A DNA stretch of 34,802 nucleotides from contig JAHFOI010000003.1 in NCBI GenBank assembly GCA_023266895.1, positions 1 to 34,802 on the forward strand, given 5' to 3'. Positions 1-34,802 of this stretch are shown piece after piece. Numbering within the stretch: position 1 is the stretch's first letter; every line of letters begins with the position of its first letter. Source of the DNA: Candidatus Woesearchaeota archaeon. GTDB taxonomy: Archaea; Nanobdellota; Nanobdellia; Woesearchaeales; ARS49. A program made the position numbers and the translations under genes. The notes below the pieces were generated by a model. That model did no database searches. It saw only the letters and a list, made by a program, of their open reading frames with translations, and was not told the DNA's origin.

Positions 1-173
1 GCATCCTCAAAAATAGCAAGCAAACGATCAATTTTTACTGTCAGCTCAGCAATGCCTACACCAAACTTGTTGGCGGGCTGCACATCAAGTTCTTTAATAC
101 GCTTAAGCTCATCCTTGAGCTCAATAATCTCCTTTTCAGGAACAAGTTCATACTCAGAAGAATCATCAGCCAT
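1..173 (-). CDS. Hypothetical protein, N-terminal part only
   Basis: The gene runs off the left edge, so only the first 57 or so residues are visible. The protein starts MADDSSEYELVPEKE and continues as a charged, helix-prone segment rich in Glu, Lys and Leu, followed by a more hydrophobic helix ending near LLAIFED. I do not recognise the family. The ATG at 171-173 is preceded by GGGGTGA, a strong archaeal Shine-Dalgarno match, about 5 nt upstream, and by a TATA box at 212-219 on the same strand, so the start is well supported. The neighbour upstream is the thermosome operon, also on the minus strand, but the promoter suggests separate transcription. Confidence 0.7.
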   Translation of the reverse strand, partial: MADDSSEYELVPEKEIIELKDELKRIKELDVQPANKFGVGIAELTVKIDRLLAIFED

Positions 174-211
174 ACAGTCACCCCTTTTTTAGGCAAAAAT
201 CGCAGAAGAAG

Positions 212-219
212 TATATAAA
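212..219 (-). promoter_or_regulatory. TATA box for the partial gene at 1-173
   Basis: On the minus strand this reads TTTATATA, the archaeal TATA consensus. A start site about 26 nt downstream falls near 190, giving a leader of some 15-20 nt that contains the GGGGTGA ribosome site. Confidence 0.65.
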
Positions 220-275
220 TGTGTAGGGTGAAAAACAGGTTGCAGTCGTGATTTTGTTGACGTATGCTTGGTTGT

Positions 276-914
276 TTAATCTTTTACAGGAACTAAAACA
301 TAGGTTTCCTTGCGATCTGTACCAAAGATGCTTTTTGCAGGAGTTTTATGGTTTGTTGATACAAGACTTTTCACCACTTCTTTTCCCAAGGCTTTTTCAG
401 CTTCCAAAACTATGGGCAATTCGTGAGCAGGAGCGATAGCTACTATTCCAGTTTGTTGGCTATACGGTATTCGTACTTTACTGCAATTATCAAAAAGCAT
501 TGCAAGCCCACCACAAATGATTTGGGCAGACTCTGCAGATTCTTTATTTGCACTGCCAAGAAAAACACGTAATCGCAGTAGTTCTTTTGACAAGTATGCA
601 TCAACAACTGTTGCAAGATCAATAGTTCCTGAACCATTACCGTGCTTGTCACTTCTTGCCCAACGAGAAACAACTTCATAATTTTTTGCAAAAGGATCAA
701 TTATTGGCGTTACTCCTAAGGGGTTTAAATATGGCTTAAGAGTTTCTAAAAACCTTGTTCCTGCTCTTTTTGGAATGGCCACCTTTGTATTTCTTGAAAA
801 CCCTGCATGCAAGCTAAGTGCATCAACTGCCTCAGAAAGCGCAGAATCGCACTCATAAAGACTTGTTCCATCACTGCAAATATCCGATAGTTTTAAACCA
901 AGTATTGTCTTCAT
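276..914 (-). CDS. Hypothetical protein, second gene of the thermosome operon
   Basis: A 212-residue soluble protein starting MKTILGLKLSDICSDG. I see no signal peptide, membrane segment or motif that I can assign. The middle (about residues 75-95) is polar with a GNGSGT stretch; the rest alternates short hydrophobic strands and helices, as in an alpha/beta fold. It follows the thermosome gene by 36 nt on the same strand with no clear TATA box between, so the two are probably cotranscribed. The ribosome site is weak (CGTGAT immediately before the ATG). Function unknown; being real is supported by length, codon use and operon position. Confidence 0.7.
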   Translation of the reverse strand: MKTILGLKLSDICSDGTSLYECDSALSEAVDALSLHAGFSRNTKVAIPKRAGTRFLETLKPYLNPLGVTPIIDPFAKNYEVVSRWARSDKHGNGSGTIDLATVVDAYLSKELLRLRVFLGSANKESAESAQIICGGLAMLFDNCSKVRIPYSQQTGIVAIAPAHELPIVLEAEKALGKEVVKSLVSTNHKTPAKSIFGTDRKETYVLVPVKD

Positions 915-950
915 ATCATCACGTTTTTTCTAATGCTTGCGTAATCAGTA

Positions 951-2582
951 TTAATACTCTCCCATGCCAGGCATTCCGCCAGGAGGCATTGAGGGACCTT
1001 TTGAGTTCGCTGCGCCAGCAATCACATCATCAATACGCAAAATCATTTGCGCAACTTCAGATGCTGAAGACACTGCCTGAGTCTTGATTTTCAAAGGTTC
1101 AAGCACTCCTTGCTTCCATGCATCCATGATTTTGCCAGTGTTTACATCAACACCTGCCCAAGTTTGCTTTTTGTCGTGCGCAGCCTTTAGCTCAGTCAAG
1201 ACATCAATAGGATCAAGGCCTGCATTTTCTGCAAGCGTTCGTGGAATAATTTCCATGGCATTTGCAAACGCAAGCACAGCAAGTTGCTCTCTGCCTGATA
1301 AAGAATCTGCAAATTTACGCAAGCCTTTTGCAACCTCAATTTCTGTTGCGCCAGCACCTGCAACAATCTTGCCAGATTTCAATGCTGCCGCAACATCACC
1401 GATTGCATCAGTCATTGCACGACGCGCTTCATCAACAATATGCGACGTGCCGCCACGCACAAGAATAGTTACAGACTTAGGATTTTTACAGCCTACCACA
1501 AATGTTAAGTCTTCATCACCAATTTTGCGTTCCTCAACACCGCCCGCAAAACCCAATTCTTTTGCAGAAAGATCCTGCAAGTTAGACACAATCATTGCGC
1601 CAGTTGCACGAGACAAAGCTTCCATATCAGACTTTTTCACCCTGCGCGCAGCATACACGCCTTTCTTGGCAAGCAAGTGTTGCGCAAGATCATCAATACC
1701 TTTTTGGCAAAACACAACATTTGCGCCAGCAGAAGTCACTTTATCAACCATTGCACGCAACATTTTTTCTTCCTGATCCAAAAACGACTGCATTTGCGAA
1801 GGATCAGTAATCTCAATCTTTGCATCAATCTCAGTATCTTTCAATTCAATTGCGCAGTCTAGCAAGGCAATCTTTGCAGACTGAACTGCACGAGGCATGG
1901 CAGGATGCACAGCTTCTTTTTCCAACACAACACCCTCAATAAGCTCAGTATCCTCAGTACGTCCACCAACGCGTTTCTCAAGCTTAATATGCTCCTTATC
2001 AAAAACTATAACGCCAGTTTGTTGTTCAATCACGCGTTTCACAGCTTTTACGGCAATATCAGCAAGTTTTTCCTTCGCAGACTCAGCACCTTTTCCAGTA
2101 ATTGCAGTCATGGCAATCTTGCGCAGCACAGCATCATCTTTTTCACTTACTGGTTGAGCAAGATTGTTCAGGATTTCATGCGCCTGCTCAGACGCAACAC
2201 GATAGCCTCGCGCAATAACTGTAGGATGCACTTCCTTATCCAAAAGATCCTCAGCTTGTTTTAATAATTCGCCCGCAATAACCACTGCAGTTGTTGTGCC
2301 ATCACCAACCTCTTCTTCCTGAGTCTTTGCAACCTCAACAATCATTTTCGCAGCAGGGTGTTCAATCTGCATTTCTTCAAGAATTGTAACACCATCATTT
2401 GTAATAGTAATATCACCCAAAGAATCAACAATCATCTTATCCATACCTTTCGGGCCAAGCGTGGTACGCACAGTTTCAGCCACGAGCTTTGCCGCAGCAA
2501 TATTATTGCGTTGTGCATTACGCCCTTGTGTGCGCTGAGTTCCCTCAGGTAAAATAAAAATTGGTTGTACTTGTTGTGCCAT
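951..2582 (-). CDS. ths: Thermosome subunit (group II chaperonin)
   Basis: ATP-driven double-ring chaperonin that folds cytosolic proteins inside a closed chamber. The 543 residues match the usual family length. Visible signatures are the N-terminal FILPEGTQR segment, LGPKGMDKM at about 42-50, TNDG at 61-64, the nucleotide-binding GDGTTT at 93-98, and a C-terminal tail ending GGMPGMGEY, the Gly/Met-rich end typical of archaeal subunits. The ATG at 2580-2582 is preceded by GGTGA, and a minus-strand TATA box lies near 2641-2648. Only one subunit gene is visible here; whether the particle is a homo-oligomer cannot be told from this window. The hypothetical gene at 276-914 follows in the same operon. 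Confidence 0.97.
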
Positions 2583-2640
2583 AGATTCACCCTGGTTTTT
2601 GTGTTGAACAGAAAAGCAGTATTTGGGAACAAGAAGTTGT

Positions 2641-2668
2641 TTTTAAACCTTGCGAACCTTTTTATATA
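2641..2668. promoter_or_regulatory. Divergent promoters, thermosome (minus) and kinase (plus)
   Basis: TTTTAAA at 2641-2647 reads as TTTAAAA on the minus strand, 60 nt before the thermosome ATG. TTTATATA at 2661-2668 is centred 25 nt before the plus-strand ATG at 2689. The two boxes are only 13 nt apart, so polymerase loading in the two directions is likely to compete. Confidence 0.6.
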
Positions 2669-2688
2669 TCAGCTCTTGTGAGGAATTC

Positions 2689-3249
2689 ATGATATTCACC
2701 ATTACTGGACTGCAAGGAAGTGGCAAGACAACAATCGCAAAAATGCTTGCGAAAAAACTCAAGTATGAATATTATTCTGCAGGTGACGAACGAGGCGCAC
2801 TTGCACTCAAATTAGGCATTACTATTGATGAGCTTAATGTGCGCGCAGAAACTGATCTTTCCCTAAACTTACAGTTTGACAAATTTATTCAAAAATTAGG
2901 AAAGAAAGAAAACTGCGTGATAGAAGCATGGGCAGGATGGTTTCTTTTACCTGCATCCTATAAAATCTTTCTTTATGTAACGCCTGATGAAGGCGCACGA
3001 CGAATATTTATTGAACGCCAACAACAAGAGCGAGATGACGAACCACTATACAAAAGCATTTCTGAAGCAAAAAAAGTTCTTGCCTTCAGATTCAAAACTT
3101 CGTGGAAGCAATTCATAGAACTCCATGGCAAACAAGCAAATTTTTTGAATATGAAAAATTATGATTTAGTTATTACAACTGATGGAAAAACACCAGAACA
3201 GGTCTTACAGGAAATACTCAAAGAATTACATAAAAATGCAAAAAAATAA
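2689..3249 (+). CDS. Archaeal cytidylate kinase-like P-loop kinase
   Basis: A 186-residue nucleoside monophosphate kinase of the AAA_18/archaeal cytidylate kinase type, expected to transfer phosphate from ATP to CMP or dCMP. The Walker A motif GLQGSGKTT spans residues 7-15. It is followed by YYSAGDERGALALKLG, which aligns with the SAGE...R substrate region of archaeal Cmk but lacks the usual EIFR, and by a lid-like stretch with Arg residues (RRIFIERQQQERDDEP). YDLVITTDGKTPEQV near the C-terminus is the typical last strand. I chose the ATG at 2689, not an upstream in-frame TTG at 2650, because the TATA box at 2661-2668 overlaps the longer version and GTGAGG precedes the ATG. Substrate is uncertain given the altered GDERG segment. 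Confidence 0.75.
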   Translation: MIFTITGLQGSGKTTIAKMLAKKLKYEYYSAGDERGALALKLGITIDELNVRAETDLSLNLQFDKFIQKLGKKENCVIEAWAGWFLLPASYKIFLYVTPDEGARRIFIERQQQERDDEPLYKSISEAKKVLAFRFKTSWKQFIELHGKQANFLNMKNYDLVITTDGKTPEQVLQEILKELHKNAKK

Positions 3250-3288
3250 GTAAGCTTTATCAAACATTGCGGTTCTATTCTGAGTTGA

Positions 3289-3367
3289 TTCACCCCCGTA
3301 ACTTAGTAGCCACTGACGCAAACTTTTTACAAAAAGTTTGATCAAAAAACAAGCAGGATAAACCTGC
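3289..3367 (+). pseudogene. Decayed partial copy of the downstream tRNA gene
   Basis: Positions 3289-3312 match 3408-3431, the start of the tRNA-Thr gene, at 22 of 24 bases; both changes are G to A, at tRNA positions 1 and 10. The 3' half is missing: instead there is a perfect 10-bp inverted repeat with CAAACTTTTT at 3319-3328 and AAAAAGTTTG at 3331-3340, then a second hairpin GCAGG/CCTGC (3353-3357, 3363-3367). No matching acceptor 3' strand follows. It is most simply a duplicated tRNA that has decayed. A split-tRNA 5' half is a less likely reading, since position 1 no longer matches any visible partner. Confidence 0.55.
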
Positions 3368-3410
3368 AAAAGAAACACCTTAAAAACAGCATGAAAATAA
3401 GAACACATTC

Positions 3411-3495
3411 GCCCCCGTAGCTTAGTAGCCATAGCGGCTGCTTCGTAACAACGCGAACAAGCAGCAGGTCAAGGGTGCAACTCCCTTCGGGGGCT
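3411..3495 (+). tRNA. trnT: tRNA-Thr(CGU) with a 12-nt intron at 37/38
   Basis: Acceptor GCCCCCG (3411-3417) pairs with CGGGGGC (3488-3494), discriminator T at 3495, no encoded CCA. D-stem GCT/AGC; anticodon stem GCTGC (3437-3441) with GCAGC (3461-3465); T-stem AAGGG/CCCTT. The anticodon loop holds 19 nt. Removing 3448-3459 leaves loop TTCGTAA, anticodon CGT. In the precursor TTCG pairs with CGAA as a 4-bp helix with 3-nt bulges TAA and CAA on either side, the canonical bulge-helix-bulge cut by the archaeal splicing endonuclease after the second base of each bulge. G1-C72, C2-G71 and T73 agree with archaeal Thr identity. Odd points: the D-loop AGTAGCCA lacks GG and the T-loop is TGCAACT, with G at position 55. 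TATA-like CTTAAAAA at 3379-3386. Confidence 0.85.
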
Positions 3496-3543
3496 TAACT
3501 CCCAAACGACACATTAACAGGAAACCACATCAAGAGAAAAAAG

Positions 3544-3579
3544 AAGATTTTAGTGAGGCGCGTAGTCGCCAAAAATCTT
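3544..3579. other. Strong imperfect hairpin between tRNA and minus-strand gene end
   Basis: AAGATTTT (3544-3551) pairs with AAAATCTT (3572-3579), then an internal loop (AGTGA against A), then GGCG/CGCC closing the loop CGTAGT. It lies between the tRNA and the 3' end of the gene at 3656-4381. It could end transcription from either side or be part of a small RNA; no box C/D or ACA signature is visible. The rest of 3496-3655 shows nothing I can name. Confidence 0.4.
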
Positions 3580-3655
3580 ACCAATAATAAGAAAGACATA
3601 ATACTATAAGCAATTCCTAACTCTTCACTCAAAACGAACAGACAACAAAAACCAC

Positions 3656-4381
3656 TTATTTTTTTTGCGCCGACGGGGGAGCTTCACCGCGAGCACGGGC
3701 AACGCTGCTGAAGTTGTCATCGGCGTCCACGCTGCTGATGCTGCCGACATCGCCACCCAAACCAACAGGACCGACTCGAACAACTTCCGAATCTAAGTCT
3801 GCTTGAGAATACCAAACCCGCGCAGGCAAAGTATTGTTTGTTTCACGAATGATGCGCTTGTTTAAGCCTGCGTTTGTTGGCATTATTGCAGTGACTTGTG
3901 GATTAGTTTCATAAGACGTATCTGCAGTTGAAAAAGCAAGGTCATTTGCAGGAACCTCATACTTTCCTCTGTTAAACGCGGCTTCAAGTTTACCAATCAA
4001 CACGCCATGATTTTGATCTTTTTTTGAAAGGTCAACAAAGTTCTGATTATCACTAAGATATAGTGCAAGTTTCTCCCAGTCTTGCAGAGTAAGCTCACCA
4101 AAACTCACACGTCTTCCAGTTCCGCTTCCGGTTTGCAAGCGTAAAGTTCCTGAAAAAATGTAGTCTCGCGAATGATCCCCTCCCTTAAGATGAGCGCGCA
4201 ATTTTATCAAATGATCAATACTTGCAGGAGTCGCTCCAAACGAGATAAGCCTCTTAACGCCAGAAGACCAATTCGTTGGTTCAATCGCAGGAGTGTAAAG
4301 AACACCATCGTGCCGAAAACCCTTCATTTCTTCTTGGACAACTCGTGTAAACATATAGCCCGTTATAGCATAATTTTCCAT
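3656..4381 (-). CDS. Orphan hypothetical protein, low-complexity polar tail
   Basis: A 241-residue soluble protein starting MENYAITGYMFTR. I do not recognise it. No membrane segments or catalytic motifs stand out; the middle has a GSGTGRR stretch and LTLQDWEKLALYLSDNQ, and the last 45 residues are rich in Gly, Ser, Val and Asp and end in a basic SAQKK. The DNA for that tail (3660-3780) is clearly more GC-rich than the surroundings. Two upstream starts are possible (GTG at 4402, ATG at 4483), but the 4483 version runs through the promoter of the next gene. I prefer the ATG at 4379-4381 because TTATTAAG (minus strand, about 4404-4411) sits the usual 26 nt upstream. GC shift and lack of homology suggest an acquired gene, which is inference. 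Confidence 0.6.
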   Translation of the reverse strand: MENYAITGYMFTRVVQEEMKGFRHDGVLYTPAIEPTNWSSGVKRLISFGATPASIDHLIKLRAHLKGGDHSRDYIFSGTLRLQTGSGTGRRVSFGELTLQDWEKLALYLSDNQNFVDLSKKDQNHGVLIGKLEAAFNRGKYEVPANDLAFSTADTSYETNPQVTAIMPTNAGLNKRIIRETNNTLPARVWYSQADLDSEVVRVGPVGLGGDVGSISSVDADDNFSSVARARGEAPPSAQKK

Positions 4382-4463
4382 AAACCACTCATAAGTCACA
4401 CCCCTTAATAAGTATTTTGCTACCTCGAAGGAACAACTGATTTGGTGAAACGTGTGCGAAAGT

Positions 4464-4471
4464 TTTATATA
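4464..4471 (+). promoter_or_regulatory. TATA box of the winged-helix/toxin-remnant operon
   Basis: TTTATATA matches the archaeal consensus. A start about 26 nt downstream falls at 4493, on the ATG of the nine-codon upstream frame (4492). The reverse complement, TATATAAA, could also serve the minus-strand gene at 3656-4381. Confidence 0.65.
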
Positions 4472-4491
4472 CTTATTAGTCATTAATAGTT

Positions 4492-4521
4492 ATGAAATCG
4501 TTATTATTGGTGATGAAATGA
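4492..4521 (+). CDS. Possible nine-codon leader peptide
   Basis: ATG at 4492 opens a frame reading MKSLLLVMK and stopping with TGA at 4519-4521. The stop overlaps the ATG of the winged-helix gene (4518) as ATGA. The predicted transcription start coincides with this ATG, so ribosomes could begin here without a leader and be passed to the main gene, whose own GGTGAT ribosome site (4509-4514) lies inside this frame. No homology can be judged at this size, and it may be chance. Confidence 0.3.
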   Translation: MKSLLLVMK

Positions 4522-4778
4522 TAGAACTTGAACATGCCCCGAACTTGAATACAGTGCTTATGGTAGAGGAAGTGCTGAAGACCATGGACGAAAGTGCGAT
4601 AACTGTTGCTGAACTAAAACGTAAGCTTCCGCGACAAGTCAACCATACCATGCTTCATGTGATTCTTGAATATTTAGAAACGAGCAATAAAATTGCAGTG
4701 AGCATGAAAGGCATCACGTGGATTCACAATCCCAACCACAACTTGAGAAAGGCAATAACAGAAGGTCTTGAATTATGA
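4518..4778 (+). CDS. Winged-helix protein, probable antitoxin-like partner
   Basis: An 86-residue protein starting MIELEHAPNLNTVLMVEE. The pattern VLKTMDESAITVAELKRKLPRQVNHTMLHVILEYLETSNKIAVSMKGITWIHN is helix-helix-helix-wing, with the hydrophobic spacing of a winged-helix DNA-binding domain and a final beta-hairpin (GITWIHN). It overlaps the following toxin remnant by ATGA (4775-4778), so the two were translationally coupled. This arrangement, a small winged-helix gene directly before a RelE-like gene, recalls archaeal toxin-antitoxin cassettes; the pairing is inferred from context. The start is set by GGTGAT at 4509-4514, a perfect ribosome site 3 nt before the ATG; a longer in-frame version from 4452 crosses the TATA box and is rejected. 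The antitoxin-like gene is intact though its partner is broken. Confidence 0.7.
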   Translation: MIELEHAPNLNTVLMVEEVLKTMDESAITVAELKRKLPRQVNHTMLHVILEYLETSNKIAVSMKGITWIHNPNHNLRKAITEGLEL

Positions 4779-5037
4779 AAACAGTACGCGTCAAGCTATC
4801 GCCAGAAGCTGAACAAGTCTACAAACACTTGAACCAAGAAGCACCAAGCTCAAAAACTGAACAAATGATACTCAAGGCAGTCAACCAAAAAGTCGAGCTC
4901 ATCAAAGTAAACCTGCATTATTGAGAATGCTCTACACACTCACTGAAGGAGAAAGTGAAGTAGAAATCATTGCATTTGTGCTAGACATAAGCAGTCACGA
5001 AAGCTACAACAAACTCTTCGGTTATCGCAAGAGATAA
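4775..5037 (+). pseudogene. RelE/ParE-type toxin gene broken by an internal deletion
   Basis: The reading frame from ATG 4775 gives 49 residues (MKTVRVKLSPEAEQVYKHL... ending KVNLHY) and stops at 4922-4924. Directly after, in another frame, 4924-5037 encodes RMLYTLTEGESEVEII followed by AFVLDISSHESYNKLFGYRKR. In the archaeal RelE-like proteins I know, these two pieces are the start and end of one protein of about 115 residues, joined by some 30 residues (roughly GxPIxKKLIPxxY...LFRVELPNFW). Those residues are missing and the frame is shifted, so the gene has lost its middle. Such toxins are ribosome-dependent mRNA endonucleases or relatives; this copy is very probably inactive. Reading frames on both sides remain clean, suggesting recent loss. 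Confidence 0.75.
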
Positions 5038-5140
5038 GCAGCTCAACCACTTTCTCTTATTGAGGCTTTCACCACTGACCTTCAAGTTTTGTAGGCTTAC
5101 GAACAGGGCACTACTTCCCGCGTGAGGCGTTTGCAAGAGA

Positions 5141-5148
5141 TTTTTTTT
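5141..5148 (+). terminator. T-run terminator after the toxin remnant
   Basis: Eight consecutive T residues lie 105 nt after the remnant's stop and just before the FKBP promoter. Archaeal termination commonly needs only a T-rich stretch. Between 5038 and 5140 I see nothing else. Confidence 0.4.
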
Positions 5149-5168
5149 AGGTTCTGGTTGCCGCCATC

Positions 5169-5176
5169 TTTTTAAA
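5169..5176 (+). promoter_or_regulatory. TATA box of the FKBP-ftsZ operon
   Basis: TTTTTAAA centred 26 nt before the ATG at 5199, which predicts a leaderless transcript. No ribosome site precedes the ATG. Confidence 0.65.
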
Positions 5177-5198
5177 CTCCAAAGTTGAACCTTTGGCA

Positions 5199-5894
5199 AT
5201 GGCAATACAACAGCATGATTTTGTAGAATTAGACTACACTGGAAGACTCACTGATGGAAACCAAGTGTTTGACACAACTCTTGAGGAAGTTGCAAAAAAA
5301 GAAGGTGCTTACAAAGAGCATGCACACTACCATCCTGCAGTCATTTGTATAGGTACTGCGCAAATCATCACAGGAATTGATGAATTTTTGCTTGGCAAAG
5401 AATTGGGAGTTCATACAGCTGCACTTACTTCAGACCAAGCATTTGGCAAGAAAAATACAAAACTCCTCCAGTTGATACCGCTTGCGCGATTCAAAGAACA
5501 AAAAATTCAACCCATGCCAGGACTACAAATAAACATAGATGGTGCACTAGGCACAGTACGCACCTCTTCAGGAGGGAGAGTAATAGTTGATTTCAATCAC
5601 CCCTTAGCAGGTAAAAATGTTACGTATGAACTCAATGTTAAACGCATTTTGCAAGACATTACTGAAAAAGTTAAGATGTGGCTACACCAAGAACTTCATC
5701 TTGATGCAGAAGTACAAGTTTCTCAAGGAATTGTTACTGCAACAAGCGAACATGAAATTCCGCCAAGTATTGCGGTGGAAATCACAAAAAAACTCGCGCC
5801 AATACTCGGTATTAAAAGCTTAGAATTCAGAAAATCATCCCAGCAGAACACAACTGTTGCAACCCCTATAGTCAAGGAAACAAATCTTAAATAA
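5199..5894 (+). CDS. Long archaeal FKBP-type peptidyl-prolyl isomerase
   Basis: Catalyses cis-trans isomerisation of prolyl bonds and acts as a folding chaperone, probably in the cytosol. The 231 residues match the long archaeal FKBP class (about 230). The FKBP domain shows DFVELDYTGRLTDGNQVFDTT at about 7-27 and IGTAQIITGIDEFLLGKELG at about 50-69. The inserted chaperone flap (IF domain, about 85-130) follows, then NHPLAGKNVTYELNVKRIL returns to the FKBP core. About 80 further residues form the C-terminal domain typical of the long type. ATG 5199 is chosen over TTG 5193 because the TATA box places the transcription start at it. The ftsZ gene follows 23 nt after the stop, so the two are probably cotranscribed. 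Confidence 0.93.
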   Translation: MAIQQHDFVELDYTGRLTDGNQVFDTTLEEVAKKEGAYKEHAHYHPAVICIGTAQIITGIDEFLLGKELGVHTAALTSDQAFGKKNTKLLQLIPLARFKEQKIQPMPGLQINIDGALGTVRTSSGGRVIVDFNHPLAGKNVTYELNVKRILQDITEKVKMWLHQELHLDAEVQVSQGIVTATSEHEIPPSIAVEITKKLAPILGIKSLEFRKSSQQNTTVATPIVKETNLK

Positions 5895-5917
5895 GAACCT
5901 TTGGAGGAAAATCATTC

Positions 5918-7039
5918 ATGGACATCCTGAACCCAACACGACCTGCACAAGTCATGAGCAATCCAAAGTTCACCCAAGAACGCAGAACACAACACGTTCT
6001 TGATACAGAACTAGAAGAGCTCTTAGCCAAACAACGCGCAGCAATCAAAGTCATAGGCTGTGGTGGCGCAGGCAATAATACCATTAATAGAATCACTGAA
6101 GTAGGCATTGCAGGTGCAGAAACCATTGCAATAAACACAGATGCACAAGACCTTCTTTACACTACTGCAGACAAAAAAATTCTCATAGGCAAAGAAGTTA
6201 CGCGCGGACTTGGGGCAGGATCACAGCCACGCGTTGGTGAAGAAGCAGCACGAGAAAACGAACATGACATCAAAAGCTCGATCACAGGTTCAGACATGGT
6301 TTTTATCACGTGCGGACTTGGTGGAGGCACAGGTACAGGCTCAGCACCAGTTGTGGCAGAACTTGCCAAAAAAATGGGTGCACTCACAGTTGGCGTTGTC
6401 ACCATGCCTTTTACAATGGAAGGAAATCGGCGCTATGAAAACGCACTCATGGGTCTTGAAAAACTAGAACAAACTGTTGATACACTTATTGTCATACCTA
6501 ATGACAAATTACTGGAACTGGCACCTGATCTACCACTCCACACTGCATTTAAAGTTGCTGATGAAATACTCACGAGCGCAGTCAAAGGCATTGCAGAACT
6601 CGTAACACGACCAGGACTTGTCAACCTTGACTTTGCAGACATACGAACAGTCATGACCAATGGCGGAGTAGCACTCATAGGTGTTGGCGAAAGTGATAGC
6701 GAAAACCGCGCAGTTGAAGCAGTAGAAAAAGCAATCAACAACCCACTCTTAGATGTTGATATTACTGGAGCAAATGGAGCACTCATCAATGTTACAGGCA
6801 ACAAAGACATGACACTCAATGAAGCACGCAAAGTTGTGGAAACCATAAGCTCCAGACTCAGCGAAGATGCACGCATCATCTGGGGCGCACAAGTCTATGA
6901 AGATATGGACAGAACCCTTCGTGCAATGCTCATTGTCACTGGAGTTAAAAGCCCTCAAATCTTTGGCAAAGAAAAAACCAGCACTGCAATCCACAAAAAA
7001 GAAATGAGCAGCGAATTAGGAATTGAGTTTGTGGATTGA
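5918..7039 (+). CDS. ftsZ: Cell division GTPase FtsZ
   Basis: Tubulin-family GTPase that polymerises at mid-cell to drive division. The 373 residues fit the family. Visible are VIGCGGAGNNTINR near residues 46-59, the tubulin signature GGGTGTGSA at 135-143, VGVVTMPFTMEGNRRYENA, the catalytic-loop region ANGALINVTGN and the C-terminal ILIVTGVKSP-like strand. The N-terminal 40 residues before the core form a polar extension and the C-terminus ends LGIEFVD, a short peptide that may bind membrane anchors such as SepF (inferred). GGAGG at 5903-5907 gives the start. CTTAAATA at 5885-5892, within the end of the FKBP gene, could add an internal promoter. secE follows after one minus-strand gene, recalling the ftsZ-secE-nusG order common in archaea. 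Confidence 0.98.
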   Translation: MDILNPTRPAQVMSNPKFTQERRTQHVLDTELEELLAKQRAAIKVIGCGGAGNNTINRITEVGIAGAETIAINTDAQDLLYTTADKKILIGKEVTRGLGAGSQPRVGEEAARENEHDIKSSITGSDMVFITCGLGGGTGTGSAPVVAELAKKMGALTVGVVTMPFTMEGNRRYENALMGLEKLEQTVDTLIVIPNDKLLELAPDLPLHTAFKVADEILTSAVKGIAELVTRPGLVNLDFADIRTVMTNGGVALIGVGESDSENRAVEAVEKAINNPLLDVDITGANGALINVTGNKDMTLNEARKVVETISSRLSEDARIIWGAQVYEDMDRTLRAMLIVTGVKSPQIFGKEKTSTAIHKKEMSSELGIEFVD

Positions 7040-7046
7040 GACAATC

Positions 7047-7340
7047 TTAAATTCCTGCTTGTGGTATTCCCGGTTTCTTGACAATAACCTTTATTCCATT
7101 ATACTCTGCAGGTAATTGATCACGAATTTTTGAAAGAGTATCTTCAGATATTTCTTCTTGAGCATTCAAAGGTGGTACAAGAACTGTTAAACAAATCATC
7201 TTAGTGTCTTGTTCAGTATAGCCTCCAATCCCCGGGCAAAGATTGTATCCAGAAATGGATAGTTTATCCAAGTGCTCCGCAATAAATGCGGGCTTTGCAG
7301 TTTCTACTTCTTTAAGCTGTTCTTCCAAACTTTTTACCAT
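7047..7340 (-). CDS. Small hypothetical protein between ftsZ and secE
   Basis: A 97-residue protein starting MVKSLEEQLKEVETAKP. The N-terminal third is a charged helix; the rest looks like an alpha/beta fold with hydrophobic strands (TKMICLTVLVPP, YNGIKVIVKKPG). I do not recognise the family and see no metal or nucleotide motif. The ATG at 7338-7340 is favoured over one 48 nt upstream because TTTTAAAG (7362-7368 on the minus strand) lies the usual distance before it. The gene runs against ftsZ and ends 7 nt from its stop, so it interrupts the ftsZ-secE order. Confidence 0.65.
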   Translation of the reverse strand: MVKSLEEQLKEVETAKPAFIAEHLDKLSISGYNLCPGIGGYTEQDTKMICLTVLVPPLNAQEEISEDTLSKIRDQLPAEYNGIKVIVKKPGIPQAGI

Positions 7341-7361
7341 TGGAAAACGAATGTTCTGAAC

Positions 7362-7368
7362 TTTAAAA
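7362..7368 (-). promoter_or_regulatory. TATA box of the small gene at 7047-7340
   Basis: Minus-strand CTTTTAAAG centred about 25 nt before the ATG, predicting a leaderless message. Confidence 0.5.
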
Positions 7369-7422
7369 GCATTGGCACTGAAATTCAATCATGGTGTGAT
7401 TTTAGTTCTTTCTTCCCCAAAG

Positions 7423-7430
7423 TTTTAAAA
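7423..7430 (+). promoter_or_regulatory. TATA box of secE
   Basis: TTTTAAAA centred 26 nt before the ATG at 7453, predicting leaderless initiation. AAGGGGGT just before the ATG would then lie upstream of the transcript. Confidence 0.6.
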
Positions 7431-7452
7431 GCACCATTCATGGTAAGGGGGT

Positions 7453-7911
7453 ATGGACCTGAAAAAAGAGGAGTTAGATGAACAAAGTGATGAAGTTTTT
7501 GGTAGTACTGATGAAGTATCATCTGATGAATCTCCATCAATTGTCACACCAGTAGCTGCAGAAGAACCCTGGAGGCAGATGAATGAGCTTGAACAAGACA
7601 TTGCTGATTCGGCAAAACAAGTAGTTGCGCAAAAAACTCAATCAAAAACAGCACAAGTTCAACAAAAAGCCGTACATCAACCAAAACAAGTTCAGGCACA
7701 ACAATCAAAATCTGAAAAAGCAACAGAAGACAAACCAACACTCATCACTCGACTCAAAAGCTTGTTGTTGGAATACAAACGCGTGCTACGCGCCACAAAA
7801 AAACCAGACTCCAAAGAATTTCTTACTGTAGTCAAAGTGTCAGGTGTTGGCATTCTTGTCATAGGCTTCATAGGATTTGTGATTGCCATGATAAAAGAAT
7901 TAGTTTTTTAG
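7453..7911 (+). CDS. secE: SecE/Sec61-gamma subunit with long N-terminal extension
   Basis: Small membrane subunit that clamps the SecY channel during protein export and membrane insertion. The family core is the last 55 or so residues: an amphipathic helix (ITRLKSLLLEYKRVLRATKKP) followed by PDSKEFLTVVKV and one transmembrane helix (GVGILVIGFIGFVIAMI). Archaeal SecE is usually about 60 residues, but this protein has 152; roughly 95 extra N-terminal residues are acidic at first (EELDEQSDEV) and then rich in Gln, Lys and Ala, so probably disordered in the cytosol. nusG/spt5, usually next in archaea, is absent: the following gene is on the other strand. The gene appears to be a single-gene transcript from its own TATA box. 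Confidence 0.88.
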   Translation: MDLKKEELDEQSDEVFGSTDEVSSDESPSIVTPVAAEEPWRQMNELEQDIADSAKQVVAQKTQSKTAQVQQKAVHQPKQVQAQQSKSEKATEDKPTLITRLKSLLLEYKRVLRATKKPDSKEFLTVVKVSGVGILVIGFIGFVIAMIKELVF

Positions 7912-7969
7912 AAGAAATTGTTTACAGAACAAATTCACTAAAAAGTGCAGGGTAGTTTTTCAGAAATTT

Positions 7970-8866
7970 TTAAGAATTCGGTGCTTCTACAATTCGTGAA
8001 GAAACACTAATGTATTCTTGTATATTTGTGCGATTGTAAGGATGTTTAACATGAAACAAGCCAATAACAAGAATTCCTCTTTTTGAGTTTAACTCCTGTA
8101 AGTATTTATTGATGTTTATTCCGCACGCACTATTTCTAAGATCAATGAGGTTATAGGCAACCTTTCTTGAAAAATCTTCAACATCTTTTCTTAAAGGACG
8201 CGAATTAATAAGTTCCATAAGGGTTCCAGGAGGAAATCCTTCTTCAGGAAATTTCTTTCGCACATCATCTACAAATCTCTCAATTTTTTCAATATTAGCT
8301 ATTTTTGAGTAAGGAATGTGAAAATCAAAAAGTTTTTTTTGAACAATAGCTAATGCAGTCATAAATGTAACAAGAGTTACTGCTTTGAATTGCAAATTTC
8401 TATCTTCAATGCCGTAGCAAGGAATTGATGCTTGCTTCACATACTTAAGAAACGCGGATTGCGAAAAACTTTCGATACCAATAACGTCAGGATCTAAGCC
8501 TTTGGAATATTCTGCAAAGTCTTTTGTTGTTTGTTCATCAATTGTTGAAGTTGGCGGGCCACACAGTCCTTCTAATCCAAGTGAGTCTGCATCATAGTGA
8601 TCAATCAAAAAATCAATGAATTTTGATTCATCTTTTTGCGTGCCAACAACTTCATGATCTTCACCAATAATTAAGAGTTGCCTATCTGTTTTCTTATCAT
8701 TATATTTTCCAATTTGAAAACCCATTTTTGAGAATTCTTGCGGAAGGTGCTCTTCATCAAGGTTTTGAAAATCAGGTTTTCTGACATTTCCTGCACAATG
8801 CTTCAATAAAAATCCTGCACCTAAACCTGCACAACCCATAAGAAACATTCTTCTTGAGAGTGACAT
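7970..8866 (-). CDS. Tat-signal TraB/ChaN-like (TIKI superfamily) protein
   Basis: A 298-residue protein that begins with a twin-arginine signal: SLSRRMFLMG at residues 2-11 followed by a short hydrophobic run to about 22. That predicts folded export across the membrane. The mature part carries widely spaced conserved patches of the TIKI/TraB/ChaN/erythromycin-esterase-like fold: IIGEDHEV near residue 66, SLGLEG near 95, GIEDRN near 148 and VIGLFHV near the C-terminus, with Glu and His as likely metal or catalytic residues. Family members include metalloproteases and haem-binding proteins, so the reaction cannot be named. The start is fixed by the signal peptide and by a minus-strand TATA (about 8891-8896) 26 nt upstream. 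No Tat translocase gene is in the window. Confidence 0.65.
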   Translation of the reverse strand: MSLSRRMFLMGCAGLGAGFLLKHCAGNVRKPDFQNLDEEHLPQEFSKMGFQIGKYNDKKTDRQLLIIGEDHEVVGTQKDESKFIDFLIDHYDADSLGLEGLCGPPTSTIDEQTTKDFAEYSKGLDPDVIGIESFSQSAFLKYVKQASIPCYGIEDRNLQFKAVTLVTFMTALAIVQKKLFDFHIPYSKIANIEKIERFVDDVRKKFPEEGFPPGTLMELINSRPLRKDVEDFSRKVAYNLIDLRNSACGININKYLQELNSKRGILVIGLFHVKHPYNRTNIQEYISVSSRIVEAPNS

Positions 8867-8911
8867 ATCTATCTTAGGTTTTAAGCGGTTTTTAAATCTT
8901 AGTTTAGCGTA

Positions 8912-9076
8912 GGCTCTGTCCTAAGTCTCGGTTTTGACCTCGCCCATTCTGCCGTGCTCGCAAACCTTACACCACCCTTTTCGCCCTACAGCCTCGAAGT
9001 TTTCGGGCAGGCACACCATGAACCACAACCTGCTCGCACCGAAAAAGAGGCAGAATGGTACACTTAGGACAGAGCC
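8912..9076. mobile_element. MITE-like element, 165 bp, with 9-bp target duplication
   Basis: Perfect 15-bp terminal inverted repeats, GGCTCTGTCCTAAGT at 8912-8926 and its complement at 9062-9076, enclose 135 bp. TTTAGCGTA flanks both ends directly (8903-8911 and 9077-9085), as expected for a target duplication. A second inverted repeat, CCATTCTGCC (8944-8953) and GGCAGAATGG (9049-9058), lies inside, so a transcript would fold into a long stem. No transposase is encoded; the minus-strand open frame through it has no family resemblance I can see. It sits between two divergent promoters, those of the Tat-signal gene and the Nog1-like gene. The IS family supplying the transposase is not identifiable here. 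Confidence 0.8.
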
Positions 9077-9116
9077 TTTAGCGTAACGCCTACATTCTCG
9101 CGAAGGAATCCTCTTG

Positions 9117-9124
9117 TTTATAAA
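9117..9124 (+). promoter_or_regulatory. TATA box of the Nog1-like GTPase gene
   Basis: Palindromic TTTATAAA centred 26 nt before ATG 9147, predicting leaderless initiation and deciding against an in-frame TTG at 9114. Confidence 0.65.
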
Positions 9125-9146
9125 CAACACCCTTCTTTTTAATGCA

Positions 9147-10163
9147 ATGGAGCCAGCACCAGATTTTCAAGTACTGCCAACAATAGGTAATGCAGACCAC
9201 TACCTTGATGTAGCGTTTCGTGCTGCAAAAGATGCAACAGACATGATGCGTACTGGTCTTGGAAGAAAAACACGCTTAGATAAAAGCAAACAAATAGAAG
9301 GTCAACGCATCAGTAAAGTCAATCATACACTTCAACGCATGCTGAACAAAATTCTTGAAACATTTCCTTCATTTGACAGACTGCCACCATTCTATAATGC
9401 GCTCGTGAAAGCAACAGTGGACTACGGCATGCTTAAGCAAAGCCTTGGCGCAGTACAATGGGCAGCAGAACAATCAGGCAGGCTTGCAGGAGCCCACATT
9501 GCAGAAATCAGGCGCGCACAAAAAATGGAACAAGTCAATCCAATACGCACTCAATACTATGGCAGAGTAGCCTCAGTAATCAAGCAAATCAACAAAAACT
9601 TTCTCTACCTCGAAGACTGCAGACGCACCATGAAACGCTACCCAGTCATTAAAAACCTGCCAACCATAGTTATTGCAGGCTACCCTAATGTGGGCAAAAC
9701 AACCTTGCTTAAAGCATTGACAGGTAGTGCACCAGAAATCGCTCCTTATCCATTTACAACTCAAGAACTAATGCTTGGCTACTTTGAGTATGAAGGAACA
9801 AAATACCAAGTCATAGACACACCAGGACTGCTTGACAGACCCTTGTCTGACCGCAAACCCGCAGAAGTACATGCTATACTCGCACTCACACACCTTGCGA
9901 GTTTGATAATCTTCCTCACAGACCCTACAGAAACCTGCGGGTATACCCTCTTAGATCAAGACAAACTACTTGCCAGCATAAAAAAAGAATTCAAACAACC
10001 AGGAATCATTGTGGCAAACAAAGCAGACCTTGAAGAACGACCCAGCACAAAAGGAGTATTGCATGTCTCAGCAGAAACAGGTAAAGGAATAGATTTGCTA
10101 AAGAAAAAAATTCAGGAAAAAGCCTTGAAAGAAGAGAAAAAGGAATTGAACAGCGAATCCTAG
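9147..10163 (+). CDS. Nog1-type GTPase, ribosome assembly
   Basis: Translation-factor-related GTPase of the OBG/Nog1 group, expected to act in maturation of the large ribosomal subunit. The 338 residues comprise a helical N-terminal domain (about 1-165, with the family's conserved AFRAAKDA and QIEGQRISKV segments) and a GTPase domain: G1 GYPNVGKT at 178-185, the switch region APYPFTT, G3 DTPG at 224-227, G4 NKAD at 291-294 and a G5-like SAE. This matches the archaeal Nog1 architecture, which lacks the long C-terminal extension of the eukaryotic protein. The last 20 residues are Lys/Glu-rich and may bind rRNA. Transcribed alone from a TATA box just beyond the MITE-like element. Confidence 0.9.
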   Translation: MEPAPDFQVLPTIGNADHYLDVAFRAAKDATDMMRTGLGRKTRLDKSKQIEGQRISKVNHTLQRMLNKILETFPSFDRLPPFYNALVKATVDYGMLKQSLGAVQWAAEQSGRLAGAHIAEIRRAQKMEQVNPIRTQYYGRVASVIKQINKNFLYLEDCRRTMKRYPVIKNLPTIVIAGYPNVGKTTLLKALTGSAPEIAPYPFTTQELMLGYFEYEGTKYQVIDTPGLLDRPLSDRKPAEVHAILALTHLASLIIFLTDPTETCGYTLLDQDKLLASIKKEFKQPGIIVANKADLEERPSTKGVLHVSAETGKGIDLLKKKIQEKALKEEKKELNSES

Positions 10164-10228
10164 TTTTTCTTGATCCCTAACATAAAAGCGAAAGTATTAT
10201 AAATTTCTTTTCTCTGTTAAGTAGTAAC

Positions 10229-10657
10229 ATGACTTTCGAACAAGACATTTCAATTGGAGCAATTACTGTTAGAAAAGGTTTGCACAACCAATTTCTGATT
10301 CTCAAACGAACAGACAATGGTATTTGGGATTTTCCAAAAGGACACCCAACTTCAGGTGAACACGAAGAGGATACTTTACGAAGAGAAATTAAAGAGGAAC
10401 TTGGCATTTCACGATTTTCTGTAATTCCTCAGTTTAAACATCAAGTTTTGTATCAGAGCTCACGCGGTGTTCACCGAGTTATGATATTCTACTTGATTCA
10501 GGTTGTGGATGAAATTACTTTGTCAAACGAGCATTCTGAAGCCAGGTGGATTACGCTAGTTGAAGTTCCATTGTATTTCAAGTATCAAGATGTGCTAGAA
10601 CTTTTAAAAAAATGTGCTTGCAAACTAATTGAATTTGCAGAAACGGAATCCAAATGA
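10229..10657 (+). CDS. Nudix hydrolase
   Basis: Hydrolyses a nucleoside diphosphate linked to another group. The Nudix box runs from G38 to I60 and fits GX5EX7REXXEEXGX exactly (R52, E53, E56, E57 bind the metal). The flanking WDFPKG is typical of the diadenosine tetraphosphate (Ap4A) hydrolase subgroup, which makes dinucleoside polyphosphates plausible substrates; this is inference. At 142 residues it is a single-domain member. TATTATAAA at about 10195-10203 predicts a transcript starting within a few nt of the ATG. The stop overlaps the start of the following P-loop kinase gene (ATGA at 10654-10657), so the two are coupled and may act on related nucleotides. Confidence 0.88.
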   Translation: MTFEQDISIGAITVRKGLHNQFLILKRTDNGIWDFPKGHPTSGEHEEDTLRREIKEELGISRFSVIPQFKHQVLYQSSRGVHRVMIFYLIQVVDEITLSNEHSEARWITLVEVPLYFKYQDVLELLKKCACKLIEFAETESK

Positions 10658-11220
10658 TAATTAATGTCACGGGAACAAAAGGCAGTGGAAAAACAACTGC
10701 GTTAGATTATTTTGCGGAACGCGGTTGCAGAACTTTTGAAATTTATGGAGCTTATGAAAATTTACTGGAAGAGCAGAAATTACTTCCTGAAGATGTTGTT
10801 CCTAAAGGAGTTTGGGATGATTCTTTTGTTAGAGCAGTCTATAAATACGAATTATCAAAACATGTTCCCCAACTGATTTTTTTAGGAGGTTTGTTGCGAA
10901 CTTCTGAATTAACATTTTTGCGCACAAAGGATACGCTGCTCACACTTGCAATTGTTACAGAAAAAGCTGTTGTGCGTTACGCTCGTTTACGTGAGCGAGG
11001 TCGTAATGAAGAAGCAAGTTATACTGACGACGACTTTAAGTTGAGAGACGATCATAGAAGTGGTGTTTCTGATGGTTATCGCGAAAATAATCTTGATGTG
11101 ATTATTGCACAAGCAGAAATGACAGTTACTAATGATGGTTCACTTGTTGATTTTCGGAAGGCACTTTGTCGAGCCAGCAGTAAAATTCAGGAAAATATTG
11201 TGAACGAAGTGCAGAAGTAA
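10654..11220 (+). CDS. P-loop nucleotide kinase-like protein
   Basis: A 188-residue protein with Walker A GTKGSGKT at residues 7-14, followed by a nucleotide-kinase-like layout: a short helix, FEIYGAYENLLEEQKL in the acceptor-binding region, a central strand QLIFLGGLLRTSEL, and an Arg-rich lid (RYARLRERGRNEEASYTDDDF). It resembles archaeal UPF0200/dephospho-CoA-kinase-like P-loop proteins more than classical adenylate kinase, but no substrate can be assigned. VTNDGSLVDFRKAL near the C-terminus is the typical last strand and helix of this group. Its start overlaps the stop of the Nudix gene, which makes a shared nucleotide-related role likely (inference from coupling). Confidence 0.75.
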   Translation: MIINVTGTKGSGKTTALDYFAERGCRTFEIYGAYENLLEEQKLLPEDVVPKGVWDDSFVRAVYKYELSKHVPQLIFLGGLLRTSELTFLRTKDTLLTLAIVTEKAVVRYARLRERGRNEEASYTDDDFKLRDDHRSGVSDGYRENNLDVIIAQAEMTVTNDGSLVDFRKALCRASSKIQENIVNEVQK

Positions 11221-11285
11221 GTGAATGATTTTGCGCGTGCTGAGTTTAGTGCTACTTTAAATATGCGCGATGTCGTGCTTTATTT

Positions 11286-11942
11286 ATGCTTGTTCGTAAG
11301 TATCGCACATCTGACAGGAAACAAGTAGAAGATATACATTTCGAAACAGGTTTTCTTGGAAGTTCTATGTCGCGACTGTTATCAAATAATTTATTGTGGA
11401 AAAAAAACATTACCTATTACTTAGAAAAAGAATCTGAAAGCATTTTTGTTTTAGAAAATAAAAATAAAGTTGTAGGATATTTGTTCGGATGTTTGAATGA
11501 TGCAAATAATAACGAAACCAGAAGTTTCGTTTTACACACTCTTAAAAATCTTATGCTGAGTTTATTTTTACCTAGGAAAGATAAAGTTTTTTGGAGAAAT
11601 CAATTTATGACTTTACTACATACTCTGACAGGTAACTCTGAAGAAATGAATTTTAAAACACCAAAAAATGCAGGTCATATTCACATTAATCTTTTGCCGC
11701 TGGCAAGAGGAAGAAATCTAGGAACAAAACTCTTAAAAGAATTTGAGAATTATGCAAAAAAGAAAAGAATAAAATTAATTCATGCAGATAGTTTCCGCAG
11801 ACCAAAAAAATCTAATGCGCAGTTCTGGTTAAAAAATGGTTTTACAGTCTACTCTGAAGTTAAAACTTCTATTTGGAAAAATCAATTACCTGATGAACAA
11901 ATAGATTTAGTGTGCTATGCTAAGAATTTAACCTTATCTTAA
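11286..11942 (+). CDS. GNAT-family acetyltransferase
   Basis: Transfers an acyl group from acyl-CoA to an amine; substrate unknown. The 218 residues show the GNAT layout: MLVRKYRTSDRKQVEDIH as first strand and helix, IFVLENKNKVVGYLFG as the central strands, then motif A HINLLPLARGRNLGTKLL with the pyrophosphate-binding RGRNLG at 141-146, and the closing FWLKNGFTVYSEV strand. An insert of about 50 residues between strands 3 and 4 (about 75-125) is longer than in typical members. CTTTAAATA at 11255-11263 is centred 26 nt before the ATG, so the message is probably leaderless. It stands alone between two other plus-strand transcription units. Confidence 0.85.
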   Translation: MLVRKYRTSDRKQVEDIHFETGFLGSSMSRLLSNNLLWKKNITYYLEKESESIFVLENKNKVVGYLFGCLNDANNNETRSFVLHTLKNLMLSLFLPRKDKVFWRNQFMTLLHTLTGNSEEMNFKTPKNAGHIHINLLPLARGRNLGTKLLKEFENYAKKKRIKLIHADSFRRPKKSNAQFWLKNGFTVYSEVKTSIWKNQLPDEQIDLVCYAKNLTLS

Positions 11943-12045
11943 CTCGTGTTTTTTTGTTACTGAAGAAGTTCAATTTCTGCTCAGCCAAACCTTTGTATCG
12001 TTCCCAAAACAAATCCTTAAATACACCTCTCACGAACGCATTTTC

Positions 12046-13413
12046 ATGAACATTATTGCTGACTTACATATTCATTCGCGTTTTGCACGCGCATGCAGCA
12101 AGAATACAACCATTAAAAACCTTGCCGAAAATAGTTTGATAAAAGGCGTAGGACTCTTAGGCACAGGTGATGCACAACACCCCAAGTGGTTTGAAGAACT
12201 TACCACAGAACTCAAGGACGAACACCATACTGGAATATACACCGCTCATGGCCAAAATTTTATGTGCACCACAGAAATTAGTCTGGCATACTCTCAAGGA
12301 GGTAAAGGACGACGAGTGCATCATGTTGTGCTCTTGCCAAACTTGCATGCAGTCAAAGGACTTCAAGAAGCACTTCTCAAGCGCGGACGCATAGACTATG
12401 ATGGCAGACCAATTTTTGGAATGACAAGCCCAGACTTTGTTGAGCTCGTACGAGGAGTTGATGAACGCTGCGAAATAATTCCAGCACACGTTTGGACTCC
12501 TTATTTTGGTCTGTTTGGCTCAAAATCAGGATTTGACATAATCAAGGATTGTTTCCAAGACACTATGAAACACATTCATGCGATAGAAACAGGCATAAGT
12601 AGTGACCCCTCAATGAATTGGAGACTCAAACAATTAGACAACCTACAAATCCTGAGCTTTTCAGACAGCCACAGCCATTGGCCATGGAGAATAGGCAGAG
12701 AAGCAACAGAATTTGACCTCAAAGAAATCACATATGATTCAGCACTCAATGCAATACGGACAGGTAATGGACTCACGCGTACTATAGAATTTTTTCCAGA
12801 AGAAGGAAGATATCATTTTGATGGACACAAAAATTGCGGCGTGATATTCTCCCCACAACAATCAGCACAACACAATAAACTCTGCCCTAAATGCAAACGA
12901 CCACTTACCATAGGAGTGCTCAACAGAGTTGAAGAGCTTGCAACAAGACCGGAAGGAGATCTACCGCCTCGACCAAAACCTCATGTCAAGCTCATGCCGT
13001 TGTCAGAACTAATCGCTGCAGGCCTAGGATGTCCTGTGGCAAGCAAAAAAACTTGGGAAGTATACAACAAACTCATTGCACAATTTGGGAATGAATACAA
13101 TGCAAGCCTTAACTGCACCAAAGAAACACTGAGAGACATTGTTCCAACAATTAGTGCACTTATGCTACAAAACAAACAACAAAAATTAGAATTCCTGCCA
13201 GGCTATGACGGAGAATACGGCCATTTGTTGGTTAATGGAAAACCAGTAGGCATGAAAAAACAAGTAGTTGAAAAAGAAAAAGATGATGTGACAAAAGAAT
13301 CAACACCGCCCCAGACAATGCCTTTTTCCAAAAAAAAGAAACCTGAACCAATCGCCAAAGATGCTCAAGATCTATCTTCTCAACAACGACAACTCGGGAT
13401 TGAAGATTTTTAG
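12046..13413 (+). CDS. endoQ: Endonuclease Q (PHP-domain DNA repair nuclease)
   Basis: Nicks DNA 5' of deaminated bases (uracil, hypoxanthine) and abasic sites in archaea and some bacteria. The 455 residues begin with the PHP signature ADLHIHSRFA (D6, H8, H10), then LGTGDAQHP, IIPAHVWTPYFGLFG and SFSDSHSHWPWRIG, which supply the metal ligands. A zinc-binding segment follows, with C264, C280 and C283 visible, as in characterised EndoQ, and then the conserved LMPLSELIAAGLG region. The last 65 residues are a charged linker ending QRQLGIEDF, which resembles a PCNA-interacting peptide (Q..L, terminal F) but with spacing unlike the consensus. TTAAATA at 12017-12023 gives leaderless initiation at the ATG. 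Confidence 0.9.
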   Translation: MNIIADLHIHSRFARACSKNTTIKNLAENSLIKGVGLLGTGDAQHPKWFEELTTELKDEHHTGIYTAHGQNFMCTTEISLAYSQGGKGRRVHHVVLLPNLHAVKGLQEALLKRGRIDYDGRPIFGMTSPDFVELVRGVDERCEIIPAHVWTPYFGLFGSKSGFDIIKDCFQDTMKHIHAIETGISSDPSMNWRLKQLDNLQILSFSDSHSHWPWRIGREATEFDLKEITYDSALNAIRTGNGLTRTIEFFPEEGRYHFDGHKNCGVIFSPQQSAQHNKLCPKCKRPLTIGVLNRVEELATRPEGDLPPRPKPHVKLMPLSELIAAGLGCPVASKKTWEVYNKLIAQFGNEYNASLNCTKETLRDIVPTISALMLQNKQQKLEFLPGYDGEYGHLLVNGKPVGMKKQVVEKEKDDVTKESTPPQTMPFSKKKKPEPIAKDAQDLSSQQRQLGIEDF

Positions 13414-13472
13414 TTCAATAGACTGTTTTGGTTTTTAGAAGTATTTATTAACAAGACTTCTGAGGTGCTCGC

Positions 13473-13803
13473 ATGACTCTCAGCAATACAGAACAACGCA
13501 TTCTTAGCTCAATTAAAATAGGCTCGGAAAACAATCCTACAAAACCAGAATTTCCACCACATAAGCCACGCTTTCCTGCAACACCAATTTATCGCATTCA
13601 TGTGCCAGGCTTTACTAATGTCTGGCTGAAAGATGAAAGCGTAAACCCTACAGGAACACACAAAGATAGACTTGCCTGGGAAATAGTTGTGACCTACAAA
13701 CACATTCTTCACGCCAAAAAACAAGGACAGCATACTGGAAAAACCAAGCTGGTTCAGCACGTTTAACAGTATGGTTTTATCAGCCAAAAACGCAATGCTT
13801 ATA
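13473..13803 (+). pseudogene. Remnant of a threonine-synthase-like PLP enzyme
   Basis: The frame from ATG 13473 gives 97 residues and then stops, whereas fold-type II PLP enzymes are usually 320-400 residues. What remains is the N-terminal part: TPIYRIHVPGFTNVWLKDESVNPTGTHKDR, where the Lys of THKDR should carry PLP. After a frame change near 13755 the DNA reads AGSARLTVWFYQ before a stop, which fits the conserved SSGSA segment that follows in this family, so decay includes a frameshift and loss of all 3' sequence. GAGGTG before the ATG and AGTATTTATTAAC upstream show an intact start region. Any product would lack most of the active site. Confidence 0.7.
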
Positions 13804-13878
13804 AACAAACCCTTCATAAACCACTTTAGAAACCGCGCATTCTAGCAATAGAACTGTGGGTAGAACGAGGGAAAAAAA

Positions 13879-14025
13879 ATGGACCAAATGGATAGACCAA
13901 TGTATGACGCAACATGCGCCACCTGTGGCAACAAGTGTAAAGTGCCATTTCAGCCAAAGGCTGACAGACCAGTATTTTGCAGAGACTGCTTTGCAAAGCA
14001 ACCAAAGAAAGAACGAAGATTCTAA
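13879..14025 (+). CDS. Small CxxC-x17-CxxC zinc-binding protein
   Basis: A 48-residue protein, MDQMDRPMYDATCATC..., with Cys at 13, 16, 34 and 37 in the exact CxxC-x17-CxxC spacing of a widespread archaeal/bacterial small zinc domain (TIGR04272-like). VPFQPKADRPVFCRDCF between and around the second pair is the typical core. The tail KQPKKERRF is basic and could contact nucleic acid. Its function in any organism is not established to my knowledge. GAGGG lies 9 nt before the ATG. A run of T tracts follows the stop, so it is likely its own short transcript. Confidence 0.85.
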   Translation: MDQMDRPMYDATCATCGNKCKVPFQPKADRPVFCRDCFAKQPKKERRF

Positions 14026-14037
14026 TCACGTTGCTTA

Positions 14038-14069
14038 TTTTTGATTTTTTTACTTTTTTACTTTTTTTT
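14038..14069 (+). terminator. Multiple T-tract terminator
   Basis: Four runs of 5-8 T separated by GA, AC and AC follow the small zinc-protein gene. Several T runs in tandem are typical of efficient archaeal terminators. CTTAATAA at 14080-14087 then begins the next promoter. Confidence 0.6.
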
Positions 14070-14109
14070 AAACAAAACTCTTAATAATCTCTTTGCTGCT
14101 AAAGACTCT

Positions 14110-14451
14110 ATGCGTATCCCAAAAAAATATGGTGAAAGCCAAATTCTCAAGTGCCCATTTTGTGAAAAACGAGCTCTTGTAAAAAACAAACAAGGAGTAC
14201 CAGTATGTGCTGGCCATGCCCGGCAAGAAGTTCATGAAATGCTTTGCGCATGCAAAAGCGTGCTAGAACTCAAAAAAGGCAAGTGGGGACCATACTATCA
14301 CTGCCACAAGTGTGGCAATCAAAACTTTAAACGAGTTCTTGAAATGGGGCATTCAAACAAAACAGAGCAGGCACAAACATATTCTGTTCCAGTTCAAGAA
14401 AAACCCAAAGAAATCAGCATAACAACAAATGATGCACAATGGTTTGACTAA
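14110..14451 (+). CDS. Archaeal zinc-ribbon protein
   Basis: A 113-residue protein starting MRIPKKYGESQILKCPFC. Two zinc sites are visible: C15, C18 with C33 and H36, and C46, C48 with C65 and C68. The second ends in KWGPYYHCHKCGNQNF, a ribbon similar to topoisomerase or RNA-polymerase-associated zinc ribbons. Similar small proteins occur in many archaea; the role is not known to me and nucleic-acid binding is only a guess. The last 30 residues are polar and probably disordered. The ATG at 14110 is chosen because CTTAATAA lies 26 nt upstream; an earlier in-frame start at 14041 lies inside the T tracts and would encode an unlikely MIFLLFYFF leader. Confidence 0.75.
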   Translation: MRIPKKYGESQILKCPFCEKRALVKNKQGVPVCAGHARQEVHEMLCACKSVLELKKGKWGPYYHCHKCGNQNFKRVLEMGHSNKTEQAQTYSVPVQEKPKEISITTNDAQWFD

Positions 14452-14514
14452 TGATGAAGGTTGATATTGAGGTGCTGGCGCTTTATTCTAAAATTATTTT
14501 CGTCCATCACTTCT

Positions 14515-14696
14515 ATAGAGAGGTTTGAATAACCCCTGTTTTGCGTTGGATTCAAATCACTTCTTTGAGGAGTTTGACTATAGAGAATGACATAACTTTT
14601 TAGGCAGTCAGCTGTTATTCGTGATTACGAATTGACAAGTATTGTATGAAAACTTTTTTCAGTGAGTATATTTCTGATAAGCTATTCAAACTCCTC
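14515..14696. repeat. Double-hairpin intergenic repeat, copy 1
   Basis: Positions 14515-14581 match 18826-18892 at 63 of 67 bases. Hairpin 1: GAGGTTTGAAT (14520-14530) with ATTCAAATCAC (14550-14560), one mismatch and one G-T pair. Hairpin 2: GAGGAGTTTGA (14567-14577) pairs perfectly with TCAAACTCCTC (14686-14696), but its loop is 108 nt long, against 18 nt in copy 2. The whole lies in the 310-bp region between the convergent zinc-ribbon and rad50 genes. Apart from this element I see no gene in 14452-14761. Confidence 0.8.
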
Positions 14697-14761
14697 TATA
14701 CATATTAGGTTTACAGGTTTTATGTCTGGTGTTTCTTTGCGATACTCGTTCATAACTACTT

Positions 14762-16831
14762 CTACAGTATTTTTTCTGCAACACGACTCACGTGACCTTC
14801 TTTGTGCACGCGAATAATGTGTTGTACAAATCCTTCTATCTTGCGTTCGTGGCTCACGAGTAAAATCTGTGCTAATTGAAGCTGATCAAGCACGTCACGA
14901 ACCCGGTCTAGTTGTTCATCACTAAATCCATCTGTCGGCTCATCTAATACTAATATGTCTTTGGTTTGTATGCTATGAAGTAGGTCATTAATTATTTTGT
15001 TTAGTGCAAGTCGGTAACTCAATGCTGCAGCAGTTCGTTCTCCTCCTGAAAGAAAGTCTGTTTGTGTCTCATACCCATTTTGCCTAAACACCGGAGTAAA
15101 TGTTTGATCAAGTTCTGCAGTGAGCATGCTGTCTTGAATGAGCATGGAAAACCATTGCGTAAAAAGTGTGTTAAAATCACGCCACACTCTCATGAAGACT
15201 TGTTTTTCCATTGTTTCCATAAGCGGACAAAAAAGTGTTTCTAGCCAATGCTGAAGTTTTTGGAGGTGCTGAAAAAGAGACAGGAAACGTTCTTTTTCTT
15301 GCACTTCTTGCATTATCTGCACAATAAGCACAGAAACATGCTGTGCGCGTTGCTGGGATATTGCAAAACCAACTTCTACATTCCTTTCTTCTGCAAGTAC
15401 AGATTCATACGATATCTTAATACTTGCCAGTGTTTGTTCTGTTACAGAATTAAGCTCAATATGCGCAATGATTTTCTGAAGTTGTTGCTCGAGCTTCATG
15501 ATTAATTCTTGGGTTCTGGCAATATCTGAGATCATGCGTTGATTATGTTCTTGATTTTCTTTGAGCTGTTGTTGTTTGAACGACACCATAATTGCTTGCT
15601 GTTCTTGAGCTCTTAGCTGTTGCAGTTCTCTAGTGCATGTTTCAAGAGCTTGTTGAGCAATAGCTTGTTCGTGTTGTGCGTGTTCTGCTTGTTTTTTAAG
15701 AAGTTCTAAGCTCAAATTTTCTTCATGTGCAAGTGTTTTCTTGTGTTCTTCGCCAACTTTTTGCTTGCACACAGGACACGTATTGAGTGCCTGAATGCTT
15801 TGAAGCAAGTGTTCTTTATGCTCCTGTGTGGTGCGAATTTTCGTCATAACTGACTGTGCACCTGTACGCTTTTGTTCCTGTTCTTTGATTACTGCTTCTT
15901 TTTCTTTATACACCTGAATGATTTGTTCTTTGTTCAAGAGTGGTAGTTGTTGCAGTTCTTTCATTAGAATTTGGTGTGAAGATTCTGTTCTGTCACGCTC
16001 TTGTTGGTGTTTTTCTAAAAAGTCTTTTTTATAGCGTAGCTCTGATTCGATGCGTGTGTGTTCTTGTTTGAGCATATTGAGTTCAACGCACTGTTTTTCT
16101 ATGGCAGTCCAGTGCTGTTTTTGTTGTGTTACTCTGAGTTTGACCTGCGCAAGTTTTTCTGAATTTTTTTGAAGTTCTGCTTCTGCAAGGACCAGTTCGT
16201 TTTTGTATTTTTCAAGAGTGCGTTGTTTTTGATCAAGGTCTGCTGTTCTTCCTTGCAATTCTTTTGACTGATCACGAATATAACGGGCGTATGTTGCAAC
16301 ATTGTCTCTGATACGTTGGTACTTGTCGATGCCAAATAATTGTCGTAGAATACTAAGTCGTTCATCAGTTTTTGCGTACAGTATTGCTTTCATTTCTTCT
16401 TGAGGGGTGTACACAGTGTAGCGATACACTGGATTTTTTGATTTTGAAAGAAATTCTTTTGGATAGCCTAAGAGCGTAATCATGCGCGCTTTTAGTTCAG
16501 TGGGCATCAATGACTGTTTTTCATTGTTTATGATACTCCATGCAGTATCTTGACTTATACTCATCTTTCCTCGTCGCAATTGTCGATACACAGTTATTAC
16601 TTGCTGATTAATTTCAAAGCTAAGCTCCACGCTACCAATTGTTGCACCGTGGCGCAGTAATGATGCGCTGTCTAAATCGCCAAGACCAAACAACGCAAAT
16701 TCAATAGCGTGAAGAATTGTTGACTTGCCACTACCTATGTCTCCTGCTAAAAGCACTCTACCTTGCGGGAAAAGAATTGTTTGCTGGACATAACTGCGGA
16801 TATTTTCCAAACGCAGGCTTTTGAGAATCAT
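14762..16831 (-). CDS. rad50: Rad50-like SMC ATPase with zinc hook
   Basis: DNA double-strand-break repair ATPase, normally partner of Mre11. The 689 residues contain an N-terminal ATPase half starting MILKSLRLENIRSY with Walker A GDIGSGKST at 30-38, two coiled-coil arms (about 155-345 and 360-530, rich in Gln, Glu and Lys), the zinc hook CPVC at 352-355 between them, and the C-terminal half with signature LSGGERTAAA and Walker B ILVLDEPTDGFS followed by LLVSHE. Archaeal Rad50 is generally 850-900 residues, so the arms here are short. The ATG at 16831 is favoured over one at 16882, because CTATAAAAA (minus strand, about 16854-16862) is 26 nt upstream and overlaps the longer version. No mre11 is adjacent, so it could be a diverged SbcC-like relative. 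Confidence 0.88.
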   Translation of the reverse strand: MILKSLRLENIRSYVQQTILFPQGRVLLAGDIGSGKSTILHAIEFALFGLGDLDSASLLRHGATIGSVELSFEINQQVITVYRQLRRGKMSISQDTAWSIINNEKQSLMPTELKARMITLLGYPKEFLSKSKNPVYRYTVYTPQEEMKAILYAKTDERLSILRQLFGIDKYQRIRDNVATYARYIRDQSKELQGRTADLDQKQRTLEKYKNELVLAEAELQKNSEKLAQVKLRVTQQKQHWTAIEKQCVELNMLKQEHTRIESELRYKKDFLEKHQQERDRTESSHQILMKELQQLPLLNKEQIIQVYKEKEAVIKEQEQKRTGAQSVMTKIRTTQEHKEHLLQSIQALNTCPVCKQKVGEEHKKTLAHEENLSLELLKKQAEHAQHEQAIAQQALETCTRELQQLRAQEQQAIMVSFKQQQLKENQEHNQRMISDIARTQELIMKLEQQLQKIIAHIELNSVTEQTLASIKISYESVLAEERNVEVGFAISQQRAQHVSVLIVQIMQEVQEKERFLSLFQHLQKLQHWLETLFCPLMETMEKQVFMRVWRDFNTLFTQWFSMLIQDSMLTAELDQTFTPVFRQNGYETQTDFLSGGERTAAALSYRLALNKIINDLLHSIQTKDILVLDEPTDGFSDEQLDRVRDVLDQLQLAQILLVSHERKIEGFVQHIIRVHKEGHVSRVAEKIL

Positions 16832-16964
16832 AAAATGAGTCTTCTCGCAGTTCTTTTTATAGTCAATGGTGTACAGGTGCAATTTTTTTTAACATAGTCT
16901 CTGCACTATTGCCTTTGAATTTGTTTCCGATACATTTAATAATTAGTTCTTGTGTTATCAGCAC

Positions 16965-17222
16965 ATGCAATTAACTGATTTAGCTGATGTTCAGCTTGTT
17001 GACGCACGAAGTATTGGCATGAAGTCTGATGAGCAAGTTGTGAAGCTCACCTTCAGAAGCGGAAAAAAAGAAGAAGAACTCGTGTTGTTTCCCGGTCTCT
17101 TCTGTCATGCATTAGGTCTTGAAGACAACTCTCTTCCTACGGTTTTGAAAAACAAGGAAACACTTATTGATACTGCACGAGCGTGTGCTCGTCTTGGCAT
17201 TGTGCTGCAAAAGTTTTGGTGA
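16965..17222 (+). CDS. Small hypothetical protein
   Basis: An 85-residue protein starting MQLTDLADVQLVDARSIGMK. A short beta-rich first half (VVKLTFRSGKKEEELVLFPG) is followed by a helical second half (TVLKNKETLIDTARACARLG). No catalytic motif or membrane segment is visible and I do not recognise the family. ATTTAATAA at 16934-16942 is centred 26 nt before the ATG at 16965, which rules out an in-frame TTG at 16950 and predicts a leaderless transcript. It diverges from rad50, whose promoter is about 100 nt away; the helicase gene that follows has its own promoter. Confidence 0.6.
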   Translation: MQLTDLADVQLVDARSIGMKSDEQVVKLTFRSGKKEEELVLFPGLFCHALGLEDNSLPTVLKNKETLIDTARACARLGIVLQKFW

Positions 17223-17265
17223 AAAAGTAATTCTCACAAACTTTTTGAAAAATGAAATGCAAATC

Positions 17266-17418
17266 TTTATAAACACTTCTTGGATATGAGTGCCAGATGC
17301 GAAGGTAGGGAGCTACCAAATCATATTGGAAGTTCTTGGCGTGTGCCTTGTTCTATCTTCGTGTCAGATAGAACAGGTGAATTGTGATTTCTTTCATGAT
17401 TTACCGGAGTAAAATAAA
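17266..17418 (+). promoter_or_regulatory. Promoter and 123-nt structured leader of the DEAD-box helicase
   Basis: TTTATAAA at 17266-17273 places the transcription start near 17296, leaving about 123 nt before the ATG, unlike the leaderless genes around it. The leader opens with hairpin GGTAG/CTACC (17304-17308, 17313-17317). A strong 10-bp hairpin TGTTCTATCT/AGATAGAACA (17349-17358, 17366-17375) with a 7-nt loop follows, then GGTGA and finally the ribosome site GGAG at 17406-17409. A long leader is known on the cold-induced deaD mRNA of a methanogen; regulation here is inference. Confidence 0.6.
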
Positions 17419-18681
17419 ATGTCTTTTGAAACACTTGGCTTACAAAGCAGTACAGTACATTCATTAAAAAATAGAGGTATTATTGAACCAACACCTGTAC
17501 AGACAGGCACTATTCCTTTGTTGTTGCAGGGCAAAGATGTTATTGCACGTGCAAAGACAGGTAGTGGCAAGACCTTTGCGTTTGCATTACCTATGATGGA
17601 ACGTATTCAACCACGTAACGAAGTGCAAGCATTAATCCTTGCGCCAACGCGTGAACTTGCAGTGCAGATTGCAAAAGAAATGCACAGCTTAAATAATGCT
17701 GTAAATATTGTGACTGTGTATGGTGGTGTTGGCATTCAGCCTCAGATAGACAAATTAAATCACTGGGCGCAGATTGTTGTGGCAACTCCAGGAAGAATTC
17801 TGGATCACCTTCAACGCAGAACATTTAATCCAACTCAAGTGAGCATGGTTGTTCTTGATGAAGCGGACCGCATGTTTGATATGGGTTTTATTGAGGATAT
17901 TCGCACGATTTTACGCCAAATGCCTCGTCAGCGTCAGACCGCATTATTTTCTGCAACCATGCCTGATGATGTGGTTCGTTTGAGCAAAGAACACATGCAC
18001 ACACCTGAACACGTGATTCTTGATCAGGATGAAATCACTGTGAAAAACATTCAGCAAGTTTGTTATGGCATGGATAGAACTCAAAAAATTGATGCATTGC
18101 TTTCTATTCTTGAGCAAAAAGAAGTTGAGAAAGTCATTGTGTTTTGTAACACCAAACGTTGGGCTGACTCCTTGGGCAAGATTTTACATCGTAAGCGTTT
18201 CAAAGTTGGCACATTGCATGCAGATATTAGTCAGAATCAAAGAACTCGCGTTGTTGAGGAGTTTAAAAGTGGACACTATGACGTGCTTGTTGCAACTGAT
18301 GTTGCTGCACGAGGCTTGCATATTGATAATGTGTCGCACGTGATTAATTATGATCTGCCAAAGAATCCTAAAGACTACATTCATAGAATTGGCAGAACTG
18401 GTCGTATTGGCAATAATGGTGTTGCGATTAGTTTCATGACACAGTTAGACCAACAGTTTTTGCGAGGTATTGAGCAGGAAATTCAGCAGTACTTAACAGT
18501 ACAGTCATTCAAAGGTTTACCTGCACCACAAACAACATACCAAAATCAGTCACGTCCTGTGGAACGCTTCACACCCCGACGAGCGCAACGATATGAACAT
18601 CGCGAAACAGTACGTCAGCCTGTGATTGCTGATCAGCCAGTTCCTCAAGAATCAAGCAATGACTGGGATAGATGGGATTAG
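17419..18681 (+). CDS. DEAD-box RNA helicase
   Basis: ATP-dependent helicase that unwinds RNA duplexes, with likely roles in ribosome assembly and in keeping mRNA unfolded. The 420 residues include the Q motif (EPTPVQ), motif I AKTGSGKT at 45-52, PTRELA, TPGR, DEAD at 147-150, SAT, then in the second RecA domain VIFCNT, VATDVAARGLHID and HRIGRTGR. The final 50 residues are rich in Gln, Arg and Pro (RPVERFTPRRAQRYEHRE), a basic tail that probably helps RNA binding, as in bacterial DeaD/RhlE relatives. It is preceded by a long structured leader and followed by a hairpin with a T run, so it is probably a single-gene unit with its own control. Confidence 0.96.
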   Translation: MSFETLGLQSSTVHSLKNRGIIEPTPVQTGTIPLLLQGKDVIARAKTGSGKTFAFALPMMERIQPRNEVQALILAPTRELAVQIAKEMHSLNNAVNIVTVYGGVGIQPQIDKLNHWAQIVVATPGRILDHLQRRTFNPTQVSMVVLDEADRMFDMGFIEDIRTILRQMPRQRQTALFSATMPDDVVRLSKEHMHTPEHVILDQDEITVKNIQQVCYGMDRTQKIDALLSILEQKEVEKVIVFCNTKRWADSLGKILHRKRFKVGTLHADISQNQRTRVVEEFKSGHYDVLVATDVAARGLHIDNVSHVINYDLPKNPKDYIHRIGRTGRIGNNGVAISFMTQLDQQFLRGIEQEIQQYLTVQSFKGLPAPQTTYQNQSRPVERFTPRRAQRYEHRETVRQPVIADQPVPQESSNDWDRWD

Positions 18682-18709
18682 GAGAAAAAGTGAAGAGCTT
18701 GAGCACTGT

Positions 18710-18744
18710 ATTACAATATACTTTAGTGTAATTGTTCTTTTTTT
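18710..18744 (+). terminator. Hairpin plus T-run after the helicase gene
   Basis: ATTACA (18710-18715) pairs with TGTAAT (18727-18732), followed by seven T residues at 18738-18744. This suits termination of the helicase message. Confidence 0.5.
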
Positions 18745-18825
18745 GGGGTCTTGAAGAGGCGTCTTAGCATGGATTAGTTGAGGTAATATGAAAACACCTA
18801 TTCGTTGCAAATGAGTGAGAATACA

Positions 18826-18919
18826 ATAGAGAGGTTTGAATAACCCCCATTTTGCGTTGGATTCAAACCTCTTCTTTGAGGAGTTTGACTATTTTTGATA
18901 TGTTACTCAAACTCCTCAA
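18826..18919. repeat. Double-hairpin intergenic repeat, copy 2
   Basis: Two perfect hairpins in tandem: AGAGGTTTGAAT (18830-18841) with ATTCAAACCTCT (18861-18872), and TTGAGGAGTTTGA (18876-18888) with TCAAACTCCTCAA (18907-18919). The four arms are related (GAGG.TTTGA core), so the outer ends also form an imperfect inverted repeat. The first 67 nt match copy 1 (14515-14581) at 63 positions. Like copy 1 it lies between convergent genes. The rest of 18682-18968, apart from the terminator, shows nothing else. Confidence 0.85.
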
Positions 18920-18968
18920 TAGTTCATTGTCTGCTACGCCAATACACTTTTGATCGCACGCATTTGGC

Positions 18969-20333
18969 TTATTTGCTCAGGTTCATCAAGCGCAGTCCTG
19001 TTTTTACAATTCTTACTATGTTTCCCAGTACATCAGCAGGATATACGGGTTTGAGACGGTTAATGAGGTTAAGCTCATATTCAAGCATGTAAAGCAGATT
19101 ATACGCGATCAACACGCCTATGAAACAAAGTGTTGGGATAAACCATGAGGTGTGTTGAAGTCTGTCAAGCAGTGCTGCGAGAAACACTGCAAAAATAATA
19201 ACTGAATCAATCATGCGTCGTGCACCAAATGCATTGCCTCCAAGCTCAATGAGTGAACTATTGACATACACGTGGATGAGCAATGCAAGCACAAGTGTCA
19301 TGCTGAATGCAGGTTCTTTTTTTCTAAAATAATGCAGTCCAAACAAGCTCAAAAGAATTATTGGTGTTGTTATTAGCAGGCTGTGCTGGAATGAAAACAA
19401 AAACTCGCTGATTAAAGGGTGTACAAAGTCAAAAATAAGAGGCACGCCTTGGGGTAATTTGTATGATACGCCATACACTGAATTCCAGACAATGAGTTGC
19501 GGTATGAACACTATAAGTGCACTGAGAACATACATTATGCCTTTCAAAAAGAAGGTGACTTTTTTTTCTTTACCCTGCGCAAAATCATATAGGTAATACG
19601 CAAGCGGTATGATAGTGAAAAATCCTTCTTGCCACCTGCTGAGCATCATCATTCCAGTGAGTGCGCCGAGTGTAATCCATTTTTTCCAGGAATTATCTCG
19701 TGAATGACGGTAAAAATAAGTAATGAAAAGCCCTACAGTAAGTATGGTGAGTCCATGAGCATAGCTTGGCTCAACCATGACATAATGAATTGTAGCAAAG
19801 CCAAAAAGTATTGACAAGGTTGCAATGAGTGAAATTGTTCGTGAATACCAGGTGCGCGCAAATGTATACACAACATACAATCCTAGTGTTGAGTAGAGAA
19901 TGCTTCCAAACATGGTAATTATTTGTTCTATTGAACTCCACCCATTTGTTGTCAGGTGTGCACCCACTGCATTCACAACTAGCACAAGTGCATGACCCAA
20001 GAGGAAAAAAGGCAGCCAGAACAGTGCTGCGCCAACAGCAACTTCATTGGAAATCTTTCCTGTAGGAGTCAATGTTGGCACAACTTGTTTTTCATAATGA
20101 AACATGCTTTTATTATACTGAAGATGAGGAAATTGTTGGACTTGATTACTAAAATCTAAGTCATGATCAATAACTACTGACGCAAGGTAGGAATAATAAT
20201 AGTTTCCTCCTGAGCCTATACCATATCCAACTGCTGCATAACGAACAAGAAAGCCTGCAAATAAGATCATAAAAAGAATGATGAACACTTTTTTATCATG
20301 TTGGCCAAGCCAGTCTTCGAATCCTTTATTCAT
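18969..20333 (-). CDS. Polytopic membrane protein, GT-C glycosyltransferase-like
   Basis: A 454-residue protein with about 10 hydrophobic helices. After the first membrane helix (FIILFMILFAGFLVRY) comes a loop with GGNYYYSYLASVVIDHDLDF, whose acidic DLDF suits the catalytic loop 1 of GT-C/GT39-type enzymes, which use polyprenyl-phosphate sugars. LSRWQEGFFTIIPLAYY is in a later loop. I infer a lipid-linked sugar transferase in the cell membrane, but no exact family is certain. The ATG at 20333 lies 27 nt from a palindromic TATA box shared with the divergent GT4 gene, so the message is leaderless and the two genes are probably co-regulated. Confidence 0.7.
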   Translation of the reverse strand: MNKGFEDWLGQHDKKVFIILFMILFAGFLVRYAAVGYGIGSGGNYYYSYLASVVIDHDLDFSNQVQQFPHLQYNKSMFHYEKQVVPTLTPTGKISNEVAVGAALFWLPFFLLGHALVLVVNAVGAHLTTNGWSSIEQIITMFGSILYSTLGLYVVYTFARTWYSRTISLIATLSILFGFATIHYVMVEPSYAHGLTILTVGLFITYFYRHSRDNSWKKWITLGALTGMMMLSRWQEGFFTIIPLAYYLYDFAQGKEKKVTFFLKGIMYVLSALIVFIPQLIVWNSVYGVSYKLPQGVPLIFDFVHPLISEFLFSFQHSLLITTPIILLSLFGLHYFRKKEPAFSMTLVLALLIHVYVNSSLIELGGNAFGARRMIDSVIIFAVFLAALLDRLQHTSWFIPTLCFIGVLIAYNLLYMLEYELNLINRLKPVYPADVLGNIVRIVKTGLRLMNLSK

Positions 20334-20356
20334 AGAATGAGTTTCTAAGGAGTAGA

Positions 20357-20364
20357 TTTATAAA
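20357..20364. promoter_or_regulatory. Palindromic TATA box shared by divergent glycan genes
   Basis: TTTATAAA reads the same on both strands. Counting 26 nt from its centre gives 20334 on the minus strand, next to ATG 20333, and about 20387 on the plus strand, between candidate starts 20382 and 20406. No second TATA box is visible in the 72-bp gap, so one site may load polymerase in both directions. Confidence 0.55.
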
Positions 20365-20405
20365 CATTATGAAATGGTGGAATGCACGAGGTTTTGATCA
20401 CAACT

Positions 20406-21680
20406 ATGGCTGTTGCACCATTGACGATTTTGTACATTAGTAGACGTTTTTTCCCAGAAATAACTGGTGGTGGGCAAATAAGTGGTTTTGAAATAGCAAA
20501 AGCTCAAGCAAAACTTGGCAATAAAGTTCATGTGTTAACCTGGACTGAAAAATCTGCTTGTGAAGAAGTCGTGCAAGGCATACATATCATGAGAAAAACA
20601 ATGCCAAAACTAAGATGGTTTCCAAGATTTTCAAACATGGATTACATGTACTGGAACATGTCGCGTGAAGCATCAAAAATGTGTGAAATTCTGTGCCCTG
20701 ATGTGGTTCACTTGCTTAATTTTGAATCAATACCTTTTACTGCAATGAGGTTGAAAAAAATGTTTGGTGTGCCTCTTGTTGCCACAGTAAATGGTCCAAT
20801 ATTTGGTTGTTTCACTCAGGCAGGCATAGACTATCTTGGACAAACATGCATACATTGCAAAACACCGAAAAGATTTCTTGACTCAATCGCAAAATGGGGT
20901 GTGGTAAAAGGGCCACTCTACTGGTTATACTCTCTTTGGTACATGCCTTTGCTGAAAAGGTCATACAAATGCATCAACACTTTTTTTGCAGTAAGTAGGG
21001 CGATGATTCCCTTGCTACAAAACATGGGTGTTTCTGAAAAAAGTGTAGTGGTAGTGCCAAATCCTATTGCACCACAACAGAAAAAACCAGTTGTGGATTT
21101 AAAAAAGAAATACCATCTAACCTCCCAAAAAGTTGTGTTGTATGCAGGAAGGCTTGAAGAAGATAAAGGGGTTCATCTGACCATCAAAGCATTACCGCAC
21201 CTTGAAAATGTAGTCTTACTCATTATAGGTAAAGGAAGTTATGAATCATCCTTACGGCAACTCGTCACTAATTTAAAACTGGAAAACAAAGTGAAATTCC
21301 TTGGGTTCATGCATAATGCTGAAGTATTACGGCATTATTCCCTTGCAGATCTTGTTGTGTTTCCAAACACAGTCTATGAATCACTTTCAAGGATGTTATT
21401 GGAAGCATGTGCTCATGGTATTCCAATCATCGCAAGTAACATGGGAGGCAATGCAGATATAGTTGAGCATGAAGTAACTGGTTTGTTGCTTGAAAAGCCA
21501 AGTCCTGAAAATATTGCAAAAGCCATGAAAACCATTCTGACAAATGACCTGTTGTATAAAAAAATGAGTCTTCATGCAAAAAGAAAGGCTAAAGAGTTTT
21601 CTCCTGAAAGCACTGGAAGAAAAATATCTGCTGAATATCAAAAGTTGTGTGTGGTGCATGAAACTGAGAGGAATTTCTGA
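20406..21680 (+). CDS. GT4-family glycosyltransferase
   Basis: Retaining GT-B glycosyltransferase that adds a sugar from a nucleotide donor to a glycan or lipid-linked acceptor on the cytosolic face. The N-terminal domain shows ILYISRRFFPEITGGGQISGFEIAKA, the glycine-rich acceptor loop. The C-terminal domain has LYAGRLEEDKGVHLTIKAL and the donor-binding YESLSRMLLEACAHGIPIIAS (E...E spacing). From ATG 20406 it is 424 residues. ATG 20382 is possible, but the TATA box places the transcript start after it; TGATC ahead of 20406 could act as a ribosome site. Its stop overlaps the next ATG (TGATG at 21678-21682), coupling it to the methyltransferase. A CIHCKTPKR segment near 160 may bind metal. Confidence 0.9.
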   Translation: MAVAPLTILYISRRFFPEITGGGQISGFEIAKAQAKLGNKVHVLTWTEKSACEEVVQGIHIMRKTMPKLRWFPRFSNMDYMYWNMSREASKMCEILCPDVVHLLNFESIPFTAMRLKKMFGVPLVATVNGPIFGCFTQAGIDYLGQTCIHCKTPKRFLDSIAKWGVVKGPLYWLYSLWYMPLLKRSYKCINTFFAVSRAMIPLLQNMGVSEKSVVVVPNPIAPQQKKPVVDLKKKYHLTSQKVVLYAGRLEEDKGVHLTIKALPHLENVVLLIIGKGSYESSLRQLVTNLKLENKVKFLGFMHNAEVLRHYSLADLVVFPNTVYESLSRMLLEACAHGIPIIASNMGGNADIVEHEVTGLLLEKPSPENIAKAMKTILTNDLLYKKMSLHAKRKAKEFSPESTGRKISAEYQKLCVVHETERNF

Positions 21681-22414
21681 TGAAATTGCAAATTCTGGCA
21701 CAACACAAACAAGAAGCAAATGAACAATACTGGTGGCACTTATTCAAAGATTTTAATGTTGATAAAAAAGTGGCAGACTTCCAAAAGTCAAGGTTGTATA
21801 ACATTTTTGTTAAAAACATTGGCAGAGAACAAAAAATACTTGATGCAGGGTGCGGCACAGGTAAAATAACTTTTTCTTTGCTTAAATCAGGGTATGCCGT
21901 AACAGGTCTTGATTATAGTAAGCAATTGCTCAGCAAGGTCAAGACAGCAGTTCCTGAACATGCGACAAAATTCGTGTTTGGTGATGTGAGAAAGTTGCCT
22001 TTCAAAAAAGAAACCTTTGATGTGTATATTAGTCCTGGAGTTGTTGAGCATTTTCAAAAAAATGAACAGGACAAAATAATTCGTGAGGCACACAGGATAT
22101 TAAAAAGAAATGGTAAAACTCTTTTTATTGTTCCGTACATAAATCTTCTTTCTCAAGTGCAGGCAAAAAGGATTTTGAAAAAAGAAGCAATTAAAAAAGC
22201 CAAGGGCATTCCTTTTTATCAATATCGTTATTCTGAACCAGCAGTTATTTCTCTTCTTAAAGAAAACAGTTTTGAACCAGAAAAAACCTATTTGCTCGGA
22301 TTACATGACACGAAAGTGTTTGGAATAAAACTTATACCAAAATTTTTGCAAAATAACACTTTTTTGCTGAAAATCTTCGGAACAACAATTTGTGTGCTTG
22401 CAAGAAAAGTATGA
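21680..22414 (+). CDS. Class I SAM-dependent methyltransferase
   Basis: A 244-residue methyltransferase translationally coupled to the preceding glycosyltransferase. Motif I is ILDAGCGTGKITFSLL at about 53-68, the acidic end of strand 2 is GLDYS, and motif III/post-I shows FGDVRKLPFKKETFDVYISPGVVEHF, as in small-molecule methyltransferases of the UbiE/type 11 group. An unusual feature is ISPGVVEHF in place of the more common LEHV motif. Because it overlaps a GT4 gene, the likely substrate is a sugar or lipid-linked glycan, which is inference from context. Two possible TATA boxes downstream (22498-22507 and 22537-22544) start the next unit. Confidence 0.9.
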   Translation: MKLQILAQHKQEANEQYWWHLFKDFNVDKKVADFQKSRLYNIFVKNIGREQKILDAGCGTGKITFSLLKSGYAVTGLDYSKQLLSKVKTAVPEHATKFVFGDVRKLPFKKETFDVYISPGVVEHFQKNEQDKIIREAHRILKRNGKTLFIVPYINLLSQVQAKRILKKEAIKKAKGIPFYQYRYSEPAVISLLKENSFEPEKTYLLGLHDTKVFGIKLIPKFLQNNTFLLKIFGTTICVLARKV

Positions 22415-22570
22415 ATTTGAGACACTTGAAGAAACAAATGCTTGGGCAGCACACACGCGGTAAGAAGACTGAATAATTACGACTTAGAGTCCATAATGCT
22501 TATAAAACCCGTTCTTGTTTAAACAGAAATGAAAAGTTTTATATTTGGTATTCTTTGCAGGAGTTTTTGA

Positions 22571-23989
22571 ATGGCTGTTGATTCTCAAACAAAAAACAAA
22601 GTTTTTCTTTTTGGAATAGATGGTGCTGCTCCAGAATTATTATTTGACACGTGGCTGAGTGATTTGCCTACAATTCGATCGCTTGTGGAAAGAGGATGCC
22701 ATGCAAAACTCAACAGCACAATTCCTCCAATTACCATTGCTGCATGGAATGCTATGCTTTCCGGAAAAGAAGTAAGCCAGTTAGGTGTTTTTGGGTACAG
22801 CTACAAAAATGCTTCTGGGGAAACAAAGATTGCAGATTCTTCATTAATCAAAACAGAACTTCTTTGGGATTATCTTGGGCACGAAAACAAAAAAACAATC
22901 GCGCTTTATGTACCATTGAGTTACCCTGCAAAGCCTATCAATGGCATTATGGTTACTGACTTTCTAACACCAGGAGTTAATTCTAATTGTACATATCCCG
23001 AGCAAATTAAAGAAAAAATAAAAACGTTGGGAAACACTGAATGCTTTTTTGACGTTGCTGTCGGACTTGCAGGACATAAAGGGCTGGAAGTTGGTGTCTT
23101 AATAGAGAAAACCTATGAAATGACCAAGATGCAACTCGCACTTTTGAATGATTTGATTACGACACACGACTGGGATGTTTGTGTTGCAGTTATGATTGGT
23201 AGCGATCGCCTTCAGCACATGCTATGGAATCACTTTGATCCCAAGCACCGCAAGTTCATTAAGAATTCTCCTCACGCCAATGCACTGAAGGAATATTACA
23301 TTTATCTTGATACTGAGCTGGGAAAAATACTGAAACAGTTAGATGATAATACTACCATTATTGTTGCATCTGACCATGGCATGGTACGGCAAGAAGGTAA
23401 AATAAACATTAACAATTGGCTTATGCAGGAAGGATATCTTGTGCTCAAGGATGGCGTTCCTTCAAAAAAAACTCGCTTTTCCACAGCACTGGTTGATATG
23501 GAAAAATCAATCGCGTATGGAAGTGGTGCATATCACGCTCGTGTTTTCATTAACAAAGAAAAAGTGGGAAAAGACTATGAAAAAATCAGGCAAGAACTCA
23601 CTCACAAGCTTAAGGCAATACCCGATGATTCTGGAAAGCCCATTAAAACAGTGGTCTTTAGAAAGGAAGATATTTATGAAAAACTCGATGATCGCGAGTG
23701 CCCTGATTTGACTATTTATTTTGACGATCTCAGGTGGGCATCAAATCCTGATTTAGGTCAAGAGAGTATTTATTCTTGGGAGACTGCACTAGGTGCAGAT
23801 ACTGCAGGACATTCACGACAAGGTTCATTTATTATTGCAGGAAAAAACATTAAACACGAAAAAAATATTGGTGAACTTGATATTTGTCAGGTTGCACCAA
23901 CCATACTTAAAGCTCTGAACTCAAAATCTCAGCACGGAATCAAAGTCAAACATGCAGAGGTGTTCACCAATGAATACGCAAATGAATAA
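22571..23989 (+). CDS. Alkaline-phosphatase-superfamily phosphodiesterase
   Basis: A 472-residue predicted phosphodiesterase/nucleotide pyrophosphatase-type enzyme. Metal and nucleophile sites are visible: FGIDGA with D17, STIPPITIAAWNAMLSG with T55 as the likely nucleophile, SDRLQHMLWNHFD, ASDHGM with D268 and H269, and TAGHSRQGSFIIAG near the C-terminus. No signal peptide is seen, so it should act in the cytosol or at the inner face of the membrane. It is paralogous to the enzyme at 27902-29428 (both have LLWDYL/PLFWEFL, YP.KP.NG and TYP segments). GGAG at 22560-22563 and TTTTATAT at 22537-22544 precede the ATG. It leads a four-gene run ending at 27612; the next gene starts inside its 3' end. 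Confidence 0.88.
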   Translation: MAVDSQTKNKVFLFGIDGAAPELLFDTWLSDLPTIRSLVERGCHAKLNSTIPPITIAAWNAMLSGKEVSQLGVFGYSYKNASGETKIADSSLIKTELLWDYLGHENKKTIALYVPLSYPAKPINGIMVTDFLTPGVNSNCTYPEQIKEKIKTLGNTECFFDVAVGLAGHKGLEVGVLIEKTYEMTKMQLALLNDLITTHDWDVCVAVMIGSDRLQHMLWNHFDPKHRKFIKNSPHANALKEYYIYLDTELGKILKQLDDNTTIIVASDHGMVRQEGKININNWLMQEGYLVLKDGVPSKKTRFSTALVDMEKSIAYGSGAYHARVFINKEKVGKDYEKIRQELTHKLKAIPDDSGKPIKTVVFRKEDIYEKLDDRECPDLTIYFDDLRWASNPDLGQESIYSWETALGADTAGHSRQGSFIIAGKNIKHEKNIGELDICQVAPTILKALNSKSQHGIKVKHAEVFTNEYANE

Positions 23990-25076
23990 TAAAACCGCCT
24001 CCCAGTTCTTTCCTGAAGCTAGTCTCATAGACACAACTGACGGGATGCAATTTAAAGTGTACTCAAATGTGCACCCTCCCGGGTTCGTGATAGCAAAGCC
24101 AAAGTACATTCCTGATGATCTAGTTTCATTCAAAGGTCTCAAGAAACGTTTCATATTTGAAAAATGCATGACACGATTTAATCTTTTCACAAGCAAAGAG
24201 ATAGCTAAATTCAACTTAGATAATCTAAAATCAAAATACCCAGAATATTTTTATGATTGCAAAAAACACAGTAACTGGTTTTTGGGCGTTCCTGTTGGTA
24301 AAATAAAGACAGTTCATGACACTCAAGCAGGGTTTCGTGAGTTCATGAAAGTCCCTGATTCAGATCTTGATGTTTACCTAAAAGATGTGAGGGGATTTGC
24401 AAATCTCTTGATTAAAAGTGGCGTAAGCCCTCAAGACATTGGAATAAGTCATTCTACACTGATGGGAAATTATACTCTTGGCAAGTCAGACATTGATATT
24501 CTTATCTTTGGCAAGAAGAATGGTTGGAAAGCAGTGCATTTTCTTGAGACTGCTTCAGATCCTGCGCTGCGTTGGAAAACAAAAGAAGACTGGGCCAAAT
24601 ACTTCAAAGACCGAGTTGTTTCCAAGAATTACTCAGTGGAACAATATGTGTTCAATATGGAACGAAAACGTGATGATGGATTTTATAATGATAATGTATT
24701 CTCTATTTTTGTCATTGAAACGCCTGACGAGCAATGGTATAATTTAGAGCAAGTTCACACGCCAATGGGAGTTGCGAAAGTTCGCGCTAAAGTTGTTGAT
24801 GCATACAATTCTATTGTCCGTCCTGGCTATTATGGAATTTCCAATGTCCAGCTTATTGAGGGCCAACTTGCTGATCTTGCCAAACTCAAACGAATTGTAA
24901 CTTGGGCAAGACCATTCACCCTTCAGGCAAAAGAAGGTGAAGCTGTTGAAGCATGTGGACTTCTCGAACACGTAACTTCTGAAAAAGATGATTTTTATCA
25001 GCTTGTGCTTGGTTATTTTGATACATACACCAGCGAACGTGGAGAACAAGAATACCTTAAGGTTCTCCAGGAGTAA
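23970..25076 (+). CDS. Predicted nucleotidyltransferase (COG1665-like)
   Basis: A 368-residue protein of the polymerase-beta-type nucleotidyltransferase fold. ISHSTLMGNYTLGKSDIDILIFG (split by me at about 160-182) contains the Ser/Gly loop followed by SDID with D174 and D176 as metal-binding acids. The N-terminal 110 residues (TDGMQFKVYSNVHPPG, KPKYIPDD) and the C-terminal part (YNSIVRPGYYGI) resemble the archaeal family of predicted nucleotidyltransferases I know as COG1665. The acceptor is unknown: protein, RNA or small molecule are all possible. GAGGTG at 23957-23962 sets ATG 23970, which overlaps the phosphodiesterase gene by 20 nt, so coupling is likely. The following gene is a paralogue. 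Confidence 0.75.
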   Translation: MNTQMNNKTASQFFPEASLIDTTDGMQFKVYSNVHPPGFVIAKPKYIPDDLVSFKGLKKRFIFEKCMTRFNLFTSKEIAKFNLDNLKSKYPEYFYDCKKHSNWFLGVPVGKIKTVHDTQAGFREFMKVPDSDLDVYLKDVRGFANLLIKSGVSPQDIGISHSTLMGNYTLGKSDIDILIFGKKNGWKAVHFLETASDPALRWKTKEDWAKYFKDRVVSKNYSVEQYVFNMERKRDDGFYNDNVFSIFVIETPDEQWYNLEQVHTPMGVAKVRAKVVDAYNSIVRPGYYGISNVQLIEGQLADLAKLKRIVTWARPFTLQAKEGEAVEACGLLEHVTSEKDDFYQLVLGYFDTYTSERGEQEYLKVLQE

Positions 25077-25082
25077 AAGATA

Positions 25083-26753
25083 ATGCACTTCTATGAAGCA
25101 TCAATAATCACAACTGTTGATGGACTTCATTGTCAAGTATATAGTAATGAACATCCCGTGCATGCGATTCTTGTCAAACCCAAGTACATTCCCACAGATA
25201 AAATTGAATGTGTTGCACTGCCACATAGATTCATTTCTGGTAAAAAAATGAATCGTCTTGATCTATGGATCAAAGATAAAATAAAACTTGCTAAATACAT
25301 TCAGGATTTTAAAAAAGCATATCCCCAGTATATCTTGAACGATCAAAACCTTGTTTTTGCAATACCTATAGAACATATAGAACGAGTATATTTTCCCAAA
25401 CGAGGATTTAAAGAACTCATGACAATGCCAAAACAACACCTTGACTCGCACTTAACAAAAGTTGTGAAACTTGGAGAATTCTTTCTGTCTGCAGGGCTCT
25501 CCATAGAAGACCTTGGAATTACTTATTCAAGCCTTTTGGGCCATTATTCAGACGCAATTTCAGATATTAATTTCATTGTTTACGGAAAAGCAAAATTTTG
25601 GTCTCTTATGAATTTCCTTGATACTGCAAAACATCCTCTTTTAAGGTGGAAACAAAATGATGAATGGGGTGAATTTAGAAAAAAAAGAAATCGCGAACAA
25701 ATCTTTTCTGAAGAAGAATTTATCAAAGTAATGTCGCGCAAAAAATCAGAAGGCTTTTTCAATGAATCATTATTTATCCTATTCTGTGCTGAAAACCCTG
25801 ATGAGGCTAGGCACAAGTGGGGTTCTGAAAAATACACTAAGATTGGACACGTTACAATTCGTGCACTGGTGAAGGATGATCACAATTCAGTAGTACGTCC
25901 TGGTCTTTATGATATTGAAGAAACTCCTGTTGTAGAACAAGGCAAAACACACCTTGTCAAACAAGTGGTTTTTTATTCACGCGATTATTGCATGCTTTCT
26001 CGAAAAGGAGAAGAGATAGAGGTGTCAGGACAATTAGAAGATGTAGAAACTGATAAAGGCGAGCGGTTTAGCAGAATTGTTGTGGGCTACTTTGATTCGT
26101 ATTTAGATGAACGACGCGAAAAAGAATACATCAAACCAATACTCAACACTGTGTTTAAAAAAACCGATAAAAATCAAGAAGCACACCAGGCTATTTGTGA
26201 ATTCTGCCAAGAAGCTCAGTTGAGTATTGGAAAAAAAACTAATTATGGCGCAGTTATTTTACATAAAGAAGGCACTGGTTCTCAAGGCTGGTTCGCAACT
26301 CTTTCACCGAAAACAGGTAGTAATCCTGAAAAAGATTTTACAATCCAAATCATGCCTCTTCAACACATAAAACATATTGCGCAAGTAAGTCAGGATCTTG
26401 AGCTTGCAAAAAACCAAGGCATTATTATTGCAAAAATTAGTTCTGCAATTCACGCGGTACTTTTAGATGAAAAAAGGCAGAATGAAAATGATGAAAATGC
26501 AGTCAGAATCGGCATATATGGCAAATCAAAACACCCTACTGAACACCTTCATATGAAGATTTTTCCTTGGACAGGTTCTATTGGTCAGCCGTACACTGTT
26601 GATAGTTCATTTGAGAAAAAAGAAACTCTGAAAGATTCAAAAACTGGTGAGGAATTTGTAAAAATGAAGCCTGTGCACAAGGTACGTCTTTCTGAGGCAA
26701 GGATCTCACAATTATCCAAGAAACTCATTGAGGCACTTCATGAAAAACATTGA
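25083..26753 (+). CDS. Degenerate nucleotidyltransferase fused to a HIT-like domain
   Basis: Residues 1-350 are a clear paralogue of the preceding protein (shared KPKYIP, LG.T.S.L.G, RPG.Y, GYFD.Y..ER). In the catalytic loop SDIN replaces SDID (D161, N163), so one metal ligand is lost and transferase activity is doubtful. Residues about 375-510 look like a HIT/GalT-type domain: GWFATLSPKTG, IQIMPLQHI and finally EHLHMKIFP with H488 and H490 but Lys at the third triad position. HIT enzymes cleave nucleotidyl-phosphate or AMP-amine bonds. At 556 residues this fusion is new to me. GGAG precedes the ATG, 6 nt after the previous stop. It may bind the same partner as its paralogue and remove what that adds (inference). 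Confidence 0.7.
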   Translation: MHFYEASIITTVDGLHCQVYSNEHPVHAILVKPKYIPTDKIECVALPHRFISGKKMNRLDLWIKDKIKLAKYIQDFKKAYPQYILNDQNLVFAIPIEHIERVYFPKRGFKELMTMPKQHLDSHLTKVVKLGEFFLSAGLSIEDLGITYSSLLGHYSDAISDINFIVYGKAKFWSLMNFLDTAKHPLLRWKQNDEWGEFRKKRNREQIFSEEEFIKVMSRKKSEGFFNESLFILFCAENPDEARHKWGSEKYTKIGHVTIRALVKDDHNSVVRPGLYDIEETPVVEQGKTHLVKQVVFYSRDYCMLSRKGEEIEVSGQLEDVETDKGERFSRIVVGYFDSYLDERREKEYIKPILNTVFKKTDKNQEAHQAICEFCQEAQLSIGKKTNYGAVILHKEGTGSQGWFATLSPKTGSNPEKDFTIQIMPLQHIKHIAQVSQDLELAKNQGIIIAKISSAIHAVLLDEKRQNENDENAVRIGIYGKSKHPTEHLHMKIFPWTGSIGQPYTVDSSFEKKETLKDSKTGEEFVKMKPVHKVRLSEARISQLSKKLIEALHEKH

Positions 26754-27612
26754 TTTGCAAATGCATACCACTGCCTCTGATGGCAAGTTTTCTCCTGAGG
26801 AAGTTGTGGAGCTTGCGGTAACAAAAGGTATGCATGCAATTGCAATTACAGATCATGACACCATTGCAGGAATTGCAGAGGCACTTCGAGTTTGCAAGGA
26901 ACACCACCTCGTCCTTGTAGAAGGTGTTGAGCTTAGCTGTCAGGAAGCCCAGTTCAAAGGTACAATTGACGTGCTCGGTCTTTTTATTGATCACCAATCT
27001 AAGGAATTAAATGAGTTTATTCAGAAGTGTAGAACTGACAGGGTGATTGAAAAGCGCGAGATGATTGAGAAATTGAATGCGCTCGGGTATGCGATTACCT
27101 TTGAAGAGCTATATGCCATAGCTGGAGAAAGTCTTGGCAGACCTCATGTTGCAAAGGTTCTTATAAAAAAATATCCTGAAGAGTTTTCATCTATTGAAGA
27201 TGTTTTTCAGAAGCTTATTGGTGATAACAAAAAAGCTTTTGTGTTTCGTAAGAAAACCTCAATTAAAGAAGCAATTGATGTTGTTAAGGCTGCGCATGGC
27301 ATTGCTATTCTTGCGCACCCAGGAAGGTATCGTGAGTTTGAAAAAGTTGTTGATTTCTTTGCACAGTGTGGAGGCGATGGTATTGAGGTTGATTACCCGT
27401 ATGATAAAATCTTGAAGATAGACGCTCAGAAAAACATGCAGATCAATGCCAAGCTTCGTGAGATTGCTCAACAAAAAAAACTTCTTTGTTCAGGCGGGAG
27501 TGACTTTCATGATTTTGAACGAGGGAGTGAAATTGGTGATGGCGGGGTGACTGACGAAGAGTTCGCTGCATTGCAGAAATACGTAACACTACAGAAAAAG
27601 AAAGCACTGTAA
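26740..27612 (+). CDS. PHP-domain phosphoesterase (COG0613/TrpH-like)
   Basis: A 290-residue metal-dependent phosphoesterase. NIDLQMHTTASDG at 3-15 (D5, Q7, H9) and ITDHDTIAGI near 36-45 are the first PHP motifs, with Gln where His is usual (DLHxH becomes DLQMH). LVEGVELSC, GRPHVAK, AILAHPGR and GGSDFH provide the remaining metal ligands. Characterised relatives remove 3'-phosphates or hydrolyse 3',5'-bisphosphates and act as 5'-3' RNA exonucleases, so a nucleotide or RNA end substrate is likely. GAGG before ATG 26740 favours this start; it overlaps the NTase-HIT gene by 14 nt, making it the last member of the operon. The gene then converges with the small RHH-like gene. Confidence 0.87.
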   Translation: MKNIDLQMHTTASDGKFSPEEVVELAVTKGMHAIAITDHDTIAGIAEALRVCKEHHLVLVEGVELSCQEAQFKGTIDVLGLFIDHQSKELNEFIQKCRTDRVIEKREMIEKLNALGYAITFEELYAIAGESLGRPHVAKVLIKKYPEEFSSIEDVFQKLIGDNKKAFVFRKKTSIKEAIDVVKAAHGIAILAHPGRYREFEKVVDFFAQCGGDGIEVDYPYDKILKIDAQKNMQINAKLREIAQQKKLLCSGGSDFHDFERGSEIGDGGVTDEEFAALQKYVTLQKKKAL

Positions 27613-27682
27613 AAAAAACCAACAAATAGACTGGCCGTGCTTCATAGTTAGACATCAGTTCAAAAGCGCATACGCACTACAC

Positions 27683-27889
27683 TTAATCAATATACCCAAG
27701 TGCGCGAAGGCGTTGTGCTACTTTTTCCTCTTCATTTTCTGAAAAGTGCACTGGTGTGGTTTTTTCAATTTTTTCTGCAATTTGTTTGAGCAAGTACACA
27801 GCATACCCCTGAACTGAAGGGAATTTCTTTTCTTTCTTGACTTGTGCCTCTAAAACTTTACTTATTTCATCAGGGATTTCTATGTTCAT
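27683..27889 (-). CDS. Small ribbon-helix-helix-like protein beside the phosphodiesterase
   Basis: A 68-residue protein: MNIEIPDEISKVLEAQVKK, then FPSVQGYAVYLLKQIAEK and a C-terminal ENEEEKVAQRLRALGYID. The first part fits a strand-helix-helix fold like CopG/RHH proteins; the ending RLRALGYID resembles a short motif that I recall from small archaeal and bacterial proteins encoded near alkaline-phosphatase-superfamily enzymes. It lies 12 nt downstream of the phosphodiesterase gene with a strong GGAGG ribosome site, so the two are cotranscribed. It might regulate the operon or bind the enzyme; neither is shown. It is the last gene of a three-gene minus-strand operon. Confidence 0.7.
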   Translation of the reverse strand: MNIEIPDEISKVLEAQVKKEKKFPSVQGYAVYLLKQIAEKIEKTTPVHFSENEEEKVAQRLRALGYID

Positions 27890-27901
27890 GGTTTTTTCCT
27901 C

Positions 27902-29428
27902 CTATAGTTGTATGTCATCAATTATGGAAACATCTTCTTGGTATTGGATTGGGGAAGTTGCAGGTGTTCCTTTGAGGGCATCAATAAGAACTTTACCATC
28001 AAAAGAACGCGGAATCGGCATGCCAAAAAGATGCAGGACAGTTGAGGCTATATCAATTATTTCATACTCAACCTCGTTCTTGGTTGAGAAATGTTCTCCT
28101 TGTGCAATAAAGATTCCTTTGCCAGAATGTGTTGAAAGCGTGGCGGGTGTAAAAAGCTCTTCCCCAAAGGTAGCAGAGTAATATCCTTTTCTAAGTTTGA
28201 TAAGTAAGTGAGGCGCTTTGGAAAGTTCAGCTCCTGTGTAAATTTCTTCGCGAGTCATGATGTTCTCAACAACCTTCACTCCATTGTGCATGAGCGCTAG
28301 TAAGTCGTTCTTAAGCTGTTGCACAACACGCGGATATTCGTCAGGCAATACTGGACCATTGAACATTTCTGTTGTATTGATGTACACCAAACCATATTCT
28401 GGGCTATTTGCGTCAACAAATGCAATGGTTTTTGTAAAATCAATGTTTCTTGCAGTGTTTCCTTGAAATAAGTCTTTGACTTTTGGTGAAATATTTTCTA
28501 ATGAATACTCAAATCCGAGTTTTACCATTCCTCGATGGAGATTTTTTTTTGAAATGCCTATTTTATTTAACAGTCGGGCTGCAAGGGGTGCTTGGCGTAC
28601 AGACAAGTGTCCTTTGGACAACAAAAAGTTGTTAAAGTTTACATGATAATCAAGAGCAATAAATCCGTGATCTGAAACAATGATTACCTCAATGTCTTTT
28701 CCTGCTGCGTCTATGAGTCGTTTGACATATGTATCTACGGTTTCATAAAAGTCTTCCATGACGTTTTTTTGCGGAGACTCTGTGGACATTTCTTTCCAAT
28801 AATGATGGCTGACTGAATCGCTTTTGGTAAGGCAGCACACTGCAAAATCCCAAGATTCTTTCGCAAGATAATAACAGAATGTGTTTACTTTTCTGTTTAT
28901 GAGGTCGCACCACATTGCAATGATTTCTTTGTGCTGTTTTTTTGCGTAGAGCTCTTTTGGGTTTTCAGAATGAAGACGATACCCAAATTTTTCTATGAGT
29001 TCCTGTTTCAATTCTTTTGGGTACGTATATTCAAGTGAATCATCAGGAGTAACATAGCCTGCAATACACAAGCCATTAAGTGGTTTGACTGGATAGGTGT
29101 TGTAGACACTAAAAATAAGGCATCGTTTTCCTGCGTTGCTTAAAAATTCCCAAAACAGTGGTGTGACAATGGTGCTCGCATTATTTATGGTGTGTTCATA
29201 GCTTTTTTCTTTGAAACTCATATTTGTGAAGACTCCGTGGCCTCCAGGTTCCCTTCCAGTCATAAATGATGTCCATGCAACAATAGAATAGGGAGGGATT
29301 GTGCTTCTGAGATTGCCTGACACTCCTTTCTTTATCAAAGAAGCAATAGTAGGTAGTTTTCCTTCACTTACCATGCGAAAGACAAGTGCTGGATCAAGCC
29401 CATCAATACCTAAGACCAAAACTTTCAT
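27902..29428 (-). CDS. Second alkaline-phosphatase-superfamily phosphodiesterase
   Basis: A 508-residue paralogue of the enzyme at 22571-23989. The metal-binding VLGIDG (D9), nucleophile region STIPPYSIVAWTSFMTG with S48 at the nucleophile position (Thr in the paralogue), SDSVSHHYW, VSDHGF and THSGKGIFIAQG are all present, so it should be active. It lacks a signal peptide. ATG 29428 is chosen over 29443 because GAGGT lies 7 nt upstream. It follows the GT4 gene by 75 nt and precedes the RHH-like gene. Placement between glycosyltransferases suggests a phospholipid, glycolipid or nucleotide-sugar substrate, but the near-identical layout with the NTase/HIT operon also allows a nucleotide substrate. 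The Ser-for-Thr change could alter specificity. Confidence 0.87.
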   Translation of the reverse strand: MKVLVLGIDGLDPALVFRMVSEGKLPTIASLIKKGVSGNLRSTIPPYSIVAWTSFMTGREPGGHGVFTNMSFKEKSYEHTINNASTIVTPLFWEFLSNAGKRCLIFSVYNTYPVKPLNGLCIAGYVTPDDSLEYTYPKELKQELIEKFGYRLHSENPKELYAKKQHKEIIAMWCDLINRKVNTFCYYLAKESWDFAVCCLTKSDSVSHHYWKEMSTESPQKNVMEDFYETVDTYVKRLIDAAGKDIEVIIVSDHGFIALDYHVNFNNFLLSKGHLSVRQAPLAARLLNKIGISKKNLHRGMVKLGFEYSLENISPKVKDLFQGNTARNIDFTKTIAFVDANSPEYGLVYINTTEMFNGPVLPDEYPRVVQQLKNDLLALMHNGVKVVENIMTREEIYTGAELSKAPHLLIKLRKGYYSATFGEELFTPATLSTHSGKGIFIAQGEHFSTKNEVEYEIIDIASTVLHLFGMPIPRSFDGKVLIDALKGTPATSPIQYQEDVSIIDDIQL

Positions 29429-29503
29429 CAGATACCTCAACATTGCAGATTATTTTATGACTACAAGCGTGATGAGTCTTTTTATAGGTTGTGAAGAAAC
29501 GGG

Positions 29504-30631
29504 TTATGAAACTGCTTTTTTTGCACTCTTTTCAAACTCTTTACTTTTTTCATTTTTTGTCTTTTTCACAATTGTCTTCACCAATGCATCCATTTCTTTG
29601 TTGAATCGTTCGGCTGAAAAAGTAATGGCATGTTTTTCGCAATCTTCGCGCATTGATTTTGCTTTTTCTGGAGAAAGCTTTTTTACTGCTTCTGCCAAAC
29701 GGTGTGGTGTTACTGGTTCATCAATCAATATTCCTGTTTTGCCATTGATGACTGTTTCTTGATAACCTCCTTCATTTGTGGCAATTACTGGCTTTCCTGC
29801 ACTATTTGCTTCAATAGGAATTATTCCAAAGTCTTCTTTGTGACTCGGACTCAATAAAGCAATGCAAGTTCCATATAATTCTGCGCGTTGTTCATCAGTA
29901 TCGCGACCGAAAAAAACAATATTTGTATATCCTTCTGCAAGTTTTTTTAGTTTCTGTTCTTCAGGTCCACTGCTTGCAATAATGATTTTTTTATCAGGCA
30001 AAAGCTTGAATGCATCAACAATGAGGTCAACTCTTTTTATGGGATCTAAGCGTGCAGTGCTCAAGTAAAAGTCTTTTTGTGAAATCCATTTAAATCTATG
30101 AATATCTATTGGCGGGTGAATGACTGCAGGATTAAGAGGGTAGTACTGCTGCAATCTTTTTTTCACATTATAACTATTCACTGTTATTGCGTCCACGTGT
30201 CGTATGTTTTTTGCATCACGCCAACGACAATATGTACAAACAATCATGAAAGGAATTTTCATTAACACACTTTTTCTGGAGAGTTCTTCTTTGTATAAAT
30301 CATGAGACCACCTGCTTGGTGCGTGGCAGTACCACAAAAAGGGATGGTTTTTTCTGGCAGCTTCAAGAGTTGAATTATGATGACCAATGATGAGGTCATA
30401 GTTTTGAAGGTTCAAGCGTAAAAATGCGTGTCTCACGCGAAAGTGATTCATTCCCCGAATATTGGATGACATGATGACGTGCACATTCATTTTCTTAAAT
30501 TCAGGAAAGGTTTGTTCAGGATTGTATGCTGCAGTGTAAATATCTGCGTTGTAATGTAATGCCTGAGTGAGGGCAACTCGTTCTCCACCCCCTCTGTTTA
30601 CAAGTGCTTCAAACAATATTGCAACTTTCAT
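29504..30631 (-). CDS. GT4-family glycosyltransferase
   Basis: A 375-residue GT-B enzyme. The N-terminal AILFEALVNRGGGERVALTQAL carries the glycine loop; YLSTARLDPIKRVDLIVDAFKLL opens the donor domain; and LSPSHKEDFGIIPIEANSAGKPVIATNEGGYQE gives the E...E nucleotide-sugar motif (split here at EDFGIIPIEA). GLSP-like residues and a His in YCHAPSRW suit mannosyl- or related transferases, but the sugar is not determined. The last 20 residues are Lys-rich and likely disordered. ATTTAAAAA (minus, 30653-30661) is 26 nt before the ATG, so the operon GT4-phosphodiesterase-RHH starts here as a leaderless message. The gene diverges from the FemAB-like gene. Confidence 0.92.
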   Translation of the reverse strand: MKVAILFEALVNRGGGERVALTQALHYNADIYTAAYNPEQTFPEFKKMNVHVIMSSNIRGMNHFRVRHAFLRLNLQNYDLIIGHHNSTLEAARKNHPFLWYCHAPSRWSHDLYKEELSRKSVLMKIPFMIVCTYCRWRDAKNIRHVDAITVNSYNVKKRLQQYYPLNPAVIHPPIDIHRFKWISQKDFYLSTARLDPIKRVDLIVDAFKLLPDKKIIIASSGPEEQKLKKLAEGYTNIVFFGRDTDEQRAELYGTCIALLSPSHKEDFGIIPIEANSAGKPVIATNEGGYQETVINGKTGILIDEPVTPHRLAEAVKKLSPEKAKSMREDCEKHAITFSAERFNKEMDALVKTIVKKTKNEKSKEFEKSAKKAVS

Positions 30632-30652
30632 GTGTCAACTAAACATTCCTTA

Positions 30653-30731
30653 TTTTTAAATCTCTGCCTCAAAAATCACTTTAAATAACTTCCAAGCGCA
30701 TGAACATAAAATCTGAAGCAAGCCTTTTATA
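30653..30731. promoter_or_regulatory. Divergent TATA boxes, GT4 (minus) and FemAB-like (plus)
   Basis: Minus-strand ATTTAAAAA at 30653-30661 and plus-strand TTTTATAG at 30725-30732 are each about 26 nt from their start codons, 30631 and 30756. Both messages are predicted leaderless. The middle 60 nt hold nothing I can name. Confidence 0.55.
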
Positions 30732-30755
30732 GGTTGTGCTTCTGAAATAAAGAAC

Positions 30756-31640
30756 ATGCCTGAACTTGCTCGTCCCATTGATAAGAATGAGTGGAATAAG
30801 AATCAGTTGCACCCGTATCAGCTCACCATATTTTCTGAAATACAAGAATTAGACTATCACTTTTTTGAGAGCTCAAATCATCATAAATACCTGTTTTACC
30901 TCACAAGGTTCGGTCCTTTCAAGCTTGCACGCATGCTATTTCCTAATGTTGATAAGGCAAGTCTTTTAGAATTCGTGGTGTTTTGCAAATCAAAAGGATA
31001 TGTGTTCATGATTTCCTTGCTTGAGTCTGTTGATTACTTGGGCTTGTGCGAGCAGGGTTTTACTCAATTAATTGATACAAAAAACGTGAGTATTGAAAAA
31101 AGTGCGCGTTGCAATATCAAGAAGGCACTGAAAGAGGGCATCACGGTACGAAAGATTGATGATATTGCAGGCTGGCATGCTTTGAATGATATTCATAATA
31201 CCTTGCTGGAACGCAAGTCAATCAGGCTTAATCCTGCCACACGCCTACGTATGTATGATGCGTTGTTTGCAGAAAATAACGTGCATTGTTTGTTGTATGG
31301 AGGTTTTGTTGAGAACAAGCTTATTTCTGGAGTAGTTGTGTGCATTGCCAAAAAGTATGCGCTTTACACCAAGGCCGCTACACTGGATGACTTTTACTCC
31401 TTGGCGCCTGGCCCGCTAATTATTAAGACACTGTCTGAAAATCTCAATGACAGAGTTGATTTTGTGGATATGAATGTTGGTGTTGATGGCGTGTTTAAGG
31501 AGGGTGGAGAGATTGGCAGAATCATAAGATTTAAGAAGCAGTTCGGACAAGCTCACCCAGTGTTCACGTATATGCCCTGGTGGCTTTTGTTGTTGAGAAA
31601 AGTGATTCGTGCTGCCAAGAAAGAATGTGTGCCTGATTGA
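30756..31640 (+). CDS. FemAB/GNAT-like acyltransferase
   Basis: A 294-residue protein with the second half of a GNAT/FemAB-type fold: SARCNIKKALKEGITVRKI and a helix, then HCLLYGGFVENKLISGVVVCIAKKYALYTKAAT, and finally APGPLIIKTLSENLN, DFVDMNVGVDGVFKEGGEIGRIIRFKKQFG. That last segment is typical of FemAB-like proteins near the C-terminus (FK..FG). Family members add amino acids or acyl groups to cell-wall or sugar acceptors; in an archaeon without murein a glycan acceptor is more likely, and this is inference. TTTTATAG at 30725-30732 fits leaderless initiation. A methyltransferase gene follows 65 nt downstream with its own weak TATA. Confidence 0.65.
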   Translation: MPELARPIDKNEWNKNQLHPYQLTIFSEIQELDYHFFESSNHHKYLFYLTRFGPFKLARMLFPNVDKASLLEFVVFCKSKGYVFMISLLESVDYLGLCEQGFTQLIDTKNVSIEKSARCNIKKALKEGITVRKIDDIAGWHALNDIHNTLLERKSIRLNPATRLRMYDALFAENNVHCLLYGGFVENKLISGVVVCIAKKYALYTKAATLDDFYSLAPGPLIIKTLSENLNDRVDFVDMNVGVDGVFKEGGEIGRIIRFKKQFGQAHPVFTYMPWWLLLLRKVIRAAKKECVPD

Positions 31641-31705
31641 GCAAGGCTGAGTTTGAAAAAAATCTTAAAGTGAAACAGTAACCGATGTGTGTTGCTGAAT
31701 AACGC

Positions 31706-32467
31706 ATGGTAAAAAACTTTGGGTATGTGCAATTAAAGAATTTTGATCAAGCTACTAAGAATGCTAAGCAAGGGTTTGCGCAGATTTTTTCAGGCACTGA
31801 TTTTTTGCAAGGTGGCAGTCCTTACTACAAGCATGTTGTTGAATTATTGCAGCCTAAAAAAGACCAATCACTGGTTGACTTAGGTTTTGGCAGGGGTTTT
31901 TTCCTGCGAGAACTTGAAGGCAAAGGTATGAAACTGTATGGTGTTGATTTTTGCGAAGGTGCTAAGGATGCTGCTGCAAAAGTGCTGAACGAAGCTAAGC
32001 TTTTTGTTGCTGACTTGCATGACTTGCCTTTTAAAACAGGCACGTTTGATTTCGTGACTTGTTTGGGGGTTATTGAACACTTAGTGCATCCTGAAAAAGG
32101 AGTTCATGAAATAAGTCGTGTACTCAAAAAAGAGGGTCTTGCAATTTTGACCATTCCTAATAGTGTGTATGCGAGTTTGAACCTGAGCAAGCAAATGGTT
32201 TTTTTCCATACCGCGCGCATGCTTCATGCTATTGGTTTGCGTAAAAAGATTGCGGTTCACGTACGTCAACCTATTGACAGGTTTTATACACCTCAGGAAG
32301 GCAAGCAATTACTTGAAAAAAATGGTTTGCGCGTGGTGTATGCTGAGCTTGTCAAATCAAAACGCGAGCATTTCAGTATATTTGCGCGTTTTTCTCAAGG
32401 AAAGATTAGTCCTTCATTACGTGTGTTGAACGCGAATTTTACGTTGTATGTTTGCAAGCAACAATAA
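31706..32467 (+). CDS. Class I SAM-dependent methyltransferase
   Basis: A 253-residue methyltransferase. SLVDLGFGRGFFLREL near 55-70 is motif I with DLGFGRG in the SAM-binding loop, LYGVDFCEGA gives the acidic strand-2 end, and VADLHDLPFKTGTFDFVTCLGVIEHLVHPEKG is the type-11 motif pattern (EHL). The C-terminal half contains an amphipathic helix region (MVFFHTARMLHAIG) that may touch membrane lipids. Likely substrate is a glycan, lipid-linked sugar or polyprenol, from its position among glycosyltransferase genes (inference). CTTAAAG near 31664-31670 would start the message about 14 nt before the ATG, with a five-codon frame (31685) in between. Confidence 0.88.
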   Translation: MVKNFGYVQLKNFDQATKNAKQGFAQIFSGTDFLQGGSPYYKHVVELLQPKKDQSLVDLGFGRGFFLRELEGKGMKLYGVDFCEGAKDAAAKVLNEAKLFVADLHDLPFKTGTFDFVTCLGVIEHLVHPEKGVHEISRVLKKEGLAILTIPNSVYASLNLSKQMVFFHTARMLHAIGLRKKIAVHVRQPIDRFYTPQEGKQLLEKNGLRVVYAELVKSKREHFSIFARFSQGKISPSLRVLNANFTLYVCKQQ

Positions 32468-32511
32468 CTTGAACATCCACACTCAGTTTGCACTACATCT
32501 TCTTTGCCCTG

Positions 32512-32531
32512 CTGATATCAATTGATATCAG
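32512..32531. other. Perfect 20-bp palindrome between convergent genes
   Basis: CTGATATCAATTGATATCAG is identical to its reverse complement. It lies 44 nt after the methyltransferase stop and 84 nt before the end of the deacetylase gene. It may be a shared terminator or a protein-binding site; nothing else is visible in 32468-32615. Confidence 0.45.
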
Positions 32532-32615
32532 TTTCAGACGAGATTTTTGTACCAAAAAATATTCTTTGTTTTAGAAATGCATACAAAGTAATGCAGTAGT
32601 GAGAGGAGGTTCATC

Positions 32616-33593
32616 TTACAAAAATAGCCCGAAGTGCATGCGTATCAAAAACGAATTCCAGTCTTCGGTCTTGCCCATGCTTATTCTTTTTATTGCGTAG
32701 GGTTCTGTGTCAAGAGCATTCCACCCAGGAATAGTGGTGAGTGCTATGCGTACCCCGTTTTTTGCAAGAAGTGTTGTAGCACGGTCATCAAAATCCTTTA
32801 TTCGGCCATTTGCATATGCATAACAACTTGTGTCAAGTTTATTTTTTTGGGCAAAAGCAAGACTTTTGAGAATTTCCTGCGCAAGCTGTTTGTCAGAAAG
32901 CGTGGCAAGTATTGCATGCGTGTGTCCATGAGGGTAACAGCTGATGTGGTGTGCGGTCATGTGTTTGATTTGTGCATGAGTAAGCATGCGATGGTTTTGC
33001 ACAAAGGTTTTGTCAGAATTTTTTTTGGTTGCATGCGCAAGCTGATCTATTACTGCACGAACTTGTTTTCTGGTTGCGGTTTTTAGTTCTTCTTTGAATT
33101 CATCTAGGTGTGCTTGTGTGCGAAGTGTATGAGTTCTTCCTCGTAATGAAAGCGTCACGTAGCCTCTGGTATGTAAAAGATTCTCTGCATGCAAATGGTA
33201 TTCATCAAACCAGAGCAGTTTTCTTGTACTAATTAATGCAGTGGTGAGAAAAATGCTTGCAGGAATGTTTTGTTTTGTGAGGAGAGGAAATGCGTGCGTA
33301 TAGTTGTTGTGATATCCATCATCAAACGTGATGATCAAACTATTGCACGGGAATGCAGTTGCTGACTGCTGGCAATTCATAAACTGTTCTAGACTAATTA
33401 TCGTGTACTGTTTTTTCAGGTACTGGAGTTGTTTTTCAAATAATTCTGGAGCGAGATGTGCTTTTGCAGAGCTTATGCCATGATACAAAAGAATAATTGC
33501 TTGTTTTCTATGCCACCACTTAAGCAGGTGTGTTCCACCTATGCTCAAAAAGAATAGGCAGCCTGCACGTGCAATTTTGTTGCAAATCATCAT
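32616..33593 (-). CDS. Polysaccharide deacetylase (NodB domain)
   Basis: A 325-residue deacetylase of the carbohydrate esterase 4 family, removing N- or O-acetyl groups from polysaccharide. The N-terminal hydrophobic stretch (about 10-25, RAGCLFFLSIGGTHLL) may anchor it in the membrane. TFDDG with D91 and D92 is motif 1 (catalytic base and metal ligand); CYPHGHTHAI holds the H..H metal motif; CYAYANGRIKDFD and a late ALTTIPG segment are the other motif regions. YHGIS near 38 is typical of the family's start. GGTGA is 10 nt before the ATG and the start overlaps the stop of the upstream glycosyltransferase gene (ATGA at 33590-33593), so the two are translationally coupled. Confidence 0.9.
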   Translation of the reverse strand: MMICNKIARAGCLFFLSIGGTHLLKWWHRKQAIILLYHGISSAKAHLAPELFEKQLQYLKKQYTIISLEQFMNCQQSATAFPCNSLIITFDDGYHNNYTHAFPLLTKQNIPASIFLTTALISTRKLLWFDEYHLHAENLLHTRGYVTLSLRGRTHTLRTQAHLDEFKEELKTATRKQVRAVIDQLAHATKKNSDKTFVQNHRMLTHAQIKHMTAHHISCYPHGHTHAILATLSDKQLAQEILKSLAFAQKNKLDTSCYAYANGRIKDFDDRATTLLAKNGVRIALTTIPGWNALDTEPYAIKRISMGKTEDWNSFLIRMHFGLFL

Positions 33594-34663
33594 GTCTTCT
33601 TCACCAGTTTTTCATATGCTTTAATCATGGCAGGATAGTTGTATTTTGAAAGAATTTTGTTTCGTTTTTTTTCGTATTCTTTACTGACTTCTTTTTTGTG
33701 CGCAAAATAATACTTAATTTTTTTGATAATCTCTGCAGTTGTACAGGCTTCAAGCATGAGCGAATACATTCCGAATTCTTCTTTAAGCCAGCCTACAGGA
33801 CTTATGATGCATGGTAGGCCTACTTCGAGAGCTTCAAGTAAGTGATAACTGTGCGCTTCTTTAGGAGGTATGTACACAAACAAGTCTGCTGTTATGAATC
33901 TTTTTCTTGCGTCTGCAGTTGTTGTTTCTTTTGCGAGAAGCACTCTTTTCTTTTCTTGGGCCTCATGAATTATTTTTTGTTGTGCGACGGTAAGTTTTTG
34001 AATATTTCCTGGTAAAAGAAGATGTGCATCAGTTTGCGCGAGCAGTTCTGGTATTGTCTTAATGAATAGACTTGCGTTTTTTCGTTCTGACAGCCATGGC
34101 AGGAGTATGCGATTTTTTACTGGTTTTCGCTTTGTCAAACAAGGAAGAGGTGCTTCAGGAATGACAAGAACTTTGGGTTTCACAAAAGGATACTGTGCAA
34201 TAACTTGCTTTCCAGCATATGCTGAGGGAACCGTTATGGTGTTTGCCAAGTGCAGCGCACTGTACTCGAATAGCTGTGTAAACAGCTTGCCAACTTTTGC
34301 GCGAATACCTTGAGGCTGTAGCACTGTGTTGGTATCTGATAAATTATAGATGGCAGGTATGTTTTGAAGTCGCGCGTACAGCATGCCTGCCCAAGAGCTC
34401 AGTCCAACGCCAAGTATGCACGCAGGGCGTGGCAGTAAAATAAGTTTGCCAAAAGTTTCAATATAAAACGAAATGCGTCCAAACAAGTGAAACAAAGTTA
34501 TGGCATTGGGAGTTGTTCTTTTGGAGATAACTGTACAAGTGTATTTGTTCGTAAAACCTTTTTGGAGTGCCTGAATAAATGTACATCTTCCTCCAGGTGT
34601 TGGGTATTCTTTGTTTATGATAATAACTGAAGTCACCGATGAAGGCTTCTGTGAAGAATTCAT
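33590..34663 (-). CDS. GT4-like glycosyltransferase
   Basis: A 357-residue GT-B-type transferase. VIIINKEYPTPGGRCTFIQAL carries the N-terminal glycine loop; the middle has NTITVPSAYAGKQVIAQYP; and the donor domain ends with IPPKEAHSYHLLEALEVGLPCIISPVG, where the first E of the usual E..7..E motif is weak (EAHSYHLLEA). RILLPWLSERKNASLFIKTI corresponds to the usual GRL..KG segment but lacks its Gly-Arg, so it is a diverged member. Its start overlaps the stop of the upstream flippase-like gene (ATGA at 34660-34663) and its stop overlaps the deacetylase start, giving a run of three coupled glycan genes on this strand. Confidence 0.82.
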   Translation of the reverse strand: MNSSQKPSSVTSVIIINKEYPTPGGRCTFIQALQKGFTNKYTCTVISKRTTPNAITLFHLFGRISFYIETFGKLILLPRPACILGVGLSSWAGMLYARLQNIPAIYNLSDTNTVLQPQGIRAKVGKLFTQLFEYSALHLANTITVPSAYAGKQVIAQYPFVKPKVLVIPEAPLPCLTKRKPVKNRILLPWLSERKNASLFIKTIPELLAQTDAHLLLPGNIQKLTVAQQKIIHEAQEKKRVLLAKETTTADARKRFITADLFVYIPPKEAHSYHLLEALEVGLPCIISPVGWLKEEFGMYSLMLEACTTAEIIKKIKYYFAHKKEVSKEYEKKRNKILSKYNYPAMIKAYEKLVKKT

Positions 34664-34802
34664 TTGCGAATCACCTGATGTAGAAGTTTATTGAGCTCAG
34701 AAAATGTGATAACCTTAAGTAAATGAAGGAAGAAAACATACACTATTCCTCCGAGAAGTATGGAACTTCCTGCCAACACATATTCTTGAAGACCAATGCG
34801 GT
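34660..34802 (-). CDS. C-terminus of a membrane protein, probable polysaccharide flippase
   Basis: Only the last 46 residues are in the window; the gene enters from the right edge. They read RIGLQEYVLAGSSILLGG followed by a membrane helix (IVYVFFLHLLKVIT) and FSELNKLLHQVIRK. A final helix and the KVIT..EL ending are typical of Wzx/MATE-type oligosaccharide flippases, and the coupled glycosyltransferase and deacetylase genes fit that. With so little sequence the call is tentative. The TGA overlaps the next ATG (34660-34663). Confidence 0.55.
   Translation of the reverse strand, partial: RIGLQEYVLAGSSILLGGIVYVFFLHLLKVITFSELNKLLHQVIRK

Follow-up and report, generated by a model that had tools for sequence, protein, structure and literature searches.

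Inert sulfate enters biological sulfation and assimilation through ATP sulfurylase, an enzyme of which two unrelated types are known: Sat, and CysND, which consists of the N-type ATP pyrophosphatase CysD and the GTPase CysN. The operon described here lies within a 34,802-nucleotide stretch of Candidatus Woesearchaeota DNA, the whole of which is called the window hereafter. It belongs to a set of five linked genes, carried by tiny uncultured archaea, that sit in the Sat slot of close relatives, which points to a probably undescribed form of sulfate activation for cell-surface decoration. Neither an account of its NTase1-NTase2-HIT module in the literature on unusual archaeal sulfate activation nor a mention of COG1665 in the literature searched was found.

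Gene content of the operon

The operon and the genes just beyond it are arranged as follows:

22571-23989, plus strand: PDE1, an AP-superfamily type I phosphodiesterase (PF01663, 6.9e-38)
23952-25076, plus strand: NTase1, a catalytic-type pol-beta-like nucleotidyltransferase with a C-terminal beta-barrel (OB-like)
25083-26150, plus strand: NTase2, a paralog of NTase1 with SDIN replacing SDID
26157-26753, plus strand: HIT domain with an HxHxK motif and a CxxC, with HIT-fold matches of its predicted structure
26740-27612, plus strand: PHP phosphoesterase of the RNase AM / 3',5'-nucleoside bisphosphate phosphatase group (PF02811, 5e-14)
27683-27889, minus strand: RHH-like small protein with the C-terminal end RLRALGYID and BLAST homologs
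27902-29443, minus strand: PDE2, a second AP-superfamily phosphodiesterase (PF01663, 5.3e-40)

NTase2 and the HIT domain are encoded by a single fused ORF in the window (25083-26753, plus strand). PDE1 and NTase1 overlap by 38 nt, counted from the longest NTase1 start, a gap of 6 nt separates NTase1 from NTase2-HIT, and the latter overlaps the PHP gene by 14 nt. The existence of the four-gene operon and its conservation were both confirmed. The tight plus-strand spacing, the second phosphodiesterase and RHH-like gene on the other strand (29443-27902 and 27889-27683), and the surface-glycan setting with glycosyltransferase neighbours were all found as the preliminary description had them. Its family calls also held: PF01663 and PF02811 for PDE1 and PHP, orthologs and DxD for the NTase, and predicted fold rather than Pfam for HIT. 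The N-terminal part of the fusion is a paralog of NTase1.

The window NTase1 alone matched PF01909 with an E-value of only 0.16, and 22 of 23 NTase1 orthologs matched the profile, mostly weakly (best 2.7e-4). A motif check found DxD in every NTase1, and the catalytic SDID was kept in the orthologs, with SDMD in one of them. Foldseek searches with the predicted NTase1 model (pLDDT 89.5) returned OB folds as top matches, only a weak match to cGAS, and no convincing match to a solved NTase. NTase2 is 37% identical to NTase1; all full-length copies carry SDIN and do not have the metal-binding acidic pair DxD, and judging by these residues NTase2 is probably non-catalytic on its own. For the HIT domain, none of 20 members matched Pfam, and the predicted structure (pLDDT 85) matched Hint-like proteins, Fhit, aprataxin, GalT, and DcpS, with top probabilities of 0.99-1.0 and a best E-value of 0.01. 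Residues H130, H132, and K134 of its HxHxK motif are invariant. In most relatives HIT is a separate gene (stand-alone in L013, L057, L058, and others). NTase1, NTase2, and HIT of the window could not be named from Pfam, NCBIfam, or PDB searches.

PDE1 has the invariant residues D17, T50, D212, H216, D268, H269, and H414, and its metal-ligand and Thr nucleophile positions are conserved. In 15 of 23 loci it immediately precedes the NTase gene, and in four (L014, L056, L063, and L064) it is fused to NTase1. A PDE2 counterpart is often located just past the operon, and an opposite-strand PDE was seen near the module in L013, L014, L056, L060, L063, L069, and L070. The window RHH-like protein matched RHH-like proteins of L058, L013, and L014 (E-values of 2e-10 to 5e-8); such homologs elsewhere sit upstream of PDE1.

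The PHP protein matched the NCBIfam models NF041577 (9.5e-51) and NF047791 (4.3e-52) below both equivalog cut-offs, and its score of 172.6 bits against a cut-off of 400 indicates family resemblance only to 3',5'-nucleoside bisphosphate phosphatases. It has PDB relatives (9etk, 2yb1, and 7ug9) and is predicted to be a PAP-type 3'-phosphatase. An RSH-like HD domain (HDxxED) takes the place of PHP in four loci, the two being mutually exclusive, and in G219 PHP is fused to an APS kinase.

Recurrence and exchange with ATP sulfurylase

The series PDE-NTase1-NTase2-HIT-PHP recurs, with its order almost always preserved, across 23 genomes belonging to a single archaeal class (21 of the 353 genomes of the order and two elsewhere in the class), which settles the question, posed beforehand in the preliminary description, of whether these genes are ever neighbours in relatives. 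No relatives were found on viral contigs. Among the module loci, HIT is mutually exclusive with a ProRS-like partner, of which all five copies keep the class II core motif RPTSE and four keep RWE. This partner was rejected as a housekeeping ProRS: G143, G244, G245, and G277 have a second ProRS, and the copies in the operons branch as a separate clade. RNA processing by HIT or PHP was considered and rejected, as no RNA-related partner occurred among the neighbours examined.

In two families (f10 and f53) and a third context, the slot of NTase1-NTase2-HIT, or of an NTase plus ProRS-like protein, is held by Sat in relatives, with orthologous neighbours in common: APS kinase (CysC), the PHP phosphatase, a pyruvate-kinase-like (PK) protein, and a CDP-alcohol-transferase-like (CDPOH) protein. 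Within a single genus of f10, the locus reads PK-Sat-CysC-PHP-CDPOH in G136, PK-NTase1-NTase2-HIT-PHP-CysC in G128 and G140 (the latter also with a HAD gene), and PK-NTase-ProRS-like-PHP in G127/G143. CysC of G136 is 61-74% identical to that of G128/G140/G150/G157, and PHP of G136 and G127 is 72.5% identical. In trees, CysC proteins of Sat- and NTase-type loci are interleaved in f10 (clade support 0.97), G219 groups with G217/G218 in f53 (0.78), and the PHP proteins of G136 and G127 group together (0.997). The third context pairs RHH-PDE1-[PK/Sat/CysC fusion] in G033 with RHH-PDE1-NTase1-NTase2 in G037, G099, and others. The module holds the position of Sat beside APS kinase, with orthologous flanks, in three comparisons (G136/G145 vs G128/G140/G150/G157, G217/G218 vs G219, and G033 vs the RHH-PDE1 loci). 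The PK-like protein was rejected as an enzymatic substitute for PDE1: its B domain and KxE motif are intact beside Sat and lost in module loci.

None of the 23 module genomes had a match to Sat (PF01747), and CysD was present in one (G245), next to its CysC on another contig. APS kinase is encoded beside the module in seven genomes, none of which has Sat or CysD, compared to 28 of 42 other APS-kinase genomes with either (p=0.0014, an optimistic value as it is uncorrected for relatedness and genomes are not independent; p=0.0076 when leaving out G203/G204, whose CysC is a divergent subfamily). These module-linked CysC proteins, all outside the window, are APS kinases by their PF01583 matches (E-values of about 1e-40 to 1e-47), and the G140 copy had 7yq0 and 8a8h as best PDB matches. 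A strong APS kinase was not found in 15 of the 23 module genomes, the window genome included, nor was a P-loop kinase candidate found close to the module in these 15. Some APS-kinase genomes are devoid of Sat, CysD, and the module alike. Sulfotransferase-family or related genes occur near the module in L013, L059, L060, L074, and L075; PF00685 sulfotransferases are rare, with none in the window genome. They are missing from many Sat-type genomes too, and PF00685 gave no information as a genome-wide marker.

Proposed sulfate activation and alternative readings

The observed gene content and order, the Sat/module swap, the absence of Sat, and the motifs form the basis of the reading favoured here, which I consider rather likely: NTase1-NTase2-HIT stands in for ATP sulfurylase, to which it is not homologous, within a locus for sulfation (surface decoration), making adenylyl sulfate (APS) or a close analogue. 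I infer from these the reaction, sulfate as the substrate, and how NTase and HIT/ProRS-like protein share the work. NTase1 (SDID), working with the pseudo-catalytic NTase2 and with either HIT or an adenylate-forming enzyme of ProRS-like type, would transfer AMP from ATP to sulfate, yielding APS or a very close analogue. APS kinase, where present, would add the 3'-phosphate, a transferase would hand the sulfuryl group on to an acceptor such as a glycan, and PHP (or the RSH-like HD replacing it) would dephosphorylate the leaving 3',5'-bisphosphate at its 3' position and thereby recycle the by-product. Enzymes of the HIT type are known to act on APS in hydrolase, phosphorylase, and transferase reactions (PMC7072326). 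More tentatively, the NTase pair with HIT or ProRS-like protein might constitute a third, evolutionarily independent sulfate-activating system in which APS kinase is dispensable in most carriers.

A CysC homolog takes CDP-amidate as its substrate in the phosphoramidate pathway of Campylobacter, and in parallel the module may have switched chemotype, turning another group (a phosphoramidate or a different small anion, for example) into a nucleotidyl donor on which the CysC-type kinase and PHP act. HIT proteins are classical phosphoramidate enzymes that make and break adenosine phosphoramidate (PMC7072326), and the majority of module genomes have neither APS kinase nor PF00685 sulfotransferases. 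However, no glutamine-kinase or cytidylyltransferase-like partner occurred among the annotated neighbour proteins, and CysC, whose identity between Sat-type and module-type loci reaches 74% and whose active-site region is very similar within f10, argues for an unchanged substrate; such a switch is unlikely. It is quite unlikely that PAPS is made in one go, with NTase1 and HIT/ProRS-like protein splitting sulfate adenylylation and 3'-phosphorylation and the module replacing Sat and APS kinase together: CysC, then a retained helper in some lineages, still stands beside the module in seven genomes, and no phosphotransferase precedent for the module NTase family was found in this analysis, even though the NTase-ProRS-like pair of G127/G143 replaces Sat-CysC of G136 between orthologous PK and PHP, and PHP or HD is retained despite CysC missing from 15 of 23 genomes.

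The preliminary description had proposed that the operon writes and erases a mark (nucleotidyl or phospho) on an acceptor that could be a glycan, lipid, RNA, or protein, in keeping with the domain chemistry and glycosyltransferase neighbours. This proposal gave way, and is now highly improbable, as it leaves unexplained the exact Sat exchange, the linkage and fusion to APS kinase, and the PHP-for-HD exchange; the module's position in the Sat slot beside APS kinase and a 3',5'-bisphosphate-type phosphatase points instead to the synthesis of a soluble activated donor (APS or an analogue) and to PHP as the recycler of the by-product. Coincidental neighbourhood within a variable surface-polysaccharide island, suggested by flanking glycan genes that differ from locus to locus, is largely refuted by a core order kept across many families, several gene fusions, and the HIT/ProRS-like and PHP/HD exclusivity.

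If sulfate activation by the module is true, it would add a third ATP sulfurylase type, in DPANN archaea, give a function to NTase and HIT families that are unnamed in Pfam and NCBIfam, account for how APS kinases can work where a genome has no ATP sulfurylase, and tie minimal archaea to sulfated surface polymers. Since the swap occurs in place within a single genus, the proposal lends itself to direct testing by assay or complementation.

Comparison with known systems

The module shares with Sat (PF01747) and CysC the same slot and partners (APS kinase, PAP-type phosphatase, PK-like, and CDP-alcohol-transferase-like proteins), but it is unrelated to Sat in sequence and comprises three proteins (NTase1, NTase2, and HIT or ProRS-like) instead of one. 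CysND is likewise a multi-subunit alternative to Sat that feeds APS kinase, yet neither CysD nor CysN resembles the module. The likeness to pol-beta NTases (PF01909, NTP_transf_2) consists of the weak profile match and DxD in NTase1, whereas the module NTases have an extra N-terminal region, the C-terminal beta-barrel, a tandem DxN paralog, and no solved relative by sequence. The HIT domain has the predicted fold and HxH core of the HIT superfamily (Hint/Fhit/aprataxin/GalT), but differs from its HxHxH/Q by Lys at the third motif position, a CxxC near the start, and no Pfam match. Compared to prolyl-tRNA synthetase, the ProRS-like partner forms a clade apart from the genomes' own ProRS, with Arg-to-Asn in the 'REF' motif in all five copies and a shortened anticodon domain. 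The module PHP is similar in sequence over most of its length to the CV1693-like 3',5'-nucleotide bisphosphate phosphatase / RNase AM, although it stays under both NCBIfam equivalog cut-offs.

Architecture and spread of the operon

The genome holding the window comprises 1.09 Mb in 52 contigs, and its named relatives are Woesearchaeota/Nanoarchaeota MAGs. The preliminary description's layout of a tightly packed plus-strand operon was borne out in gene coordinates, overlaps and spacing:

22571-23989, + strand: phosphodiesterase PDE1
23952-25076, + strand: nucleotidyltransferase NTase1, 38-nt overlap with PDE1
25083-26753, + strand: NTase2-HIT fusion, 6-nt gap after NTase1
26740-27612, + strand: PHP, 14-nt overlap with NTase2-HIT

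Pfam membership was clear for PDE1, PHP and the second phosphodiesterase, PDE2, while NTase1 and NTase2 are paralogs with 37% identity. A C-terminal tail like 'RLRxLGYLD', perhaps a docking motif, is common to RHH-like small proteins and sulfatase/PDE proteins (window 27683-27889; L013:14356-15816; RHH-like genes of loci L013, L014, L056, L058-L061 and L171).

Of 353 genomes in the order, 21 gave strong matches when searched with the aligned first homologs, as did two more in the class. Neighbourhoods were mapped for 23 loci, over which I counted all architectures. The module runs PDE1–NTase1–NTase2–HIT–PHP, with PDE1 immediately 5' of the NTase in 15 loci and both NTases in tandem in 20 (exceptions L071-L073). 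The next gene encodes HIT (17), a ProRS-like protein (5) or is cut off by the contig end (1), and the phosphatase position holds PHP (18), HD (4) or a contig end (1); HIT never co-occurred with ProRS-like, nor PHP with HD, in any of the 23 loci. Fusions join PDE1–NTase1 (L014, L056), PDE1–HD–NTase1 (L063, L064), NTase2–HIT (window, L014, L056) and PHP–APS kinase (L058, in genome G219), the last being the clue to a sulfate link.

SDID occurs in every NTase1 and in the single NTases of L071-L073, with SDMD in L068, and SDIN in all full-length NTase2 proteins; 22 of 23 NTase1 proteins matched PF01909. NTase1 was modelled confidently (pLDDT 89.5), and the OB-fold matches of this model probably stem from its C-terminal beta-barrel region, its NTase core having no convincing match among solved structures. 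The module's HIT proteins lack a Pfam match and share an invariant HxHxK, and their predicted fold matches that of HIT enzymes. In three loci (L060:8267-8923, L063:7437-8051, L064:7374-8009) another, divergent HIT gene lies on the opposite strand between NTase2 and the usual HIT. A remote NTase homolog beside a radical SAM/SPASM gene (L076:9385-11114, E 7e-16 to the family profile) possibly represents the wider family from which module NTases come.

ATP sulfurylase or the module at the same locus

Some loci are otherwise the same, with ATP sulfurylase (Sat) standing where the module stands.

Gene orders at Sat-type and module-type loci (PK, pyruvate-kinase-like; CysC, APS kinase; CDPOH, CDP-alcohol-transferase-like)
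G136: PK–Sat–CysC–PHP–CDPOH–Wzx
G140: PK–NTase1–NTase2–HIT–HAD–PHP–CysC–CDPOH
G128: PK–NTase1–NTase2–HIT–PHP–CysC
G127/G143: PK–NTase–ProRS-like–PHP
G218 (family f53): PK–Sat–CysC–CDPOH–PHP
G219 (family f53): RHH–PDE1–NTase1–NTase2–HIT–PHP/CysC
G033: RHH–PDE1–PK/Sat/CysC fusion (other genomes: RHH–PDE1–NTase1–NTase2)

G136, whose Sat is genuine (PF01747, 5.5e-75), belongs to the same genus as G127, G128, G140 and G143, and the upstream genes of G218 and G219 are orthologous (70.6% and 49% identity). Sat-type and module-type CysC interleave within both f10 and f53. In the PHP tree G136 and G127 are sisters (0.997), and PHP from NTase–HIT loci groups in another clade, as if it travelled with the cassette. 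PK next to Sat is a complete pyruvate kinase; in f10, the copy adjoining the module no longer has the B domain or the KxE motif. Many relatives have a PK-like protein alongside Sat, frequently carrying an HTH at its N-terminus, and PK–Sat–APS kinase triple fusions occur at L170:9266-12067 and L171:9110-11851 (933 and 913 aa). CDP-alcohol-transferase-like membrane proteins, which may belong to the acceptor pathway, accompany CysC in both locus types (L057, L058, L066-L068, L162-L165, L170).

APS kinase and a proposed function

Strong APS kinase was found in 49 of 353 genomes of the order, 28 of which held Sat (17) or CysD (13) at E<1e-20, a cut-off chosen post hoc with a wide E-value gap between CysD matches kept and dropped. 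Among the 23 module genomes, 8 had strong APS kinase, adjoining the module in 7, and 15 yielded none; Sat was found in none of the 23, and real CysD only in G245, beside its own CysC on another contig. Sat or CysD thus occurred in 0/7 genomes with module-linked CysC versus 28/42 others (Fisher p=0.0014; p=0.0077 counting G245 in; p=0.0076 without the divergent CysC of G203/G204; all ignoring kinship among genomes). Since the sulfation reading was adopted after others had been tried on the same data, the swap carries the weight and not the p-value.

Because the module takes Sat's place at a PAPS locus that has not otherwise changed, the swap is most simply read as the module doing Sat's job. 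Adenylates are made by class II synthetase cores. For HIT enzymes, cleavage of APS, its phosphorolysis and transfer from it are on record (PMC7072326). These two activities are the reason why HIT or the ProRS-like protein could pass AMP to sulfate, with NTase1 or after it; PHP would recycle PAP. For the window operon, homology suggests assignment to sulfate activation, and neither Sat, CysD, strong APS kinase nor a PF00685 sulfotransferase was found in its genome.

Partners that differ between loci

The ProRS-like partners form a single clade separate from the housekeeping ProRS enzymes, and an Arg-to-Asn change is common to all of them. In four loci an HD domain stands in place of PHP; its HDxxED motif, read from the sequences, resembles the SpoT type. 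The PHP and HD families each include enzymes that take the 3'-phosphoryl group off nucleotides. A second PHP-like protein lies 3' of PHP in both f42 genomes (L014:13780-14670, L056:7671-8492), and the PHP of G143 (L071:1532-2492) appears as two ORFs, possibly through a frameshift or assembly error. The module PHP resembles CV1693, which Cummings et al. 2014 (as cited in PMC9410882) describe as a 3',5'-nucleotide bisphosphate phosphatase.
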